Shown piece after piece: positions 1 through 64,000 of a stretch of 64,000 nucleotides of DNA; within the stretch, counting starts at the first letter, position 1; the number at the start of each line of letters is the position of its first letter. The notes below the pieces were generated by a model. That model was not told where the DNA came from. It did not search any database and saw only the letters and a list, made by a program, of their open reading frames with translations. The position numbers and the translations under genes were made by a program. Origin of the DNA: Deltaproteobacteria bacterium (GTDB lineage Bacteria; Myxococcota; Myxococcia; Myxococcales; JAHFDP01); the NCBI GenBank assembly GCA_023248955.1, contig JAHFDP010000010.1, positions 1 to 64,000 of the forward strand, given 5' to 3'.

Positions 1-89
1 TGGAATTTCGATTCGATGCTTTTTTGCAAATGGCGCGCGTGTGCAAACGAAGCCCGAAATCGAAACTTGACAAAAAATCACGTCGCTAA

Positions 90-336
90 TTTCCACCCAA
101 CTCACCACCGCGAACGTGTCGGGCGGGCGGGGGTGGCCCGAGGGCCGGCCCGCACGAGGCGAGCACTGTTTGACGTCAGCGCGTCGATTGCCTTTTCTGC
201 AATCGACGTGCTGGCGGAGTTGCGCAGCGAGCGGGCCGGCCCTCGGGCTGCCCCCGCCCGCCCGGCGCGTTCGCGGGGCACCGCCCGCCGCGGAGGCGAT
301 CAAGTTTTTAAGTGCTCACGCCAAAGTGCGAATTAG
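90..336. repeat. large hairpin repeat element, copy A
   Basis: A 34-base arm at 120-153 pairs with 231-264 with only two mismatches. An inner perfect 10-bp stem (182-191 with 199-208) lies in the loop. To the right, at 295-336, is a tail containing GCTCACGCCAAAGTG that recurs at 7636-7650 beside another large hairpin. The tail contains the TAA stop of the minus-strand hydrolase (333-335). The left flank carries CCACCCA, also shared with the second copy. Positions 1-89 hold no gene I can support. Confidence 0.75.
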
Positions 337-1361
337 CTTCGCGCCCGCAGCCAAGCCGTGATCTCGTGCCACACAAGCCGTGGTGCATGCTTGCCGCAAA
401 GCAGATCCACATGCCCGAAAGGCACCCCGTCGGCGACGCTACCGAAGAGCCGAAAAGTTCGATCGGCGCTGCCGGAAGTCTCGAAAGCTGGCAAAACTTC
501 GTCCGCGTGAATCAGCCGATCCTGCGCACCCGCAGCTGCGTAGAGCGGAACGTCGATGGTCCGAAACGCGGCGGCGTAGTCCTCTCCTTGCGGCCCATCA
601 AAGCGCCCCGTCACGCCCCAACGCGCGAGCGAACCGGCCAGCGGAAGCCATGCCCGATCGAACGACAACCGCAAAAGCTCGGCCATCACGGCGGGCTCGG
701 TGGCGCCTGGCGCGCAGATGTGCGGCAAAAGCGGCGGCGAGAGGCCAAGGATTTCCGGACGCAACGCCACGAGCTGCGCCAGCGGTTGGAACGGCACTGC
801 GCGGTGCGGCCAGACGCGCCAGAAACGCCCGACCTGCACCGCCGCGCCCAACGCCACCGCCGCACCGCCGATGCGCAGCGGGCCGGCGATGGAAACGATT
901 CCGCGCGGGAGCGGATCGAGCTTCGGCGCGGCCGCAAGACAGATGGCTGCGCCGAGCGAATGCGCCACCAGAAACGGCGTCTGCCCGGTCGTCTCTACGC
1001 AAGCACGATAGACCGTCGGAATGTCCTCGAAGGCGTGGCGCTCGAACGTCGGCGCCGGAGCGTGCGGATCATGCGAACGGCCGTGGCCACGAAGATCGAC
1101 GTTCCACGTATCGAAGCCCGCCGCCACCAGCGAAGCCGTGAAGCTGCGCGCCGGGAGATGAAACGAGTAGCGGTTCTGGCAGAAGCCGTGAACGAGAATG
1201 ACCGCTCCGCGCGGCGCATGCAGCGGTGTTTTGCGCGTGACATGCAACGCGCCGCCGTCCGGAAGCGCCAGCCGCAGGTACTCTTTGTTCAGCGAGACAA
1301 AAGAACCTGCATCGATGTGCTGAGAAAGCGGCAAGCTTACTTTGAGGATGTGTCGAGGCAA
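333..1361 (-). CDS. alpha/beta hydrolase, possibly exported (N-terminus uncertain)
   Basis: This is an alpha/beta-fold serine hydrolase of unknown substrate. The oxyanion segment VHGF is near residues 57-60, the nucleophile elbow is AHSLGA (Ser about 135), a GAQDRL acid segment follows, and FGHVDLL probably supplies the catalytic His. The annotated start is a TTG at 1361 with no convincing ribosome site. Directly upstream but in another frame, an ATG at 1408 encodes MKRLLPLVVLALLSAPC, a typical export signal, which runs into a stop after 23 codons. A single indel near 1340-1360 would join this signal to the hydrolase, so either the gene is frameshifted or the start is mis-set. The TAA stop lies inside a dispersed repeat tail. 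Confidence 0.85.
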   Translation of the reverse strand: MPRHILKVSLPLSQHIDAGSFVSLNKEYLRLALPDGGALHVTRKTPLHAPRGAVILVHGFCQNRYSFHLPARSFTASLVAAGFDTWNVDLRGHGRSHDPHAPAPTFERHAFEDIPTVYRACVETTGQTPFLVAHSLGAAICLAAAPKLDPLPRGIVSIAGPLRIGGAAVALGAAVQVGRFWRVWPHRAVPFQPLAQLVALRPEILGLSPPLLPHICAPGATEPAVMAELLRLSFDRAWLPLAGSLARWGVTGRFDGPQGEDYAAAFRTIDVPLYAAAGAQDRLIHADEVLPAFETSGSADRTFRLFGSVADGVPFGHVDLLCGKHAPRLVWHEITAWLRARS

Positions 1362-1671
1362 GGAGCGGACAAGAGCGCGAGCACGACGAGGGGGAGGAGT
1401 CGCTTCATCGATGCATTATCCACGATGGGGCTGGGGCGCAGCAAAACGCCAACGCTGTTCCGAGCAATCCGAGCCTGGGACCCAACCATGCCTTGGCACG
1501 CGCGAAGCGATCCGGTTTTCTTGTCGTATGATAAAATGCCACGGCGCTTCGGACGCAGACCGGGACACAGACCGGCGACTTCGACCGAGGAGTCGCGTGT
1601 TCACTTCGTCGGCCTCGTCACGATTCGCTCGCTCGAGGATCTTACGTCCACGCCGTCTCCGTGAGGCTTTC

Positions 1672-2928
1672 ATGCAAAGGCCATACGCAACCCTGGTGTC
1701 GATAGTGGTGTCGATCACGGCTTGTCCGAAAGCTGGTGACAACCAGATGCAGCCAAACAGCGGCGATGGTGGTTCGAACGCGCCGTTGACCTTTGGCGAT
1801 CTCGAGGTGACCAATCGTCAGATCTGGTCGCAACGCACCGTGACCGTGACCGGCACGCTCACCATCAAAAGCGGCGGCGAGCTGGTGCTCGACCACGCCG
1901 ATCTGAAATTTTCGCCGCGCATCGAGGACACCGACACCTTCGCGATGGAGGGCACGGCCAAGCTCACGGCCACCGCGAGCAAAATCGAGAGCGGCAGCGG
2001 GCGGCAGTGGAATCTGCAGGCCAGTGACAGCTCGCAAATTTTCCTCGACAACACCCTCGCCACGGGCCATGCGGGCCTGCGCTGTTTCGGCAACACGCAG
2101 TTCACCGCCACCGGCGCGGGCGCGAATGTCGAAGAGGTTCAGCTGCACGACGACGTCAACGTGCGCATCGCGAACGGCGCCGAGTCTTACGTCGTGCTCT
2201 TCTTCGCCGGCGGCACGACCGCAGCGTTGACCCACGGAGAGTTAACAAGCGGCAGCGCTCTTACGCGCGAGTTCGACATCCCGACCTCACCCAATTCGAC
2301 CGGCCATCTGAAATTGGAAAACGCCAACGTGATCGGATGGCAGCTCGATCTGTCCGAAGAGAGCAACCTGACCATCGATCATGGAGAGAACATCGTGCTC
2401 GCGCTCCATTTGAAGGATGTCAAGAAGACCATTCCCGATGACATCACCAGTAACACGCCGCGCGACGGCGGCATGGACTTTTCCGCGACACCCGGCAACC
2501 CGACCTTTTCCTACGCGATGAGTGCGATCACGAGCCTCAACGTCTACGCGACGGGCGCGTGCGATCTGAAATTTACGGGCAAGGTGGATGTGACGGAGCC
2601 CAACGCCAACAACCAGTCGCGCGTGGAGTTCGACGGGCCGGCCATCACCTTGGCCGCCAATCTCGCGCAGACGGGGGACCAGGCGCAGATGATCTTCAAC
2701 GGTGTTACGCTCGAGGAAAGCAGCGGCGCGGCGCCGTCGTTCACCGTGGACAACAGCTCGACCATGCAGATCATCAACGTCGCTGCAACGGCCAACACGC
2801 GCGTGGCCGCTGTGGCAGGAGGCGTGGTGCAGATCAACGGCGGTTCGGGATGGTCGCCCTCGATGTTCGAGGCGATCGACACGACCGGCGACGGCGGCGT
2901 CTACCTCAACGGCGCTCGCCCTAAATAA
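1672..2928 (+). CDS. putative lipoprotein, repetitive beta-rich
   Basis: 418 aa. The reading frame stays open far upstream, but the ATG at 1672 follows a GTGAGG ribosome site and gives a lipoprotein-type leader (VSIVVSITAC, Cys about 18). The mature part is Ser/Thr/Asn/Gly-rich with alternating hydrophobic strands and recurrent phrases such as LTATASKIES and LKLENANVIG. This pattern suggests a right-handed beta-helix or similar surface protein. No enzymatic motif was recognised and the function is unknown. It diverges from the hydrolase. Confidence 0.75.
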   Translation: MQRPYATLVSIVVSITACPKAGDNQMQPNSGDGGSNAPLTFGDLEVTNRQIWSQRTVTVTGTLTIKSGGELVLDHADLKFSPRIEDTDTFAMEGTAKLTATASKIESGSGRQWNLQASDSSQIFLDNTLATGHAGLRCFGNTQFTATGAGANVEEVQLHDDVNVRIANGAESYVVLFFAGGTTAALTHGELTSGSALTREFDIPTSPNSTGHLKLENANVIGWQLDLSEESNLTIDHGENIVLALHLKDVKKTIPDDITSNTPRDGGMDFSATPGNPTFSYAMSAITSLNVYATGACDLKFTGKVDVTEPNANNQSRVEFDGPAITLAANLAQTGDQAQMIFNGVTLEESSGAAPSFTVDNSSTMQIINVAATANTRVAAVAGGVVQINGGSGWSPSMFEAIDTTGDGGVYLNGARPK

Positions 2929-2933
2929 AATAG

Positions 2934-3212
2934 ATGAAGGACAATGAGGATAAGGGCGAGCTCACCGCCGCCGATGGGCTTTACTCGAACGGCCCAGTTG
3001 ACACGCCGCCGCTAAGCCTCTTCCACCTCCGCACCGCCGGTGTTAATCTCCCAACGGTGCCGCGCCTCCTCCTCACGCCCAGCCGCAAGCTTGCCTTCGT
3101 GGTGGCGCTCTTCGTCGGTCTCACCGCAGCCAGCGCGATTCTGATGGCGCGCGATGCCCGCCGCCGGCCGGGGCACAACATGCTGGCGCTCCGGCAAATC
3201 GGGCGTCATTAG
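2934..3212 (+). CDS. small single-pass membrane protein (hypothetical)
   Basis: 92 aa. A membrane segment at about residues 52-71 (LAFVVALFVGLTAASAILMA) is flanked by Arg/Lys clusters, as in genuine small inner-membrane proteins. It starts five bases after the preceding lipoprotein stop, without an obvious Shine-Dalgarno sequence. No family was recognised. The minus-strand frame here has no comparable features. Confidence 0.4.
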   Translation: MKDNEDKGELTAADGLYSNGPVDTPPLSLFHLRTAGVNLPTVPRLLLTPSRKLAFVVALFVGLTAASAILMARDARRRPGHNMLALRQIGRH

Positions 3213-3247
3213 CCTTCTGGCACCGGTTTTCCGCTATACCCCGCCCC

Positions 3248-3439
3248 ATGGGTTTCAGTCTCGATTCCAAAACCGGCGCCGAAATCTTGAACCTCTTGCG
3301 CGCCTCGTGCGTTGCAACTTCGGCCAGCATCACCATGGTCACCCGCGGTCCCAAAGCGACGGCGCAGGCGAGCCGCGTGCGCTCGATCAAAGACGGCAAG
3401 CTGGTCGGCGATCAGCACAACAACGGAAGCGCGGCATGA
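3248..3439 (+). CDS. 63-aa protein coupled to hemE (hypothetical)
   Basis: The TGA stop (3437-3439) overlaps the hemE start in an ATGA, a layout expected for a translated coupled gene. The product is short, Ala/Ser/Thr-rich and contains ASCVATSASITMVTRGPKAT. It has no clear membrane segment and matches no family known to me. It may regulate or set up hemE translation, or simply be an operon partner; that is inference from position only. Confidence 0.45.
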   Translation: MGFSLDSKTGAEILNLLRASCVATSASITMVTRGPKATAQASRVRSIKDGKLVGDQHNNGSAA

Positions 3440-4470
3440 TCAACGATCGTTTTCTTCAAGCGGCGCGCGGCCTGCGCACGGACACCACGCCAATCTGGAT
3501 CATGCGCCAGGCCGGCCGCTTTTTGCCGCAGTACCGCGCCATCCGTGCCCGCGTCGATTTTCTCACGCTGTGCAAAACGCCGGCGCTGGCCGCTGAGGTC
3601 ACGGTGCAGCCGGTCGATGCGCTGGGTGTCGACGCCGCCATTCAGTTCGCCGACATTTTATTGGTGCTGGAAGCGATGGGGCTGGAGCTCGAGCTTGGCG
3701 ACCGCGGGCCGCATTTGCCGTCGCCGGTGCGGAGTGAAAACGACGTGGCGCGGCTCGCAGTGCCTGACATTCGTGATCGCTTGTCATACGTATTACAAGC
3801 GATCATGCTGTCACGGCAGGCGCTGGCTGGGCGTGTACCGCTGATCGGTTTTGCCGGCGCACCGTGGACGCTGCTCGCCTACGCGGTGGAAGGCGGCGGC
3901 TCGAAAAATTATCTGCGCGCGAAGCGCATGCTTTTCGAAAGGCCCGCGCTAGCCGATCGGCTCCTCGAGAAATTGACCGAGACCACCATCCGTTATCTCT
4001 GCGCGCAGCTCGACGCCGGCGCGCAGGCCACGCAGCTTTTCGATTCTTGGGCGGGCGAATTGGCGCCGGCCGATTACGCGCGCTTCGCCCTGCCCTGCAA
4101 CGCGCGCATTCGGGCCGCCGTGAAAGCGCACTGTCCCGATGCGCCGTTCATTTATTTCGGCACCGGCTACGCGGGCATGCTGGACCTGGTGCGGCAGGTG
4201 GGCGCCGACGTGGTGGGTTGCGATTTTCGCAAGTCGCTGGAATCGTCGATTGCGGCGCTCGGCGCGGACGCGGTGGTGCAAGGGAACCTGGATCCGGCCG
4301 CGCTGTTCCTCCCGCTGCCCGATCTGCAACAGCGCGCCACGGAAGTTGTGAACGCCGGCCGCACCGCGCGCGCACACATCTTCAACTTGGGCCATGGCAT
4401 TCTTCCGGAGACCGAACCGACCCAAGCGCGCGCGCTCGTGGAAATCGTGCACGAGGCTGGCGCGCGGTGA
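3436..4470 (+). CDS. hemE: uroporphyrinogen decarboxylase
   Basis: 344 aa, normal length. It decarboxylates the four acetate side chains of uroporphyrinogen III to coproporphyrinogen III in cytosolic heme synthesis. The N-terminal signature PIWIMRQAGRFLPQYR is intact, with an Asp in FADILLVLEAMG, GFAGAPWTL in the middle, the FDSWAGEL segment and the C-terminal FNLGHGILPETEP. The frame is open upstream, but the ATG at 3436 places the family signature at the usual distance and overlaps the preceding stop. The next gene, hemH, begins in the hemE stop codon (GTGA). Confidence 0.97.
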   Translation: MINDRFLQAARGLRTDTTPIWIMRQAGRFLPQYRAIRARVDFLTLCKTPALAAEVTVQPVDALGVDAAIQFADILLVLEAMGLELELGDRGPHLPSPVRSENDVARLAVPDIRDRLSYVLQAIMLSRQALAGRVPLIGFAGAPWTLLAYAVEGGGSKNYLRAKRMLFERPALADRLLEKLTETTIRYLCAQLDAGAQATQLFDSWAGELAPADYARFALPCNARIRAAVKAHCPDAPFIYFGTGYAGMLDLVRQVGADVVGCDFRKSLESSIAALGADAVVQGNLDPAALFLPLPDLQQRATEVVNAGRTARAHIFNLGHGILPETEPTQARALVEIVHEAGAR

Positions 4471-5402
4471 AGATCGGTGTCGCGCTGCTGAACATGGGCG
4501 GCCCCGATTCGCTCGAGGCGGTGCAGCCGTTTCTCGAAAATCTTTTTTCCGATCGTTACATCTTCCAGTTCTGGTTCGGTCAGCGCGCCTTCGGAAAAAT
4601 GATGGCGCGGTTGCGCCGAAAAAAAAGCACCGAATTCTACCGCGCCATGGGCGGATTCTCGCCGCAAGGTCCCTGCACCGAATCGCAACGGATCGCGCTC
4701 CAAGCGGCGCTGGGCGCTGACTTTCGTGTCTACACCGCATTTCGTTATTGGCGTCCGTTGGCACAGGAAGCGGTCGATCGCGCGGTGGCCGCCGGCTGCA
4801 CGCGCCTGGTGGGACTGTCGCTCTACCCGCACTGGTGTCGCGCGTCGGTGAAGACGAGCCTGCTCGATCTCACCGCGCGCGTTGGCAAACGTCTGCCGCT
4901 CAGCTTCATCGAGCATTACCCCGAGGACACCGCGTATCTCGACGCGCTGGCGCGAACCGCGCAAGAAGCGCTCGCCGCCTCTCCTCCCGACGCGCAGCTA
5001 CTCTTCTCCGCGCACGGAGTCCCGCAACGGCTCATCGAAAAAGGCGATCCCTATCTGCGCGAAATCGAAGCCACCATGGCTGGCGTGGTGCGCCGCCTCG
5101 GCGGGTGCGACCATTTACTCTCGTTTCAATCGCGCGCCGGCCCGATGAAGTGGCTCGCACCGACCACCGAAGCCACGCTGCGCCGACTCGCCGCCGAAGG
5201 CAAACGCAGCGTGGCCATCGTGCCCATTTCGTTCGTGAGCGATCACTCGGAAACGACCTACGAGATCGACATCCTCTTCCGAAAAATCGCCACCGAGGCG
5301 GGCATCACGTCGTTCGTTCGCGCTCCGGCGCTCAATGATCGGCCGGACTTCATCGCCGCGCTCAAGGCGCTGGTGGAGCGGCACGTCCGGGAGACCGGCT
5401 AG
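4467..5402 (+). CDS. hemH: ferrochelatase
   Basis: 311 aa, in the usual range for short bacterial ferrochelatases. It inserts Fe2+ into protoporphyrin IX, the last step of the protoporphyrin-dependent heme branch. It opens with VALLNMGGPDSLEAVQPFL, carries the FSAHGVP motif with the invariant His, and the conserved FVSDHSETTYEID segment with the catalytic Glu. The GTG start at 4467 overlaps the hemE stop by GTGA. The intermediate enzymes (coproporphyrinogen and protoporphyrinogen oxidases) are not in this window. Confidence 0.96.
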   Translation: MKIGVALLNMGGPDSLEAVQPFLENLFSDRYIFQFWFGQRAFGKMMARLRRKKSTEFYRAMGGFSPQGPCTESQRIALQAALGADFRVYTAFRYWRPLAQEAVDRAVAAGCTRLVGLSLYPHWCRASVKTSLLDLTARVGKRLPLSFIEHYPEDTAYLDALARTAQEALAASPPDAQLLFSAHGVPQRLIEKGDPYLREIEATMAGVVRRLGGCDHLLSFQSRAGPMKWLAPTTEATLRRLAAEGKRSVAIVPISFVSDHSETTYEIDILFRKIATEAGITSFVRAPALNDRPDFIAALKALVERHVRETG

Positions 5403-5419
5403 CAACACGACGCACGTAA

Positions 5420-5438
5420 TGTATATCATGCTGTATAT
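5420..5438. promoter_or_regulatory. probable toxin-antitoxin autoregulatory operator
   Basis: Two TGTATAT direct repeats (5420-5426 and 5432-5438), 12 bp apart, lie right at the start of the RHH antitoxin. RHH antitoxins normally bind such short repeats over their own promoter. This is AT-rich sequence in a GC-rich context. Confidence 0.45.
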
Positions 5439-5706
5439 GCCAAAGCTCCTCCGCAAACAGGTCTACCTCGAGCGTTCTCAAGATCGCCGTTTGAAGCGCC
5501 GCGCCGCGCAGGAGCAGGTCCCGGAAGCAGACGTCATTCGCCGCGCCATCGACCTGGGCCTCGAGCGGATGGGCGCCGAATCGATGCCCCGCGAAGCCGC
5601 GCGCAAGAAGCTCATCGCGTTCATCGATGACCTTGTCAAAAAAGGTCCGTTGCGTGGCGGGCGAAAATGGACGCGCGAGGAGCTTTATGACCGAGATGCA
5701 AAGTGA
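5437..5706 (+). CDS. ribbon-helix-helix antitoxin
   Basis: 89 aa. The N-terminal strand-helix-helix (LLRKQVYLERSQDRRLKRRA then PEADVIRRAIDLGLERMG) is typical of RHH/CopG DNA-binding antitoxins. The basic, Glu-rich C-terminus would bind the toxin. In-frame ATGs exist at 5419, 5428 and 5437; 5437 (MPKLLRK) best fits family N-termini and leaves the repeat operator largely upstream. The stop overlaps the toxin start as GTGA, so the pair is translationally coupled. Confidence 0.85.
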   Translation: MPKLLRKQVYLERSQDRRLKRRAAQEQVPEADVIRRAIDLGLERMGAESMPREAARKKLIAFIDDLVKKGPLRGGRKWTREELYDRDAK

Positions 5707-6149
5707 AGCGAATCCTTCTCGACACCAACGTCCTCGTCTACGCGCACGATCGAAGCGAACCCGCTCGCCTCCAGTGCAGCCGCGATCTTCTCGAGGTTCT
5801 GAGCGACCGAAGCGACGTCTTTCTCACGAGCCAAATCCTGGGCGAGTTTTTTCGCGTGGTGACCCGCAAGCTCACCGACCCCCTTTCGGTCCACGTTGCC
5901 GCCGCGCGAATCGAAACGCTTCGCGCCGTCTGGGAGGTTCTTCCAGTCACCGAGGAAGTCGTCGTCGAAGCCATTCGTGGCGTCGCCGCACACAAGCTCC
6001 CCTACTGGGACGCCCAGCTCTGGGCCTGCGCGCGTCTCAATCAGGTCGGCGTTATCTTGAGCGAAGATTTTCAAGATGGCCGCGTTTTGGAAACCGTTCG
6101 GTTTCGCAATCCCTTCGCGAAGGATTTCGAATTGGAACGCGTGATTTGA
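5703..6149 (+). CDS. PIN-domain toxin (VapC-like ribonuclease)
   Basis: 148 aa with a GTG start inside the antitoxin stop. PIN nuclease acidic residues are present: LLDTNVLVYAHD (first Asp), the LGEFFRV Glu, the YWDAQL Asp and a final ILSEDFQDG acidic cluster. PIN toxins are Mg2+-dependent RNases that cut tRNA, rRNA or mRNA when not neutralised by the antitoxin. The target cannot be inferred here. All core residues look intact, so it should be active. Confidence 0.88.
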   Translation: MKRILLDTNVLVYAHDRSEPARLQCSRDLLEVLSDRSDVFLTSQILGEFFRVVTRKLTDPLSVHVAAARIETLRAVWEVLPVTEEVVVEAIRGVAAHKLPYWDAQLWACARLNQVGVILSEDFQDGRVLETVRFRNPFAKDFELERVI

Positions 6150-6191
6150 CGAGCGCGGCACGTCGCATTCGCGGAGTTCCAACGAACGCCA

Positions 6192-6207
6192 TGTTAGAAT
6201 CCTAACA
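6192..6207. promoter_or_regulatory. inverted repeat abutting a start codon
   Basis: TGTTAG-AATC-CTAACA, a perfect 6-bp inverted repeat, ends exactly at the base before the ATG of the PilZ gene. It could be an operator or an RNA hairpin that controls initiation. No conventional Shine-Dalgarno is visible here. Confidence 0.35.
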
Positions 6208-7308
6208 ATGCGTTGGTTGAAGCGACCTGCCCAATCCGCGCCGACCCCGACCTTCACGCTCCCAACACCGTTGGCGATGCTGCCCTGCCCGCGCGCCCGC
6301 ATTCGCCACCGCGAGCTCATCGAGGTGGTGGAGCGCCTCGTCCGCGCGCTCGGCGGTGACGCCGCGGTGCAGGTCTACGCAGCCGGTTCACGCGACTCGG
6401 CGGTGGCGGTGTTACGCGCAGTGACCAACGGTGCCCCCGAGCGGGCGCTGCAGGCCGCGCGGGCCGTGGTGCGCGACACGCAGCTACACCTCGTGGAAGT
6501 CCAACCGAAGTCGATCGAATCGACGGAGCGGTTTCTGGCCACGCTGGCCTCGGTGACCGCGCACGCCGCCCGCGACGAGCGGTGGGTGCATCAGCTTCAA
6601 GTTGAACTGGGCTTAGCTAAGCCTCAGCGCTCCGAGCAGCGCTACCATGTGCAACTCCCCTGCACGTTGCGCTGGGGCGAACAGGCCCGGCCGGGGATTG
6701 TGCTGAACCTCTCCATCGGCGGCATGTTCGTGGAGGTCGACGAGCCCCCGCCCCGCGACGTCGATCTGCGCATCGAGCTCACGGTGCCAACTTTCGATGG
6801 CGTGATCGCACTGACGGGCGCAGCGACGCACCAAGGCCGGCCCAGCCCGCTCGGGCGCGTGGGCGTCGGCGTGCGGCTGACTGGTGTTCGCGCGGGCGCG
6901 CACGAGGCCATCTCCGGTTTTCTTTCGCTGGCCGAGCGGGTCTCGCGACACCACGTGGTGCTCTCCGGCGCACCGCCCGAGGGACTGGAGCGCGCGCTCG
7001 GGTCGCTCGGCATGCAGATTCTCCAAGCTCGCGATCTCAGCATGCTGGTCGCCGCGCTGACCGACGATCCCGAGGGACCCGACCTCCTCGTGGTCTCGCC
7101 GCCCGATGCCGAACTCACCATGCGCGTGGTTCGCGTCGAGGGCGGTGACGCGGCTCTTCCCATTTTGGCGCGGGCTGCGTCGACGAGCGAGGGTGCTGCA
7201 CTGCGGGACCTGGGAGCCACCCTTCTATTGTCGGAGCGAGCTTCCCTGGAGGACACCGTGCGTGCGGTGGAGACGGCGTTATCTCTCGGGCGGCCTAGGG
7301 TGACTTAA
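6208..7308 (+). CDS. PilZ-domain protein with degenerate C-terminal domain
   Basis: 366 aa, cytoplasmic. A PilZ domain lies at about residues 145-245: the RYHVQLP arginine region followed by VLNLSIGGMFVEV, the N/DxSxGG c-di-GMP motif. PilZ proteins report c-di-GMP to motility, polysaccharide or development functions. The N-terminal third is helical and unrecognised. The C-terminal 110 residues (HHVVLSGAPPEGLERAL to the end) resemble a receiver-like alpha/beta fold without a clear phosphoacceptor Asp. The ATG at 6208 abuts an inverted repeat. Confidence 0.8.
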   Translation: MRWLKRPAQSAPTPTFTLPTPLAMLPCPRARIRHRELIEVVERLVRALGGDAAVQVYAAGSRDSAVAVLRAVTNGAPERALQAARAVVRDTQLHLVEVQPKSIESTERFLATLASVTAHAARDERWVHQLQVELGLAKPQRSEQRYHVQLPCTLRWGEQARPGIVLNLSIGGMFVEVDEPPPRDVDLRIELTVPTFDGVIALTGAATHQGRPSPLGRVGVGVRLTGVRAGAHEAISGFLSLAERVSRHHVVLSGAPPEGLERALGSLGMQILQARDLSMLVAALTDDPEGPDLLVVSPPDAELTMRVVRVEGGDAALPILARAASTSEGAALRDLGATLLLSERASLEDTVRAVETALSLGRPRVT

Positions 7309-7454
7309 GTTCGGCACTCTGCCTGCGCGGTGTACGGTGCCCGCGATCGGTTCGTGCTGATTGAAGTGGAATTCAGTGACATGATATTTTATCAAGTCAC
7401 GGTTCCGGTCAACGTCCGCGCGTACACGAATCTTTAGAACTTCATCGGATCAAA

Positions 7455-7657
7455 AATCCACCCATTATCCTCAGGTCGTGACGGGCGGGCGGGTTCCGTG
7501 CGGTGCGCGACCGGAGCCTCCGAGGTTGCCAACTCCTCCAAAGGCCCCCTCGCACGATCAATAACCGCACCGCACGGAATCTGCCCGACTGGCGCGACCC
7601 GCCCCGCACGCCGCGCAGGCGATCAATTTTTTATGCTCACGCCAAAGTGAAATTTAG
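7455..7657. repeat. large hairpin repeat element, copy B
   Basis: The 22-base arms at 7486-7507 and 7566-7587 pair with two mismatches. The right flank at 7618-7657 repeats the tail of copy A (GGCGATCAA, a T-run, then GCTCACGCCAAAGTG). As in copy A, the TAA stop of the adjacent minus-strand gene lies inside the tail. CCACCCA left of the hairpin is also shared. The rest of 7309-7454 has no gene I can support. Confidence 0.72.
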
Positions 7658-9066
7658 TGCGCCCCCCGCCCAAGTAAGACAGCAGGAATGGTCCGCAGAA
7701 CCAACTTCAGATCAAGCCACAAACTCCACGAATCAATGTACCGCAGGTCCAACTGCATCCATTCCTCAAATCCAATCTCGCTGCGCCCAGAAACCTGCCA
7801 AAAACAGGTCAGCCCCGGCTTCATCGAGAGCCGCCTCCGCTGCCACCGTTTGTACTGTGCAACCTCGCTGGGAATTGGCGGGCGCGGGCCCACGATGCTC
7901 ATCTCGCCGGCGAAAACGTGCCACAGCTGCGGCAGCTCATCGAGCGACGTCTTGCGCAACGCCGCGCCCACGGCCGTCAAGCGGGGATCGTGGCGAATCT
8001 TAAAAACCGGGCCATCGGCCTCGTTGTGCACAGCGAGCGATGAGCGCTGCGCCTCCGCGTTCAGCACCATCGAGCGAAATTTCAGGAACCAGAACTCGCG
8101 GCCGTTGAGGCCCACGCGGCGTTGGCGAAAGAGCACCGGCCCCGGACTTGACATTTTGACGGCCGCGGCCACCAGCGCGAAAAGCGGCGCCAGGAGCACC
8201 AGCGCCACGCCGGAGAGCACCACGTCGAAGGCGCGTTTGATGGCCAGCGCCCAGGCGTGCGTGGGGACGGTGTCGAAACCGAGTACCGGAATGCCGTCCA
8301 TCTCCTCGAAGGAGAGCCGCGAAAGTTTGTGGGGAAAAAAGTTGAGCACTAGACGAGCTCCGACACCGAGCTCTTCGCAGGTGAGAAAAGCCGGTTCCAG
8401 ATCGTCGAGACGACCGCGCCCCACCGCGAAGATCACTTCGTCGATGACCTGCGTTTCCAAAATAGAAGCGAGGTCGGTAAGCGCCCCGAGCAGCGGGCGG
8501 AGCGGCGCCCCGTCGGGCTCGCTGCCCGCATCGACATACCCCGCCACCACGAGTCCCCACTCCGAATGGCGAGCGATGGTCTGCCCGACCTCCTCCGCCG
8601 CCTCGCCACTTCCCACGATGGCCACCGTGCGCAGCCCCTGCCCTCGCCGGCGTGCGGACCGCACCACCAGCCAGGCCGCCACGCGCACGCCGGTGGTTCC
8701 CAAAAATACCAGCAGCGTAAAAAGTCCGACGAAGACACGCGACACGTCAAGCAAGCGCAGCGCGAACGCCCCCGCGAAAGTGGCCGCACCCACCGTGCAA
8801 GCCACCGAAGCGACGCGGAGGAGATCCAGCGAGACTGGCCGCACACGGCGCGACCGGTAAAACTGGGCCAGTCCTCCACCCACCGACCAGGCCACCAGCG
8901 CAACCGCGACTAACGGCAAGTAGGCGGACAACGGTGCGGCCGCGCGCAAAAACGCCGACGGAAATCGAGCCCGCAAGCCATAAGCGAAAAAAAACGCCGC
9001 GGCCACCGCGACCAAGTCCGCGGCAAACAAAGTTGTCGAGACAACACGGGCGCGCTGGCGCAGCAT
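7654..9066 (-). CDS. polyprenyl glycosylphosphotransferase (sugar-1-P transferase)
   Basis: 470 aa integral membrane enzyme that initiates exopolysaccharide or O-antigen repeat units by moving a sugar-1-phosphate onto undecaprenyl phosphate. Four or five N-terminal membrane helices are followed by a CoA-binding-like Rossmann domain (VAIVGSGEAAEEVG), another membrane helix near 280-310 and the C-terminal catalytic domain. The catalytic domain carries SSPGPVLFRQRRVGLNG, FLKFRSM, KTSLDELPQLWHVFAGEMSIVGPRP and the final LDLKLVLRTI. The donor sugar is not predictable. It lies 46 bp downstream of the fibrinogen-like lipoprotein gene in the same direction. Confidence 0.93.
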   Translation of the reverse strand: MLRQRARVVSTTLFAADLVAVAAAFFFAYGLRARFPSAFLRAAAPLSAYLPLVAVALVAWSVGGGLAQFYRSRRVRPVSLDLLRVASVACTVGAATFAGAFALRLLDVSRVFVGLFTLLVFLGTTGVRVAAWLVVRSARRRGQGLRTVAIVGSGEAAEEVGQTIARHSEWGLVVAGYVDAGSEPDGAPLRPLLGALTDLASILETQVIDEVIFAVGRGRLDDLEPAFLTCEELGVGARLVLNFFPHKLSRLSFEEMDGIPVLGFDTVPTHAWALAIKRAFDVVLSGVALVLLAPLFALVAAAVKMSSPGPVLFRQRRVGLNGREFWFLKFRSMVLNAEAQRSSLAVHNEADGPVFKIRHDPRLTAVGAALRKTSLDELPQLWHVFAGEMSIVGPRPPIPSEVAQYKRWQRRRLSMKPGLTCFWQVSGRSEIGFEEWMQLDLRYIDSWSLWLDLKLVLRTIPAVLLGRGAH

Positions 9067-9112
9067 GGGGCTTCTTTAAGCAAGCAGCCGCTCGGCCTGC
9101 AAGGGGCCGCGG

Positions 9113-10588
9113 TCAGCGAACGAAGATGTAACCGAAGGTCTTCGTATCGCGACCGCCATTGTCACAATCGGCCACGCAGCCCCCATTCCTCGCCACGCAA
9201 GCATTGCCGCAGGTCGTTGCAATCGCAGCGCCGCAAGTCGCGGTTCCGGCGATCCCAAGCCCCAGCACCGAATCGGGGGTTACGCAGTCGTTTTCATTGT
9301 TGCCCACGATCCCCAACCGTGCCCTGGCGCTTCCGATGTTCGATAACGACGGAGCCACATTCACTCCCTCTTGATTGCAATTGGGCTCGAGCGAAGCGCT
9401 TGCCATCAGGCCTTCCCACGCTGCGCGGCCCGCGCTGGTGCCAACGTGAGTGCCGCCCTTCAAAACGGAGAGGAGCGAATCGCCGGTCAACGGGAGCCGC
9501 AACCAACGCGTGCTCCCGCCATCCAAAACGCCAATCCGCAGCTCCGTGAACGACACCGTAGAAAACGTAGCCAGCTTGGCTTCGGTCTGATCGAAATCGG
9601 ACGAGGTTGGGGTCAACGTAGCCGCGTTTGTCCAGAGTGCGCCGTCGTAGGCAAACGTCGCTTTGCTGCCGTCGAGTTTCATCGCCAGTGTCCATCCCCC
9701 GCCGTCTTCGGTCATCTCGCAATACGCCGAAAAAGGATCCACACCGGTCACTTTTGGGTCGATGGTGTAAACGCCGCTGGGCAGCGTGAAATCGCGGAGA
9801 TTGAGCGCTTTGCACGAGACGGCCGGGCAGACGCCACATGCGGTGGGCCTGTCGGGACAGGTCAGCAACGTCCCCGCGCAAACGCCCTTCACATCACAAA
9901 TGTCGCCCGCGGTGCAAGCGTTCGCGTCGTCGCAACTCGCCCCGACGTCCACTTCGTAGATGCAAGTTCCCAGCGTGCAGACACCCGCTTTTTGGCAGGG
10001 CTTGGGCTGGGCGCACACTCTGGGCGTTCCGTGACAAACGCCGGCGAGGCAAGCGTCGCCGGCGGTGCAGGGATCGCCGTCATCGCAGGTCGTGCCATCC
10101 GATTTGACCGGGAAGGTGCACTTGCCGTCCGCACAGGTCCCTGGCGCTTGCAGACAATTCCCGGGAGCAACGTCGCAAACAACGCCGGCGCACGGGTCGA
10201 TCGCCGTTTGTCCAGAAAGCGCAATGACCAGATCGCTCACGTTGTTGGCGTCACTCTTGACGTGCAACTGCACCCGATGATGGCCCGCGCTCTTCGGCGC
10301 ATAGGTCACCATCAACTCTATCGAGCCTGCCGGCGCTATCGTCGTGGCCGGAAGCGTGCTCGAGAAAAAGCTGGCGCCGTCTCCGTCGAAGGCCAGCGGC
10401 TGCAGCACCAGCGGTCGCCGTCCGCCGTTGGAAACCGTGACCGAGCGCTGCGCCGTCTGTCCGAGTTGGAGCACGCCGAAGTCGAGCGTCTCCGGCTTAG
10501 CGGCGATGGTGGCCTGGAGATCGCGCACGTTGCGGGCGGAGCGGCAACCCATCAGGGCCAGGATGAGCAACAGTCCACGTCGATTCAC
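9113..10588 (-). CDS. Cys-rich lipoprotein with fibrinogen-like C-terminal domain
   Basis: 491 aa. The frame is open upstream, but the GTG at 10588 gives a lipoprotein leader (VNRRGLLLILALMGC). Residues about 30-125 resemble an ASH/DUF1573-type beta sandwich (LDFGVLQLGQTAQRSVTVSN). Cys-rich modules follow (CDDGDPCTAGDACLAGVC, repeated), like slime-mold-type repeats. The C-terminus from CKALNLRDFTLPSGVYTI through YCEMTEDGGGWTLAMKLDG is a fibrinogen-like/FReD domain, which in eukaryotes binds sugars or proteins. Surface attachment and carbohydrate binding are inferences. A repeat element starts right before the start codon. Confidence 0.82.
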   Translation of the reverse strand: MNRRGLLLILALMGCRSARNVRDLQATIAAKPETLDFGVLQLGQTAQRSVTVSNGGRRPLVLQPLAFDGDGASFFSSTLPATTIAPAGSIELMVTYAPKSAGHHRVQLHVKSDANNVSDLVIALSGQTAIDPCAGVVCDVAPGNCLQAPGTCADGKCTFPVKSDGTTCDDGDPCTAGDACLAGVCHGTPRVCAQPKPCQKAGVCTLGTCIYEVDVGASCDDANACTAGDICDVKGVCAGTLLTCPDRPTACGVCPAVSCKALNLRDFTLPSGVYTIDPKVTGVDPFSAYCEMTEDGGGWTLAMKLDGSKATFAYDGALWTNAATLTPTSSDFDQTEAKLATFSTVSFTELRIGVLDGGSTRWLRLPLTGDSLLSVLKGGTHVGTSAGRAAWEGLMASASLEPNCNQEGVNVAPSLSNIGSARARLGIVGNNENDCVTPDSVLGLGIAGTATCGAAIATTCGNACVARNGGCVADCDNGGRDTKTFGYIFVR

Positions 10589-10589
10589 T

Positions 10590-10901
10590 GAGCCGGAAAG
10601 CCACAGTTGCCGTGGTACCGAGACGGTCGAACGTGGGCCGGCTACGAGGCGCGGACGAGGGGACTCCCCCGGTACCGGGGGAGATGTCGCGCAGCGACAG
10701 AGGGGGGCCGCTTGCGGCGAGCAAGCCCCCGGAAGCGCACTTTTCGGTGCGCTGAGGAGGCACCGGAGGAGCCCGCTATGTGATCGGGCGCTTCCAGCGC
10801 CACCAATCGGGCCGGCCGCGCTTTCAATATGCGCGGCAAGCACCGAAGTAGACAGCCCGCGATCGGCCGTCGCAGGTAACGGCAATTGTGGCTTTCCGGC
10901 T
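10590..10901. mobile_element. MITE-like element with about 40-bp terminal inverted repeats
   Basis: The left end begins AGCCGGAAAGCCACAGTTGC; the reverse complement of the right end (ending at 10901) begins AGCCGGAAAGCCACAATTGC. The similarity continues about 20 more bases with small gaps. The interior holds REP-like hairpins (CTCCCCCGGTACCGGGGGAG) and a segment at 10782-10847 shared with 39246-39312. There is no transposase inside, so any movement would be in trans. It separates the glycosyltransferase from the fibrinogen-like lipoprotein gene. Confidence 0.65.
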
Positions 10902-10952
10902 GGCAAACGCCCCTCCAGAAACGAGAAGCGTATCATAGTGGACGTTTTCGAA

Positions 10953-12062
10953 TTAATCGCGGGACAGCTCTGCGTAAGCGGCGGCAATCGCCGCCCCGAG
11001 TCGCGCTTTGAACCCCGGGCGATCGAACGTGAGGGCGTGGCGCCGAATGGCCTCGGGTTGAAATTCTCGCTCACGCGCCTCGAATTCGGTGACCGCGGCG
11101 CAGAGTCCATCCACGGTCTGCTCCTGGAAAAAAACGCCGGTCTCCGCCGTCACCGTCTCCAGCGCACCACCGCGCCCGAACGCAATCACCGGCCGCCCGC
11201 TGGCCATGGCCTCGAGCGGCACGATTCCGAAATCCTCCTCGCCTGGAAAAATCAGCGCACGCGCACGCGCGTAAAGGTTGGGCAGCGCTGCGCTCGGGAC
11301 GTACCCGAGAAATTCCACATGGGCCGCGGCCCGCGCCCGCACGCGCTTTTCGTCCATTCCCCCGCCGATGACGACGAGCTTTTTTCCGAGCCGACCGAAC
11401 GCTTCGACGCCCAGGTCGATTCGCTTGTAGGGCGCCATCCCATTGACCATCAGGAAGTAGTCGCCGGGGCCACGCGGATCGATGGCGAAACGCGCCGCGT
11501 CCACCGGCGGGTGAAGCACCTCGGCCACCGCGCCGTAGCGCTTCTTCACGCGGCGGGCGACATGATGCGAATTGGCGAAGTAGCGATCCACGCGGCGCGC
11601 GCTGCCCTCGTCCCAAGCGCGAAGACGACTCGTGGCAAGCCGCGCGATGAGCCGCGTGAAAAACCCCGCTCGGCCCGCGCCAAAATATTCGTGCTGCTGC
11701 TCCCACACGTAACGCATCGGCGTGTGGACGTAGGAAAGGTGCACGCTCTGCGGATCGGTGATAACGCCCTTGGCCACGCAGTAACTTGAGGAAATGACAA
11801 GATCGTAATTGCGCAGATCGAACGACTCGATGGCGGCCGGCATCAGCGGCAGGTAGCGCCGATAACCCGAAACGCCAAAGGGCATCCGCTGGAGGAAGCT
11901 GGTTCGGATGTTGCGCGCCTCCAACTCCGGCGACAGCGCGCCTTTCTTGTGCACGAGCGTGAAGAGATCCGCATCGGGGTAGAGCTCGGCCAAAACGGAA
12001 AGCACGTTCTCCGCGCCGCGCATGGTGACCAGCCAGTCGTGAACGAGGGCGACGCGCACCAA
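10953..12062 (-). CDS. GT4-family glycosyltransferase
   Basis: 369 aa, cytosolic GT-B retaining glycosyltransferase. The N-terminal acceptor domain starts VRVALVHDWLVTMRGAENVL. The C-terminal donor domain carries FPGEEDFGIVPLEAMASGRPVIA, which contains the EX7E pair that holds the nucleotide sugar. The first half resembles mannosyl- or GDP-sugar-using enzymes of exopolysaccharide clusters. With the polyprenyl glycosylphosphotransferase 3 kb downstream it probably serves surface polysaccharide assembly. It diverges from rpsO across about 230 bp. Confidence 0.9.
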   Translation of the reverse strand: MVRVALVHDWLVTMRGAENVLSVLAELYPDADLFTLVHKKGALSPELEARNIRTSFLQRMPFGVSGYRRYLPLMPAAIESFDLRNYDLVISSSYCVAKGVITDPQSVHLSYVHTPMRYVWEQQHEYFGAGRAGFFTRLIARLATSRLRAWDEGSARRVDRYFANSHHVARRVKKRYGAVAEVLHPPVDAARFAIDPRGPGDYFLMVNGMAPYKRIDLGVEAFGRLGKKLVVIGGGMDEKRVRARAAAHVEFLGYVPSAALPNLYARARALIFPGEEDFGIVPLEAMASGRPVIAFGRGGALETVTAETGVFFQEQTVDGLCAAVTEFEAREREFQPEAIRRHALTFDRPGFKARLGAAIAAAYAELSRD

Positions 12063-12188
12063 TGGGTTTTCGATCTCGCGCGTCGAGAAAGCAACTTATC
12101 GGCTTGTGCGGACAGCTAGGCGACGGCACAACCACCCATCGGTACACGTCTCGCATTCTGTAGAGCTGCACACGCGCCCCGCCCTCCA

Positions 12189-12217
12189 TTGACGTTCCCG
12201 ATCCACCCCATTATGGT
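12189..12217 (+). promoter_or_regulatory. sigma-70-type promoter of rpsO-pnp
   Basis: TTGACG at 12189-12194 and TATGGT at 12212-12217 are separated by 17 bp, upstream of rpsO. The spacing is ideal and both hexamers are near consensus. Transcription start is predicted near 12224, leaving a leader of about 70 bases. Confidence 0.55.
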
Positions 12218-12296
12218 CCGATGCGTCACAAACCAACTCTGGACCCGCACGCCAGCCATGTCGGCAGCGGCGGGCCGGAAAAAGCAGGGATGAAAA

Positions 12297-12569
12297 ATGC
12301 CGATCCATTTCGACAACAAGAAGCAAGACATCGTCGTCAAGTTCAAGACGCACGAGGGTGATACCGGTTCGCCCGAAGTGCAGGTCGCGCTCGCCACCGA
12401 GCGAATCAACTACCTCACCGAACATTTCAAGACGCACAAGAAGGACCACCACAGCCGCCGCGGACTGCTCAAGCTCGTTGGGCAACGGCGCCGGATGCTG
12501 GATTACTTGAAGAGCAAAGACACCACCCGCTACGCCAAGCTCATCAACGATCTGGGCATTCGCAAGTAG
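12297..12569 (+). CDS. rpsO: 30S ribosomal protein S15
   Basis: 90 aa. It binds 16S rRNA in the central domain during 30S assembly. Conserved S15 features are intact: [19 protein letters not shown], the loop [20 protein letters not shown] and the C-terminal [21 protein letters not shown] lies eight bases before the ATG. It is followed by pnp, the usual bacterial order. Confidence 0.98.
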
Positions 12570-12575
12570 TACGCA

Positions 12576-12603
12576 GGGCTCGCCCATCTCGGGCGAGCCT
12601 TTC
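12576..12603 (+). terminator. hairpin after rpsO, probable attenuating terminator
   Basis: A 9-bp stem GGCTCGCCC (12577-12585) pairs with GGGCGAGCC (12591-12599) and is followed by only TTT. The weak U-run suggests partial readthrough into pnp or a processing site rather than a full stop. Confidence 0.55.
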
Positions 12604-12618
12604 AACCGGCGGCACTTG

Positions 12619-12682
12619 GAGCTGGTTCCAAGAATCGAGCGGGCGACCTCTCTCGCGCGTCCGATTCTTCGAACCAAAGCTC
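12619..12682 (+). promoter_or_regulatory. long leader stem-loop before pnp
   Basis: GAGCTGGTTCCAAGAATCG (12619-12637) pairs with 12662-12682 (two bulged bases and one mismatch), making a stem of about 19 bp. A second GC-rich hairpin (GGCGC-CCTCT-GGCGC, near 12700) lies before the ATG. In Escherichia coli a comparable pnp leader duplex is cut by RNase III and mediates PNPase autoregulation. The same role here is inference from position and shape. Confidence 0.6.
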
Positions 12683-12732
12683 TGCGGCCGCCCAACCGCG
12701 GCGCCCTCTGGCGCTGCACAAAGGATAGGCCT

Positions 12733-14835
12733 ATGCATTCCGTCAAAGCGAAAATCGGCGACCGCGAGATCGTTCTCGAAACGGGCAAGCTCGCCAAGCA
12801 AGCCGATGGCTCCGTCGTGGTGAGGTTCGGCGACACGCAGCTGCTCGTCACCGCTTGCAGCGCGAAAGAAAAAAAGGAAGGGCTCGATTTCTTTCCCCTC
12901 ACAGTAGATTACATTGAAAAGCTGTACTCGGCCGGCCGCATTCCTGGCAGCTTCTTCCGCCGCGAAGGACGCCTCACCGAGAAGGAGACGCTGACCAGCC
13001 GCTTCATCGATCGGCCGCTGCGCCCGCTCTTTCCCGAGGGCTACCAGAACGAAACGCAGATCATGGCCAACGTGATCTCGCACGACCAGGAGAACGAGTC
13101 CGACGTGCACGCCATCACTGGCGCGTCGGCGGCGCTGCACATCTCCGACATTCCTTGGAACGGGCCCATCGCCGGCGTGCGCGTCGGTCGCATCGGCGGC
13201 AAGCTGGTGGCGAACCCCACCAACAAGCAGCGCGAAACGTGCGATCTTGACATTTTGATCGCCGCCAGCCGTGATGCCATCGTGATGGTGGAAGGCGGCG
13301 CCGCCGAGGCCACGGAAGCCGACATGGTGGAAGCGCTGATGTTCGGGCACGCCTCGGTGCAGCCGCTCATCGCCGCGCAGGACGAGCTGCGCAAGCTCGT
13401 CAACAAAGAGAAGCGCAAGTTCGAAGCACCCAAGCCCGACATGGCGCTCAAGGCGCGCGTCGTGGAGCTCGCCACGGCAGGAGTCAAAGCGGCCTACCAG
13501 AAGCACGACAAGATGGAGCGCTACGCCGCGCTGGGCGTGGTCAAAAAAGAGATCGTCGCGCAGCTCTGCGCCGAGGGCGCGCCCTTCGCCAAGCGCGACA
13601 AAGAAGTGAAGGCCGCGCTCGAGGATCTCAAGTACGACTACATGCGCGGCATGATTTTGAACGACAAGATCCGCATCGGCGCGCGCAAGTTTGACGAAGT
13701 CCGCCGCATCACCGGCGAAGTGGGCATCCTCCCGCGCACGCACGGATCGGCGCTCTTCACACGCGGCGAGACGCAGGCGCTGGTGGCCACCACGCTCGGC
13801 ACCGCGGAAGATGAGCAGCGCGTCGAGTTGCTCACCGGCATGACCTTCAAGAAGTTCATGCTGCACTACAATTTCCCGCCGTTTTCGGTCGGTGAAACCA
13901 AGCCCCTGCGCAGCCCCGGACGCCGCGAAATCGGCCACGGCGCACTGGCGGAACGCGCGCTCAAGGCGGTCCTCCCCGAGGAAGCGAAGTTCCCCTACAC
14001 CATCCGCATCGTCTCCGACATTCTCGAGTCGAACGGATCGTCGTCGATGGCCTCGGTGTGCGGCGGCTGCCTCGCGCTCATGGACGCTGGCGTTCCGATT
14101 CGCGCGCCGGTCGCCGGCATCGCCATGGGCCTCATCATGGAAGGCGAGCGCTTCGCGGTGCTCTCCGACATCTTGGGCGACGAAGATCACCTCGGCGACA
14201 TGGACTTCAAAGTCTGCGGCACCGCCGTCGGCATCACGTCGATCCAGATGGACATCAAGATCCTCGGCGTGAACCGCGCCATCATGACGCAGGCGCTGGA
14301 CCAGGCCCGCGCTGGTCGGTTGCACATCCTCGCCGAGATGCAGAAGGCGCTCCCCACGTCGCGCGCGGACATCAGCCAATACGCGCCGCGCATCACCACG
14401 CTGAAGATTCGCCCCGAGCGGATCAAGGACGTCATCGGGCCCGGCGGCAAGGTGATCAAGGACATCGTGGCGCGCACCGGCTGCAGCGTGAACGTGGAAG
14501 ACGACGGCACGGTGAGCATTGCGTCCGCCAACCAGACGCAGGTCGATGCGGCGGTCAAGATGATCAAGGGCCTCACGCAGGACGCCGAGGTCGGCAAGAT
14601 CTACTTGGGCACCGTGCGCAAGATTATGGAGTTCGGCGCCTTCGTGGAGATCTTCCCGGGCACCGATGGCCTGGTGCACATCTCCGACTTGGCGGCCGAG
14701 CGCGTGAAGAAGGTGACCGACGTGCTCAACGAAGGTGATGAGGTGCTCGTGAAGTGCATCTCGGTTGACCGCTCGGGCAAGATCAAGTTGTCGCGCAAAG
14801 AGGCGCTGGGCGAGCAGGCCGAGAAGAAGGCGTAG
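12733..14835 (+). CDS. pnp: polyribonucleotide nucleotidyltransferase
   Basis: 700 aa, full length. It is the phosphorolytic 3'-5' exoribonuclease of mRNA decay. Domains in order are: first RNase PH domain with [12 protein letters not shown]; helical linker; second RNase PH domain with [34 protein letters not shown] and the catalytic [16 protein letters not shown] domain with [15 protein letters not shown]1 domain with [21 protein letters not shown]. The upstream frame is open, but the ATG at 12733 follows AAGGATAGG and matches family N-termini. It is preceded by a structured leader. Confidence 0.98.
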
Positions 14836-15139
14836 CGAATCCGCGCGGCGGTCGCTCGCCGCAAAGGGACCGAGCTCCTCGTGGTAGGCTCCGTCGCGTG
14901 TCCGAAAAAAAGCCAGCACCGAGATCGAGATCTTTTCCGAAGAAGAGCTGGTGCAACGGTCTCGGCGGCCGTGCGGCAATACGAAATTGAATTGGTGCTT
15001 CAAAGCTCCTCGCGCCTGCAGAGGAGAGGGACTGCGCGCCCTTGGCCAACTGGACTTGCAACGGTGGAACAGCCACTGGAAGAATCACGCAACCAGCGCT
15101 AGCGACAAGCGCGACAGCCACGAGCGGGCACTTCGACAT
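14783..15139 (-). CDS. possible small lipoprotein
   Basis: 118 aa from an ATG at 15139 (GTG at 15145 also possible). The N-terminus [17 protein letters not shown] is a good lipoprotein signal. The rest is Pro/Arg-rich, does not resemble any family I know, and its last 53 bases run antisense to the end of pnp. The true 3' end may be frameshifted. It diverges from the next lipoprotein, sharing the 15146-15244 gap. Only the leader is good evidence. Confidence 0.3.
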
Positions 15140-15244
15140 TGGCACTTATTCTAACGCAACTCCCGCCCCGTCCACTTTTTCCGAAACCGTGTCACCCGTG
15201 AGATACTTTTAGACTGCGACGTTTCTTTGCCGCCGGAGAAGCCC

Positions 15245-16327
15245 ATGGCGCCGGTTCGCTCGCCGTTTCGTGCGCTCATCGCCCTCACGCTCCTGGCGTG
15301 CACCGGCAACGGCATCTCGATTCCGGGTCAGGTGACTTCCAAGGAGAGCATCGGCGGGGACGGCGCGCTTCACTATTACGACCCTCTGGACACGTTCGAT
15401 CCGCTGCAGGATGCCAATTATGGTTTCGCGCGCGGCGCGGCGACGGCGACCTATAGGGAAGGCGCGCCTCGCCTGCCGATCACACTCGATGGCGCCGCGC
15501 TCGCCAACCCGAAAACGGGCGCGGTGAGCCCTGAAAATGCCGGTTACTTTACCTGGACCTGGTCCTTCCAAACCAAAGAGGAAGTCACGCCCGATTCCAA
15601 CGGAGCGTTCAAGCTCGCCTGGGTGCGCCAAAGCAGCCAAGGAACGCAGGCATCAAAAGATCAAGTCACCTATCATTACGCCTGCGACATTACGGCGCTC
15701 GACGCCAAGCACCCGCAGGCCATTCTCAAACAGTTTTCAGGGCGCGTGATCGACGCCTTTCATCTCTGGTGCAATCGAGACTGCACCGCGGCTTGGCGGG
15801 TTCACATTGCGGGAAGCACGCCGGGGCACTTCGAAACGGCTTGGACGAGCACGAACGCACCATGCGTCCCCGACGACACGGGTGGCGGGGGAACGGTCAT
15901 TCCGGATCCCGGCAACGGAGATCCAGGCAACGGAGATCCAGGCAACGGTGACCCCGGCAACGGTGACCCCGGCAACGGCGATCCAGGCGCAGGAACGGTC
16001 GATGTCGGCGTTGGACAAAACGGCGATTCGTGTCAGGGCATCGGCGCGAAACCCTGCGATCCCAACGACGCGCATCGGCTCACCTGCTGGGGGGACAGCC
16101 ACTGCCGTGCGTTCTGTCCAGATGCCCCCGGCAGCGGAAACGAAGGCGATCACTGCGACGTTCCTTCCGACTGCGGCAGCGGCACTACCTGCGACGCGCA
16201 AGCGGCGGCCTGCAGCGCTGGATGCTGGTTCGACTGCCAATGTCCCGGCGGGCAGATTTGCGATTCGGATGGCACCAACGTCGGAAGGTGCGTTCCGTCA
16301 GCAAGCAGCGACAGTTCGGAGCCGTAA
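15245..16327 (+). CDS. lipoprotein with Pro-Gly-Asn-Gly-Asp repeat and Cys-rich tail
   Basis: 360 aa. The leader MAPVRSPFRALIALTLLAC puts the lipid Cys at 19. A TTG at 15227 is possible, but the ATG at 15245 sits correctly after GGAG. Residues 20-205 form an unrecognised beta-rich domain. A flexible spacer of five (D/P)PGNG units follows, then a tail with many Cys (CQGIGAKPCDPNDAH, CDVPSDCGSGTTCD, CWFDCQCPGGQICD) like myxobacterial disulfide modules. It is probably surface-exposed. The 3' end overlaps the convergent DUF1415 gene by 30 bp. Confidence 0.82.
   Translation: MAPVRSPFRALIALTLLACTGNGISIPGQVTSKESIGGDGALHYYDPLDTFDPLQDANYGFARGAATATYREGAPRLPITLDGAALANPKTGAVSPENAGYFTWTWSFQTKEEVTPDSNGAFKLAWVRQSSQGTQASKDQVTYHYACDITALDAKHPQAILKQFSGRVIDAFHLWCNRDCTAAWRVHIAGSTPGHFETAWTSTNAPCVPDDTGGGGTVIPDPGNGDPGNGDPGNGDPGNGDPGNGDPGAGTVDVGVGQNGDSCQGIGAKPCDPNDAHRLTCWGDSHCRAFCPDAPGSGNEGDHCDVPSDCGSGTTCDAQAAACSAGCWFDCQCPGGQICDSDGTNVGRCVPSASSDSSEP
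15905..15979 (+). repeat. 15-bp coding minisatellite, five units
   Basis: Five in-frame units of GATCCAGGCAACGGA-type sequence encode DPGNG. The units differ at third positions, so the repeat is not brand new. It acts as a flexible linker in the lipoprotein and may vary in copy number between strains. Confidence 0.85.
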
Positions 16328-16888
16328 AATTTCGGCGGCCAGCGTGTCCGCGCCCTCTTGAAGAACCGTTTGGAAGTTCGCCTCCGCAATCGATTCGGAG
16401 ACACCGACCGCGCGCGACAGTGCCGCCGCGGCTTGGGCACTCGGCGCAAACACGGAACCGGCGTGGCCTCCGCGAACTTGGTCGAGGATTTTCGCGCGCA
16501 CGAACTGCAACGTCGGGTGCGGGCTTCGGCGCAGAAACGGCACCAGCCGCGCGGGCGTCGACGCGTCGAGCGCGCCATCGGGATGAAAGGCCACCACGTA
16601 AAACGTTTCGCTGGTGTGCGCGGCGCGAACAGCCGCGCAAAAGGCGTGGAAGGCAGGAGGATCAATCGCCAGGTTGGGGAAAATCGCTAGCGCGACGGAA
16701 ATTTTTTCTTCGCGCGAATCGATCCAGGCCAGCACCGGTGCGGCTTCGCGCGTGGTCTGCGGAAAAACTTCGCGGGAAAGTTCGCCAGCAAGTCGCGCGC
16801 CACGCGCAAAGGGACACAGGTTGTGCGCTTCCACGAACTCGACCAGATAGCGCGCGTTCGCTTCGAGAACAGCCCGCGGTTGCGTCAA
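16298..16888 (-). CDS. DUF1415 family protein
   Basis: 196 aa from a TTG at 16888 that overlaps the meaB stop (TTGA). The family mark is the N-terminal YLVEFVEAHNLCPFARGARL followed by a beta-alpha region (ISVALAIFPNLAIDPPAFHAF, FYVVAFHPDG) and LQFVRAKILDQV. No biochemical role is established that I know of. It is the last member of the coupled kinase/acyl-CoA dehydrogenase/meaB chain, which may hint at acyl-CoA metabolism. Confidence 0.75.
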   Translation of the reverse strand: MTQPRAVLEANARYLVEFVEAHNLCPFARGARLAGELSREVFPQTTREAAPVLAWIDSREEKISVALAIFPNLAIDPPAFHAFCAAVRAAHTSETFYVVAFHPDGALDASTPARLVPFLRRSPHPTLQFVRAKILDQVRGGHAGSVFAPSAQAAAALSRAVGVSESIAEANFQTVLQEGADTLAAEILRLRTVAAC

Positions 16889-17841
16889 AGCGCGGCCACT
16901 TCCTCGGCGATGCTGTAGGGATCGGTCACCCGATCGGCGATGCGTCCGGCGATTTCGTCGAGTTGGCCGCGCTGCGCTTCCAACTTCTCCAGGCCCGCGC
17001 GCAAAAGGCGCTCCGAGAGCAGCGCCACCAGCTCCGTCTTGGCTCGCCGAATTTCGCGCCCTCGCCATTCGCCCGTTTGATGCAAATGCGATTCGTGGCG
17101 CGCGATCGCAGCGAGCAGCTCTGCAACGCCTTCATCCGCCGTGGCCACCGCGCGCACGATGTCCGGCTCCCACGTCGGCGGCGTCAGCGCGGTGACCCGC
17201 CGCAGCTCGAGCATGGCGCGCAAGTCGTGAATGGTGCGGTCGCCACCGTCGCGATCGGCTTTGTTCACCACGAAGAGATCGGCCACCTCGAGAATGCCGG
17301 CCTTGATCGCTTGAATATCGTCGCCGAGCCCCGGCACCACCGCGACGATGGTGGTGTGCGCGAGCTGCGCGATGTCCACCTCGTCCTGCCCGACGCCGAC
17401 GGTCTCCACGAGAATGACGTTCTTGCCCATGGCGTCGAGCACGCGCACGCAGTCGCTGGCAGCGCGCGACAAACCACCAAGCGCACCGCGCGTGGCCAGC
17501 GAGCGAATGAACACGCCCGCGTCGGTGGCGTGCTGCTGCATGCGAATGCGATCGCCCAAAATCGCACCGCCGGTAAAGGGGCTGGTCGGGTCGACGGCCA
17601 GGACGCCCACGGTCTGTCCCGCTTTGCGCAGATGCGTGATGAGTCGATCGGCCAGCGTGGACTTGCCCGCGCCAGGCGTGCCGGTGAGACCGATGATGCG
17701 CGCGCGACCGGTGTGCGGAAAAAGCGCGCGGAGTACGTCCTGCGCGGAGGGGATGCGATCGTCGATGTCGCGCATCAACTGCGCGGCGGCACGGACGTCG
17801 CCGGCGAGAATTTTCGAGGCGAGCGCGGACGCCGATTTCAC
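16885..17841 (-). CDS. meaB: MeaB/ArgK-type GTPase, methylmalonyl-CoA mutase chaperone
   Basis: 318 aa. This G3E P-loop GTPase loads and protects the B12 cofactor of methylmalonyl-CoA mutase. The P-loop GTPGAGKST is at residues 54-62, with [35 protein letters not shown] (Walker B region) and VVNKADRDG (base specificity). The frame continues upstream, but the GTG at 17841 overlaps the acyl-CoA dehydrogenase stop (GTGA) and fits the family length. The mutase itself is not in the window. The pairing implies an active propionyl-CoA to succinyl-CoA route. Confidence 0.93.
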
Positions 17842-18977
17842 CGCAACAACTCTCTCGCGATCACCATCCGCTGCACTTCGCTCGTGCCCTCGCCAATCTC
17901 GCAAAGTTTGGCGTCCCGCAAATACCGCTCGACCGGAAATTCACTGGTGTAGCCATACCCGCCGTGAATCTGCACCGCCTTCGAGCAGGCCCGCATCGCC
18001 GCTTCCGACGCGAACAGTTTGCCCATCGAGGCCGCGCGGCTGAACGGCTCTTTCGCATCACAAAGAAGCGCGGCCCGTTGCACCAACAGCCGTGCGGCAT
18101 CGATCTCCGTCGCGCTGTCGGCGAGCATCCATCGAATGGCCTGAAAATCGGAAATCGGATGCCCGAATGCCTGGCGATCTTTGCTGTACGCCGCCGCCTC
18201 CTCGATCGCGCCGCGCCCCAAGCCCACGGCCAGCGCGCCGATGGTGATGCGCCCGCGATCGAGAATCGAGAGCGTGTTGAGAAAACCCATGTTCTCGTCG
18301 CCCAGCCGCTGCGTATCGGGCACTTCCACGTTCTCGAGAATCAGCTCGGCCGTGTCGGAGCTGCGCATGCCCAGCTTGCCGTGAATCGCGCGCTGCGAAA
18401 ATCCAGGCGTGCCTCTTTCGAGAATGAACGCGGTGACGCCCTTCTGCAGTTTGGCCGCATCGGTGCGCACCAGCACCACGAAGACGTCGCCGACCGTACC
18501 TTGCGTAATAAATGTCTTAGCGCCATTCAATATCCACTGGTCGCCGTGACGCACACCGGTCGAACGCATGCCGGCGGCATCCGATCCGCTGCCCGGTTCG
18601 GTGAGTCCCCAAGCCGCGAGCTTCTTTCCGCTGGCCAGCGCGGGCAGGTATTTTTCCTTCTGCGCGTCGCTGCCAAACCGCAAAATGTGCCCCGTGCCGA
18701 GGCCGTTGTGGCTGGCCACCGTGAGCGCCAGCGATCCGTCGTAGCGCGCTATCTCCTCGACCACCGTAGCGATGGCCAGCATGTCCAGCGCGGCGCCGTC
18801 GTAACGCTCGGGCACGCTCATTCCGAGAAAACCCAGTTCGCCCAACTTCTTCACCACCGCATGCGGAAACATCTCCGCGCGATCCCACGCACGCGCCTGC
18901 GGCTTCACTTCCGACTCGCAAAAATCGCGCGCGGTTCGCTGCAATGAACGAATCATGTCCGGTAATTCGAAATCCAT
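17838..18977 (-). CDS. acyl-CoA dehydrogenase
   Basis: 379 aa, a typical FAD-dependent acyl-CoA dehydrogenase of short- or branched-chain type. Motifs are [18 protein letters not shown] (flavin/substrate contact), [13 protein letters not shown], the [12 protein letters not shown] dimer contact, [22 protein letters not shown] and the C-terminal [17 protein letters not shown]. The ATG at 18977 was chosen over upstream frame extension because it matches family N-termini and follows the kinase stop by 11 bp. Substrate could be isovaleryl-, butyryl- or glutaryl-CoA; this cannot be decided here. Confidence 0.95.
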
Positions 18978-18988
18978 CGCTAGGTCTC

Positions 18989-20596
18989 TTATCTTTTTTC
19001 GATGCTGAAGTGACCGCCAGCGAGCCGCAACGGTGCACCCCGTTCGCCGCGTCGCATGATCCAGAGCCACACCACATGCCGCCCAACGGAGAGCGTAGCA
19101 AGCCGCTTTCCGTGCTGCTCGATCACCTGAATCGGCAACTGATCCACCGCGCCATCGGGCGACGGGTCGTAATACATTCGTGATCGCTCGACGCCGTCGA
19201 TGTAGAGCACTTGATAAACCTGTCCGCCGCGCGCTGCGTCGCCGCCCGCGATCGAGTTCAGGCTGGTGGCGAAATAGCAGCGGCCGCGAATGTTTTCGCC
19301 GACGAGAAATTCAGCGCGCAACGCAGTGGACCTTTCTTCTCCACGGTTGATCGCTTCATTCGAAAAAACGCAATTGCCGTAGTTGCCCGGGATGTGCAGC
19401 CACTTCACGGAGGGCTGGCCCGGACCGGCGGCAACCCAACCATCTTCGGGAATGCGTGCGGGGCTCGAGAGCAGATCTGCACGCCCCCCGCCTATCCAGC
19501 GGGCACTGAGTCCCCCAAGGAGAACCCCGACCATCGCGAAGCCAAGGAGCAAAGCAGCGCGGCCGTTCCAACGTGGCGCCGCCGTTTTCAGAGCGGCGGG
19601 CGGCGGCGCTAGCGGTTTTTCACCGGAGAAGGTCATTTCCAAATGGGAGACCGGCAGCGGCGGTGCGACCCGCGGGCCTGTTCGCATCTTGATGTCGGTG
19701 AGCGGTTCGAGATCCGACGTCGTGGCCTCGTCGACCAGGCCGCTGACCGCCGACGCGTCCGTGGCGCCGAGCCCCAGCGCGTCGATAGCCGTTACCAGCA
19801 CCGCGCAAGAAGCAAACCGCTCCGTCGGCGTCTTGGCGCACATCCGCTCGACAATCGCCACCACACCCGCGGGCGCATTCGGCGCCAACGCCGCGAGGCT
19901 CGGCAACGCTTGTTTGATCTGCGCCACCATCACGTCCGCTTTGCTTTTTCCCTCGAAGGGCCGGCGGCCGGTGAGCAGTTGAAACGCGGTGATGCCCAGC
20001 GAATAGAGATCGGAACGGCCGTCGATGGTCTGCCCCATGGCCTGCTCGGGGCTCATGTAATAAGGCGTTCCCAAAACGGTGGCGCCGGTCAGGTTATTCT
20101 TGCCTTCCAATTCTTTGGCGATACCAAAATCGACGAGCTTAATCAGCCCGTCATTATTCATTAAAATATTCGCGGGTTTTATATCGCGGTGAATAATCGC
20201 CGCCGCATGCGCTTTACCAAGTCCATCGGCGCATTGGCGGACGATGGCCATCACCTGCGCGGCCGAGAGCGGGCCCTGCTTGAGCACGCGGTCCAGCGGT
20301 TGGCCATCAATGAATTCGGTGACCAGATATGGCGCCGATTCGTCATTCTCTGGAACCACGATTTCATAAATTTGGAGCACGTTGGGATGGTTTAGTTTCG
20401 CCACGACCATGGCTTCGCGACGAAAGCGCTCCAGATACTTTTTATCGCGGTGGGTCAGCACTTTAATGGCCACGAACCGATCGAGCGAGGCATCGTGCGC
20501 GCGATAAACCGCCCCCATTCCGCCTTTCCCGAGCAGAACGGCGTCTTTGTATTTTCCGAAAGACGGGACTTCGTCGTCAGCGCGGGCTTCCGCCAT
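18989..20596 (-). CDS. membrane Ser/Thr protein kinase
   Basis: 535 aa Hanks-type kinase. The kinase domain spans about residues 15-275 with [16 protein letters not shown] (Lys45), [17 protein letters not shown] and [13 protein letters not shown], all intact. A Pro-rich linker leads to one membrane helix ([18 protein letters not shown], about 350) and an extracytoplasmic beta-rich domain of about 170 residues with two Cys. This outer part is unrecognised and probably senses. It heads a same-strand chain with acyl-CoA dehydrogenase, meaB and DUF1415, unusual partners for a kinase. Confidence 0.93.
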
Positions 20597-20688
20597 AGCG
20601 CGTGATCCTACACGACCTTATCGAACGCTCAACATCTCGTGACCGAGGCCGTGGCAAAGCGGCAATCCATCCGCTTTACTTGCACCCG

Positions 20689-21075
20689 ATGCGCCCGCTC
20701 TTATTGCTTGCGACACTTCTCGCCGCCGCGTCGTCCGCCCGCGCCGCGCCGGTCCAACACAGCACTTTTCCGAGCGAGCTTTCACCAGAAACACAGGCGC
20801 AGCTGATCGTCGAAGTGACCGGCCTTCGAGTTTGGCTTCTACGATGCCGAGCGTCGGACCGAGTGGAACAACGGTGGCTACAATTTCGGCCGAGGTCACG
20901 AATTTATTTTGGGATCGAAACTGGTCACCGCGGAGCTCGCCAAATGGACGCGGCGATCGGAAGCGATGCGGAAGACGAAAGTGGCGCATGCCGTGATTCC
21001 CGCGTGGACGGCGCGCGTCTCCTCGCCCGCGGAGCTTCGACACAAGCTAGCGACGCGCGCGGACTTTCGGACTCC
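20689..21075 (+). pseudogene. frameshifted gene for a secreted protein
   Basis: A clear signal peptide (MRPLLLLATLLAAASSARA) and 25 more residues read in one frame to about 20822. The sequence then makes sense only in the next frame (FEFGFYDAERRTEWNNGGYN, then LGSKLVTAELAKWTRR and so on). Deleting one C in GGCCTTCGAG near 20822 restores a continuous frame. The 3' end runs straight into REP-like repeats near 21072. It therefore looks like a decayed or sequencing-frameshifted exported protein of about 130 aa. No family was recognised. Confidence 0.6.
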
Positions 21076-21238
21076 CTCCCCCTTGACGGGGGAAGGTCAG
21101 GGTCGTCATCTATTTCCCTCCCCCTTGACGGGGGAGGGTCAGGGTGGGGGTGCACGTGACCTGCGGATTCGCTCCCCCCACCCTAGCCCTCCCCCGCAAG
21201 GGGGGAGGGGATTGCGTAAATAGGGGATTGCGTAAATG
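21072..21238. repeat. cluster of REP-like hairpins and a short direct repeat
   Basis: Two direct copies of CCCTCCCCCTTGACGGGGG (21073-21103 and 21116-21162) are followed by an inverted related copy (21172-21210) ending GGGGGGAGGGG. GGGGATTGCGTAAAT then occurs twice (21207-21236). The units can pair with each other, forming strong hairpins between the decayed gene and the convergent carboxyltransferase gene. A further partial copy is at 29650-29694. Confidence 0.75.
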
Positions 21239-21266
21239 GAGAAATGCGCAGTTTTGGTGATTCCCG

Positions 21267-22799
21267 CTAAACCGGCGTAATCGATCGCTTCTTCGCGCTC
21301 GCCACTTCCGGTCGTCCACGCGCCACTGCAAGGCGAGCCACCAGCGTGTCCCGCAACTTCGCGCCGGGCACCACCTCGTCGACGATCATCTCCGAAGCCA
21401 GCTTGTAGATGTCGATGTCCGCTCGGTACTCATCGCGCAAAGCCTGCACCCGCGCGGTCCGCTCGGCTTCGGGCACCTCTTGTATTTTATTGTAATACAC
21501 CGCATTCACCGCCGCCTCCGGGCCCATGACGGCGATCATGGCCTGCGGCAAAGCGAGCGTCACGTCGGGCTCGAAGCCCGGTCCACAAAACGCGTAGAGC
21601 CCCGCCCCATAGGCTTTACGAACGACGATGCAGATCTTCGGCACGGTCGCTTCGCTCATGGCCATAATCATTTTGGCACCTGCGCGAATAATGCCCTGCC
21701 GCTCGACTTTGGTGCCGATCATGAATCCGGGAACATCGGCGAAAAAGAGCAGCGGAATATGAAACGCATCGCAGAGCCAAATAAAGCGCGCAGCTTTGTC
21801 GGCGGAATCGACGAAGAGCACCCCACCCTTCACCTTCGGCTGGCTGGCGACGATACCGACGGGCTGTCCGTCAATGCGCGCGAAGGCGGTAATTAATTCG
21901 CCGGCAAAGAGCGATTTAATCTCGAATAATGAATCGGCGTCGATTAATTCGCGCAATAAAAGATGCATATCGAATGGGCGATTTTGATCGGCGGGGACAA
22001 TCTCTTCCACCGCGCGGCGCGGCTCGGCCGGTGGACGCGCATCGCGGCGCGGCGCGGGGGGACCACCGTTCGTCGAGGGCAGATACGAGAGGTAAGCGCG
22101 CGCGGCGGCAATGGCCTCCTGTTCCGTTTTGACGAGCAGATCGCCGCAGCCCGAGACGGAGCAGTGCATGCGCGCACCGCCCATCTCGTCGAGCGAAACT
22201 TTTTCACCGATCACCATCTCGGCCATGCGCGGACTGCCCAAGTACATCGAGGCGTTGCCGTCCACCATCACCACGATGTCGCAAAACGCGGGAATGTACG
22301 CGCCGCCCGCCGCCGACGGACCGAACAAAAGACACACCTGCGGGATCAGCCCCGACAAGCGAACCTCGTTGTGAAAAATCCGTCCCGCTCCGCGCCGTCC
22401 CGGGAACATTTCGATCTGGTCGGTGATGCGCGCGCCGGCGGAATCCACTAAATATAAAAGTGGACAGCGCACCCGCTCGGCCGATTCTTGAATGCGGATG
22501 ATTTTCTCCACCGTCCGCTTGCCCCACGAACCGGCCTTCACGGTGGAGTCGTTGGCCATTACCGCGACCGGCCGGCCGTCGATGCGGCCAAAGCCCGTGA
22601 TCACGCCGTCCGCGGGCAGCTCCGGATCCTGCATGTTGGCGAGCGCGCCCTCTTCCAGAAACGAGCCCGTGTCGAGGAGGAGCCGGATCCGCTCGCGCGC
22701 AAAGAGCTTGCCGGTCTGCGCGTTTTTTTCGTGGTACTTGGCAGCGCCGCCTTTTTCCACGCGGGAGAGGACTTCGGTGAGCTTGGCGTCGAATGGCAT
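21267..22799 (-). CDS. acyl-CoA carboxylase carboxyltransferase subunit
   Basis: 510 aa, full-length beta (biotin carboxyltransferase) subunit of the propionyl/methylcrotonyl/acetyl-CoA carboxylase group. The N-terminal half shows KLFARERIRLLLD, SWGKRTVEKIIRIQESAER and YLVDSAGARITDQIEMFPGRRGAG with FGPSAAGGAYIPAFCD. The C-terminal half shows GQPVGIVASQPKVKGGVLF, RFIWLCDAFHIPLLFFADVPGFM and RKAYGAGLYAFCGP. The ATG at 22799 has GGAGG seven bases upstream. The Asn-Gly-Gly-Pro start of the second half resembles propionyl- or methylcrotonyl-type enzymes; exact substrate is open. The biotin carboxylase partner is absent here. Confidence 0.93.
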   Translation of the reverse strand: MPFDAKLTEVLSRVEKGGAAKYHEKNAQTGKLFARERIRLLLDTGSFLEEGALANMQDPELPADGVITGFGRIDGRPVAVMANDSTVKAGSWGKRTVEKIIRIQESAERVRCPLLYLVDSAGARITDQIEMFPGRRGAGRIFHNEVRLSGLIPQVCLLFGPSAAGGAYIPAFCDIVVMVDGNASMYLGSPRMAEMVIGEKVSLDEMGGARMHCSVSGCGDLLVKTEQEAIAAARAYLSYLPSTNGGPPAPRRDARPPAEPRRAVEEIVPADQNRPFDMHLLLRELIDADSLFEIKSLFAGELITAFARIDGQPVGIVASQPKVKGGVLFVDSADKAARFIWLCDAFHIPLLFFADVPGFMIGTKVERQGIIRAGAKMIMAMSEATVPKICIVVRKAYGAGLYAFCGPGFEPDVTLALPQAMIAVMGPEAAVNAVYYNKIQEVPEAERTARVQALRDEYRADIDIYKLASEMIVDEVVPGAKLRDTLVARLAVARGRPEVASAKKRSITPV

Positions 22800-22828
22800 G
22801 AGACCTCCGAGCGGTGGATATCCGCCGA

Positions 22829-22862
22829 CGTGGATGGCCGGGTCAAGCCCAGCCGTGACGGG
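22829..22862. repeat. REP-like imperfect palindrome (CCGGGTCAAGCCC type)
   Basis: GTGGATGGCCGGGTCAAGCC and its neighbourhood form an imperfect palindrome between two divergent genes. Very similar palindromes are common intergenic repeats in other proteobacteria and are often mistranslated as TAGLDPAIHV. It overlaps the presumed start region of the 2OG oxygenase. Confidence 0.5.
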
Positions 22863-23493
22863 CCTCATACAAATTGTCGAACCGGCCGTTCCCAACGCGC
22901 TCTTTCGCCGCGCCCACCGCGCGCTCCGCCGCGTCGGCAACGCCGCAACTTATTGGCGCACCTTCTGGTTCGATTTCCACGATCCGCAAAATGTCGTCGA
23001 GGAACTGGCGCTCTCGCTCCGCAGCCACCTCCCGCGCGGCGCCAAAATCGCCGGCGTCGAGTGGTGGATCGGCCGCATGCGCACCACCAACGTCCCGCTC
23101 GAGTTCCACCACGATCGCGACCTGGCGCTCTACGAATCCATCGGCCGCGTGGTGCATCCGTCGCTCAGCTCGGTCCTCTTTTTCAACACCGTCCGTGGCG
23201 GTTCGCTGCTCGTCACCAACCAAACGCTCGTCACCAAAAAGGGGTGGCGCTTGCAACCGGCCAGCGCCACCCATTACGCGAGCGTGCGCCCCCTGCCCAA
23301 CCGATTCGCGCTTTTCTCGGGCGCGCTGTACCACGGCGTGCTTGACGCCAACGACGAGCTGCCGCACGGACGCCTCTCGGGAAAGCCCGCGTCCGTCCGC
23401 TGGTCCATCGTGTTTAATTGGTGGAAACGCGCACCGATAAACACGCGCCGCTGGTCCGAAAGCCGTGCATACCGTGCGCTGAAATCCGACTGA
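22834..23493 (+). CDS. predicted 2-oxoglutarate/Fe(II)-dependent oxygenase
   Basis: 219 aa from the ATG at 22834; a GTG at 22855 is also possible and the true start is uncertain because it overlaps a repeat. The fold mark is the iron triad: HHDRD (HxD), then a hydrophobic core SLSSVLFFNTVRGGSLLVTN and RFALFSGALYHGVL (distal His), with an Arg in SVRWSIVFNWW for 2-oxoglutarate. Such enzymes hydroxylate peptides or small molecules. No pathway is suggested by the neighbours. Confidence 0.75.
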   Translation: MAGSSPAVTGLIQIVEPAVPNALFRRAHRALRRVGNAATYWRTFWFDFHDPQNVVEELALSLRSHLPRGAKIAGVEWWIGRMRTTNVPLEFHHDRDLALYESIGRVVHPSLSSVLFFNTVRGGSLLVTNQTLVTKKGWRLQPASATHYASVRPLPNRFALFSGALYHGVLDANDELPHGRLSGKPASVRWSIVFNWWKRAPINTRRWSESRAYRALKSD

Positions 23494-23518
23494 ACCTATC
23501 TTTGAGTCGAGGTCCGTC

Positions 23519-23983
23519 ATGATTCCAGCGTCCATCGAGTCGCATCTGAAAAATCACCATCTTTCCTATCAACACCACGTTCACGCGCGCGCCGTTCCAG
23601 CGCAACGCCTCGCCGCGGCCGAGGGCGTGAGCGGTTATCAGGTGGCCAAAACCATCGTGCTCAACATCGATGGTGAACTCGCCATCGCAGTCATCGCCGC
23701 CGCGCAACGGCTCGATCGCGACGCGCTGGAGATGGCACTCGGCACCTCGGACATTCAGACCGCGCCAGAGGAGACTTTCGTCGATCGCTTCCAACCGTGC
23801 GAACCAGGCGCCGAACCGCCGCTGTGCCTCTTCGGGTTGCCGATTTACGTCGACGCCACGCTGGCCAAAGAACCGTCCCTGATGATGCGCGGTGGCACGC
23901 ATACGGATGCGTTACAGGTGATCACCGATGCTTGGATACGCGCCGAGCAGGCCGTACCGATCGAAGGATTGGGCACGCCGTAG
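23519..23983 (+). CDS. YbaK/EbsC-type aminoacyl-tRNA deacylase
   Basis: 154 aa. The YbaK/ProRS-editing fold hydrolyses mischarged aminoacyl-tRNAs (for example Cys- or Ala-tRNAPro). Recognised pieces are SYQHHVHARAVPAQRLAAAEGV, the conserved GYQVAKTIVL with the key Lys, a central hydrophobic strand LAIAVIAAAQRLD, and PLCLFGLPIYVDATLA with a small-residue loop. It is a free-standing trans-editing protein. The preceding gene is 25 bp upstream on the same strand. Confidence 0.85.
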   Translation: MIPASIESHLKNHHLSYQHHVHARAVPAQRLAAAEGVSGYQVAKTIVLNIDGELAIAVIAAAQRLDRDALEMALGTSDIQTAPEETFVDRFQPCEPGAEPPLCLFGLPIYVDATLAKEPSLMMRGGTHTDALQVITDAWIRAEQAVPIEGLGTP

Positions 23984-24003
23984 CTTGCGATTACGTGACA
24001 TGT

Positions 24004-24017
24004 AGATGTATACATCT
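24004..24017. promoter_or_regulatory. palindromic operator of second toxin-antitoxin pair
   Basis: AGATGTATACATCT is a perfect 14-bp palindrome ending three bases before the ATG at 24021. RHH dimers bind such sites. The GTATA core resembles the TGTATAT repeats at the first toxin-antitoxin locus (5420-5438). Confidence 0.6.
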
Positions 24018-24020
24018 CTA

Positions 24021-24278
24021 ATGGATCGTACACAGGTCTACTTACCATCGGAGCAGCGCCAGCGCCTGAAAGCCGCGGCCAAACAACAGGACAAGGCGAT
24101 GGCCGATCTGATCCGCGAAGCGATTGATCGCTACCTGGAACAGTCGGCATCTTCAAAAGAAGATCCCCTGCTTCGCCTCATCGGGGCAGGCAGCGGCCTC
24201 GACCCTGAACGAAAGGTCTCCGCGAACCACCACTTGTTTCTTCGCAAGGCCTCGCACAAGAAAGCACCGCGCCGGTGA
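24021..24278 (+). CDS. ribbon-helix-helix antitoxin
   Basis: 85 aa. MDRTQVYLPSEQRQRLKAAA then KAMADLIREAIDRYLEQ is a textbook RHH DNA-binding unit; the C-terminal third would wrap the toxin. An earlier in-frame ATG (24006) lies inside the palindrome, so 24021 is preferred. The stop overlaps the toxin start as GTGA. Confidence 0.87.
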   Translation: MDRTQVYLPSEQRQRLKAAAKQQDKAMADLIREAIDRYLEQSASSKEDPLLRLIGAGSGLDPERKVSANHHLFLRKASHKKAPRR

Positions 24279-24700
24279 CGGGATCGGTCTTTGTAGACAC
24301 ATCGGCGCTTTACGCACTGTTCAATCCGCGCGATTCAAACCACGCTGCCGCCAGCGGATTTTTGCGCTCGCTGCATGCGCAAGGAACGGAACTGCTCACG
24401 ACCAACCTCGTCGAGCTCGAAGCGTACGTTTTGGTCCACGCCAGGATGGGACGATTGGGCCTTCTGCGTTTTCGGAAAATCGTTGGCAGCAGCCATTGGC
24501 TCTCGCGGCACAAAGTCACCACAGTGCAGGAAGCCGCAGCGTGGACGCTGCTCGAACGCGAGCGGGACAAGGAATATTCGTTCGTGGATGCGTCGAGCTT
24601 CGTGGTGATGCGCGCACAAAGGGTAACGCGCGCGTTTGCCTTTGACATCCATTTTCAGCAGGCCGGATTTCAGAAGCTGTCTTCAGCGAACGTTCACTAA
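24275..24700 (+). CDS. PIN-domain toxin
   Basis: 141 aa with a GTG start inside the antitoxin stop. PIN acidic residues are [24 protein letters not shown] (Glu), [12 protein letters not shown] (Asp) and [13 protein letters not shown] (last Asp), all in family order. It is predicted to be an RNase toxin. It differs in sequence from the toxin at 5703-6149, so the two pairs are not recent duplicates. The 3' end overlaps the convergent DUF167 gene by 4 bp. Confidence 0.88.
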
Positions 24701-24987
24701 GCTAAGAGCCGTTCGCGGGACCACGCCGCGGAGATTCCGACTACACGCACCGTCTTCTGCCGAGAGGATTCTCCGCGCACGAGCTCAACATGTCGGCGCG
24801 GAACTTCGAGCAGGTCGGCAATCAACTCGAGCAGCGCGGCGTTGGCGGCCCCGTCGACAGGCGGCGCAGCCAACGCAATCTTGAGACGATCACCATGCAT
24901 CCCGATCACACGGCTCTGCGACGCGCGCGGTTGCACGTGCACGGCGATCTCCACACCCCCGTCCACATCGCGAATCGCCGATGTCAT
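24697..24987 (-). CDS. DUF167 (YggU-type) protein
   Basis: 96 aa. The DUF167 core is plain: [42 protein letters not shown] with the PPVDGxAN loop, then [23 protein letters not shown]. Small, widely conserved; the biochemical role is not established. It is convergent with the PIN toxin. Confidence 0.92.
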
Positions 24988-25104
24988 ACCCGAAAGTTAT
25001 GCTTTCCGAACATCATGGCAAACTTTCCGATTCGCGACCTCGGCACGCCCGAGATCGACGCCTTTCAATGCTTGACAAAAAATCAAGATCAATTTTTTTA
25101 AGAA

Positions 25105-25135
25105 AAAGCCCCCGCCACACTCAAGCGGCAGGGGC
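25105..25135 (-). terminator. rho-independent terminator for the winged-helix gene
   Basis: On the minus strand GGCCCCTGCCGC pairs with GTGGCGGGGGC across a short loop and is followed by TTTTTCTT. It lies 75 bp beyond the stop of the 69-aa gene. Confidence 0.75.
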
Positions 25136-25208
25136 CGTCTTCTTCCCGTCCCTTTCATTCGCTCTCGCGACCGCTCCTGCTTCCCGGCGTTACCAGCCTT
25201 GAGCGCGA

Positions 25209-25418
25209 CTAGCGGCGAATCTGAACGCGGATGCCGCCGTTGTCATTGAGGAAGGCCACCTTGCCTTCACGGGCCAGCCAGCCCGTGCCAAGGTCTGCCG
25301 AGAGGCCGTCGTTGTGACGGAAGTTCTGCCGCAGCACGTTCAGATCAGCCTGCCCGCCCTGCCGCTCGATGAAACGCCACACATCGCCCGCGATCTCTCC
25401 GATTTTCTGCTCAATCAT
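25209..25418 (-). CDS. winged-helix protein (DUF2582-like)
   Basis: 69 aa. The sequence IGEIAGDVWRFIERQGG, LNVLRQNFRH, TGWLAREGKVAFL matches the small winged-helix family found across bacteria and archaea. GGAG seven bases before the ATG at 25418 decides the start over the longer frame to 25454. It is probably a DNA-associated regulator; its target is unknown. It has its own terminator downstream. Confidence 0.8.
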   Translation of the reverse strand: MIEQKIGEIAGDVWRFIERQGGQADLNVLRQNFRHNDGLSADLGTGWLAREGKVAFLNDNGGIRVQIRR

Positions 25419-25534
25419 TAGAAGCTCCAGTTTGGTTTCGGGGGTCCATCCCACCGAGGTGCGAAGAGGCTAGGCATCGCTCGGGGGGCCGACAACCGCA
25501 TCGCGCCGCGAAATAATTCGCGCGGAGGGACGTA

Positions 25535-25693
25535 CTGTGAGCCTGTGAAAATTTCATTTTTCGCTCGCAGCGCCGCGGCGAAAGCTGCGGCGGCGGGTGG
25601 GGTGAATGCGCCGATTCACTCGGCGCAGAGGGGCGGGCAGCGGCCCGACCCTTCAAAACCCAGAGGTTGTGAGTATTTTTCACAACCTCTGGG
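25535..25693. repeat. structured repeat element with palindromic ends
   Basis: The right end is a perfect 14-bp stem with a 7-base loop (25659-25693, CCCAGAGGTTGTGA arm). The left end (25540-25570) is an imperfect hairpin CTGTGAGC to GCTCGCAG. The interior segment at 25606-25657, with GCGCCGATTCACTCGGCGCA, is nearly identical to 39304-39351. It sits directly upstream of the PspC gene and may provide its leader. Confidence 0.65.
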
Positions 25694-25710
25694 CATTTCT
25701 CGGAGGGGAA

Positions 25711-25911
25711 ATGAAACGACTTTATCGATCGCGAACGGAAAAGAAGATTGCCGGCATATGCGGTGGAATCGGATTGATGATGGACATCGACCCGACCATC
25801 GTACGACTCGTGCTGGTGGCGCTGGCCTTGGTGACGGCGGTGGTACCGATGGCATTGGCCTATCTGGTGGCCTGGGCCATTGTGCCGGAAGATCCTGCGC
25901 CTAGCACCTGA
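25711..25911 (+). CDS. PspC-domain membrane protein
   Basis: 66 aa. The PspC signature LYRSRTEKKIAGICGGIG is followed by a region IDPTIVRLVLVALALVTAVVPMALAYLVAWAIVP with one or two membrane segments. GGAGGGG precedes the ATG at 25711. PspC proteins sit in the inner membrane and relate to envelope stress. It is convergent with, and probably replaced, the rest of a mutM gene whose first 30 codons remain at 25912-26001. Confidence 0.9.
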   Translation: MKRLYRSRTEKKIAGICGGIGLMMDIDPTIVRLVLVALALVTAVVPMALAYLVAWAIVPEDPAPST

Positions 25912-26001
25912 ACTGGTGGTTTCGACACGCGCGATTTTTTCACCAACCAACCAGCGCGTGAGACAAGCTCGGGCGAATTCGACTTCGGGAAGTTCGGGCA
26001 T
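25912..26001 (-). pseudogene. mutM: truncated mutM (Fpg) remnant, N-terminal 30 codons
   Basis: MPELPEVEFARACLTRWLVG and EKIARVE are the unmistakable start of formamidopyrimidine-DNA glycosylase, including the catalytic Pro2-Glu3. After about 30 residues the frame continues only as the antisense of PspC, and none of the zinc-finger or H2TH parts (normal length about 270 aa) is present. It starts nine bases after the kinase stop. A deletion or insertion event removed the rest. Confidence 0.75.
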
Positions 26002-26010
26002 GCGCCGACG

Positions 26011-27681
26011 TTAGCGGCGCTTGAGTTTGCGGTCGATGGGGACGGTCTGCGCGCGTTCGAAGCGAACCGATTCGTCAACGTCCTCGTAACCATCGAGCGC
26101 GATCACCAACCGGTAGTCCTTGCCGGCTGCCAGCGGACCGGCGCGCAAAGGCGCATTGGCGGTGGTTCGGCCCACGACGACGCGATCGAGCCAAACCGTC
26201 GCACCCGGAGGATCGGTCGTCACCTCCAGCGCGCCGATCAATGGCACCAGCTTCACCACAAGTGGCGTTTGATCGCCGCCACCGTCGATGCGGACGAGCT
26301 TGGTGGCCGTTTCGAAATAATTTTTCTTGATCGTCAACCGGTGTTCGCGATGCGTGAGTCCGCTCAGGGTGACTGGCGTTTCTCCACTCGACGCGCCGTC
26401 GTCCACCACAACCGTTGCGCCGGGTGGATCGCTCGAGACCAGAAGCGTCGCCGGGCTCACCAAGTGGCGGTAAAGAAAAACACAAACGAGAGCCGCGACC
26501 AACGCAACGCAGCCGCCGAGGACTCCGGTGAGCTCGCGCCGCGATCGAAAGGGCCGCGCCAAAATCGTGGTGTCATCATGGTTGGTCAAGGCGGCCGGGC
26601 GGGCACGCAGAGGAAGTGCGCTGGATATCGGCCGCGGCGAATCCACCGGCACCGGAGGGGCGGGCCGACGCGGTGACGGCGTGACCGTGCCCGGTTTGAT
26701 GTCCGGCGAAACCGATCGATCCTCGAGAACCGGCACACCCAAGCGCGCCTCCTCGGCTAGCCGCTCCGCGTAGATTTCGCGCATGAACGGCGCCAGGTGC
26801 GCTGACGATCCCGGCAGCCGATGCTTGGTGAGGTACTCCTCGAGCTCGAGCTGAAGCTGCCCGCACGAACCGGTGCGCTGCTCGCGATCTTTGCTGAGCG
26901 CGCGAAGCAGAATGACGTCGAGATCCGTGCCAATCGCCGAATTGCGCGACGAAGGCGGATCGACCCGACAGGCCGACACCGCATTGAGCGTGGAGAGATC
27001 AGTGGCGCGCTTGAAGAGCCGCTGTCCCGTGCAGAGCTCGTACAAAATCACGCCCACCGCGAAGACATCACTGCGCCGATCAACCGGCGTACCGGCCGCC
27101 TGCTCCGGCGACATGTAGCTGTATTTTCCCTTGAGCACGCCGGTGCGCGTGCGCTGCATGTGATCGGCGGCTTTGGCGATGCCAAAATCGATCACCTTCA
27201 CGCCGCCCTCAAAGGTGACGAGTATATTTTGCGGCGAAACATCGCGGTGAACGATATTGAGTGGACGTCCGTTTTCGTCGCGCTTGCCGTGCGCATATTC
27301 AAGCGCTTCGCACGCACCGATGCAGAAACGAATGGCGAGCGGCAGCGGCAAGATCCGCCCCATCGTTGAAGCCTGACGCACGACGCGGCGAACATCCTCG
27401 CCATGCACGTATTCCATGGCGATGAAATAAAAGTCGTCCTGCTTGCCCACGTCGAAAATCTGCACCACGTTGGGATGGTTCAAGCGCGCGGCGGTGCGCG
27501 CCTCTTGCAAAAACATCGCCACGAACTCGCTGCTCTCGGCGAGGTTGGGCAAGATTCGCTTGACGACGACTAGCTTTTCGAATCCCGAAATTCCGCTCTG
27601 TCGCGCGAGAAAAACCTCGGCCATGCCCCCCGCGGCGAGCCTCTTGATGAGCTGATAGCGGCCAAACGTGGGAGCGATCAT
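26011..27681 (-). CDS. membrane Ser/Thr kinase with two PEGA domains
   Basis: 556 aa. The kinase domain spans residues 8-275: LAAGGMAEVFLAR, VVVKRIL, HRDVSPQNIL, DFGIAKA, KYSYMSPEQAAG. A Pro-rich linker, one membrane helix (GVLGGCVALVAALVCVFLY, about 395) and two extracytoplasmic PEGA repeats follow (SSDPPGATVVVDDG and TTDPPGATVWLDR). PEGA beta-sandwiches are thought to bind envelope material. HRDVSPQN instead of HRDLKPxN is a common myxobacterial variant and should not abolish activity. Confidence 0.94.
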   Translation of the reverse strand: MIAPTFGRYQLIKRLAAGGMAEVFLARQSGISGFEKLVVVKRILPNLAESSEFVAMFLQEARTAARLNHPNVVQIFDVGKQDDFYFIAMEYVHGEDVRRVVRQASTMGRILPLPLAIRFCIGACEALEYAHGKRDENGRPLNIVHRDVSPQNILVTFEGGVKVIDFGIAKAADHMQRTRTGVLKGKYSYMSPEQAAGTPVDRRSDVFAVGVILYELCTGQRLFKRATDLSTLNAVSACRVDPPSSRNSAIGTDLDVILLRALSKDREQRTGSCGQLQLELEEYLTKHRLPGSSAHLAPFMREIYAERLAEEARLGVPVLEDRSVSPDIKPGTVTPSPRRPAPPVPVDSPRPISSALPLRARPAALTNHDDTTILARPFRSRRELTGVLGGCVALVAALVCVFLYRHLVSPATLLVSSDPPGATVVVDDGASSGETPVTLSGLTHREHRLTIKKNYFETATKLVRIDGGGDQTPLVVKLVPLIGALEVTTDPPGATVWLDRVVVGRTTANAPLRAGPLAAGKDYRLVIALDGYEDVDESVRFERAQTVPIDRKLKRR

Positions 27682-27726
27682 GCGGCGTCGGCGCTTTCAA
27701 GATGCCGACCGCCGCATGGTAGCACC

Positions 27727-28065
27727 TCACGGACCGAGCGACGGTGGCGTGCTGAAAAGCCGCGCGCAGCCACCTTCGCAACCATGCGCCGTGTCGGAAC
27801 AGTCCGACGAACACTTGACCGCGGTGATCGGATCCGACGTGAATTTCGATTCGCAGAGCGAATGACAAAACCCGTTGTGAGCCACGCAGCGATTCATGCA
27901 ACCGGTGTGGCCAGCGACGGTGTCGCGTTGTGCCGACGCCTCGGCCTCTTGCATTTCTGGCGTCGCCGCAATCTCCGCCTGCACCGATGGCGTGCTGTCC
28001 ACTGCCGGATCCGCCGCTCCCCAGAGCAACGGAAGTATTACAATGTATACCATTTGTATTTTCAC
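27727..28065 (-). CDS. small exported Cys-rich protein
   Basis: 112 aa from a GTG at 28065 with AGGGGG upstream; an ATG at 28053 is a second option. The leader IQMVYIVILPLLWGAA is followed by an acidic Ala/Glu segment and an eight-Cys core: CMNRCVAHNGFCHSLC, CSSDCSDTAHGCEGGC. The even number of Cys suggests four disulfides in the periplasm or outside. No family was recognised. It diverges from the dihydropyrimidinase gene. Confidence 0.7.
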   Translation of the reverse strand: MKIQMVYIVILPLLWGAADPAVDSTPSVQAEIAATPEMQEAEASAQRDTVAGHTGCMNRCVAHNGFCHSLCESKFTSDPITAVKCSSDCSDTAHGCEGGCARLFSTPPSLGP

Positions 28066-28227
28066 GATTTTCCCCCTTGAGCGCCCACCACCTACCGTAA
28101 GAAGCGTAAGCACGAGCCCCGTGTTCGAGGAGAGACGGGCCGCAAGGCGCTCGCACGTTCGGTTGACGTCGCGACTTGCGAGTCACATTCACGGGGCGGT
28201 AGAAGCGCCCCAGACACCGGAGGCTTC

Positions 28228-29631
28228 ATGCGCACGCTCATCAAGAACGGAACCCTCGTCACCGCCAGCGACACCACCCGCGCCGACCTGCTCGTGGAGG
28301 GCGAACGCATCTCGCTCGTGGGTACCGACCTCACGCCGCTGGTCGGCAAAGTCGATCGCACCATCGATGCCACTGGCCGCTACGTGATTCCCGGTGGCAT
28401 CGACGCGCACACCCACCTCGACATGCCATTCGGCGGCAGCAAATCCGCCGACGATTTCGAATCGGGAACCATCGCGGCGGCGTGCGGCGGCACCACCACC
28501 GTCGTTGACTTCGCCATTCAACCGCAGGGCGGCGGTCTACGCGACGGGCTTTACGCTTGGCACCAGAAGGCCGAGGGAAAAGCGGCTATCGACTATGCAT
28601 TCCACATGATCGTGCGCGAAGTTTCCAAGAGCGCGCTTTCGGAAATGGACGCGCTGGTCAAAGAAGAAGGCGTCTCCAGCTTCAAACTTTTCACGGCCTA
28701 TCCCGGCGTGTTCATGGTCGACGACGCGGCGATTTTCCGCGCCATGCAGAAGACGGGCGAAAACGGCGGCATGATCTGCATGCACGCTGAGAATGGTCCG
28801 GTCATCGACGTGCTGATCGAGCAGGCTCTCGCGCGCGGCGAAACGGCGCCGGTCTATCACGCGGTGACGCGCCCGGCGCGCCTCGAGGGTGAAGCGACGA
28901 ACCGCGTTTTGGCGCTGGCGGAAGTGGCGCACGTACCCGTGTACATTGTGCACCTCTCGGCTGCCGAAGCGTTGGCGGAGGTTCGCGAAGCGCGCGATCG
29001 CGGCGTGCTGGCCTTCGCGGAAACGTGCCCGCAATATCTTTTTCTGTCGCACGAAGACTACTTCGACAAGAGCCACGATGGCCTAGGCGGCGCGAAGTAC
29101 GTGATGAGTCCGCCGCTGCGCCACAAGGGAAACGAAGAACACCTCTGGCGCGGGCTGGCGCTCGATGATCTACAATGTATTGCAACCGATCACTGCCCGT
29201 TTTGCATGAAAGATCAGAAAGAGCTCGGCCGCGGCAACTTCGCCAAGATTCCCAACGGCGCGCCGGGTATCGAGACGCGCCTGATGCTCACGTTCGACGG
29301 TGGCGTCCGCACTGGACGCATTTCGCTGAATCGTTGGGTGCAGCTCATGAGCACCGCGCCGGCCAAACTCTTCGGGCTCTATCCGCGCAAAGGCACGCTG
29401 GCCGTGGGCGCGGACGCGGACATCGTGATCTGGAATCCCGAGCGCGAAACGACGCTGGCCGCAAAAACGCTGCACATGAAGGTCGACTACAACCCGTACG
29501 AGGGGCGCAAAGTGAAGGGCGCCGCGGACGTGGTGATGTCGCGTGGCAAGGTCGTGGTGGACCACGGCGCGTTCGTTGGCAAAGCCGGCGACGGGCGTTT
29601 CCAGAAGCGCGGGGAGCTGCGGCAGAAGTAA
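28228..29631 (+). CDS. hydA: dihydropyrimidinase / hydantoinase
   Basis: 467 aa, normal length. It hydrolyses dihydrouracil and dihydrothymine to N-carbamoyl beta-amino acids. The binuclear zinc centre is visible: GGIDAHTHLD (His61, His63), the carbamylated Lys in SSFKLFTAYPG (Lys153), CMHAENG (His), VYIVHLSAAEA (His) and CIATDHCPF (Asp). TRPARLEGEATNRVLALAE and the final VKGAADVVMSRGKVVVDHG are typical of the family. It is followed 80 bp later by a class III aminotransferase that would handle the beta-amino acid product. Confidence 0.94.
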   Translation: MRTLIKNGTLVTASDTTRADLLVEGERISLVGTDLTPLVGKVDRTIDATGRYVIPGGIDAHTHLDMPFGGSKSADDFESGTIAAACGGTTTVVDFAIQPQGGGLRDGLYAWHQKAEGKAAIDYAFHMIVREVSKSALSEMDALVKEEGVSSFKLFTAYPGVFMVDDAAIFRAMQKTGENGGMICMHAENGPVIDVLIEQALARGETAPVYHAVTRPARLEGEATNRVLALAEVAHVPVYIVHLSAAEALAEVREARDRGVLAFAETCPQYLFLSHEDYFDKSHDGLGGAKYVMSPPLRHKGNEEHLWRGLALDDLQCIATDHCPFCMKDQKELGRGNFAKIPNGAPGIETRLMLTFDGGVRTGRISLNRWVQLMSTAPAKLFGLYPRKGTLAVGADADIVIWNPERETTLAAKTLHMKVDYNPYEGRKVKGAADVVMSRGKVVVDHGAFVGKAGDGRFQKRGELRQK

Positions 29632-29649
29632 GCATTCACCAAACGCAAA

Positions 29650-29694
29650 GTGACGTGCACCCCCACCCTGACTCTTCCCCGTCAAAGGGGGAGG
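29650..29694. repeat. REP-like unit
   Basis: The reverse complement of this stretch (CCTCCCCCTTTGACGGGG and onward through GGGTGGGGGTGCACGT) matches the second unit of the 21072-21238 cluster. It lies between hydA and the aminotransferase and could protect or pause the hydA transcript. Confidence 0.6.
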
Positions 29695-29711
29695 AAAAAT
29701 ACGAGAAAAAA

Positions 29712-30998
29712 ATGACCGCCGCCGAGATTCTCGCCAAACAGAAAGAGTTCCTCTTCCCGTCCGTTCGTCCTTATTACGAGGAGCCGCTGGTCGCCGACCG
29801 CGGACAAGGGTTGCACCTTTGGGACAAGGACGGGCGCCGCTACCTCGATTTCTTCGGCGGCATTTTGACTGTCTCCGTTGGCCATGCGCATCCGAAAGTC
29901 ACCGCGGCGGTGACCGCGCAGCAGCAGAAACTAGTGCACGTCTCCACGCTCTACCCGACCGAACCGCAGGTGCAGCTGGCCGAGAAGCTGGTGCAGATCG
30001 GGCCCATCAAGCCCGCCAAAGTTTTCTTCACCAACTCCGGCACCGAGGCCAACGAGACCGCCATCCTCACCGCCAAGCTCGCCACCGGCCGCCGCGAAGT
30101 GATCGCACTGCGCCACAGCTACGGCGGCCGCGGTGCGGTCGCCCTCAACATGATGGGCCAAGCGCCGTGGCGGCTGATGGAATCGGAAATCGCCGGCTTC
30201 AAACACGCCCACGCGCCTTACTGCTACCGCTGCGACTTCGGACTCAAATATCCCGACTGCGGCGTGCGGTGCGCCACGGACATCGAGCCGCTGATCCAGA
30301 CCGAGACCAGCGGAAAAATCGCTGCCTTCATTGCCGAGCCGGTGATGGGCGTCGGCGGCTTCATCGTTCCGCCGCCGGACTATTTCAAAGTCGCGGTGCC
30401 CATCATTCGCAAATATGGCGGTGTCTTCATCGCCGACGAAGTGCAGACCGCTTGGAGCCGCACTGGCAAGCCGTGGGGCATCGACAACTACGGCGTGACA
30501 CCCGACATCATGACTTTTGCGAAGGGAATGGCCAACGGACAGCCCATCGGCGCCACGTTGGCGCGCGCGGATCTCGCGGATGCGCTCAAGGGACTTTCCA
30601 TCTCCACGTTCGGCGGCGGGCCCGTGTCGATGGCGGCAGCATTAGCGACGATCGGCGTCATCGAAGAGGAGCGGCTGATGCACAACGCGCAGCTTCTCGG
30701 CGAGCGGCTCAAGCTCGGGCTCACTGCGCTGGCGGAGAAACATCGCGGCATCGGCGACGTCCGCGGCCTCGGACTGATGCAAGCGCTCGAGTTGGTGAAA
30801 GATCGCGGCACCAAAGAACCCGACGCGGCCGGCGCCACGCAGCTGCTCGAAGCGACGCGGCGACGCGGACTGCTCGTCGGAAAAGGCGGGCTCTTCGGGA
30901 ACACGATGCGCATCGCGCCTGCACTGACTGTGAACGCTGCGCAGGTGGATGAAGCGCTAGCGCTGCTGGGCGAAGCGCTGGCTGAGGCTGCAATCTAA
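29712..30998 (+). CDS. class III PLP aminotransferase (AGXT2/beta-alanine type)
   Basis: 428 aa. The fold-type I PLP site is clear: FFTNSGTEANE, GGRGAVALNMMGQ, FIADEVQTAWSRTGKPWG with the PLP-pyridine Asp, and FAKGMANGQPIGA with the Schiff-base Lys. The insert HAPYCYRCDFGLKYPDCGV matches the alanine-glyoxylate/beta-aminoisobutyrate subgroup. The frame is open upstream, but the ATG at 29712 gives the family start. Next to dihydropyrimidinase it probably transaminates beta-alanine or 3-aminoisobutyrate; beta-ureidopropionase is missing nearby. Confidence 0.92.
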   Translation: MTAAEILAKQKEFLFPSVRPYYEEPLVADRGQGLHLWDKDGRRYLDFFGGILTVSVGHAHPKVTAAVTAQQQKLVHVSTLYPTEPQVQLAEKLVQIGPIKPAKVFFTNSGTEANETAILTAKLATGRREVIALRHSYGGRGAVALNMMGQAPWRLMESEIAGFKHAHAPYCYRCDFGLKYPDCGVRCATDIEPLIQTETSGKIAAFIAEPVMGVGGFIVPPPDYFKVAVPIIRKYGGVFIADEVQTAWSRTGKPWGIDNYGVTPDIMTFAKGMANGQPIGATLARADLADALKGLSISTFGGGPVSMAAALATIGVIEEERLMHNAQLLGERLKLGLTALAEKHRGIGDVRGLGLMQALELVKDRGTKEPDAAGATQLLEATRRRGLLVGKGGLFGNTMRIAPALTVNAAQVDEALALLGEALAEAAI

Positions 30999-31019
30999 GA
31001 TTTTGAGAAATCGATTCGA

Positions 31020-31955
31020 TCAGACACTTTTGATCTTCGCCCGGGTAACGCGCCGTATTACAAAAAGCATACAACCGATCAGTGCCCACAAATTGGCGCC
31101 CCGTCCGCTTCGGCAAGCGCAACCGTCGGTCTCCGACACCGGCTCCACGGTGACGTTTCCCAAGCACGTCGAGACGCTCTTGCCACGCGGGTAGATCGTG
31201 CACACGCCGGCCACGTCGTCATCGGTGAGCGCGCGCTTGGCCAATTGGCCCGGCGGGTCGGATTGAAAAAACATCACCGCATCCGATCGCGTCGAATGCG
31301 CGAGCCCCATGAAGTGGCCGATCTCGTGCGCGAGCGTGGTGCGAATATCGGTGGACGGGCAGTTGGGCGGCTGAAGGTCTCCACCACACGGCGGGCCATC
31401 TTCGGTCGTAAAGATGAAATGCGCACCCGCGGAATCTGGCGCCGGCGCGGCATTCAGCTCGATGTCGGCATCGCGAATCTGCCCCGTCTTTGGCTGAAAG
31501 GTTACGGTCGTCACCGCAATCACCTCCGCGTCTTTGTTGCCATCCCCGTGCAGCGCGCCGTCCCAGCAGTCAAACTTGTCGGCGCAAGAAGCGTCCGCGG
31601 CGCGGCACGCGTCATCCGTGGGAACAACGTCCGCGCAGCTCCGCGTACGCCAGATCACCAGATTGGATTCGTCCGCCGTTTTGACGCCAATCTCCCGAGA
31701 ATGGGTGGTGCCCATGTTGACGAATTTGAGATCAGTGCAGAGCGGCTCGGTCCATGTTGCAAAGGCCTCATCCACCGCATCGAGGCAATCTTTCGGAAGA
31801 AGCTCCGGGGCGCAGCGATCGTTGACGAGATACTTCAGCTCGCGCTCGGCCCAAAAGACACACGTACCAGTCTCGCTGGCCGTCCGAGCGAACGCCTGCG
31901 CGCGCGACGAAAGCGCGATCACGATAAGAAACGCGTGGGCGCGAAGCCCGCGCAC
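31020..31955 (-). CDS. secreted matrixin-type metalloprotease, MYXO-CTERM-like tail
   Basis: 311 aa. A signal peptide (FLIVIALSSRAQA), a catalytic domain and the zinc motif HEIGHFMGLAH are present, with a later IYPRG. The C-terminus CACRSGRGANLWALIGCMLFVIRRVTR is a MYXO-CTERM-like sorting tail (CxC, membrane segment, Arg cluster), implying cell-surface anchoring then release. The GTG start lies one base after the stop of the upstream fused protease. It is the last gene of a three-gene operon. Confidence 0.88.
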   Translation of the reverse strand: MRGLRAHAFLIVIALSSRAQAFARTASETGTCVFWAERELKYLVNDRCAPELLPKDCLDAVDEAFATWTEPLCTDLKFVNMGTTHSREIGVKTADESNLVIWRTRSCADVVPTDDACRAADASCADKFDCWDGALHGDGNKDAEVIAVTTVTFQPKTGQIRDADIELNAAPAPDSAGAHFIFTTEDGPPCGGDLQPPNCPSTDIRTTLAHEIGHFMGLAHSTRSDAVMFFQSDPPGQLAKRALTDDDVAGVCTIYPRGKSVSTCLGNVTVEPVSETDGCACRSGRGANLWALIGCMLFVIRRVTRAKIKSV

Positions 31956-31956
31956 G

Positions 31957-33795
31957 TCAGAATCTGCTCCGCCGTCGCCGTATTACAAACGCGCTACAAA
32001 CGATCAGCGCCCAAAGACCGGCGTCGTTCGCGCTGCCACAGCCACAGCCGCCGCCGTCGGATTCCGCAACTGCCGTCATGACGACGGCGTTGCCCAAGCA
32101 GGTGTTCACGGCCTTGTCCCGCGGATAAATGGCGCAGATTCCAGCGGCATCGTCGTCGGACAAGACGCGCTTGTTGGTGTCGCCGATGTTGGCCGATTTG
32201 AACATGGTGGCCTTGGCGTCGAGCGAGTGGCCCATACCAAGAAAGTGGCCGCACTCGTGCGTCAGCGTATTGCGAATATCGGTGGAGACGCAGTCGGGTG
32301 GCGCCCCTCCGCCGCTCGAGCACTTGGGACTGTCGATGGTCGTGGAGTGATACTGACCTCCCTGAATGCCCGGACTGGGCGCTTCGTTCAGCTCGATGTC
32401 GGCGTCGACGATCTGGCCAGTGTCCTTGTTGAACGTCGCCGTGGTGACCGCAATGGTGGTCCCACCGTGAAGGTCGGCGTCCCAGCAGTGAAATTTATTT
32501 CCGCAGGAGGTGGCGTGACACTCATCGTCTGCTGGCGCTACCGACTTGCAGGTTTGCGTGCGCCAAACGACGAGGTTGATGTTGTCCGGCGCCTCGGGGT
32601 CGTAGCCAACGTCGGCGCGCGCCGTCGTCCCCTGGTTGATGAAGTTGAGATCGGTGCACTGCGGGAGCGACCAGGCCGCGAAGGAGGCGGCCACCGCGTC
32701 GAGGCAGTCGTTGCGGGACGGCATCGGCGCGCAATTTTCGTTGATGACAAACGTGAGCTGGCGCGGTGCCCAGAAAAGACACAGTCCGCCGCCGTCTTCG
32801 GTGCTGCTGCGCACGAAGGCGTGGGCCGACGGCGCGATCAGCAGCGCGGCGAAAAGGATCGCGGCGCGCCGTCGACGAAGCGCCAAACCAAACAGCGGAA
32901 GGATCGCCAGCGTCGAGAGAAAACCACCGCAACCTCGCTTCACCGTGGGTGGCGCCGCGCAGGTGGCCACCTGAAACGCTCCCGCATTGGTGCGGCGCTT
33001 TCCCGACACAGCAATTGCAGTCAGATCGTAGTCACCCACTGCGATGGCGGCGGGATCGGTGATCGGCGAGCACGTATTACCAACGATCACCTTTGTATTC
33101 GCGCCCGCGTCGCCCACTTTCGGCGGGCATCCGCTCGCCGTGGGAAGCGCGGGAAAATCAGCGACCTCCGCCGACGGATAGATCGCCGTAATCCCAGCCG
33201 CGTCATCCGAGCCCAACGCAATGCGCTCGACCAGCGGTGGCGCGGGATTCATCACTGCCGTGGCGAGCGTGGCGTCACTCTGGCAACCCGGCGCGCCCGT
33301 CTCATCGCAAGCGTGCGCGAGTCCTAGCGCATGACCGATCTCGTGCAACGCCGCCGCCTCGACATCAATCGCGCCCCCTTGCCCGTCGGCGGCCCAAGAA
33401 AATCCTTGCGCGTTCAAATGAACGTCCGCGCGCGCCAAGTCACCGGAAGCGTTGTCGGCCGACAATTCAGTGTGCCCAACCACCAGCGACGACGATCCAA
33501 ACAGCGCGGGCCATGGCGCATCCCAGCTCACCGAAATTCCGGGCGCGCCTTCGCAAGCAAGCTTCGGTGCGAGCGACGTATGTTCCGGCGCCGTCCACGC
33601 TTCCACGGCCGAGCGCACGGCCGCAACGGCGCGCGCGGGCTCGCCACGCAAATTCACTGGCGCTCCGATCGCATAAGTTGGTGCGGCAGTCGTCCAGTGC
33701 TCTTGCGCACCAGCGTCGGTCTTCTCACCGCGCCACGCGAACGCGACAGCGGGCAACAATGACACCACGATTGAGAACGTATTTCTTCCGATCAC
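31957..33795 (-). CDS. two matrixin metalloproteases fused in one reading frame
   Basis: 612 aa from a GTG at 33795 that overlaps the upstream stop (GTGA). The first half has a signal peptide, HEIGHALGLAH and a tail CGGFLSTLAILPLFGLALRRRR. The frame continues without a stop into AAILFAALLIAPSAHA, itself a good signal peptide, then a second protease with HECGHFLGMGH and a final MYXO-CTERM-like CGCGSANDAG-membrane-RRRR. The second half is the close relative of the 31020-31955 gene. Either a stop codon was lost or a TTG near the internal RRRR starts a separate product. Confidence 0.85.
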   Translation of the reverse strand: MIGRNTFSIVVSLLPAVAFAWRGEKTDAGAQEHWTTAAPTYAIGAPVNLRGEPARAVAAVRSAVEAWTAPEHTSLAPKLACEGAPGISVSWDAPWPALFGSSSLVVGHTELSADNASGDLARADVHLNAQGFSWAADGQGGAIDVEAAALHEIGHALGLAHACDETGAPGCQSDATLATAVMNPAPPLVERIALGSDDAAGITAIYPSAEVADFPALPTASGCPPKVGDAGANTKVIVGNTCSPITDPAAIAVGDYDLTAIAVSGKRRTNAGAFQVATCAAPPTVKRGCGGFLSTLAILPLFGLALRRRRAAILFAALLIAPSAHAFVRSSTEDGGGLCLFWAPRQLTFVINENCAPMPSRNDCLDAVAASFAAWSLPQCTDLNFINQGTTARADVGYDPEAPDNINLVVWRTQTCKSVAPADDECHATSCGNKFHCWDADLHGGTTIAVTTATFNKDTGQIVDADIELNEAPSPGIQGGQYHSTTIDSPKCSSGGGAPPDCVSTDIRNTLTHECGHFLGMGHSLDAKATMFKSANIGDTNKRVLSDDDAAGICAIYPRDKAVNTCLGNAVVMTAVAESDGGGCGCGSANDAGLWALIVCSAFVIRRRRSRF

Positions 33796-34313
33796 GGATG
33801 CCCCGGCGCACCACGCGCACGCTGAATGCGGCTCTTTAATTCCGAAACCTTCAACCGATCCTCCAGCGCAGCTTGCGAAGCTTGGCGGGCGAGCCCTCCG
33901 GTAGCGCGAAGGGCCATGTTCTCCTGCAAGGTGAACTTTCCGTGCGAAAGTTCGAGCACGCCGTAGACAGCAGGGCTGCGGCGCCGCAAGAAAACCACGG
34001 TCTGCTCTCCAACGGAAAACGTGGGGCCGCCCACCACCATTTGTGCCAGCTCGCCCACCGTGCCGCCGGGGATGACGATGGTGATTTCTTTCTCGGGCGT
34101 GCCCGCGAGCGGCTCGTCCACGCGCACGCGAACCTGCGTCAGGATGCGGCGGTGGTCCGGCGTCCAATTGGCGCTGGCTGAAAGCACCGTGCCCTGGACG
34201 ACGCAATCGGCGCGTCCGACCATCTGCTCGATGGAAAGGCCGGAGACCACGCTGGCAAACGCGGGCGTGGCGGAGAGCACGAGGAGAACGAAAACCAATC
34301 GAAGCGCGCGCAT
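33792..34313 (-). CDS. exported hypothetical protein, first gene of matrixin operon
   Basis: 173 aa. Signal peptide ALRLVFVLLVLSATPAFA; the mature part is a beta-rich domain (VQGTVLSASANWTPDHRRIL to VVFLRRRSPAVYGV). Similar exported domains are often encoded beside myxobacterial matrixins. No catalytic motif is visible. Its stop overlaps the next start (GTGA), so it is co-translated with the proteases and may act as inhibitor, chaperone or partner (inference). Confidence 0.75.
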   Translation of the reverse strand: MRALRLVFVLLVLSATPAFASVVSGLSIEQMVGRADCVVQGTVLSASANWTPDHRRILTQVRVRVDEPLAGTPEKEITIVIPGGTVGELAQMVVGGPTFSVGEQTVVFLRRRSPAVYGVLELSHGKFTLQENMALRATGGLARQASQAALEDRLKVSELKSRIQRARGAPGHP

Positions 34314-34417
34314 GATTTCATTTTACGCTACGCACCAGGGTGGCCGCGAGTAACGCGAAGAGAAGAGACATATTCCGACACAGCCAGGGTACGACCAACC
34401 GGCGACGACGGCGGCCG

Positions 34418-35302
34418 CTACCAGCGCCCCAGAAACGCCGCGGCTTCGCGTGCCGCAATTGCGCCATCCGCCGCGGCCGTCACGATCCGCGGGAGTACAC
34501 CATCGGCGACTTCACCAGCCGCGAAAACACCGGCCGCGCTGGTGTGGCCTTTGGCGTTCACGGCAATGCGCCCATCTTTTTGACGTTGGAGCTCCCCGAA
34601 GGCTTCGGTGTTGGGCAGGTTGCCGATTTTCACGAGCACGGCGTCGGCGACAATTCGCTGCGGACAGCGCGGGCCCTGCACGCGGACGATGAGCGTGTCC
34701 GATTCGCGTTCGATTGACTCCACCCGCGTGCTCGACAAAATGTCAACCGTGCTCGGCAACAGTTCGCGCAGACTCGATCGCGCGCGCAGCGCCGAACCGC
34801 GGGCGATCAACGTCACCGATTTCGTCACGGCGGCAATCGCCGTTGCGTTTTCCACGGCGGCATCACCACTGCCAATCACCACCGCGCGGCGTCCCACGAA
34901 GGCTTCGCGCGCGCCGTGAAAAGTCGTTCGCGCATGCGCTTCGCCCGGAACGCCGAGCGGCCGCGGCCGTACACCCGAGGCCACGATGATCGCGCCCGCG
35001 TCGATCGTTTCGCCGGTGGTTAGCGTGAGTTTCCGCGCAGCCGCCTCGAGCTTGGCCACGTTCGCACCGAGACGAAACTCAACCTGCATGTGCCGCGCAT
35101 GCGCGAGAAAACGGTCGGAGAGAAGACGTCCATCGGGCGCGATCACGCCTGGGAAATCAGTCACGTCGCGAAAAATCCGCAAGAGCTGCCCACCCGCTTC
35201 CGACGCGCGCTCGAGCAAGAGTGGCGAGAGTCCGAGCGTGCGGGCCCAAATCGCCGCCGACAGTCCGGCTGGCCCCGCGCCGATGATCACCAGATCGCGC
35301 AC
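34418..35302 (-). CDS. FAD-dependent pyridine nucleotide oxidoreductase, no redox Cys
   Basis: 294 aa. Thioredoxin-reductase-like fold: FAD site VIIGAGPAGLSAAIWA, EAGGQLL, a second Rossmann GxGxxA for NAD(P)H (VVIGSGDAAVENA) and the C-terminal FAAGEVADG. The CxxC disulfide of thioredoxin reductases and its flanking strand are absent, so it is closer to ferredoxin/flavodoxin-NADP reductase (type 2) or a related two-dinucleotide enzyme. The GTG start at 35302 is preferred over the longer frame. Nothing in 34314-34417. Confidence 0.85.
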   Translation of the reverse strand: MRDLVIIGAGPAGLSAAIWARTLGLSPLLLERASEAGGQLLRIFRDVTDFPGVIAPDGRLLSDRFLAHARHMQVEFRLGANVAKLEAAARKLTLTTGETIDAGAIIVASGVRPRPLGVPGEAHARTTFHGAREAFVGRRAVVIGSGDAAVENATAIAAVTKSVTLIARGSALRARSSLRELLPSTVDILSSTRVESIERESDTLIVRVQGPRCPQRIVADAVLVKIGNLPNTEAFGELQRQKDGRIAVNAKGHTSAAGVFAAGEVADGVLPRIVTAAADGAIAAREAAAFLGRW

Positions 35303-35478
35303 AGCACGAGTATAGAGCGTCGGCTGCGCGCTTCTCTTTTTCGCGTGCGCACGGATGAACATTGCATGGGTACTCCGTTTGTGGCGCAACAACCGTGGAG
35401 CGGTTATCCGAATAGAATGTTTAATGGTAGACTTTCCAAAAATTGTTGTTGTAATTTTTTTGAAAGAGGGGTGATTTA

Positions 35479-38400
35479 ATGTCCCGATCGATTGCCTGCT
35501 TGTTGCTCGTTGGCGCGAGTTGTCTCTCGTCGCCGAAGTCCACGGATCTTCGTTTTGGCGCGACCCGGTCGGCGGTGGCGCCGACGTTGTCGCCGGCCAA
35601 CGTGACGCTGGCGCAGGGGCAGACGCAGCAGTTCACGGCGACCGGGACGGGTCCCTACACTTGGGCGCTGCAGCCAAGCCCCTCTGGAAGCATCGACAGC
35701 ACAGGTCTCTACACGGCGGGGAGCCCTGGCTCAACCGGGGCAACGGACACGGTGACTGTCACCGACACAGGCGCGGGCAGCACCACCGCGACGGCCACGG
35801 TCACGATCTCCAAGGGTGTGAATGCCTTCAACAACGGCGGCGCAGGAAACGGGGTCATCGCCGGCAACGGATTCGCGGTCTCTAGCACTAGCCGCGTCGA
35901 GCGACGAGTGGCCCAGACGTTCACGGCAGCGGCGCCCGTGGGCGGCGACACGCAGGCGATGGCGACGCTGGCCGCCGTGGACATGGTGCGCGCCTCCGGC
36001 GGAAGCGGACAAAACATCAAGGCGGAGATTCACTCCCTCACCGGTACGGGGAACATCGATGACCAGGGCGCGGGGAACGCCTACTCGTCGGGGACCATCT
36101 CCGCGCTCTCCGCGCTGCCGACCCCCAACGTAAAGACGCGCGTGCTCATTCCTTTGACGCCGGGGACCGCGCTCACGGTGGGGACGACCTATGCGCTGGT
36201 GCTGAAGGCGGACGTGGCCGGGACACTGTCGTCGTTCGTGAGCGAGACGCCGCTCGCGGGCAATGGAGGCTGGTGGTACGCCAAACGCGTACACATCGGC
36301 GGCTGGGTGGCGCGCGGGGTCTACGCGACACCGGCCTCTAATTACATTCACGATACGACATACAGTGTATCCGGAAACGTGTTCTTGGGCGAAATCTACA
36401 CGTCGCCGACGACCTCCAGCATCAGCCCGACGTCGGCGAGCGTGAACGCTGCGGGTTTTACGCTCACGGTGAACGGCACCAACTTCTTCGCGTCGTCGAC
36501 GGTGAATTGGAATGGGAGCGCGCGGACCACGACCTATGTGAACGCGACGCAGCTCACGGCGACCATTCCGGGTTCGGATCTCACGAGCGCCGGAACGAAC
36601 AGCGTGACCGTGGCGACACCCGCGCCGGGCGGCGGTACCAGCGGAGCGCAAACCTTCTCAGCGAACAACCCATCGCCGACGGTTTCCAGCTTGAATCCCA
36701 CCAACGTGAACGCCGGCACCGGTGCGCTGACGCTGACCGTGAATGGGTCGAACTTCGTGTCCGGCGCGACGGTGAACTGGGCCGGCAGCGCGCGGACGAC
36801 CACCTACGTGAGCGGGACCAAGCTCACCGCCTCGCTCACCTCGTCGGACGTGGCGAGCGCAGGATCGTTTAGCGTGACGGTGACGAACCCCACGCCGGGC
36901 GGCGGTACCAGCAGCGCGGCCACGTTCACGGTGAACTCCGCGGGACCGACCTACGTCACTGGCAACAGCATCGGGTTCGGCTACTACCACGCCTGCACGA
37001 TCGTCAACGGTGGGGTGCAGTGCTGGGGTTACAACACCTATGGGGAAATAGGCAACAACTCCACGACAGACGTCCACACACCGGTTGCCGTCACCGGCCT
37101 CGGTAGCGGCGCACAGCTCGTTGTCAACGGCGCCTATTCGAGCTGCGCAATCGTTAATGGCGGTGCACAGTGCTGGGGGCGCGGCTGGTACGGCGAGCTT
37201 GGCAACAACTCGACAGCAGATGCTGCAGTAACCACTCCAGTCCAGGTTGTTGGTTTGACGAGCGGGGTTCAGGACATCAAGGAGGCCTACCGCAGTGGAT
37301 GTGCGCTCGTGAACGGAGGCGTTCAATGCTGGGGCAACAACCAGTTTGGAGACCTCGGCAACAACTCCGTCTCCGACAGCAGCGTGCCAGTGCAGGTCTA
37401 TGGCTTGAGCAGCGGTGTGCAGGCGATCGCCAAGGGCGAGTACCATACCTGCGCGCTCGTCAACGGCGGTGTCCAATGCTGGGGACGAGGCCAGCAGGGA
37501 CAACTTGGTAACAACGCCACGGCCGATAACCATATCCCCGTGCAGGTTACCGGTCTTCCGGCAGGCAGCGGCGTGCAAGCCATTGCGACGGGCGACTATC
37601 ACTCCTGCGCGATTGTCAACGGTAGCGCTCAGTGCTGGGGTAACAACAGCAGCCGTGGCGATCTGGGCAACAACTCCACCGCTCAGAGCAACGTTCCTGT
37701 TCAAGTCCTCGGACTGACTGCCGGCGTTGACTTTCTCGGTCTGGGGACCAATCTCTCCTGTGCCATAGCGGATGGTAGCGCGAAATGCTGGGGCTGGAAT
37801 AGCAACGGACAGCTCGGCAACAACAGCGTGAGCGACAGCTTGGTGCCGATGCAAGTGCTTGGGCTCACCGGCGGCGCCACGGCCATCGCCGCTGGTGCCT
37901 ACTCGGCCTGTGCCATCGTTAACGGCGCCGTCAAGTGCTGGGGAAGCAACTCCAATGGCTACCTCGGCGATAACACCGTCACCGAGAGGCACGTACCCGT
38001 TCAGGTTGTCGGGCTCACCTCGGGCCTTCTCGCGGCCACCACCGGAAAATACAATGGATGTGCGATAGTCAATGGCGGCGTTCAGTGCTGGGGCCACAAC
38101 CATTACGGCCAGCTCGGCAACAACAGCACAAGCGATACCCACGTCCCGACCAAGGCCGATGCTTCGGTGCAGAGCGGCGTTCAATCCGTTACTTCGGCCT
38201 TTTATGGATCTTGCGCGATCGTCAACGGCGCCGCGTTGTGCTGGGGCAGGAACGCATTTGGTCAGCTTGGCAACAACACCTGCTGCACGCAAAGCAATGT
38301 CCCCGTGCAGGTCCTCGGCCTTACCAGTGGTGTGCAAGCAGTCGTTACCAATGAGAACGAGGACGCTTGCGCCATCGTCAACGGCAGCGCCCAATGCTGG

Positions 38401-39120
38401 GGGTATGGTGCCGGCGGCCAACTCGGCAACAACGCTACCTCCAATCAGTATGCGCCGGTGCAGGTTACCGGGCTCACGAGCGGTGTGCAGCAGCTCTCCG
38501 GCACCAATGAATCCTTCTGCGCGCTGGCGAACGGCGGCGTGCAGTGCTGGGGCCGCAACAACTACGGCGAGCTCGGCAACGGTTCGATCGGCGGCAGCAG
38601 CAACACACCGGTCGCGGTCGCGGGGCTCACCAGCGGCGTGAAGTCGATTTCCTGCTCGCAGTCCCACTGCTGCGCGGTCGCCAGCGGCGGTCTGCAGTGC
38701 TGGGGCTCGAACGGCCAGGGACAGCTCGGCAACAACGATACCTCGAACAGCGGCTCGGCGGTGCAGGTCAGCGGAATCGCAGCCGGCGCCCAACAGATCG
38801 CCTCGGGCGGCGACGTCGGCGGTGCCCAGGCAGTCTGGCCCTACGAGGGTTTCACCTGCGCGCTCATCAATGGCGGGGTCCAGTGTTTCGGCGGCAACAG
38901 CTTTAGCCAGCTGGGCAACGCCAGCACGACCCAATCGCTGGTGCCGGTCCAGACGAGCTCGCTCGCCAGCGGAGCCCAGTCGGTTTCCAGCGGTGGCTCG
39001 TTCGCCTGTGCGCTGGTGGGCGGAAGCGTCCAGTGTTGGGGGGCGAACAACGAAGGCGAGCTTGGAAACAACTCAACGACCTCCAGCAACGTCCCGGTGA
39101 CCGTATCCGCGTTTCAGTGA
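35479..39120 (+). CDS. giant RCC1-repeat lipoprotein
   Basis: 1213 aa. The leader SIACLLLVGASC gives a lipoprotein. Domains in order: a Big2-like Ig domain (about 30-115), an unrecognised 200-residue beta domain, two IPT/TIG Ig domains (SISPTSASVNAAGFTLTVNG, then VSSLNPTNVNAGTGALTLTV), then 14 RCC1/regulator-of-chromosome-condensation-like repeats with core CAIVNGGVQCWGxNxxGQLG. Fourteen blades would make two seven-bladed propellers. Each blade holds two Cys, so disulfides may lock the blades outside the cell. The AT-rich leader contains GAAAGAGGGG before the ATG. Confidence 0.92.
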   Translation: MSRSIACLLLVGASCLSSPKSTDLRFGATRSAVAPTLSPANVTLAQGQTQQFTATGTGPYTWALQPSPSGSIDSTGLYTAGSPGSTGATDTVTVTDTGAGSTTATATVTISKGVNAFNNGGAGNGVIAGNGFAVSSTSRVERRVAQTFTAAAPVGGDTQAMATLAAVDMVRASGGSGQNIKAEIHSLTGTGNIDDQGAGNAYSSGTISALSALPTPNVKTRVLIPLTPGTALTVGTTYALVLKADVAGTLSSFVSETPLAGNGGWWYAKRVHIGGWVARGVYATPASNYIHDTTYSVSGNVFLGEIYTSPTTSSISPTSASVNAAGFTLTVNGTNFFASSTVNWNGSARTTTYVNATQLTATIPGSDLTSAGTNSVTVATPAPGGGTSGAQTFSANNPSPTVSSLNPTNVNAGTGALTLTVNGSNFVSGATVNWAGSARTTTYVSGTKLTASLTSSDVASAGSFSVTVTNPTPGGGTSSAATFTVNSAGPTYVTGNSIGFGYYHACTIVNGGVQCWGYNTYGEIGNNSTTDVHTPVAVTGLGSGAQLVVNGAYSSCAIVNGGAQCWGRGWYGELGNNSTADAAVTTPVQVVGLTSGVQDIKEAYRSGCALVNGGVQCWGNNQFGDLGNNSVSDSSVPVQVYGLSSGVQAIAKGEYHTCALVNGGVQCWGRGQQGQLGNNATADNHIPVQVTGLPAGSGVQAIATGDYHSCAIVNGSAQCWGNNSSRGDLGNNSTAQSNVPVQVLGLTAGVDFLGLGTNLSCAIADGSAKCWGWNSNGQLGNNSVSDSLVPMQVLGLTGGATAIAAGAYSACAIVNGAVKCWGSNSNGYLGDNTVTERHVPVQVVGLTSGLLAATTGKYNGCAIVNGGVQCWGHNHYGQLGNNSTSDTHVPTKADASVQSGVQSVTSAFYGSCAIVNGAALCWGRNAFGQLGNNTCCTQSNVPVQVLGLTSGVQAVVTNENEDACAIVNGSAQCWGYGAGGQLGNNATSNQYAPVQVTGLTSGVQQLSGTNESFCALANGGVQCWGRNNYGELGNGSIGGSSNTPVAVAGLTSGVKSISCSQSHCCAVASGGLQCWGSNGQGQLGNNDTSNSGSAVQVSGIAAGAQQIASGGDVGGAQAVWPYEGFTCALINGGVQCFGGNSFSQLGNASTTQSLVPVQTSSLASGAQSVSSGGSFACALVGGSVQCWGANNEGELGNNSTTSSNVPVTVSAFQ

Positions 39121-39161
39121 GCCAGGGCTTCACGGCCGCTCAGCTCAGGACAGTTCTACTG

Positions 39162-39390
39162 CTGAAGAGCTGTCGATTAATCGGCAACTCTTCAGTCCGA
39201 CACGCAATCTCGAGCGCGGCGGCGGGCGGGGTGAGCCCGGGGTTCGATCGAGCGCTTCCAGCGCCACCGCACGGGCCGGCGGCGCTTCCAACATGCGCCG
39301 CACATGCGCCGATTCACTCGGCGCAGAGGGGTGGGCGGCCCGACCTTTCAATGGCCAGGAGTTGTCAATTGCAATTAATCGACAACTCTT
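39162..39390. repeat. dispersed element with palindromic ends, copy of the 10.6/25.6 kb family
   Basis: The left end is a 34-base palindrome (39162-39195, CTGAAGAGCTGTCG arm) with two mismatched positions per arm. The right end carries GAGTTGTC (39359-39366) pairing with GACAACTC (39381-39388). The reverse complement of the right end resembles the left end. The interior shares 39246-39312 with 10782-10847 and 39304-39351 with 25606-25657. The remaining 39391-39682 holds no gene I can see. Confidence 0.7.
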
Positions 39391-39682
39391 GAGCCGTAGT
39401 GGCCGACGCAGCAACAGCAAGAAGAAACGACGTCAGGTGCGCCGACAAACCCGACAAACGGTGTGACCACATGAACCGATTTCATCGCCACGTCACACCG
39501 GACGATCTCGGAGGCAAGTTGCTCGCTTAACAAAACCGAAGCGAGAACATGCGCTTACGGTTGTGTGGATTTTTGGCGGCGAGCGGTGGTCATTTTCTTT
39601 CTCTACCGAATCGCCGCGTTCACATCCACGTCACTGTTCGACCGCGAGCCCCCGTGCACCGCGAATTTTGTATAAACCCCCC

Positions 39683-41104
39683 ATGTCCGCTCCCATCCGC
39701 GTCCGATTCGCTCCCTCGCCCACGGGCTATCTCCACATTGGCGGCGCCCGCACCGCGCTCTTTAACTGGCTCTACGCGCGCCACCACGGCGGCACGTTCA
39801 TGCTGCGAATCGAAGACACCGACCGCGAGCGCAGCACGCCCGAAAGCGTCCGCGCGATCCTCGACGGCCTGCGCTGGCTCGGCCTCGACTGGGATGAAGG
39901 TCCCGAGATCGGCGGCGCGCACGGACCCTACTTTCAGACCGAGCGAATCGCGCTCTACCGTGAGACGGTCGAGGGCCTCCGCGCCAAAGGACGCGCCTAC
40001 CGCTGCACCTGCACCCGCGAGGAAATCGACGCGCGCCGCAAATTGATCGGCCCGGCCTACCGCTACGAGGGCACTTGCAAGGACGATCGCGATCCCGGTG
40101 ACAAACCGTTCGTCTACCGCTTCCGTCTCCCCGAGAGCGGCCGCGTGGAGTTCGCCGACCGCGTGGTCGGGAAAATCGGCAAGATGGTCAGCGACCTCTA
40201 CGACGAAGTGCTCTGCCGCGCCGACTACGTACCGCTCTACAACTTCGGCTGCGTGGTCGACGATCACCACATGGGAATCACGTTGGTGGGCCGCGGGCAA
40301 GAACACATCAACTCAACATTTCCTCAACTCCTGCTTTACGAGGCACTCGGCTGGCAGCCGCCGGAATTTGCGCACTTCCCGCTGATCCTGGGACCCGACC
40401 GCGAAAAACTTTCCAAGCGCTTGCACCCCGAAGCCGACGTGATGCTGCACAAGAAAAATGGCATGCTGCCCGAGGCGCTGCTCAACTACGTGGTCCGGCT
40501 GGGCTGGTCGCACGGGAACGACGAAGTAATCAGCCGCGCACAGATGATCGAGTGGTTCGACTTCGATCGCGTCGGCAGCACCAGCGGCGTGTGGGATCCC
40601 ACGAAGCTCGCGTGGCTCAACCAGAAGTGGATCGAGGCCGGCGACGATAAAAGGCTCGCGGAGTTGAGCTTGACCTTTTTTCAAGATCGCAACGTGCCGG
40701 TTTCCGCGAACGATCCGAAGGTGGTGCGTGCCATGGCGCTTTTGAAGGGCCGCGCCAAGAGCCTTTCCGAGCTCGCCGATCAGGGGCTCTTTTTCTTCAC
40801 GCGCGGCTTGCCGTCGATGGATGCAGCCGCGGAAGCGAAGTTTCTGACGTCCGCCGCCAAGCCGCTTCTCGCAGACGCACGAAAGTTGATCGCCGACCAC
40901 GGCCTCGCGGATCCGCACGCGCTCGAGGAGAAATTCCGCGCGCTGGCCACGGAACGCGGTTTGGGCCTCGGCAAAGTCGCGCAACCCGTCCGCGTTGCCG
41001 TCACGGGAACCACCGCCAGCCCGCCGCTCTTCGACACCATGGCGCTGATCGGGCAGGACGAGGTGCTGGCGCGCCTGGACGCAGTGCTGGCGAGGATAGC
41101 GTGA
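39683..41104 (+). CDS. gltX: glutamyl-tRNA synthetase
   Basis: 473 aa, class I. The HIGH region is FAPSPTGYLHIGGARTALFN; the KMSKS counterpart is KLSKR; YRCTCTREEIDARR is the zinc-region counterpart. The connecting DDHHMGITLVGRGQEHINST is slightly unusual (VGRGQEH for VIRGEEH). The frame is open upstream but the ATG at 39683 fits. tRNA-Gln(CUG) and tRNA-Glu(CUC) lie just downstream, which fits a possible non-discriminating enzyme charging both tRNAs. The next gene begins in its stop codon (GTGA). Confidence 0.97.
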   Translation: MSAPIRVRFAPSPTGYLHIGGARTALFNWLYARHHGGTFMLRIEDTDRERSTPESVRAILDGLRWLGLDWDEGPEIGGAHGPYFQTERIALYRETVEGLRAKGRAYRCTCTREEIDARRKLIGPAYRYEGTCKDDRDPGDKPFVYRFRLPESGRVEFADRVVGKIGKMVSDLYDEVLCRADYVPLYNFGCVVDDHHMGITLVGRGQEHINSTFPQLLLYEALGWQPPEFAHFPLILGPDREKLSKRLHPEADVMLHKKNGMLPEALLNYVVRLGWSHGNDEVISRAQMIEWFDFDRVGSTSGVWDPTKLAWLNQKWIEAGDDKRLAELSLTFFQDRNVPVSANDPKVVRAMALLKGRAKSLSELADQGLFFFTRGLPSMDAAAEAKFLTSAAKPLLADARKLIADHGLADPHALEEKFRALATERGLGLGKVAQPVRVAVTGTTASPPLFDTMALIGQDEVLARLDAVLARIA

Positions 41105-41463
41105 CGTCCCGATCGTTTGACACCACTAAGCGCATTCTCTATATCGCGCTCGCCGCAGTCCTCGCCCGTCCAGCGCTGGCCGCGGCCGATCAACGGGTGC
41201 ATGGCGTTCCGCTCCCAGCGAACGCGGTAAAGGTGGAAGAAGATCGCTACCGAATTTCGGAATCGTTCGAGGAAGTGCAGAAATACTACCGGCGGGAGTT
41301 GCCCGCCGCGAAATATCCGCGGAAGGCAATCCGCAACCAGTCGGGCGTCCGGGCCGTGCACATCGCCAACCCGGCCGCGAAAGGTGACTGGGAAGGTGTA
41401 AACATTTATGAGCTTCCCTCGTCGCCAGGAGAGGTTCGAGTATTTATACTGGCGACGCAGTAA
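41101..41463 (+). CDS. exported hypothetical protein coupled to gltX
   Basis: 120 aa from a GTG that overlaps the gltX stop. Signal peptide ILYIALAAVLARPALA is followed by a small alpha/beta domain (YRISESFEEVQKYYRRELPA to WEGVNIYELPSSPGEVRVFIL). No family was recognised. The coupling to a synthetase gene looks incidental. Confidence 0.7.
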   Translation: MTSRSFDTTKRILYIALAAVLARPALAAADQRVHGVPLPANAVKVEEDRYRISESFEEVQKYYRRELPAAKYPRKAIRNQSGVRAVHIANPAAKGDWEGVNIYELPSSPGEVRVFILATQ

Positions 41464-41469
41464 CGATCC

Positions 41470-41543
41470 TGGGGGATCGTCTAACGGCAGGACGTAAGAC
41501 TCTGACTCTTACTATCTAGGTTCGAATCCTAGTCCCCCAACCA
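41470..41543 (+). tRNA. tRNA-Gln (CUG)
   Basis: A full cloverleaf can be drawn: acceptor TGGGGGA with TCCCCCA, D stem GTCT/GGAC, anticodon stem TAAGA/TCTTA with loop CTCTGAC (anticodon CTG), T stem CTAGG-TTCGAAT-CCTAG, discriminator A and encoded CCA. Confidence 0.95.
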
Positions 41544-41632
41544 ATGAACACCCAGCTAACCGAGCCGGGAAAATCCTTTTGAGTAGGGTTCCATCCGCTC
41601 TCCGAATTTGCTATTAGAGCCGCGTCCGACTT

Positions 41633-41707
41633 GGCCCCATCGTCTAGCGGTTAGGACGGCAGCCTCTCACGCTGCAGACAGGAGTTCAATTCTCCTTGGG
41701 GTCACCA
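41633..41707 (+). tRNA. tRNA-Glu (CUC)
   Basis: Acceptor GGCCCCA with TGGGGTC, D arm GTCTAGCGGTTAGGAC, anticodon stem GCAGC/GCTGC with loop CTCTCAC (anticodon CTC), T arm AGGAG-TTCAATT-CTCCT, discriminator A and encoded CCA. It ends one base before the 3' end of the convergent chrA gene. Confidence 0.95.
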
Positions 41708-41708
41708 A

Positions 41709-42809
41709 CTAAATCCCGCAAACGCGCATAGCGGCAAACCGTAAAATCCCGCCGCCAAAAATCACCAGCGCCGCGTTGACCCTCCAAACATAAACGCTCG
41801 CCAGCGCCACCACCGCGATCCCCACGCCCGCCGGTGAATCGATCGTGGCCTGCCCCAAGCTGAGTGCGGCCGCCAGCATCAACCCGATCACGGCCGGCGT
41901 AAGCCCCTCCAGCGCCGCACGCAACGCCCGGCTCTCCTGATTGCGGGTAATCCAAGTCCCCGCCACAACCGTCAGCAGAAACGGCACCGCGAAAACACCC
42001 ATCGTCGCTGCCAACGCGCCAATCAATCCCGCCACCCGCCACCCAATAAACGTCGCGCTAATCAGCACCGGCCCCGGCGTGATCTGCCCCAGCGTCATCG
42101 CGTCCGCGAACTCCACCGGCGTGAGCCAATGAAACCGCTCGACCGCCTCGCTCTCCACAAACGGAATCATCGTAAACCCGCCACCAAACGCAGCCGCGCC
42201 GACGCGCGCGAACACGAACAGCAGCAACGGCCACGCCTGCACCGCAAGCGTGGCGTCACGACGCCCGCGAATGATCAACCCCACGGCGATCCCGAAAATC
42301 GCCACCTCTGGCACGGTCATGCCGATGAGTTGGTGCAACAACAACGCGGCCACGACCACCACGGCCTGCCACACCTGCGAGAGCCCATCTCGCGCTAACC
42401 GCAACGTCACTGCCAAAATCAGCCCCACCACCGCGCCACCCAATCCTGCAAAGACGCTCGCCACCTGCGGCAGCGTGTGAAAGCGATCATATCCCCAGGC
42501 GAAGGCGCACATCGCAACAGCCGACGGCAGCACGAACGCCGACGACGCGCACAAGGCGCCGACGATCCCGCGGTGCCGCAATCCGAAATAGGTGAAGCAG
42601 TTGGTCGACGCACTTCCTGGCAGCGTTTGCGCCACCGCCGCGGTCTGCAAGAACTCTCGCCGCGTGACCCAGCCGCGCCGCTCCAGACCATCCTGAATCA
42701 TCCCCAGCACCGCGAGTCCGCCGCCAAATCCCACCACGCCGAGCCGCAGCGCAAAGAGCGTCAACGCCGACAACGTGGGACTGGTCTCTTGGCCTTGCTC
42801 TTCGTTCAC
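41709..42809 (-). CDS. chrA: chromate transporter family protein (long, two-domain)
   Basis: 366 aa with about 10-12 membrane helices in two homologous halves. Family marks are LRLGVVGFGGGLAVLGM, AVAQTLPGSASTN in the first half, and ARVGAAAFGGGFTMIPF with TLGQITPGPVLISATFIG in the second. Members export chromate or related oxyanions, though many genomic copies have unknown physiological substrates. The GTG start overlaps the stop of the cNMP-DUF1003 gene (GTGA), so the two are translated together. Confidence 0.9.
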   Translation of the reverse strand: MNEEQGQETSPTLSALTLFALRLGVVGFGGGLAVLGMIQDGLERRGWVTRREFLQTAAVAQTLPGSASTNCFTYFGLRHRGIVGALCASSAFVLPSAVAMCAFAWGYDRFHTLPQVASVFAGLGGAVVGLILAVTLRLARDGLSQVWQAVVVVAALLLHQLIGMTVPEVAIFGIAVGLIIRGRRDATLAVQAWPLLLFVFARVGAAAFGGGFTMIPFVESEAVERFHWLTPVEFADAMTLGQITPGPVLISATFIGWRVAGLIGALAATMGVFAVPFLLTVVAGTWITRNQESRALRAALEGLTPAVIGLMLAAALSLGQATIDSPAGVGIAVVALASVYVWRVNAALVIFGGGILRFAAMRVCGI

Positions 42810-43639
42810 GCTTGCTTTCGTCGCCCCGCGCCGCGAATGTCTGCCAAGCGCGCGGCGTGCATCGCTTCTAGCTTTTCGTCGAAGCGCCGCATCTCGATTT
42901 CATTCTTGAGATTCACTTCGAAATCGACGTCATTTTGCAACGCGTGCTTGGCGGCTTGACGATTCTGGCTCATCAGAATGAACGGCGCCTGGAACGCCAC
43001 CGTCAGGGAGAGCGCGAAGTTGAAGAGGTTGAACGGAAACGGATCGAACGGCTGAAAGAGAAATTGCGTGGCGTTGAGCAGCGTCCACACCACAGTGGCG
43101 ACTCCGAAAAAAGTCACAAAGCCCCAAGAGCCGACAAATCCTGCCACGGTGTCGGCCAGCCGATCGGCACGCGTCCAGGTGTGCGAGGCAAGCTCGTTGG
43201 CGTTGCGCGTGGCCAGCTGACGCGCGCGCTCTGTGGTGAGCGAGAGGCGGCTCGCCAAAAGAGAGAGCAACTGCCGCGTGATCGCCGGCGTCGTTTCGAG
43301 CAGGCGGCGAAAAGCATCGGTGGGAATCAGCAACAGCTCCGTCGACGCCATCGCCGTGGCATCCGCACTGCGCGGCTGACCGTCGAGCAGCGCGAGCTCA
43401 CCGAACGCCTCTCCCTCTTTGAGATGGGCGTAAACGATCTCCCGCTCACCCTGTCCGACGCCGATTTTCACCTCGCCCGAAAGGATCACGTACATGCCGT
43501 CCGCGGCGTCGCCACAATGGAAGAGCGGTGTTCCCGCCGAGACGGACCGGCGAATCACTACCGCGGCCACACGCGCCAACGCGTCTTGCGAGAGCCCGCG
43601 AAAAAGCGTGATTCGGCTGAGCGTGTGCGCGTCGGACAC
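42806..43639 (-). CDS. cyclic-nucleotide-binding domain fused to DUF1003 membrane domain
   Basis: 277 aa from a GTG at 43639. An ATG at 43705 is in frame but would leave only 9 bp to the divergent gene. The N-terminal cNMP/Crp-type beta-barrel has GTPLFHCGDAADGMYVILSGEV and GEAFGELALLDGQPRSADATA (phosphate cassette). The C-terminus is DUF1003: GFVGSWGFVTFFGVATVVWT, LFNFALSLTVAFQAPFILMSQNRQ, and a helical Glu-rich tail. It may gate or sense for the coupled chromate-type transporter (inference). Confidence 0.85.
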   Translation of the reverse strand: MSDAHTLSRITLFRGLSQDALARVAAVVIRRSVSAGTPLFHCGDAADGMYVILSGEVKIGVGQGEREIVYAHLKEGEAFGELALLDGQPRSADATAMASTELLLIPTDAFRRLLETTPAITRQLLSLLASRLSLTTERARQLATRNANELASHTWTRADRLADTVAGFVGSWGFVTFFGVATVVWTLLNATQFLFQPFDPFPFNLFNFALSLTVAFQAPFILMSQNRQAAKHALQNDVDFEVNLKNEIEMRRFDEKLEAMHAARLADIRGAGRRKQA

Positions 43640-43714
43640 GGTTAGGTATTTGCAAGCGCCGAAACGACGATCGCGTGGCGAATTCGCATTCGCCGATGTT
43701 AGCATGCGTCTTCT

Positions 43715-43954
43715 ATGGCCAAACGCGACGAAAAAAAAGCAACACCCGCTTGTCGCCAGCTCCTCGAAACGGGCGACTTTCGTGCAGCGCGGACCGAGGC
43801 TCAGCGCGCGCTGAACGCAGCCCCTTCCGCCGAACTCCGCGCCGAAGCTGAAGCCGTACTCGTGGCCACGCAACTCGATTCGCAAGCACTACTCGCGGCT
43901 GGGCTTGTGCTAGCCGCCATTGCCACGGCGGCGGCCTTCGGACTCTTTCGCTAA
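43715..43954 (+). CDS. small C-tail-anchored membrane protein
   Basis: 79 aa. A charged, helical, TPR-like N-terminus (CRQLLETGDFRAARTEAQRAL) ends in one membrane segment (ALLAAGLVLAAIATAAAFGLF). This arrangement suggests an inner-membrane tail-anchored protein. No family known to me. It diverges from the cNMP-DUF1003 gene. Confidence 0.6.
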   Translation: MAKRDEKKATPACRQLLETGDFRAARTEAQRALNAAPSAELRAEAEAVLVATQLDSQALLAAGLVLAAIATAAAFGLFR

Positions 43955-44025
43955 CGTTCCCTAACCTGAGTTTTTTCGTAGGCCCTGCTCCGAGGCTCCG
44001 TCATCAGAAGTGACGCCATCTTGGA

Positions 44026-44046
44026 GGGGGAGCTCGCTCCCCCTTT
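44026..44046 (+). terminator. hairpin, possible terminator
   Basis: GGGGGAG-CTCG-CTCCCCC followed by TTT, 70 bp after the small membrane protein gene. CCTCCCCCAAG just downstream could form a competing stem with CTTGGAGGGGG. The U-run is short, so it may be a REP-like hairpin instead. The rest of 43955-44145 shows nothing else. Confidence 0.45.
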
Positions 44047-44145
44047 AAGCCTCCCCCAAGAGCGATCCTACAGTCTGTAGCGGTGTTTTCCTCGTATGGT
44101 GAATAAGTCAGGCTAACGCGCATCAGTGCGGAGCGGAGCCGTAGC

Positions 44146-45612
44146 CTACCCGCAGGCGCCGACTGATAGCGGCACATACCCGGCGCCGAGAAGCCCGCCA
44201 CAGTTCTGCCCACTTGGGCAACAACCGCTGCCGTCCGCGCCGCATCCCGACTGCGGCAAGAATGGGTTACCGTTCGCATCGTAGTGGCAGTAACTTCGGC
44301 ACCGCGAAACGTCCAGCGGTTGGTGGCTAAACGGATCGATCGGTGTCACGCACAGAAGACCCGGCGCGCAGAGTTGCGCCGTGCTGGATCCCGGTTTCAA
44401 ACAGGTGGCGTCCGAACACTGCTGTCCGTCGCCGATCGGCCCGCTTGGATAACAGACGTTGGCATGCACACCAGCCGGAACGCAGGTGGAGGGAACGCTC
44501 GGATTGGTCGACGCGTCGATCGGTTTGCTGCGATCCAGCGGATACGCGCTGCAGTTCTGCACAAACACGTCGCAGTTGTCGCCGACAGCGCAGGCCCCAC
44601 CCTGATTATCGGGGGTCGCTTGTTCAGGCGGCAGCTGAAGGCAGTAGTTGTTGGGGCCGCAAGTATCCGACGCCGGCCGATCCATCGAACCCGGGTCGCA
44701 ATGCCCTCGGCATTTGAGTGGAATCTGGCCACAAGTGCCGGGAAGACACGCTTCTGTCGTGGGGCACGGCTTGTCGCACGTGTCGCAGTTAGAAAGCGAC
44801 GGAACGGTCGTGTGGCAATCCCCTTTTTCCAAGCAGCAACGCTGGCCGCCTAAACAGTCCGCGTCGCTCCCGCACAACACGTTCACACTCTCGTAAGCCA
44901 TGCCCGTCTGGCCTGCCTGATTGGTGGCCACGACCGTCAATTTGTGACGACCTAAACCACGCGACTGGAAGGAGAACTGCCCGCCGTCGACATTCCCCGC
45001 CGCTGGCCCGTTCACCGTAGCGATGACGATGTTCTCGTCGAGCCGAAAGACGACGCTCGTAAGCGGGAGTTGGTCGGTCACCGTCGCGGTCAGTGTGGAT
45101 GGGCCCTTCACAATCGCCGCGGGTGGCGTAATTCCCTGCGTGAGCGGCGGCGAGGTGATCGTCACATGAGGTCCAGCCATGTGCGCGCGAATTTGCAACG
45201 AGCCCGGAATCTCCTTGGCATCGACCGCGTCAGCGATCAGCGTCAAGAACCCCGCGGGGTCCGGATGAAACTGGGCCGGGTCGAAGGACGCTTTGCACGT
45301 CACGTCCGTGGTGCCTTGCACTGCACAGGGTTTGCCGATAACCACCGGCGTGGCTAGGACGCCCTTGGTGTCGTCCCAGCTAGCTACCGACAGCGTAAGC
45401 GACTGCATTCCCGCGGTGTCGCTCGCCAGCGCCGAGACATCGGCCGTCCCCGTCGCATTCAGGGTGAGATCGGCTCCGTCGGTTGGCGCGAGAAAGGTGA
45501 TGTCGATTTTGCTCTTTTGGCTGAGTTTGGCGCCGCCGCAATTACACGCAGCGAGCTGTGCGCACACGAGCAAGCCAAGGGCGGGAAAGCATGAGCGGAG
45601 CGTCGCAACCAT
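44146..45612 (-). CDS. Cys-rich lipoprotein with Ig-like N-terminal domains
   Basis: 488 aa. GAGGTGAAG before the ATG at 45612 sets the start; the leader ends LLVCAQLAAC. Two Ig-like beta domains follow (ITFLAPTDGADLTLNATGTA and VTITSPPLTQGITPPAAIVK, LTVVATNQAGQTG). The C-terminal half is packed with Cys (CGSDADCLGGQRCCLEKGDC, CDTCDKPCPTTEACLPGTC, CGADGSGCCPSGQNCGG), resembling myxobacterial surface disulfide modules. No enzyme motif. Confidence 0.8.
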   Translation of the reverse strand: MVATLRSCFPALGLLVCAQLAACNCGGAKLSQKSKIDITFLAPTDGADLTLNATGTADVSALASDTAGMQSLTLSVASWDDTKGVLATPVVIGKPCAVQGTTDVTCKASFDPAQFHPDPAGFLTLIADAVDAKEIPGSLQIRAHMAGPHVTITSPPLTQGITPPAAIVKGPSTLTATVTDQLPLTSVVFRLDENIVIATVNGPAAGNVDGGQFSFQSRGLGRHKLTVVATNQAGQTGMAYESVNVLCGSDADCLGGQRCCLEKGDCHTTVPSLSNCDTCDKPCPTTEACLPGTCGQIPLKCRGHCDPGSMDRPASDTCGPNNYCLQLPPEQATPDNQGGACAVGDNCDVFVQNCSAYPLDRSKPIDASTNPSVPSTCVPAGVHANVCYPSGPIGDGQQCSDATCLKPGSSTAQLCAPGLLCVTPIDPFSHQPLDVSRCRSYCHYDANGNPFLPQSGCGADGSGCCPSGQNCGGLLGAGYVPLSVGACG

Positions 45613-45718
45613 CGAGACTTCACCTCGGGGCGAGCAGAGAAGTATTGACACCTAACACGCTAACGACAGACCGACCACCCCGGATTCATGAAAAGTAAAC
45701 TTTCGTACAGAAATAAAA

Positions 45719-45750
45719 GGGTGGCCCCTGGTTACGAGGCCACCCCATCG
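45719..45750 (-). terminator. rho-independent terminator of the Thr/Gly-linker lipoprotein
   Basis: On the minus strand GGGTGGCC (45738-45745) pairs with GGCCACCC (45719-45726), followed by TTTTATTT. It lies about 40 bp after the stop at 45788. Confidence 0.75.
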
Positions 45751-45787
45751 TCCAACCCCCGTTGAACGAACTACGACATACCTTCTG

Positions 45788-47629
45788 CTAGTTGCCGCAG
45801 ACGCCGCCGCACTGGCCGATGGTGCCGCCGTCGCCCGGAAGCTTAAGCGTCTGGCAGGTGAACTTGGTGGGGCAGTCGGCGTCGCTGGTGCAAGCCTGGC
45901 TGCAGTAAGGCGTCCCGGAGGGCGCGCCCGCGGAGTCGGTATTCTGCAAGCAGTAGTTGCCCGTTCCGCAGGTCTTGGACGACGTGCACGTGCTGCACAT
46001 CGCGCTGCCACCGGAGCCACCGTCGGTGACTGGCCCGCTTCCGCCGCTGCTGCCGCTGCACGATCCGCTCGACGGCACGCAGTTGCTGCCCACGGGTTTG
46101 CCGGTGCTGTCGGTGATCGTCACGCAGTCATAATTTGCGGGGCAGTCCGTGCTGACTTTGCAAGCCTCGCCGCAGAATCCGCCACCGGTCGTTCCTTTGA
46201 GGCAGAAATTTCCACTCCCGCCGCAATCCGCGCTCGCCTTGCACGATCCGCAGAGGGTCGACGTGCCACCATCGGTAGCTCCGCCGCCCGTGGTTCCGCC
46301 GCTGGTCGTGCCGCCCGTCGTTCCACCGGTGGTGCCGCCTCCGGTCGTTCCACCAGTCGTTCCGCCCGGCGCAACGCAGGGGCTACCCAACGGAGGCAGG
46401 CAATTCGAGCCCACCACGGCCCCGCTGGAATCGCCGATTTCTTGGCAGGTAAATCCACGAAGGCAATCGGCGTCGGCGTTGCAGTTGGTTCCGCAGAAGG
46501 CATTGGTTCCATCGGTGACGCAGATGTTGCCATTGCCGCCGCAGTCGGTATCCGTCGTGCAGGTCAAGCAAAGCGCCCCCGAGCCTCCAGTGGTGCCACC
46601 CGTCGTTCCACCGGTGGTGCTACTTCCCGAGGTTCCACCTGTCGTTCCGCCGGTCGTTCCAGCCGAGGTGCCGCCCGTTCCACCAGTCGTGCCGGTAGAG
46701 GGAGCTTTACAGTGGTTCGTCGTTGCATTGCACACCCAACCGCCATAGCAGAGGTTCGGATCGATGCTGCAACCGGGAATGCACTTCGACTTCTTGCAGA
46801 TGAGGCCCTTGCCGCCGCAAGACGAATCGTGCTTGCAAGCGCTGCCGATACCGCCTCCTGTCGTGCCGCCCGTGGTGCTTCCGGTCGTCGCGCCAGTTGT
46901 TCCACCGGTGGTGCCTCCGGTGCTACCGCTGGTCGTCGTGCCGCCGGTGGTACCGGTCGTGCCCGGCGATTTGCAGTGGTTGGTCTTCGCATCGCAAATC
47001 CAGCCGCCGTAGCAGAGCGCGGCATCCTTGGTGCAGCCCAGCACGCATTGCGACTTCTTGCAAATCAGGCTGTTTCCACCGCAATCGACGTCTTTTGCAC
47101 AAGTCTTGCCGCCGCCCGTCGTCCCGCCTGTTGATCCGCTGGTGGTCGCACCTGTCGTTCCACCCGTGGACCCGTTGGTTGACCCGCTGGTCGTCGCACC
47201 GGTTGTTCCACCCGTCGTTCCATCCGTCGACCCACCGTCGGTGATTACTGGGCCACCATCCGTGTCACCGCCACCCGTCGTTCCGCCAGTCGTCGCGCTC
47301 CCGGTCGTCGCACCTGCAGTCGTTCCGTCCGTGGTGCCGCCTAGGTTGTTGTCGTCACAATGCCCGGTGGTCGTGTTGCAAGTTCTGGTGTTGGGGTTCG
47401 TATTACACAGCGTCGCGTTGTCGATGCAGTTGATGACGCACACCCCGTTGTCGCAAATCTGGTTCTTCGGGCCGCAGCCATTGTCGTCGGAGCAGGTCAC
47501 CAGAGGCTGCTCGCCAGCTGGGCCGCCACCCGTGCTCGTCCGCTTCGCGCCGCTGTCTTGAGGATTGGTGCACGCGGCAATGGCGGCTACGGCGACAAAT
47601 GCAGCCAGCGAACGATTCTGCTTCGTCAT
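45788..47629 (-). CDS. multi-module Cys-rich lipoprotein with TTGG linkers
   Basis: 613 aa. GGAG nine bases before the ATG at 47629, leader RSLAAFVAVAAIAAC. Six or seven Cys modules alternate with low-complexity Thr/Gly linkers made of TTGG units. Three modules share KxLICKKSxCxxGC and CYGGWxCxxxTNHC (the first, C-x5-CGGNSLICKKSQC); later ones share CGGxGNxC and STDCPANYDCVTITDS. The linkers are encoded by an internally repetitive, expansion-prone DNA stretch. Probably a flexible cell-surface protein; binding partner unknown. Confidence 0.82.
   Translation of the reverse strand: MTKQNRSLAAFVAVAAIAACTNPQDSGAKRTSTGGGPAGEQPLVTCSDDNGCGPKNQICDNGVCVINCIDNATLCNTNPNTRTCNTTTGHCDDNNLGGTTDGTTAGATTGSATTGGTTGGGDTDGGPVITDGGSTDGTTGGTTGATTSGSTNGSTGGTTGATTSGSTGGTTGGGKTCAKDVDCGGNSLICKKSQCVLGCTKDAALCYGGWICDAKTNHCKSPGTTGTTGGTTTSGSTGGTTGGTTGATTGSTTGGTTGGGIGSACKHDSSCGGKGLICKKSKCIPGCSIDPNLCYGGWVCNATTNHCKAPSTGTTGGTGGTSAGTTGGTTGGTSGSSTTGGTTGGTTGGSGALCLTCTTDTDCGGNGNICVTDGTNAFCGTNCNADADCLRGFTCQEIGDSSGAVVGSNCLPPLGSPCVAPGGTTGGTTGGGTTGGTTGGTTSGGTTGGGATDGGTSTLCGSCKASADCGGSGNFCLKGTTGGGFCGEACKVSTDCPANYDCVTITDSTGKPVGSNCVPSSGSCSGSSGGSGPVTDGGSGGSAMCSTCTSSKTCGTGNYCLQNTDSAGAPSGTPYCSQACTSDADCPTKFTCQTLKLPGDGGTIGQCGGVCGN
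46265..47330 (-). repeat. coding low-complexity Thr-Thr-Gly-Gly repeats
   Basis: Several tracts of 6- to 12-base units, on the minus strand variants of GGAACGACGGGTGGCACC, encode TTGG. They separate the Cys modules of the lipoprotein. Third-base variation keeps them from being identical, but copy-number change between strains is likely. Confidence 0.75.
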
Positions 47630-47828
47630 GAACGGCTCCAAAGGGAAGGGGTGCTGCAATGCGCAAAAACGACCGGCTTGCGCTTCGGATAGATCGGAAT
47701 GAGATCGTCGAACAATGCGCTGTCGCTGGCTGTAAATGTGTGCTAGAAGGCTACGTTCACTGTCGGTAACTCGGACGATTGTTTTGCTTTTAAGCACTCC
47801 GGCTTTTGCAGTGAGGGAGGTTTCGGCA

Positions 47829-48920
47829 TTGAAGACGCCGCTGCTTTTTTCCTCTTTTGCTCTCCTCGCATGCAGCAACGCCGGCTTTCGTGATGTTGGA
47901 GAGAAGTGCGCCGCAGACAGCCAGTGTCTCGACGGCCTTCTTTGCGAAGGCGCGACCTGTCAGCCCCCGTCGGTTTTAGAAGATGGTGGCTGGACGCGAC
48001 CGATGGATGGGGGCACCGTTGCCACCGCGCAGGACGGCGGTTTCGTGGCTCCGATCGGCACTCTTTTCGACGGGGGAACCAATCCGAGCGATGGCGGCTC
48101 GAGCGTCGCGCCGAAAGTAACAACGTCCGTTGGTCCGGCTGGCGGCGTCGTCGACAAGCTTCTCTTCGCCGTCACCGGAGACACGCGGCCCAAAGGCTGC
48201 GACAACACCGCCGGCTACCCGGCCTCGGTCATCTCGTCCATTGCATCCGCCATCGACGCCAGCGGTGCGCAATTCGTAGTCGATCTCGGCGATCACATGA
48301 ACGTCTGTATGCAGAGCGCCAGCATCGCCAACGCGCAGATGAGCCTTTACATGCACGGCGCCTCGAATTTCCGGCGCACCTGGTTCATGACAATGGGCAA
48401 CCACGAGTGCCAGCACGGCGGCAACTGCGCGGGCGTAACCAACGACGTCAACTACAACGCCTATCTAACCGCGCTGGCGCCGATCTCCGCGCTGCCCTAC
48501 TACAGCTTCGACGTGCAGACGACCGCGGGACTCGCCATCTTCGCGATCATCGCCGACGACGCCTGGGACACCAAGCAAGAAGCGTGGCTCGACCAGGTGC
48601 TCACACGCGCGGATCGACTGGCACGCTACACGTTCGCGGTGCGGCACCATCCTGTGGTTGGCCGCTCTGGACCGCAGGGTCCGGTGAGCGTGATCGAGCG
48701 GCACCACTACTCGCTGATCATCACGGGTCACGACCACCACTACCACCACGATTTCGCCAGCACGCATGGTGGCCGCGATGTCGTGGTTGGGCTGGGCGGC
48801 GCGTCGCTGGCCGACACGGGCTTTGGCACCATCGGACAGAACAGCGACGGAACGCTGCAGTTCACGCTGTTCGACGCCACCGGAAATCCGCAAAACGAGA
48901 GCTGGTCGGTCGCTCCGTAG
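47829..48920 (+). CDS. lipoprotein metallophosphoesterase
   Basis: 363 aa. A TTG at 47829 with GGAGG upstream gives the leader LKTPLLFSSFALLAC; the open frame upstream lacks such support. A small Cys module (CAADSQCLDGLLCEGATC) and Asp/Gly linker precede the calcineurin-like phosphoesterase: TGDTRP, VVDLGDH, MGNHEC, RHHPVVG and ITGHDHHYHH, all five metal-ligand motifs present. It acts outside the cytoplasm on an unknown phosphoester. It diverges from the TTGG lipoprotein and is followed by a terminator. Confidence 0.9.
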   Translation: MKTPLLFSSFALLACSNAGFRDVGEKCAADSQCLDGLLCEGATCQPPSVLEDGGWTRPMDGGTVATAQDGGFVAPIGTLFDGGTNPSDGGSSVAPKVTTSVGPAGGVVDKLLFAVTGDTRPKGCDNTAGYPASVISSIASAIDASGAQFVVDLGDHMNVCMQSASIANAQMSLYMHGASNFRRTWFMTMGNHECQHGGNCAGVTNDVNYNAYLTALAPISALPYYSFDVQTTAGLAIFAIIADDAWDTKQEAWLDQVLTRADRLARYTFAVRHHPVVGRSGPQGPVSVIERHHYSLIITGHDHHYHHDFASTHGGRDVVVGLGGASLADTGFGTIGQNSDGTLQFTLFDATGNPQNESWSVAP

Positions 48921-48993
48921 CATCCGGACGAGCGGCACTTTTCTCGCTCGTTGCCGCCCCACTTCCGCATCCACAAAATGAGAGCTGCACGTT

Positions 48994-49024
48994 GCGCCCC
49001 CGACTTTCGGCGGGCGCTTTCTCT
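48994..49024 (+). terminator. rho-independent terminator of the phosphoesterase gene
   Basis: GCGCCCCCGACTTTCGGCGGGCGC folds into a GC-rich hairpin followed by TTTCTCT. Confidence 0.65.
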
Positions 49025-49039
49025 CGAGAGGAGACGGCG

Positions 49040-49546
49040 ATGAAGATGCTCACGTGGGCAATGGGGTTCGGCGCGGCGGCGCTTTTGGTCACCGTTCCAG
49101 CAGTGGCCGAGACGAACTCGGACCAGAACATGCAGAACGATCAGAATCCGGCCAGCTCGACCGATCAGCAGAAGATGGATCAACCGAAGGTGAACAGCGA
49201 CAAGTTCGGCCAAAAAAGCGACACGCTGGACAAGCAATCGCTGACCGGCAAGGTGGCCAAAATCGAGAAGCGCCAAGTGACGCTGAATGCCGATGACGGA
49301 ACGCAATGGATGCTCAAGACCGACGCCAAGACGAAGGTCTTTCTTCAGGGCGACGACTCGGCGCACAGCCTCTCCGCGCTGCAACCGGGCGACGAAGTGC
49401 GCGCGGCTTACGACATGAAGAACGGCGATCGGCTCGCGGGCCGCATCGACGTCATTCGGCACGTCGATTCCAACGCCATGCCGAGCGATCAGAAGTCTGA
49501 TCAGAAAGCAGAGCCGCAGAAGAAGAACGACACCACGCCTTACTAG
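49040..49546 (+). CDS. exported beta-barrel-like (DUF5666-like) protein
   Basis: 168 aa. GAGGAGAC upstream of the ATG at 49040; signal peptide MLTWAMGFGAAALLVTVPAVA. An Asn/Gln/Asp-rich stretch precedes a small OB-type domain (LTGKVAKIEKRQVTLNADDG, SALQPGDEVRAAYDMKNGDR), and the tail is again Lys/Gln/Asp-rich. Such periplasmic domains have no known activity. It is convergent with the LptF-type gene. Confidence 0.7.
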   Translation: MKMLTWAMGFGAAALLVTVPAVAETNSDQNMQNDQNPASSTDQQKMDQPKVNSDKFGQKSDTLDKQSLTGKVAKIEKRQVTLNADDGTQWMLKTDAKTKVFLQGDDSAHSLSALQPGDEVRAAYDMKNGDRLAGRIDVIRHVDSNAMPSDQKSDQKAEPQKKNDTTPY

Positions 49547-50638
49547 CTAAAGCGATCGATCACGTCGCCGTCGCCGGATGGAAAGAAGTCCGGCGACGGC
49601 GAATGTGCACAGGAAGGGAAAGCTCGCGGCGAGCGTCGGCGGAACGGCGTGCGTGACCGCCAGGGCTTCTCCGGTGCGGCCGGCGATGTAGTGCAAGGCC
49701 ACCACCGCGGCCGCTCCGAGATACGCACCCGCGCCACCGAGGCGTGCCAGCGGCACCGCGCAGAGTGCGAAGGCCAGACAAGTCAGCGCAACCAGCATTC
49801 GTGCGTCGGCGGCCACCGAGGCTTGCGCCCACGTCGTCACGTCGCCTTCGCCGCGCGCCTGCCGCGCCAAAGCACGAAGCTCGCCCACGGTTCGCGCGGA
49901 GAACGAATCGTAAAAACGGTTCTTGGCGTAGAGCTGATCGCGCAGTCCAACCTGCAGCGTGGCACGATCGAAGTGGGCGACCGAATAGGCCTCGGGCTCG
50001 AGGCGGTGCAGCTCGCCCGACTCCAAGCGAACCGTGACGTTTTCATCGCCGCCCACTTCCACGCTGCCCCGTTTGGCGAAGGCCAGCAGCGGCACGCCCT
50101 CGCGTTCATCGTCCAGCAAGACGCCGCGCCAGGAACCTGGACGATCGACTTCGCGCGCGAACAGCGTGACCCGCGGCAGCTCGCGCGAGAAAACGCCCGG
50201 CGCAAGCCCGCTGGCGATGTTGCGCTCAATCACGTTGTTGAGTTGGCGGCGAACGCCACGCATGCACCAAGGCTCGAGCCAGAGCGAAGCGCAAAGCGAC
50301 GCCGCGCCGAGCAGGAGCGCCAACGCCACGGGCACGCGATAGAGACGCGTGGGCCCGACGCCGGCGGCAAAGAGCGCCGTGAGCTCGCCTTCCTCGCCCA
50401 GACGACCGAGGCCGATGATGATGGCGAACAGCAACGCCAACGGCAGCGCCAGCATGGCGAAGTGAGGAACGAAAAAAAGTCCCACGCGGGCCACGTCGCT
50501 GGGCGCGGCCGCCGAGCCGAAAATCACCTCGTTGATCTGCAAGAGCTGCACGGAGACGAGCAGAAAAAAGAGGATCGCCAGCGCGGCGCCGAAGGGCGCG
50601 AGTATGGCGCGGCCGAGGTAGCGATCGAGGCGCGTCAC
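49547..50638 (-). CDS. LptF/LptG-type LPS export permease
   Basis: 363 aa. Membrane architecture fits LptF/G: three N-terminal helices (AILFFLLVSVQLLQ, FAMLALPLALLFAIIIGL, VALALLLGAASLCASLWLEPW), a periplasmic beta-jellyroll of about 150 residues, then three C-terminal helices. LGEEGELTALFAAGVGPTRL matches the ABC-contact loop. It would pull lipopolysaccharide from the inner membrane with LptB. The GTG start overlaps the upstream glycosyltransferase stop (GTGA). Confidence 0.88.
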   Translation of the reverse strand: MTRLDRYLGRAILAPFGAALAILFFLLVSVQLLQINEVIFGSAAAPSDVARVGLFFVPHFAMLALPLALLFAIIIGLGRLGEEGELTALFAAGVGPTRLYRVPVALALLLGAASLCASLWLEPWCMRGVRRQLNNVIERNIASGLAPGVFSRELPRVTLFAREVDRPGSWRGVLLDDEREGVPLLAFAKRGSVEVGGDENVTVRLESGELHRLEPEAYSVAHFDRATLQVGLRDQLYAKNRFYDSFSARTVGELRALARQARGEGDVTTWAQASVAADARMLVALTCLAFALCAVPLARLGGAGAYLGAAAVVALHYIAGRTGEALAVTHAVPPTLAASFPFLCTFAVAGLLSIRRRRRDRSL

Positions 50639-52023
50639 GGAAGACCCACCACTAGAATTTGCTCGAGGAGCTGATCCACGCGCCCCTCACGACAAGCGCG
50701 CCAGACGTCGGCGATGCCTGCGCCCGAGCGAAAACGGGGCGTGGACGCGAGAATGGTGGCGCCGGTCACGGCCGAAGAGTGCCATTCTCGCTCGGGAATC
50801 CACACCAACATTCTAGCGGCGATGGCGTTCGCGATCTCCTCTTGGTGCCACAGACGGGAGGCCACGCGTCCGCTGGAAAGCTCGATGAGCCCCTGCGGTT
50901 GACCGTAGACCGCGAGTGGCCTTTGCGGAAGCGCGCCCGCGGGCCATGGCGAATAACCGAGCGCCGGAGCGACTCCCGAGAGCAACAGCCCCAGCACGCC
51001 GAGACCGGCTGCCGCGGCGATGTGAAGCGTCCGCAGGTGACGCGATTCGCTGGCGAACAGCGCGACTAAAATAGCGATGGGCACCACCGCGGGAAGACCG
51101 TAGTGCGGCCACTTCTGCGCGGGGAGCGAAAAAACCGCCAGCGTCGCGCCCGCCCAGCAGAGAAGAAAAAGGCGGCGTTCGTCCCGCCAACGTCCGCGAG
51201 AAAGCGCGTGCGCGATCGCGGCAACACCGAGCGGCATCCAGGGCAGGAGCGCGACGAGAAATCCCCCCCAGAGTGTCACCAGGCTCGAGGCGTGCCAGGG
51301 CGAGGTGAAGCGATCGAAGTTCATCTGCACGAAAAAGAAGTCGAAAAAGTTGCGACCGTGGCGGCTAAGCATCAAGAGGTACCAGGGCGCCGCGACGGCC
51401 AGCGCGATCGCCGACGCAACCGTGATCCAGAGCAGACGGCGCAACGGATCGCGCACGCGGCGTTCAGCAAGAAACGCAAAAGCGGCCGCGCCCACGAAGA
51501 GTACGACCAAGGCGACCGGCCCCTTGAGCAACATGCCCGCGCCGCCGAGCACACCCGCGCCGCAGAGCCAACGCGGCGATTGCCGCTCGCGTGCACGCCA
51601 CACGCAGAAAAACGCGCCGGCCAGTATCAGCGCCAGCGGAACATCGGTCATCGCCAAGCGGCCGTACGCGAACAGCCCGAGCGATCCGCCGGTGAGCAAC
51701 GCACAGAGCGCGCCGCTGGCACCAAACGACGCACCCAGCAGCGCGGCGACGAAAGAGAGGCCGACCAAGCAGAGCGCGGCCGGCAAGCGCGCGCCGACAA
51801 TGGAGAGGCCCACAGCGTCGTAAGTCACCCGCTCGAACCAATAGAGCAGCGGTGGTTTGTAGAAGAGCGGCTGGCCGTCCAGCGTCGGCGTGGCCCACGT
51901 CCCCGCGCGCTGCATCTCGGCGCTGATGGCCATGTAGTACTGCTCGTCCGGATGCGAGGCGCCGCGCGGATCGCCCAAATTCCAGAGCGCCAGCAGGGCG
52001 ATGAAGAGCGTGGCGCGACGCAT
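50635..52023 (-). CDS. ArnT-like (PMT/GT39-83) membrane glycosyltransferase
   Basis: 462 aa with about 11 membrane helices. HPDEQYYMAISAEM near the N-terminus holds the acidic catalytic pair of the PMT fold, and YKPPLLYWFERVTY and LLKGPVALVVL are typical of ArnT-like proteins. Such enzymes move sugars from polyprenyl phosphate to lipid A or proteins in the periplasmic leaflet. The ATG at 52023 is preferred because the family motif is close to the start. Coupling to an LptF-type permease suggests lipid A or LPS modification. Confidence 0.88.
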   Translation of the reverse strand: MRRATLFIALLALWNLGDPRGASHPDEQYYMAISAEMQRAGTWATPTLDGQPLFYKPPLLYWFERVTYDAVGLSIVGARLPAALCLVGLSFVAALLGASFGASGALCALLTGGSLGLFAYGRLAMTDVPLALILAGAFFCVWRARERQSPRWLCGAGVLGGAGMLLKGPVALVVLFVGAAAFAFLAERRVRDPLRRLLWITVASAIALAVAAPWYLLMLSRHGRNFFDFFFVQMNFDRFTSPWHASSLVTLWGGFLVALLPWMPLGVAAIAHALSRGRWRDERRLFLLCWAGATLAVFSLPAQKWPHYGLPAVVPIAILVALFASESRHLRTLHIAAAAGLGVLGLLLSGVAPALGYSPWPAGALPQRPLAVYGQPQGLIELSSGRVASRLWHQEEIANAIAARMLVWIPEREWHSSAVTGATILASTPRFRSGAGIADVWRACREGRVDQLLEQILVVGLP

Positions 52024-52152
52024 CGGTGCGGTGAATATACGCGCAGCGCGAGGGCAGGCCACGGGGTGACGATGCGCACGTCCTGCGCACGACTTTCATT
52101 GACGCTACCCGCCCACGGGTTCCACCATGCCGACTTTCGAGTTGGGAGATGC

Positions 52153-52812
52153 ATGAAATCCATCGCGCCACTCCTCATGGCCCTCCTTCCAACCACTGCG
52201 CTGGCGCAGACTTATGTGGTCGATCCGGAGGCGGGCAACAGCACCTTCGATGCCGTCTTCGATGCCCCGCTCGGAGAGCGAATCCATGCGGTGAGCTCCG
52301 CCCTCGCTTGCGCCGTCGACTACGACGCCAAGAGCGGCACCGTGAAGGGAAGCTGCAGCGTGCCACTCGTCTCGATCATGGTCGACAACGAACCGACCAA
52401 GACCGAGCATTTTCAGCAGTGGTCCACCAACAAAAAATCGGAACCAAAGGATTGCAAGTTCGAAGCGAATCTCGACGGCGTGAAGCTCGGCGTGCTCCAA
52501 GCGAACAAGTCCGTACCGTTCACCGCGGACGTGCCCTTTATCATCTGTGGGCGCGCGCGCACGGGCGGCGGCAAGGAGAAGCTCGTGGGCAAGGCACTCC
52601 TGCTGCCCGCGGGAAGCGACGGCGAGAAGACAACGGTTCGCGTGCAAGCCACAGTCGCTAAATTCAACCGCGAAAAATATGGCATCGGGCCCGCCTTCAC
52701 CGAAGGCTGGCTGGCACGCGTGCAACAGCTCGCGAAAGTCGTGGCGCCCGAGGGCACGATCGAGCTGCGGCTGTTCGCGCACCCGAAAGAAGAGGCCAGC
52801 GCGAAGAAATGA
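52153..52812 (+). CDS. YceI-like periplasmic protein, first gene of bufferin operon
   Basis: 219 aa. Signal peptide IAPLLMALLPTTALA. The mature start TYVVDPEAGNSTFDAVFDAP resembles the YceI lipocalin-like barrel, which binds polyisoprenoid-type lipids, but the fold match is moderate and the family call is tentative. VSIMVDNEPTKTEHFQQW replaces the usual D..HL segment. Its stop overlaps bufB by ATGA. A role in exporting or receiving the metallophore is inference. Confidence 0.7.
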   Translation: MKSIAPLLMALLPTTALAQTYVVDPEAGNSTFDAVFDAPLGERIHAVSSALACAVDYDAKSGTVKGSCSVPLVSIMVDNEPTKTEHFQQWSTNKKSEPKDCKFEANLDGVKLGVLQANKSVPFTADVPFIICGRARTGGGKEKLVGKALLLPAGSDGEKTTVRVQATVAKFNREKYGIGPAFTEGWLARVQQLAKVVAPEGTIELRLFAHPKEEASAKK

Positions 52813-53636
52813 TTCGTCTCCGGGGACACGGTATCGGTCTACGCGCGCGACATTACGGGCAACTGCTCGACCGCGCGCCGCCGGCGGATTTTGTGGAAGC
52901 GATCAGCGAAAACTTTTTCGCCAAGGGCGGTCGTCCGCTGGCAGTTCTGGAAAAGGTTCGCCGCGACGTTCCCGTGGCGCTCCATGGCGTTTCGCTCTCC
53001 ATCGGGTCGACGGATCCGCTCTCGGAAGACTACCTGCGCGCGCTCTGCACGCTCGTGAACCGCATCGATCCAGCCGTGGTCTCCGATCACTTTTGCTGGG
53101 GCTCGCACGGCGGACGCTACGCGCACGACCTCTGGCCGCTTCCGTATACTGAAGATACTATTATCCATGTCGCAGCGCGCGTGGCTACCGTGCAGGACCG
53201 CTTGCGGCGACGCATCCTGCTCGAGAACGTCTCCAGCTACGTCGGCTTTCAAGCCTCCACCATGCCCGAGTGGGAATTTGTCACGGCGGTTGCGCAACGC
53301 GCCGGCTGCGGCGTGCTGCTCGACATCAACAACATTTACGTCAGCGCGAAAAACCAGGGATTTGAGCCGCGCGATTATCTCAATGGCATTCCGCGGGACG
53401 TTGTCGGGCAGTTCCATCTGGCCGGCCACACGGACAAGGGCAACTACCTGCTCGATTCGCACATCGGGCCGGTGCCGGAATCGGTTTGGAATTTGTACGC
53501 GGCAGCAGTGCAGCGCTTTGGCCCCGTGCCCGCGCTGGTCGAATGGGACGAAGAAGTGCCAGCGCTCGAGGTGCTGGCCGCCGAAGCTCAGCGCGCCGCG
53601 GATGTTGAGGCCGCTGCATTGCGAGAAGCCGCATGA
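52809..53636 (+). CDS. bufB: DUF692 multinuclear non-heme iron oxidase (bufferin maturase)
   Basis: 275 aa. MNIO/DUF692 fold, TIM barrel with a di- or tri-iron site that oxidises Cys of a peptide to thiooxazole-type rings. Metal-ligand regions seen are ALHGVSLSIGS, VSDHFCWGSHGG, ILLENVSSYVGF (Glu), GVLLDINNIYVSA (Asp, Asn), GQFHLAGHTDKG (two His), LVEWDEEVPAL (Glu). All conserved acidic and His positions expected for the family appear present. Starts in the preceding stop (ATGA) and ends in bufC (ATGA). With bufC and a Cys-rich peptide it forms a bufferin cassette. Confidence 0.9.
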   Translation: MIRLRGHGIGLRARHYGQLLDRAPPADFVEAISENFFAKGGRPLAVLEKVRRDVPVALHGVSLSIGSTDPLSEDYLRALCTLVNRIDPAVVSDHFCWGSHGGRYAHDLWPLPYTEDTIIHVAARVATVQDRLRRRILLENVSSYVGFQASTMPEWEFVTAVAQRAGCGVLLDINNIYVSAKNQGFEPRDYLNGIPRDVVGQFHLAGHTDKGNYLLDSHIGPVPESVWNLYAAAVQRFGPVPALVEWDEEVPALEVLAAEAQRAADVEAAALREAA

Positions 53637-54439
53637 CCCTGGAGCTTGCTGCAACGGAGTCGCTTTTTTGGACGGCGGTCACGCGTGGCGAAGTGGCGCC
53701 GGAGGCCGCGCGCCTCTTCACGGATTCGCCCACCTTTTCGACGGACGCTCGGCTGCACGTCTACGCCGACATGTACCGCTTCCGCCTGGTCGATGCGCTG
53801 CGCGCGGACTTTCCGAAGCTCGCGCAGCTCCTGGGCGAGGACGCCTTTTCTTCGCTCGCCGAGGCCTATCTAAAAGCGCATCCTTCGCAGGCGCCGTCGA
53901 TCGCGCATTTCGGTGACTCGCTTTCGTCGTTCCTTCGCGCCCATCCCGGACCGCGCGCAGATTTGGCGGATTTGGCCGAGCTCGAAACGCAACGCAACAC
54001 GGTTTTTTTCGACGAGGATCCGTCGCCGATCAACGCGGACGCACTTCGCGCGCTCGGCGATTCGCTCCCAGAGGCGCAAGTCCGTCTCATTTCAGCGCTG
54101 CGCTTGGTTACGCAAAACCACGACGCGGCTGAAATCTGGAGCGCGCTCGAATCCGGCAAACCCGCGCCCAGCACGGCCGCGCGCCAAACACACGTCGTGA
54201 TCTGGCGCCAAGGATTCGACGTGTTTCACACCAGCATCAACGCGGCCGAAGCCGAATCGGTTGGCCGCGCTATCGGTGGCTGCGCGTTCGCCGCCCTCTG
54301 CGAGCCGTTTGCAGATGCACCCAGCGCCTTCGCGGCCATCAGCGCTTGGGCTGAAGACGGCTGGATTTCCACTTGTAGTCCCCAGCGTCCCACCGTGGGC
54401 CGCCGGTCAACCCGCAACAAACGAGGAAGCGCGCAATGA
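53633..54439 (+). CDS. bufC: DUF2063 bufferin partner protein
   Basis: 268 aa. DUF2063 is the usual partner of DUF692 maturases and is thought to bind the precursor peptide. The N-terminal domain is visible as LHVYADMYRFRLVDALRADFPKLAQLLGEDAF followed by AEAYLKAHPS. The second half (LVTQNHDAAEIW, HVVIWRQGFDVFHTSINAAEA) holds the C-terminal beta domain. Earlier predictions as DNA-binding are not needed here. It is coupled both ways by ATGA overlaps. Confidence 0.88.
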   Translation: MTLELAATESLFWTAVTRGEVAPEAARLFTDSPTFSTDARLHVYADMYRFRLVDALRADFPKLAQLLGEDAFSSLAEAYLKAHPSQAPSIAHFGDSLSSFLRAHPGPRADLADLAELETQRNTVFFDEDPSPINADALRALGDSLPEAQVRLISALRLVTQNHDAAEIWSALESGKPAPSTAARQTHVVIWRQGFDVFHTSINAAEAESVGRAIGGCAFAALCEPFADAPSAFAAISAWAEDGWISTCSPQRPTVGRRSTRNKRGSAQ

Positions 54440-54708
54440 CGAAGTCAACGATGAAGGGCGCCGTGATCGCATCCGCGGTAGCGTCGCTGTTTGCCACCAC
54501 GCCCGCTCAGGCAAAGGCGCAAAAGGGCCGCATCAAAGCGGGCGATGCCGTGGTGAAGTGCAGCGGCGTCAACGAGTGCAAGGGCAAGGGCTCCTGTTCG
54601 GGCGCCGACAACACGTGCAAGGCCAAGAATGAGTGCAAGGGCAAGGGCTGGATCGAGGTCGGTACGAAAGCGTGCGCCGATCAGGGCGGCAAGGTCGTCA
54701 AGACGTAG
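54436..54708 (+). CDS. bufA: bufferin-type metallophore precursor peptide
   Basis: 90 aa. Signal peptide (residues 1-26, FATTPAQA) and a Lys-rich core with six Cys at 42, 48, 54, 61, 67 and 80: CSGVNECKGKGSC, CKAKNECKGKGW, then a final Cys. The repeated NECKGKG is characteristic of BufA2/DUF2282-type bufferins, whose Cys are oxidised by the DUF692 enzyme and then chelate copper in the periplasm. Here the precursor is last in the operon, whereas it usually comes first. A strong terminator follows. Confidence 0.9.
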   Translation: MTKSTMKGAVIASAVASLFATTPAQAKAQKGRIKAGDAVVKCSGVNECKGKGSCSGADNTCKAKNECKGKGWIEVGTKACADQGGKVVKT

Positions 54709-54726
54709 TTCGTGTTGCCGCACAAG

Positions 54727-54767
54727 AGCCGGCGCTGTCCGATGAGACGGCGCCGGCTTTGTTTTTT
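54727..54767 (+). terminator. strong rho-independent terminator of the bufferin operon
   Basis: A long stem AGCCGGCGC-T-GTC pairs with GAC-G-GCGCCGGCT across a 6-base loop, then TTGTTTTTT. It ends the operon and separates it from the ECF sigma gene 93 bp later. Confidence 0.92.
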
Positions 54768-54859
54768 GGCGGGCCTGAGGGGATTTCGAATGAAATTGGA
54801 GTAGCCCTTCCCAAATTTTGGAGCTCGACCAGTCTGAGAACTGAAGCGAGGAGAACGAG

Positions 54860-55348
54860 GTGGAAGAAGCAGCGCTGGCGTCCCTCTACGAACGCTATGG
54901 CTACCTCGTCCATCGACGCTGTCTGGCGCTCGTGAAAAACCGCGCGGACGCTGACGACGCGCTTCAGGAGGTCTTCATGCGCGTTCAACGGTACGGCCAG
55001 TCCAAGACAGAGGCATCGGCGCTGCAGTGGCTCTACACCATCGCTCGCAACTGCTGTTTCGATCTCATGACCAAACGAGGTCGCGAACAACCGGGACACG
55101 AGGAAGATGTCGCCGCAGCGGATGTCCGCAGTCACGGCGATCCCACCGACGGCGATCGCCGCGCCTTGCTCGGCGTGGTGCTCCAAACGCTTGATGCAAA
55201 GACGCGCGAGATTGGCGTCCTCCATCACCTGGACGGATTCACGCAGGAGGAGGTCGCCGTGCGCACGGGGTATTCGCGCAAGACCGTGGGGAAGAAGCTA
55301 CAGGTCTTCGAAGAGGCGATCCGCCAGCGCTTTGCCGAGGGGAGTTGA
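54860..55348 (+). CDS. ECF sigma factor
   Basis: 162 aa. Region 2 (LYERYGYLVHRRCLALVKNRADADDALQEVF) and region 4 (LHHLDGFTQEEVAVRTGYSRKTVGKKLQVF) are intact, with LQWLYTIARNCCFDLM between. A GTG start follows GCGAGGAG. Three Fur-like palindromes begin at its stop codon, and its target operon is probably the downstream anti-sigma/caspase pair and perhaps others. ECF factors of this type occur beside caspase/DUF4384 genes in myxobacteria-like genomes. Confidence 0.9.
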   Translation: MEEAALASLYERYGYLVHRRCLALVKNRADADDALQEVFMRVQRYGQSKTEASALQWLYTIARNCCFDLMTKRGREQPGHEEDVAAADVRSHGDPTDGDRRALLGVVLQTLDAKTREIGVLHHLDGFTQEEVAVRTGYSRKTVGKKLQVFEEAIRQRFAEGS

Positions 55349-55370
55349 GAATGAGAATGATTTTCAATTT
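55345..55370. promoter_or_regulatory. Fur-box-like palindrome 1
   Basis: TTGAGAATGAGAATGATTTTCAA contains the 7-1-7 pattern TGAGAAT-G-ATTTTCA (55352-55366), close to the Fur heptamer TGATAAT/ATTATCA. It overlaps the sigma gene stop codon. Confidence 0.6.
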
Positions 55371-55413
55371 CACGGTGACGCCAGGGCGAGCAGCCCCGCG
55401 GCCACCGTGCACC

Positions 55414-55443
55414 GATAATGATAATAATTCTCATTATCATTGG
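55414..55443. promoter_or_regulatory. Fur-box-like palindrome 2 (best match)
   Basis: GATAATGATAATAATTCTCA and the following ATTATCATT match the classic GATAATGATAATCATTATC Fur box. AATGATAAT (55417-55425) and ATTATCATT (55433-55441) form a perfect 9-bp inverted repeat across 7 bp. It is striking AT-rich sequence in a GC-rich region. Confidence 0.75.
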
Positions 55444-55513
55444 CCGACTCAGATAGGGACATCGACGTTGACCTCGACTGCGGCAGCGACCTCGAGCTGC
55501 ACCACCGGAAAGC

Positions 55514-55539
55514 GAGAATGAGAATGACTCTCATTTTCA
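55514..55539. promoter_or_regulatory. Fur-box-like palindrome 3, over the anti-sigma start
   Basis: AATGAGA (55517-55523) and TCTCATT (55529-55535) are a perfect inverted repeat, forming TGAGAATGACTCTCA. It overlaps the likely ATG start codons (55518 and 55524), so protein binding would block both transcription and leader access. Confidence 0.6.
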
Positions 55540-56261
55540 AGCGCGGCACGGATTGCCCGCCAGCGACGATCTTGGAGGAGACATTGGCTGGCGAATCAGC
55601 TCCGGCCTGGGTCAGCCACATCGCTGGATGTGACACTTGCGGCGGCTACCTGAACGCCCTGGCCGAGGAGCAGCGATCCTTCCTGGCCCAGCGGCCACCA
55701 GAGCTCTTCGTGCGGCAAGTCGCACGGCGGGGCGCGGCGAACCGGCAGCCGCGACGCTGGTGGAAGCTGGCGACGGGTCTCGTCGCCGCGGCCGCTGCGG
55801 TGATTTTGATTCCCACTCTCATTCTCAAATCCGGCGACGACGTCCGCACCAAAGGATCCGCGCCCTTTCACGTTTTTTACAAACGCGGCGCCAGCGAACC
55901 GGCCGCGCTTGTCCCGGACACGCATCTTCGCGCCGGCGACCTGCTTCGTTTTTCCTACCGCGCCAATTCCGACGGATACTTGGCCATCATGGATCTCGAC
56001 GGTGCCGGAAAGGTCACTCCATTTTTCCCTTTTGGTGGCGAGCGATCGGCAGCGCTGCACGCCGGTGAATCCACGCTACCTGGCAGCGTCACGCTCGACA
56101 CCGCACCCGGTCCCGAGTGGCTCGTGGCCATCTTCAGCACCACGCCGTTTGAGATCGCGCCGATCGCCGCTCAGCTCCACGCACATGCGCCGGGGCTCGC
56201 TGTCGAGGTCACCTGCGACGGCTGCAAAGTCGAAACCCTGCGCTTCGAAAAGTCGCCCTGA
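55518..56261 (+). CDS. anti-sigma factor with DUF4384 domain
   Basis: 247 aa from the ATG at 55518 (GGAAAG upstream; TTG at 55440 and ATG at 55524 are alternatives). The cytosolic N-terminus has HIAGCDTCGGYL, a zinc-type HxxxCxxC as in ZAS anti-sigma factors. One membrane helix (LATGLVAAAAAVILIPTLIL, about 95-115) leads to an outside DUF4384 domain (LLRFSYRANSDGYLAIMDLD, VTPFFPFGGERS). It would hold the ECF sigma until a periplasmic signal. Its stop overlaps the next ATG by one base. Confidence 0.82.
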   Translation: MRMTLIFKRGTDCPPATILEETLAGESAPAWVSHIAGCDTCGGYLNALAEEQRSFLAQRPPELFVRQVARRGAANRQPRRWWKLATGLVAAAAAVILIPTLILKSGDDVRTKGSAPFHVFYKRGASEPAALVPDTHLRAGDLLRFSYRANSDGYLAIMDLDGAGKVTPFFPFGGERSAALHAGESTLPGSVTLDTAPGPEWLVAIFSTTPFEIAPIAAQLHAHAPGLAVEVTCDGCKVETLRFEKSP

Positions 56262-57820
56262 TGCGCGCCGCCCTGCTCGCGCTGCTGGTTTCGGTTGCCG
56301 CGCACGCGGAGCCGCCGGCTATCCGCCTCTTCGTCGCCATCGCCAGCAACATCGGCGATCCCGAAGATCCGCCGCTCCACTTCGCCGACGCCGATGCCCG
56401 CCGCGCGCTGACACTCTTCGTCGACATCGGCAAGGTCGCTCCCGAGCGCGCTTACCTCGTGGTCGGCCAGCCAGCCAACGTGGTGCGCGAGAAGCTCGCC
56501 GAAGTGGCCGGCCGCATCGCCGAGCTGCGCGCCGCCGGGAGCGACGTGGTGCTGCTCCTCTATGTCTCCGGCCACGCCAAGGCCGGCGTGCTGCACCTCT
56601 CCGGCACGCACCTGCCGCTGGCCGAGCTTCGCGACTTCGCCGAAAAAACTGGCGCCCGCCTGCGCGTCCTCGTCATCGACGCCTGCGACAGCGGCGCCAT
56701 CCTCCGCCAAAAAGGTGGCGCGCCCGGGCCCGAATACGACGTCTCCCTCGAGCAATTGCCGCTTTCCGGCCAAGTTGTCATTTCCTCAAGTGGCCCCGCG
56801 GAGCCGTCGCAGGAGTGGGATGCACTCGGCGGATCGCTCTTCACACACCACCTGCTCACTGGCCTGCGCGGCGACGCAGATACTGAAAATATTGGCCGTG
56901 TCACGCTCTCGGAAGCGTACGCTTATGCGTACCGCCGCACCGTGGTGGAAGCCGCGAAGGGCACGCAGCATCCGGCGTTCGACTTCGATCTGCGCGGCGC
57001 GGGCGATCTCGTCCTCTCCGAACCCGGCGCCGCGCACGCCGCGCTAATCTTCCCCGCGGCGCTCGACGGCCGCTACGTGGTCGCCAGCCAGCCGCGCCCC
57101 GACGTGGTCGCGGAAATCGAAAAACACGCCGGCCGTGCGCTACGCCTCGCCGTTCCGCCGGGCCGCTACCTGATTCGCAAATGGATGGGCGCCAGCGTGG
57201 GCCTCCTCTCGATGGAGCTGCCCTACGGCGGCGAAGCCACGGTCCGCGAGTCTGACATGGTGCGCCGCCACTTCGCGGATGTGGTCGCCAAAGGCGGAAC
57301 GATCGAGCTCACCCCGAGCGCCGTTTTCCTCTCGGCCACGCTTGCCACGTCACCACTCACCGGCACCGGCCCACGCTGGAATGTCGGCGTCGGTCTCCGC
57401 CAAACCTGGGGCGAATATTGGGCCACGGCCACTGCGTCCTACGGCCACACCCACTTTCGTGGCGAGTCGATCTTCGTGAATGAAAATGCCGCCGCGTTTT
57501 CCCTTGCCGGCGGCATGCGTTTCTTTTGGTCCGCATTCATTCCTTATTTGGGAATCGCCGTTGATATCACCGGCATTCGCCAAAATTTCGTACGCGATAA
57601 CGAAGCAACCATCGAGCGCGTCTTCGGCGGCGGGCCGTTGCCGATTCGCGCGGGGGTCGGCGTGGCACTCGCACCCGTTCTGGGCTTGGAGATTCCGCTG
57701 CCGCTCCGGGCGTTCGTGGACGTCGAAGCCAAGCCCGCCGTCCGTTATCTCCACGCCGAGGGTCAGTCCGATTTCTCACTCGGGATATCCGGGCAACTTG
57801 CGCTGGGTTTTCGTTATTAG
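56261..57820 (+). CDS. exported caspase-like protease with C-terminal beta-barrel-type domain
   Basis: 519 aa. Signal peptide MRAALLALLVSVAAHA. Residues 20-250 form a peptidase C14 (caspase/metacaspase) domain with the dyad His105 (LLLYVSGHAKAG) and Cys142 (LVIDACDSGA), plus SSSGPAEPSQEWDALGGSLFTHHLL. A middle beta domain (RALRLAVPPGRYLIRKWMG) follows. The last 150 residues alternate strands with aromatic girdles (PRWNVGVGLRQTWGEYWATA to SLGISGQLALGFRY) and end in an aromatic residue, as outer-membrane barrel proteins do. The caspase would face the periplasm or exterior. It is third in the ECF operon. Confidence 0.85.
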   Translation: MRAALLALLVSVAAHAEPPAIRLFVAIASNIGDPEDPPLHFADADARRALTLFVDIGKVAPERAYLVVGQPANVVREKLAEVAGRIAELRAAGSDVVLLLYVSGHAKAGVLHLSGTHLPLAELRDFAEKTGARLRVLVIDACDSGAILRQKGGAPGPEYDVSLEQLPLSGQVVISSSGPAEPSQEWDALGGSLFTHHLLTGLRGDADTENIGRVTLSEAYAYAYRRTVVEAAKGTQHPAFDFDLRGAGDLVLSEPGAAHAALIFPAALDGRYVVASQPRPDVVAEIEKHAGRALRLAVPPGRYLIRKWMGASVGLLSMELPYGGEATVRESDMVRRHFADVVAKGGTIELTPSAVFLSATLATSPLTGTGPRWNVGVGLRQTWGEYWATATASYGHTHFRGESIFVNENAAAFSLAGGMRFFWSAFIPYLGIAVDITGIRQNFVRDNEATIERVFGGGPLPIRAGVGVALAPVLGLEIPLPLRAFVDVEAKPAVRYLHAEGQSDFSLGISGQLALGFRY

Positions 57821-57901
57821 CTGAATCGAGTACCCATTCTTCACGAGCTGGTCGGTCTACCTGGCGAATGCGCCATTTGTGGCGCCCACCCGGAGACGAT
57901 A

Positions 57902-59200
57902 ATGTTGATAAAAAATCAAGTTTATATTTTCAGTTTCGCAGCGGCGATCGTGGCCACCGCTTGCGGCGGCAAGCCGCCGGTGAACACGACCTACAAAGGC
58001 CCGCCACTCGCCACGTTGCGCGGCCAACTCACCGATAGCAAAGGCCTTCCCATCGACGGACCTGTGCGACTGGCCGTTGCCTGGTACACGGGAATTACCC
58101 AAAAAGATTTGCCCAAAGCCATCGTCACCCAAGACGTCGTTTATCAAGGATCGTTTCCGATCAATTTCACCGTTGAGCTCCCCGACCTTCCACCCGCGGA
58201 AGCGTTGAGCGCGTTTTCCGAGAATGGCCAAACGGGGAATACGGCCTTCGGCGTGGTGATCGCTTATCAGGACGTCAATGGAGATGGCACGTTGGACGTC
58301 ATTCCACCCGGAGGAAAACCGATCGATAAGATCCTTGGCGCCTCCGGCCTAATGACCGATGCCATCGTTGCCGATCAGTATGCCGTCATCTACTCGGACA
58401 CAGCGCTGGCGGCCGTCGGGACTCAGCCGACACTCCCCAAGGGCTACAACCTCCTCAAATACTCCAACGCATCGAACGGCTCCGATATCGTCCCGTTCAA
58501 CACACCGATTAACATCGATCTCTCCGGCGATCCCAGCCTCAATTTTATCGTTTGCGACGAGGCCTTCGCCAACAACTCGCCGCCCAACAGTCCGTTCTGC
58601 GGACTCGTATTTCGGCCGACACCGGCGCGAACGATCTTGCTCGATCGAAGCTCTCAGGGCGCCGATTTGGGCGTGAGAAACTTCGCCGACATCTCGCTCA
58701 GAGACGCCGATGGCAAGGTCATCACTGGCGCGGGCGTGGTCGTCAATGGACGAACACTTCCGTTCGTCAATGGCGAATATGTGTTTGAAGGCACGGAGCT
58801 CCTGTTGCACAGCGGCGCCAACGACGTCTCGGTCTCCGCTCCGGGAGAGGCGAGACAAGACTACACCGTCATGATTCCCAACGCGTTCACCATCGCTTCA
58901 CCAGCGGCCGATGCCCAGGAAAAGAGCGGCGTCGCCTTTGGCGTCGAATGGAGCGCCTCCCCGCCCGATGACCTCTATGTTGTGCAGCTTCATTCGCTTG
59001 ACGGGTCTGGCGCGACAAACAATCTTCTTGCAAACGACCCGCTGATCACCGACGGCGGCAACTCCGTCCAGATTGCACCCGCTGCCTACACGGGCCGCGC
59101 CACGCTCACGGTCGAAGCAGAAAGGGTGACGTACGCGGCGGATGGAACACAACTCATCGGGTCCCTCAGGACGTCGGAGACGATTCTGTTCGTCCCTTAG
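57902..59200 (+). CDS. lipoprotein, first of a tandem paralog pair
   Basis: 432 aa. Leader IFSFAAAIVATACGGKPPVN (lipid Cys). The body is beta-rich: ATLRGQLTDSKGLPIDGPVRLAVAWY, VTQDVVYQGSFPINFTVELP, FGVVIAYQDVNGDGTLDVIP and an Ig-like C-terminus (FTIASPAADAQEKSGVAFGVEWSA). No family known. The next gene is a diverged copy. An EF-hand-like DVNGDGTLD may bind calcium. Confidence 0.8.
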   Translation: MLIKNQVYIFSFAAAIVATACGGKPPVNTTYKGPPLATLRGQLTDSKGLPIDGPVRLAVAWYTGITQKDLPKAIVTQDVVYQGSFPINFTVELPDLPPAEALSAFSENGQTGNTAFGVVIAYQDVNGDGTLDVIPPGGKPIDKILGASGLMTDAIVADQYAVIYSDTALAAVGTQPTLPKGYNLLKYSNASNGSDIVPFNTPINIDLSGDPSLNFIVCDEAFANNSPPNSPFCGLVFRPTPARTILLDRSSQGADLGVRNFADISLRDADGKVITGAGVVVNGRTLPFVNGEYVFEGTELLLHSGANDVSVSAPGEARQDYTVMIPNAFTIASPAADAQEKSGVAFGVEWSASPPDDLYVVQLHSLDGSGATNNLLANDPLITDGGNSVQIAPAAYTGRATLTVEAERVTYAADGTQLIGSLRTSETILFVP

Positions 59201-59224
59201 CCGGAAATCCACGGCGCTGATTCC

Positions 59225-59262
59225 GCCCGCGGCCGCCCTCTCCGGCACCGCGGGCTTTTTCT
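59225..59262 (+). terminator. rho-independent terminator after first paralog
   Basis: GCCCGCGG (59225-59232) pairs with CCGCGGGC (59248-59255), followed by TTTTTCTT. Confidence 0.85.
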
Positions 59263-59395
59263 TGCCCCGAATTTGGCGAACCGCCGTCGCGGCCCTACGA
59301 TCCTTGACCGATTCCCGCTTTCTCCTGCTCGTCCGGTTCACCAGCTGACCGACACCTACGCGCCCCTCGGTCGGCGCATTAACCGGAGAATGACC

Positions 59396-60685
59396 ATGCT
59401 GATGAATCATCGATTAATGACTTTTAAATTCGTTGCCGCGCTGCTCGCCGCGATCGGCTGCAGCGGAAAGCCGCCCGTCAATAAAAGTTACAAAGGCGTG
59501 CCTCTGGCGACGCTGCACGGACAACTCACACCAGCGCCGGGCGTGACCATCGACGGTCCTGTGCGCCTTGCGGTGGCCTGGTTTGCAGGCGTTGCTTCGG
59601 GTGGATTTCCCACCGCAACAGTCACGCAGGACGTTATCTATCAGGGGACGTTCCCCATCAACTACACCCTCGACCTCACGCAACCACCACCGGCAGACGC
59701 GTTGAGCATCGATCCAAAAACGGGAACGCGCGGAGCGCTGGGCGTTCTCGTCGTCTATCAGGATCTCAATAACGATGGCGCATTGACGACGATTCCGGTG
59801 GGCAAATCACCCATCGATCGCATTCTGGGCAGCACTTCCTTCATCGGTGACACGACGGACTCACCCAGCGGGTGGTCAATCGTTTACGCCGAGAAAGCGA
59901 CGACCGATTCGAACAACATTGTGGTGGAACAAGGTTTCAATCTCATCAGATTTACGGGTGACACGGATACGGTTGTACCGCTCACCACGCCGATTTCGAT
60001 CGAGCTGACCGCAAGGATCGATCTCAACATCCTGGTCTGCGAGGAGGTCTGGGCGGGAGTCTCGCCGGCCGGAAGCCCGATTTGTGGCCTCATCGACGCG
60101 AACAGCCCGCCTGGGATATCGCTGACTGGCGCAATCGCACTTTATTTTGGCACGGACGGTCCGCGCGCCAAGGCGGTCTTGTCAGTCTCCAATGGACTCG
60201 AGGATTTCTCCAACGCCGACATCTCGGTCAACGGAACAAAAATTCCACCAAGCACGGGAGACCACGTTCAGGGTGCCTACAACTACTTGCTCACGTCTGC
60301 CAACCTCTTTGTGCAAAGCGGACGAAACGATGTGGTGGTGAAACTCCCCGGTCAACCGGACCTTCATTTCTTGGTCATCGTCCCTGATGCGTTTTCGATC
60401 ACCACACCCACCGCGGCATCGAATGTAAGGACCGATACGGATCTCACCGTGTCGTGGACATCCTCCACGCAGGCTACTGACTATATCGTTGCGCTCGAAC
60501 CGGAAGATTCCACGAAAGAGGCGCTGGTTTCCGAAACAACGACTGGAACCACTATGACATTTGCCCAGCCCAAACTTTCCGGCAATGTGACGGTTTCCGT
60601 GTTGGCCGTTCACGACAATGGCCAGGACGGCAACTCGCTCTCCGGAATGCTCCAAGAGGCTGAACCCATCGAGTTCGTCCCGTAA
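59396..60685 (+). CDS. lipoprotein, second paralog
   Basis: 429 aa. GGAG seven bases upstream of the ATG at 59396; ATGs at 59390 and 59402 are also in frame. Leader MTFKFVAALLAAIGCSGKPPVN. It aligns throughout with the 57902-59200 product (same order of blocks: ATLHGQLTPAPGVTIDGPVRLAVAWF, VTQDVIYQGTFPINYTLDL, GVLVVYQDLNNDGALTTIP). The calcium-like motif changes to DLNNDGALT. Function unknown. Confidence 0.8.
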   Translation: MLMNHRLMTFKFVAALLAAIGCSGKPPVNKSYKGVPLATLHGQLTPAPGVTIDGPVRLAVAWFAGVASGGFPTATVTQDVIYQGTFPINYTLDLTQPPPADALSIDPKTGTRGALGVLVVYQDLNNDGALTTIPVGKSPIDRILGSTSFIGDTTDSPSGWSIVYAEKATTDSNNIVVEQGFNLIRFTGDTDTVVPLTTPISIELTARIDLNILVCEEVWAGVSPAGSPICGLIDANSPPGISLTGAIALYFGTDGPRAKAVLSVSNGLEDFSNADISVNGTKIPPSTGDHVQGAYNYLLTSANLFVQSGRNDVVVKLPGQPDLHFLVIVPDAFSITTPTAASNVRTDTDLTVSWTSSTQATDYIVALEPEDSTKEALVSETTTGTTMTFAQPKLSGNVTVSVLAVHDNGQDGNSLSGMLQEAEPIEFVP

Positions 60686-60750
60686 CACCCCTCTAAAATA
60701 AACCACTTAATATCTCAGGCTAGGCGAGCCTGCTTCGCCTGGCACTCGCC

Positions 60751-60785
60751 CGCGGCCGCCTACTTGGGGCCGCGCGTTCTTTTCT
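60751..60785 (+). terminator. rho-independent terminator after second paralog
   Basis: CGCGGCC (60751-60757) pairs with GGCCGCG (60768-60774), then CGTTCTTTTCTCC. A second weak stem GGCGAG...CTCGCC lies just before it. Confidence 0.6.
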
Positions 60786-60883
60786 CCTCATCGCCCCGAA
60801 CGCCGCGACTACTGCCATCCGCTTCGGCCGCGAGAATGGAATGCGCGCGCGCAGTCCAGATGGTGCACCACCGCTCCAGGAGC

Positions 60884-60898
60884 ACAATGTCACATTGT
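60884..60898. promoter_or_regulatory. perfect 7-1-7 palindrome upstream of lipoprotein gene
   Basis: ACAATGT-C-ACATTGT is a perfect inverted repeat 105 bp before the next start codon. It resembles a dimeric repressor or activator site. No other copy was seen in the window. Confidence 0.45.
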
Positions 60899-61002
60899 AA
60901 ACATCATAGTGAAATGAACAAGTTGGCCGGTCAACGGTTTGGCTCCGTTCTTGAAGTATCTCCTGACAAGATTTTGAATCGTTCCCTCAGGAGGTTGAAA
61001 AT

Positions 61003-61944
61003 ATGATCCGGTTAGCGATCGCGGTTTCGGCGGCGTTTCTGGCTCTGGGTTGCGGCGGCGCCACAAAAGTAAAACTAGGTAACCAATCCGCGCGAATTGA
61101 CTACGGAACGGAGTGTATTCCAGACAATCATATGTTGCTGCGCTATTCAGCCGACAAACTGCTGACGGACAAGAAGTACCAGAAGGCTTACGACCAAGCT
61201 GACGCCGCTGGTACCGCTCTTGATTCCGACAGGGTGCAGGGTTCGGGCTCGTTTGGCGTCCTGAGTAGAACTGAAAAGTTATGTCAGGCGGGTGTCCTAC
61301 AGCAGGAGATCCATCTATTGGACGTTCAAATCGAAGCGGCTGTTAGGGGAAAGTTGAAGGGTATCGATGTCCAGAATCTTCGAGACAACAAGGCGATAAT
61401 TGAGCAGGAGCTCACGGAATTGATGGCCGACTCAGGCGCCCAAGGCTGCAACAACCCCAACGCCTTGTGTCCAGGTTCCGACGGCCAGCCGGGTGAGAGC
61501 TGCGCCGACGGAGATATCTGCATCGATGGCCCGTGCGACTCGTCCAACGTATGTCCGAGCACCACGGGCGAACCTGGAGCAGCCTGCGCCCCCGGGGAAA
61601 CCTGCACCGCTGGCGTATGTGGTGACGATTCGAAGTGCCCAGGCTCCAGCAACGAACCCGCCGATGGATCGATCGCGGACGGGCAGGCCTGCTTCAAAGT
61701 CTCCTCCGACGATTGGGGTGACTGGTACAATGAAGCGAAGTGCAGCTCGGGAAGCTGCGACGTCAACGGAACATGCTCGACCTCGTTGAATTCAGATGGC
61801 AACAGCAACGAACCCGCGGATGGCTCGATCGCGGACGGGCAGGCCTGCTTCAAAGTCTCCTCCGACGATTGGGATGACTGGTACAATGAGGCGAAGTGCA
61901 GCTCGGGAAGCTGCGACGCCGACGGAACGTGCTCGGCCTCGTAG
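61003..61944 (+). CDS. Cys-rich lipoprotein with tandem-duplicated module
   Basis: 313 aa. CAGGAGGTTG precedes the ATG; leader AIAVSAAFLALGCGG. A helical region (LRYSADKLLTDKKYQKAYDQ to LRDNKAIIEQELTELMADSG) is followed by Cys modules. The last two are near-identical tandem copies (SNEPADGSIADGQACFKVSS, about 45 residues), at 61651-61788 and 61804-61942, differing in a few residues. The 3' 153 bp overlap the convergent matrixin gene. No family known. Confidence 0.82.
   Translation: MIRLAIAVSAAFLALGCGGATKVKLGNQSARIDYGTECIPDNHMLLRYSADKLLTDKKYQKAYDQADAAGTALDSDRVQGSGSFGVLSRTEKLCQAGVLQQEIHLLDVQIEAAVRGKLKGIDVQNLRDNKAIIEQELTELMADSGAQGCNNPNALCPGSDGQPGESCADGDICIDGPCDSSNVCPSTTGEPGAACAPGETCTAGVCGDDSKCPGSSNEPADGSIADGQACFKVSSDDWGDWYNEAKCSSGSCDVNGTCSTSLNSDGNSNEPADGSIADGQACFKVSSDDWDDWYNEAKCSSGSCDADGTCSAS
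61650..61942 (+). repeat. tandem coding duplication of about 150 bp
   Basis: AGCAACGAACCCGC marks the start of both units. They are almost identical at the DNA level, including third positions, so the duplication is recent. It will be prone to recombination. Confidence 0.85.
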
Positions 61945-62877
61945 CCCGCCCGTCGCCAGGAGGCGAGGGCTACGAGGCTGTCGTCTTCGCATCGCACCCA
62001 ACGCAAGCACTATTATCCACGCGCCCGCACCACTCGTATTCCGGCACGCGCAGCCATCCGACTCCGCCGCCGGCGCAAACGAAATCGCCCCGCCCACGCA
62101 GGTCTTCACCGGCTCACCGCGCGGATAAATATCCGTCACGCCCTTCACGTCATCGGGCGACAGCGTCCGCTTGATCTTCCCCATGTTCGCCGACGGAAAC
62201 ATGATCGTGTTCGGATCCTGTTCGTTGTGCCCGAGCCCGATGAAGTGCCCGATCTCGTGTGTCAGCGTCGACTGAATATCCGTGGACACACAATCCGGCG
62301 GCGCCACCGATTCGCCGCAGCGCGGACTCTCCGCGACGGTAAACGTGAAGGGCTGTTGGCTCGGGAGGAATGGCGGCGCGGCATAGAGATCGATCTCCGC
62401 GCGAACGATTTGGCCGGTCCCCGGAACGAAGGTCACCGTGGTAACGGCGATGGCCGAACCAGGGTCGGTGGAGACGGGATGAATCGTTTCGTCCCAGCAA
62501 TTGAACAGGTCGGCACAAGTGGCATCTTTGGCGCGACAGGGCGCATCTGCCGGAGCCGCCACCGCGCAATCTTGCGTGCGCCAGATCACCAGGTTCTGGT
62601 GCTCATCCGCCCCAGTATTCGCGGTCTGGCCCTCGTCCACGAAGGAGAGATCGGTTCCCAGCGGCGCGGTCCACGCCGCAAAGGCGGCATCCACAGCGCG
62701 GAAACAGGACTGCCGATCGACTCCCGGCGCGCAATCCCGATGCACGAAAAATGTCAACTCGCGTTCTGGCCAAAAAAGACAGCCCGCTTTGGTGTCCTTG
62801 TCCCATGGCGTCCGTGTGTAGGCACGCGCCGCCTGCGACGCGAGCACCACGACCAGCAGAGGCAGCGCACGCTTCAC
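61792..62877 (-). CDS. secreted matrixin-type metalloprotease with MYXO-CTERM-like region
   Basis: 361 aa. Signal peptide LPLLVVVLASQAARA, zinc motif HEIGHFIGLGH and IYPRGEP. The MYXO-CTERM-like part (CACRNTSGAGAWIIVLALGAMRRRQ) is not at the end: the frame continues about 65 residues as the antisense of the tandem-repeat lipoprotein (stop at 61792). The original stop may have been lost, or readthrough occurs. It is a paralog of the proteases at 31-34 kb. Confidence 0.87.
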   Translation of the reverse strand: MKRALPLLVVVLASQAARAYTRTPWDKDTKAGCLFWPERELTFFVHRDCAPGVDRQSCFRAVDAAFAAWTAPLGTDLSFVDEGQTANTGADEHQNLVIWRTQDCAVAAPADAPCRAKDATCADLFNCWDETIHPVSTDPGSAIAVTTVTFVPGTGQIVRAEIDLYAAPPFLPSQQPFTFTVAESPRCGESVAPPDCVSTDIQSTLTHEIGHFIGLGHNEQDPNTIMFPSANMGKIKRTLSPDDVKGVTDIYPRGEPVKTCVGGAISFAPAAESDGCACRNTSGAGAWIIVLALGAMRRRQPRSPRLLATGGLRGRARSVGVAASRAALRLIVPVIPIVGGDFEAGLPVRDRAIRGFVAVAI

Positions 62878-63032
62878 AGCTCGTCCACGCCCTTTACCAA
62901 ATTCTTCGGCGCCACCGCGTGCCCCCGTCGTCCGGCCATAACGAGAGCCTATCAGGCCCTCGCTCCAGAGCGACGCGCGGCACGCAGAAGAACCATGAAA
63001 ATTTAAAGATAGGGCTTAAATAATCGTGGTTG

Positions 63033-63830
63033 CTAAAACGCGCGCGACTGCCCGCCGTCGACCACCACGCAGGCTCCGCTCACCCAACTGGCGCGCGGAC
63101 TGCACAGAAACGCGATCACGTCACCCGACTCTTCGGCGGTCCCGAAGCGACCAAAGGGAATCTCCCGTTTGACGAACTCACCCATGCCGATCGGATCCGC
63201 GCGCAGTCGCCGTTCCCATGAACCGCCGGGATGCAGCGTGCTGCCCGGCGCCACGGAGCAGACACGAATGCCCCGGGGTGCCAGCTCACGCGCCTGGGCG
63301 TGCGAAAAACTGATCAGTGCCGCCTTCGCCGCGCTGTAAGTGATGGGGCCACCACCCTCGCGGCCGTTGATGGACGCCACATGCACGATGGCGGCACCTT
63401 CGCGCGGATCGCGCTGACGACGTTCTCCCGCGGCAACCAAGTAGGGCAACGCGAGACGGCTCGCACGAACAGCCGTGAAAAAATTCTTTTGAAAGGGCTC
63501 TTCCCAACCGGCGTCATCCAAGTCGGTGAACGTGCCAGGCGCACTCCCCCCGACGACGGTCACGAGCACATCCAACCCGCCCAGCGCGCGCCCAGCCTCG
63601 TTTATCGCCCGCTCGAGCGCGTCCACGTCCAACGCATCGGCCGCGAACGCCAACGCTTCCGGCGCTCCCTCGGCGTAACATTCCGCCGCCCGCGCCTCGG
63701 CGCCTTCCTTGCCACGCGCCACGATCGCCACGCGGCAACCCTCGCGCGCCAACGCCACCGCTGCCGCGCCGCCAATGCCACGGCTCGCGCCGATCAGCAG
63801 CGCCGCGCGATTTCGAAGTCCGAGGTCCAC
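63033..63830 (-). CDS. short-chain dehydrogenase/reductase
   Basis: 265 aa from a GTG at 63830. Classical SDR: cofactor site LLIGASRGIGGAAAVAL (TGxxxGIG type), active site Ser in IVHVASINGR, YSAAKAALISF (Tyr and Lys) and the C-terminal FLCSPRASWVSGACVVVDGG. Substrate unknown; FabG-like. It overlaps the stop of the upstream partial gene by one base. Confidence 0.93.
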   Translation of the reverse strand: MDLGLRNRAALLIGASRGIGGAAAVALAREGCRVAIVARGKEGAEARAAECYAEGAPEALAFAADALDVDALERAINEAGRALGGLDVLVTVVGGSAPGTFTDLDDAGWEEPFQKNFFTAVRASRLALPYLVAAGERRQRDPREGAAIVHVASINGREGGGPITYSAAKAALISFSHAQARELAPRGIRVCSVAPGSTLHPGGSWERRLRADPIGMGEFVKREIPFGRFGTAEESGDVIAFLCSPRASWVSGACVVVDGGQSRAF

Positions 63831-64000
63831 TACCGCCTCGCCGCGGCAACGTGGCTCTTGCCCTTCACCGCATCGAGAAACTCCGCCGTCTTCAGCAGCG
63901 AGAGCATCGCCTCCGCAGCGCCGTTCGAGAGCGCTTCCTTGTAATTGGTTTCGTCAAAAGATCGCCCAAACCGCTTGGACTCGCCGCGCACGGTCCCGTT
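63830..64000 (-). CDS. C-terminal fragment of an unidentified gene
   Basis: Partial: the last 56 codons and TAG stop (63830-63832) of a gene that continues past the window edge. It ends FGRSFDETNYKEALSNGAAE and VKGKSHVAAARR. The overlap with the SDR start shows co-translation. I do not recognise the family from this end. Confidence 0.6.
   Translation of the reverse strand, partial: NGTVRGESKRFGRSFDETNYKEALSNGAAEAMLSLLKTAEFLDAVKGKSHVAAARR

Follow-up and report, generated by a model that had tools for sequence, protein, structure and literature searches.

At the left edge of the window, by which the whole stretch of 64,000 nucleotides that was analysed is meant, a strong hairpin (positions 90 to 336) lies directly against the end of a gene. 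In the initial annotation, its tail was thought to supply the stop codon of that gene, and a second copy (copy B) appeared to repeat the arrangement. The locus therefore raises the question of what kind of element this is, and of how it comes to stand at gene ends. The hairpin was found to be one copy of a small repeat dispersed in the source genome. Very probably, this repeat is a lineage-specific, non-coding and MITE-like mobile palindromic element, kept mainly at gene ends.

Copies A and B in the window

The features of both copies and their neighbouring genes are collected in Table 1. Copy-bearing loci are named by the contig of the source assembly (C37 for the contig of the window; C45, C64, C15, C71 and so on for the others).

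Table 1. Features of copies A and B and of the adjoining genes (window positions).
Feature	Position	Strand	Basis or remark
Copy A, AT-rich centre (TTCGATTCGAT ... TTCCACCCA)	1..107	+	Aligns with the centres of C45, C64, C15 and C71
Copy A, long hairpin with type 2 arms; inner hairpin at ~173-216	108..276	+	Arm match, fold, type-2 relatives
Copy A, small stem region and T-run, common to both hairpin types	277..309	+	Alignment, sequence
Copy A, tail = terminal inverted repeat of the unit (TGCTCACGCCAAAGTG)	313..328	+	Tail search, alignment
Alpha/beta hydrolase gene (Hydrolase_4/Abhydrolase)	333..1361	-	TAA at 333-335, 4 nt outside the terminal repeat
PilZ-domain gene, convergent with 7654-9066, that ends at copy B's degenerate left end	6208..7308	+	
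Copy B, degenerate left half and centre; left long hairpin absent	7309..7440	+	Alignment; C37:7365-7650 matches query 201-488
Copy B, long hairpin with type 1 arms	7474..7599	+	Arm match, fold, type-1 alignment member
Copy B, tail = terminal inverted repeat	7634..7649	+	Exact tail match
EPS sugar transferase gene (TIGR03025), full length to the native C terminus	7654..9066	-	TAA at 7654-7656, 4 nt outside the terminal repeat

Both the hairpin of copy A and its inner hairpin proved real. The arms, first described as a near-perfect inverted repeat of 34 bp, were found to be 54 nt long (108-161 and 223-276) and 87% complementary. Folding of 90-336 as RNA gave -179.7 kcal/mol, versus a mean of -114.9 for shuffled sequences (z = -13.25; 0 of 200 shuffles as good). 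For copy B, the DNA fold gave z = -5.18, again with 0 of 200 shuffles as good. Since base 1 of the window is also base 1 of contig C37, the other half of copy A is missing; BLAST of window positions 1-131 gave matches in the centres of C15, C45, C21 and C64.

The conserved tail reported for the two copies is identical in both and corresponds to the terminal inverted repeat of the unit, and the reported difference between their hairpin arms reflects two hairpin types in the alignment. Copy B also repeats the placement of the stop codon, with a TAA 4 nt from the terminal repeat in either copy. This TAA was said to lie in the tail; in A and B it stands outside it, and its bases are not conserved at the other ends.

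Other repeats were observed elsewhere in the window. A 70-nt pair at 81% identity occupies 10769-10838 and 39233-39302, and a 36-nt pair at 94% identity (25606-25641 and 39304-39339) adjoins the 70-nt family at 39.2-39.3 kb. The repeat CCCTCCCCCTTGACGGGGGA..GGTCAGGGT is arranged in tandem at 21073-21160 and inverted at 29650-29704. Finally, 13 or more repeats, most of them spaced by 150-156 nt, lie in 36979-39113; they resemble coding repeats of the RCC1 type.

Copy number and architecture of the family

The source assembly (3,828,829 bases or 3.83 Mb, 116 contigs, 95.57% complete) was searched using the tail, the type-1 half and copy A, and the places found were read, resulting in 17 sites with 20 half-elements. 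Twelve halves are of type 1 (as copy B), seven of type 2 (as copy A), a tally that takes in the partial copy at C39, and one is a short hairpin (C84). The tail pattern gave 14 matches in this genome and the reversed pattern, as a control, three; three of the 14 (C19, C49 and C92) have no hairpin and were removed before counting. The 17 sites adjoin differing gene families, their flanks are unrelated, and the repeat is sharply delimited. Five of the sites are no more than 120 bp from the end of a contig, versus 0.12 expected, as for a repeat that breaks the assembly, and the true copy number is therefore probably higher. At C112:104476-104704, a run of 10 N within the hairpin marks a scaffolding gap at the element.

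A complete unit is a 482-bp quasi-palindrome of two inverted halves. Read inwards from either end, the terminal repeat CACTTTGGCGTGAGC is followed by a small stem and then by a long hairpin; an AT-rich centre lies between the two halves. Complete units were found at C45:18199-18680 and C64:2979-3459. They are 89% identical to each other and lie in unrelated flanks. Either end of each carries a CACTTTGG(C/T)GTGAG-like sequence, which at C64R is one base short; the C45 unit is 77% identical to its reverse complement. One terminal repeat is common to both hairpin types, the arms differing, and the C71 unit combines a type-2 left half with a type-1 right half. Together with this left half, C30, C66, C35 and C45:23971 are the type-2 relatives of copy A.

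In the last ~120 bases of both C30 (L109) and C66 (L110), a second palindromic repeat common to the two contigs, CGTCATGGCCGGGCTTGACCCGG...CCGGCCATGACG, was seen beside the type-2 copies. It is perhaps a nested element in the unit centre, and we take it to resemble a repeat of alphaproteobacteria.

Conservation of the stems

Covariation was assessed in an alignment of 11 of the 12 type-1 halves, C112 being left out for its run of N. The long hairpin was modelled with 45 pairs (helices 1-3). In the type-1 halves, 98.3% of 536 cells were paired, and eight pairs, with 17 cells, had changed on both sides. For each of the three measures (paired cells, two-sided pairs and two-sided cells) 0 of 500 shuffles scored as high, the kinship of the copies limiting what these shuffles prove. 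When partners were slid by 1-3 columns, pairing fell to 37-47%. The stems are kept by two-sided changes, and many G-U states occur in them. Template-switch correction of palindromes could yield two-sided changes without selection. A known RNA family was considered and rejected: at the Rfam gathering score only two tRNAs were found in the window, and six copy-bearing loci (E up to 5) yielded only matches below the threshold.

Distribution outside the source genome

Among 147 genomes of the class, with four candidates scored per genome, the family was not found outside the source genome at E <= 1e-6. In a second comparison, with at most 13 candidates per genome, 18 of 60 genomes (the source genome included) matched at E up to 0.01; the best match outside the source genome covers 39 bases (E 2.1e-5) and is read as GC-rich chance. 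The relatives compared are related at order level or more distantly. The plasmids and phages searched gave no match.

A 23-mer of the hairpin core had no hits in genome_contigs, a set from which the source genome itself may be omitted. An 18-mer of the tail had seven hits in this set and one viral hit, each isolated and with no second copy of the motif; these are read as chance, about seven being expected by our own arithmetic. Three of the tail hits share one recurring coding context, which by eye we take to be pyruvate kinase-like. In view of the isolated hits and their near-chance number, the tail was rejected as a widespread transposon end. Three relatives (L063-L065) carry one near-match each to the 16-mer tail. 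Searching genome and relatives for the tail, as had been suggested at the outset, thus recovered a multi-copy sequence in the source genome and did not find the family elsewhere.

Position relative to stop codons

Sixteen ends with a recognisable terminal repeat were counted, and six without one were excluded (B left, C21, C66, C35, C64:6269 and C45:23971). A gene 3′ end is faced by 10 of the 16, and not by C70R, C15L, C15R, C71R, C84R and C39R. At half of the ends (A, B, C45L, C45R, C64R, C112R, C71L and C37bR) no more than 8 nt separate a stop codon from the CACTTT edge; C37bR is included on account of a short remnant frame identified by eye (7 of 15 ends without it). Stops at 30 and 37 nt were found for C64L and C30R, respectively. 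At C45R, the gene caller missed the true trypsin-like gene (Pfam match) and called a weak plus-strand frame without a Pfam match.

In the window, the chance that an intergenic end placed at random has a stop facing it within 8 nt is p = 0.0155, giving a binomial probability of 3.8e-11 for 8 of 16 ends; this null was derived from a home-made hexamer gene caller (47 genes), which misses genes and makes gaps look larger than they are, and the two ends of a pair are not independent of each other. Counted per site, 7 of 12 sites stand beside a stop, for which the probability is 6.7e-4 even with p = 0.15 per site. Placement is accordingly non-random relative to stops, at eight of 16 ends versus a null of about 1.5% per end. 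The expectation that every copy begins at a stop codon failed at the six ends that do not face the 3′ end of a gene. Enrichment of the repeat directly after stop codons is real; it is not a rule.

Beside one copy, at C37:64479-64577 (L107), a remnant of ~20 codons ending in DPIDALRYE-stop was observed, presumably the C terminus of an FtsX/MacB-type permease. A donor gene was sought for this 20-codon remnant beside C37:64575 and discarded, the genome holding no second copy and giving weak chance matches only.

Source of the stop codons

For copies A and B, the claim that the tail supplies the stop codon was abandoned: the TAA is not part of the terminal repeat, and the sugar transferase beside copy B matches TIGR03025 up to profile position 444 of 445 at residue 469 of 470. 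Because this gene ends where its family ends, its stop is native. At four ends (C45L, C64R, C112R and C37bR), the TGA of an outer TGATCA(C), which could be either terminal repeat or target, serves as the stop. The same TGATCA flanks C45R and C64L and is absent from the other 10 of the 16 ends. At C21 and at the left end of copy B, where the terminal repeat has been lost, the stop is found in element-like sequence. The stop may be element-derived at these two ends and at the four TGATCAC ends. The gene at C45L reaches position 468 of 474 of the NF006596 profile at residue 478 of 483, so that its end is close to native. The enzyme at C112 reaches position 244 of 264 of NF008877 at residue 264 of 269 and may be ~15 residues shorter than its family.

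Origin and mobility

A MITE-like nature is indicated by terminal inverted repeats at both ends, a length of 482 bp (below 500 bp) and dispersed copies in unrelated flanks; no empty site was seen, and we infer mobility from the copies rather than from presence or absence at a site. A consistent target duplication was not observed: the flanks of C71 and C15 differ, and those of C45 and C64 form the palindromic TGATCA, compatible with a duplication or with a terminal repeat. The repeat would owe its dispersal to a transposase supplied in trans. Copies reduced to one half or with a degenerate end would then go back to the loss of an arm, a loss that is expected of long palindromes, and the survivors would be found mostly at gene ends, as insertion there spares coding sequence and promoter. 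Between convergent genes, the hairpins could in addition form a 3′ end that works in both directions.

Such a role might instead be primary, the repeat being a host-domesticated bidirectional terminator or mRNA 3′ stabiliser that is needed by convergent genes and has spread secondarily. This is conceivable, if unlikely. It would suit the convergent genes around the complete C45 and C64 units and copy B, the outward-facing small stem with its T-run (terminator-like site at L099:3635-3649) and the conservation of stems with many G-U states. However, terminator-like sites are not above shuffles (1 versus 0.8; 14 versus 11.0), the C15 and C70 copies lie between divergent genes, C71R lies just before a start, and the family was not found in any other genome searched.

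Site-directed insertion, in which an enzyme recognises a feature of gene ends (for instance a stop-containing TGATCA, a terminator or a single-stranded feature) and inserts precisely after stops, we consider unlikely. The stop-adjacent excess, counted per end or per site, agrees with it, as do TGATCA at six ends, with the TGA being the stop of the gene in four, and the family matches of the genes at copy B and C45L, which run to within a few residues of the family end. On the other hand, six of the 16 ends face no gene 3′ end, 10 of 16 have no TGATCA, and the same skew is expected if hits in genes and promoters are selected against. Of the precise insertion at gene ends suggested initially, the discrete repeat and its excess beside stops were thus upheld, but six ends lie elsewhere, and targeting and selection would look alike. 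The skew to stop codons may reflect either targeting or survival. A rather doubtful extension is a mobile element whose mobiliser recognises the stop codon or the bases next to it (frequently a TGATCA in which TGA is the stop), which would provide convergent genes with a ready-made double-hairpin 3′ end at no coding loss.

Descent from an IS21- or Tn7-like transposon with several spaced transposase-binding repeats per end appears improbable. Multiple end repeats are typical of IS21- and Tn7-like families, and two or three copies of a terminal CCAAAGTGA-like motif, spaced by 18-19 bp, do occur at the element end of C39 (C39:70357-70406, L105) and C15 (C15:18410-18437, L102). However, of the 195 phylum genomes searched, only the source genome showed this repeated-end (C39-type) pattern, and no viral contig did. 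One strong IstB match was obtained, to an IS21 copy in C86; its end repeats are different and unrelated to the repeat, so that it was rejected as the source. Around IstB in C86 no repeated CCAAAGTGA/GATCACTTT-like end was found, and one near-match lies inside the IstA frame. In this fragmented assembly, profiles PF01695 and PF01797 revealed no transposase with matching ends.

A REP or REPIN moved by a RAYT transposase is very improbable: the conserved foot of the hairpins, their occurrence singly and as inverted pairs, and a 3′ bias recall the behaviour described in PMC3733652, but the units far exceed 20-40 bp REPs, no GTAG or CGTC foot tag was seen on inspection of the alignment, and Y1_Tnp (PF01797) has no match in the 95.57% complete source assembly versus matches in 5 of 14 control genomes, so that a RAYT-driven element was rejected. 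The MITE-like mobile repeat is retained as the very probable reading.

Comparison with known repeats

No paper describing this family, or such elements in the lineage, was found in the literature searched, which mostly leaves out subscription journals. The pneumococcal BOX, RUP and SPRITE repeats are over-represented between convergent genes and are read as parasitic mobile elements, and 36 genes end in a BOX repeat encoding their stop, with no strong evidence of truncation (PMC3049150). The present family is likewise made up of small palindromic and presumably non-coding repeats at convergent gene ends and close to stops. BOX is modular (A-B-C), whereas here two long-hairpin halves are inverted, in a different, GC-rich lineage; the comparison drawn here is one of arrangement and placement.

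According to PMC3733652, the termini of GTAG REPs often provide the stop codon, and REPs are mostly located downstream of genes, between unidirectional and convergent genes. Like REPs and REPINs, the repeat has hairpins with a conserved foot, occurs solo and in inverted pairs, and is mostly found downstream of genes. REP units of 20-40 bp carry a GTAG/CGTC tag and have a RAYT, whereas the halves here are ~200 nt, with no tag and no Y1_Tnp match. GTAG- and CGTC-tagged REPs, BIMEs and REPINs are reportedly treated in a further paper (PMC3116915).

The prokaryotic MITEs QMITE1/2 and Chunjie are below 500 bp and intergenic, with terminal inverted repeats, strong folds and many truncated copies, and QMITE2 lies mainly 3′ of ORFs, in 3′ untranslated regions (PMC10969869). 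All of the former traits, from size, terminal inverted repeats and strong folding to truncated copies and intergenic position, are shared by the present family, which differs in being GC-rich and in having two hairpin types under one terminal repeat.

In this family, an accumulation of repeats at stop codons can be seen in a compact genome, and its copies account for several breaks in the assembly. Should insertion be targeted to gene ends, it would represent a safe-harbour strategy; if not, it repeats the tolerance pattern of BOX and REP. An undescribed repeat family is thereby added to the lineage, ordinary in its behaviour when set against the BOX, REP and MITE precedents.

Follow-up and report, generated by a model that had tools for sequence, protein, structure and literature searches.

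The bufABC gene order is described as strict (Antoine et al. 2025, PMC12452194). A different order is followed by four forward-strand genes at positions 52153-54708 of the DNA analyzed here (a stretch of 64,000 nucleotides from a myxobacterial relative, referred to as the window), which run Y-bufB-bufC-bufA. The locus raises two questions: what an exported YceI-like protein contributes at the head of such an operon, and whether a precursor gene in last place is expressed at a lower dose, as a preliminary description had supposed. The coordinates given in that description, and the chaining of the genes by an ATGA overlap at all three junctions, were confirmed, and the following features were located.

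52063..52152, no strand assigned: 90 bp separating the operon from a divergent PMT-family gene, where its promoter is presumed to lie (from position only)
52153..52812, forward strand: Y, exported protein of 219 aa with a predicted YceI (lipocalin-like) fold (AlphaFold model, structure matches, alignment)
52809..53636, forward strand: BufB, MNIO (DUF692/PF05114) bufferin maturase (NF050167, PF05114)
53633..54439, forward strand: BufC, DUF2063 partner protein, PME type 1 (PF09836)
54436..54708, forward strand: BufA, encoded last in the operon, six-Cys precursor of the BufA2 family with a Sec-type signal peptide (NF050166 and sequence)
54725..54760, forward strand: operon terminator, a 15-pair hairpin with GTTTTTT behind it, 3' of bufA as in relatives (folding z)

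Gene content of the operon

BufB scored 359.5 bits against NF050167 (MNIO_BufB, cut-off 310) and 345 bits against PF05114, identifying it as an MNIO bufferin maturase. BufC matched PF09836 (DUF2063) at 67.4 bits, above the Pfam gathering score of 27.2, and is an MNIO partner of PME type 1; with the HvfC equivalog it reached only 39.5 bits, below the threshold of 142. BufA scored 73.8 bits against NF050166 (BufA2, cut-off 60) and, by inspection, carries the six Cys and the Sec-type signal peptide of a bufferin 2 precursor. With BufA and BufB above curated NCBIfam cut-offs and PF09836 found in BufC, the proposal of a four-gene bufferin-type operon was upheld. The operon is a genuine four-gene set for a copper-binding modified peptide, the chemistry and copper function of which we infer. 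No second BufB or BufA2 scored above cut-off in the rest of the genome. A promoter scan of the gap upstream of Y found no sigma-70 consensus, and an Rfam search gave no match.

The window shares with bufferin 2 operons (BufA2/Buf_6-12Cys, bufABC, optional DoxX; PMC12452194) a six-Cys BufA2, an MNIO, a DUF2063 partner and a tight operon structure, but differs in having bufA last, a gene of predicted YceI fold first and no DoxX within the four-gene operon. As in the operons for bufferin 1, oxazolin and fontiphorin (the 'captophorins', PMC13097082), an MNIO is paired with a DUF2063 partner and a Cys-rich copper-binding product is expected, whereas the precursor in the window comes from another family (neither DUF2282 nor EGKCG). 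By analogy with these products (PMC13097082, PMC12452194), BufB with BufC would oxidize BufA Cys residues to thiooxazoles in the cytoplasm, and the modified peptide, exported by Sec, would chelate copper in the periplasm.

In an Anaeromyxobacter-family locus (L017, oriented 8219-8446), BufA is missing an internal stretch flanked by two NxCKGKG repeats and retains only three Cys, as if shortened through recombination between the repeats. Downstream of the operon in the window, genes for an ECF sigma factor, a DUF4384 protein (N-terminus possibly of zinc-finger type; membrane segment) and a caspase-domain protein lie in a row at 54860-57820 and appear to form a regulatory or stress module of their own. 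The sigma gene was rejected as a part of the bufferin system because the terminator intervenes and because it differs from the sigma genes near relatives' operons. ECF sigma genes adjoin Myxococcota BufA2 operons at L092:8590-10244, L100:4358-5601 (where the gene comes with NrsF) and L095:3255-4135, and follow bufC in L072, L074 and L077, with Pfam applied to L092 and L100 only; the published survey places sigma/NrsF genes with Buf1 operons and not with Buf2 (PMC12452194).

Fold, linkage and possible role of Y

Y gave no Pfam or NCBIfam match. The YceI family model (PF04264), assessed against its gathering cut-off, did not hit Y even at E=10, and a sequence search of the PDB returned nothing useful. 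The AlphaFold model of Y (pLDDT 84.8, pTM 0.77) matched 14 PDB entries at E of 0.001 or below, every one a YceI or polyisoprenoid-binding protein, the best (3hpe, 5ixg and 1y0g) at E about 1e-7 with target-normalized TM of 0.70-0.76; a YceI-type lipocalin barrel is the predicted fold. A profile built from eight Y proteins matched classical Myxococcaceae YceI at E 1e-5 to 1e-10, and three of these proteins, when tested, carried PF04264 at 73-80 bits. The structure matches and the reach of the profile therefore point to Y as a diverged YceI-fold relative beyond the Pfam model, and the earlier label 'YceI-like' stands at the level of fold but not of Pfam membership. Y resembles E. coli YceI, BcnA/BcnB and H. 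pylori HP1286 in predicted fold and export, but differs in the lack of a detectable PF04264 signature and in the presence of four invariant Cys (53, 68, 101 and 132 in an alignment of 12 homologues), modeled in or beside strands of the folded barrel. Cys residues are absent altogether from the YceI examined in Myxococcaceae (L116, L120). This difference, together with the divergence from Pfam YceI, suggests that the ligand of Y may differ.

The proposed linkage of a YceI-like gene to bufferin genes was borne out by a synteny survey of relatives. Twelve further Myxococcota loci (L013-L018, L020, L021, L071, L073, L097 and L100) have Y immediately upstream of bufA-bufB, always as Y-A-B(-C), with bufC behind wherever the contig extends far enough; in L073 the Y gene is fragmented close to where the contig stops, and a further Y locus (L101) is truncated by the edge of its contig. 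A published survey of MNIO operons found extra conserved genes to be extremely rare and makes no mention of YceI (PMC12452194), and our literature search found no paper combining YceI with MNIO. As far as the literature was searched, Y is a conserved lipid-binding-type extra gene new to such operons.

A second YceI-MNIO association, with a different MNIO operon type, was found in Myxococcaceae. Eighteen of the 21 best Y-profile matches among their YceI proteins are encoded about 430-550 bp upstream of a same-strand MNIO gene (two lie elsewhere and one at a contig end), and the profile picked the MNIO-linked gene in 6/6 genomes with 4-6 YceI genes each; these genomes are related, so the linkages are not independent events. 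Between YceI and MNIO lies a short Cys-bearing lipoprotein-like gene in L115, L116 and L120, and a row of classical YceI, such a gene (with EGSCG/EGKCG-type ends) and MNIO was noted in L115-L131.

Polyisoprenoids and ubiquinone-8 are known ligands of YceI lipocalins, one of which, BcnA, guards against lipid peroxyl radicals (PMC9113575). BcnA is encoded with cytochrome b561, whereas Y is encoded with an MNIO system. By analogy, Y most likely carries a lipid or quinone and would limit copper-driven membrane damage beside the metallophore; we judge the chances about even that it is a membrane-protective helper under copper stress. The main rival to this role makes Y a passenger in the operon: a lipocalin for envelope stress in general, placed on a copper-induced promoter in common with the bufferin genes and otherwise functionally unconnected to them. 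About 23 of the collected A-B(-C) operons indeed lack Y, and because Y stands without an adjoining buf gene in three loci (L019, L099 and L102), its role extends beyond bufferin. Its linkage nevertheless spans several families, and the second MNIO operon type also comes with a related YceI, so that we regard a mere passenger as unlikely, if still a serious competitor. Elsewhere, an intact Y is followed by a 3' bufC remnant, with bufA and bufB gone (L090:5980-7127), a decayed operon in which Y was retained. A replacement of DoxX by Y was considered and rejected, as DoxX follows bufC in 5/23 operons lacking Y versus 0/12 with Y, a difference that is not significant (Fisher p 0.14).

Position of bufA and the hairpin behind it

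Gene order was surveyed in Myxococcota and in plasmid records. Among 38 Myxococcota places where BufA2 and BufB matches fall on the same contig and strand, bufA lies upstream of bufB in 37 (immediately in 36, 2.4 kb off in one) and downstream in the window alone. Plasmid records listing both genes have bufA upstream in 14/14, with coordinates compared by eye. The suspicion that a precursor-last order is abnormal was thus well founded. As for the suggested variant with a YceI-like gene first and bufA last, the first half recurs elsewhere and only the displaced bufA is particular to this locus. Given the near-universal order in relatives, the change ran from A-first to A-last, and the latter is derived and unique to the window among the relatives examined.

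A mosaic origin, in which bufB and bufC came from an operon of A-B-C-DoxX type and were inserted between Y and bufA, would explain the order. The BufB and BufA trees do place the window differently: BufB clusters with mostly DoxX-carrying operons (87/90; 96/90 for the sister L052), and Y and BufA are nearest Y-type operons by path. In AU tests, however, the BufA data do not reject grouping the window with the DoxX-rich group of BufB (p 0.46), and the BufC data give no clear placement. With BufB suggestive and no support from AU tests, an origin of this kind was not accepted from the gene trees, and we hold it to be improbable. Far less probable still is that BufB modifies Y as a protein substrate. 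Y occupies the usual place of the precursor directly before bufB, has a signal peptide besides its invariant Cys, and MNIOs have been argued to modify long exported proteins (Antoine et al. 2025, PMC12452194); against this, those Cys are predicted to belong to the folded barrel, their counterparts are lacking in the Myxococcaceae YceI examined, Y has no BufA-like motif, and bufA is still there. Misplacement of bufA by the assembler is scarcely credible: the order rests on one genome, a draft assembly in 116 contigs, but the three ATGA junctions are intact with complete gene ends and the terminator lies directly 3' of bufA.

We favor relocation of bufA together with the hairpin behind it. Folding of 80 nt around stop codons was compared with dinucleotide shuffles. 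At the bufA stop of operons with an A-B gap of at least 40 nt, mean z was -3.25 in ten Y operons and -2.26 in fourteen operons without Y, and control means (after Y, B or C; inside B) ranged from -0.1 to 0.4. A long U-tract is missing from most of the relatives' bufA hairpins. The window has a single such hairpin, 3' of bufA (z -4.1), and there it comes with GTTTTTT. Most simply, bufA and the hairpin would act as a unit. Among relatives, the hairpin may terminate or stabilize a short, plentiful mRNA of Y and bufA, and it probably keeps bufA transcripts more numerous than those of bufBC. In the window, the pair sits behind bufC instead of before bufB, and the hairpin closes the whole transcript.

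Shine-Dalgarno pairing was -5.9 kcal/mol for bufA, -5.8 for bufB and -3.0 for bufC, and, of the four genes, bufA has the most weakly folded start region. Since the hairpin is still behind bufA and its ribosome site is no worse than those of bufB and bufC, a lower precursor dose is not safely predicted from last position, and the earlier expectation that this position must lower it was not supported. Protection of the 3' end may offset the last position of bufA.

Overall reading and implications

Collectively, the locus is probably a bufferin-2 (BufA2) copper-buffering RiPP operon with an exported partner of YceI fold and a relocated bufA plus hairpin. More tentatively, and at somewhat less than even chances, YceI lipocalins may be an overlooked component of MNIO copper-peptide systems in Myxococcota, tying the metallophore to protection of membrane quinones or lipids and possibly replacing DoxX, with the move of bufA and its hairpin having rewired dosage. 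The displaced bufA and hairpin would offer a natural experiment on how the precursor-to-enzyme ratio is set in RiPP operons, and a conserved lipocalin partner would make it possible to test whether copper sequestration is tied to membrane protection.
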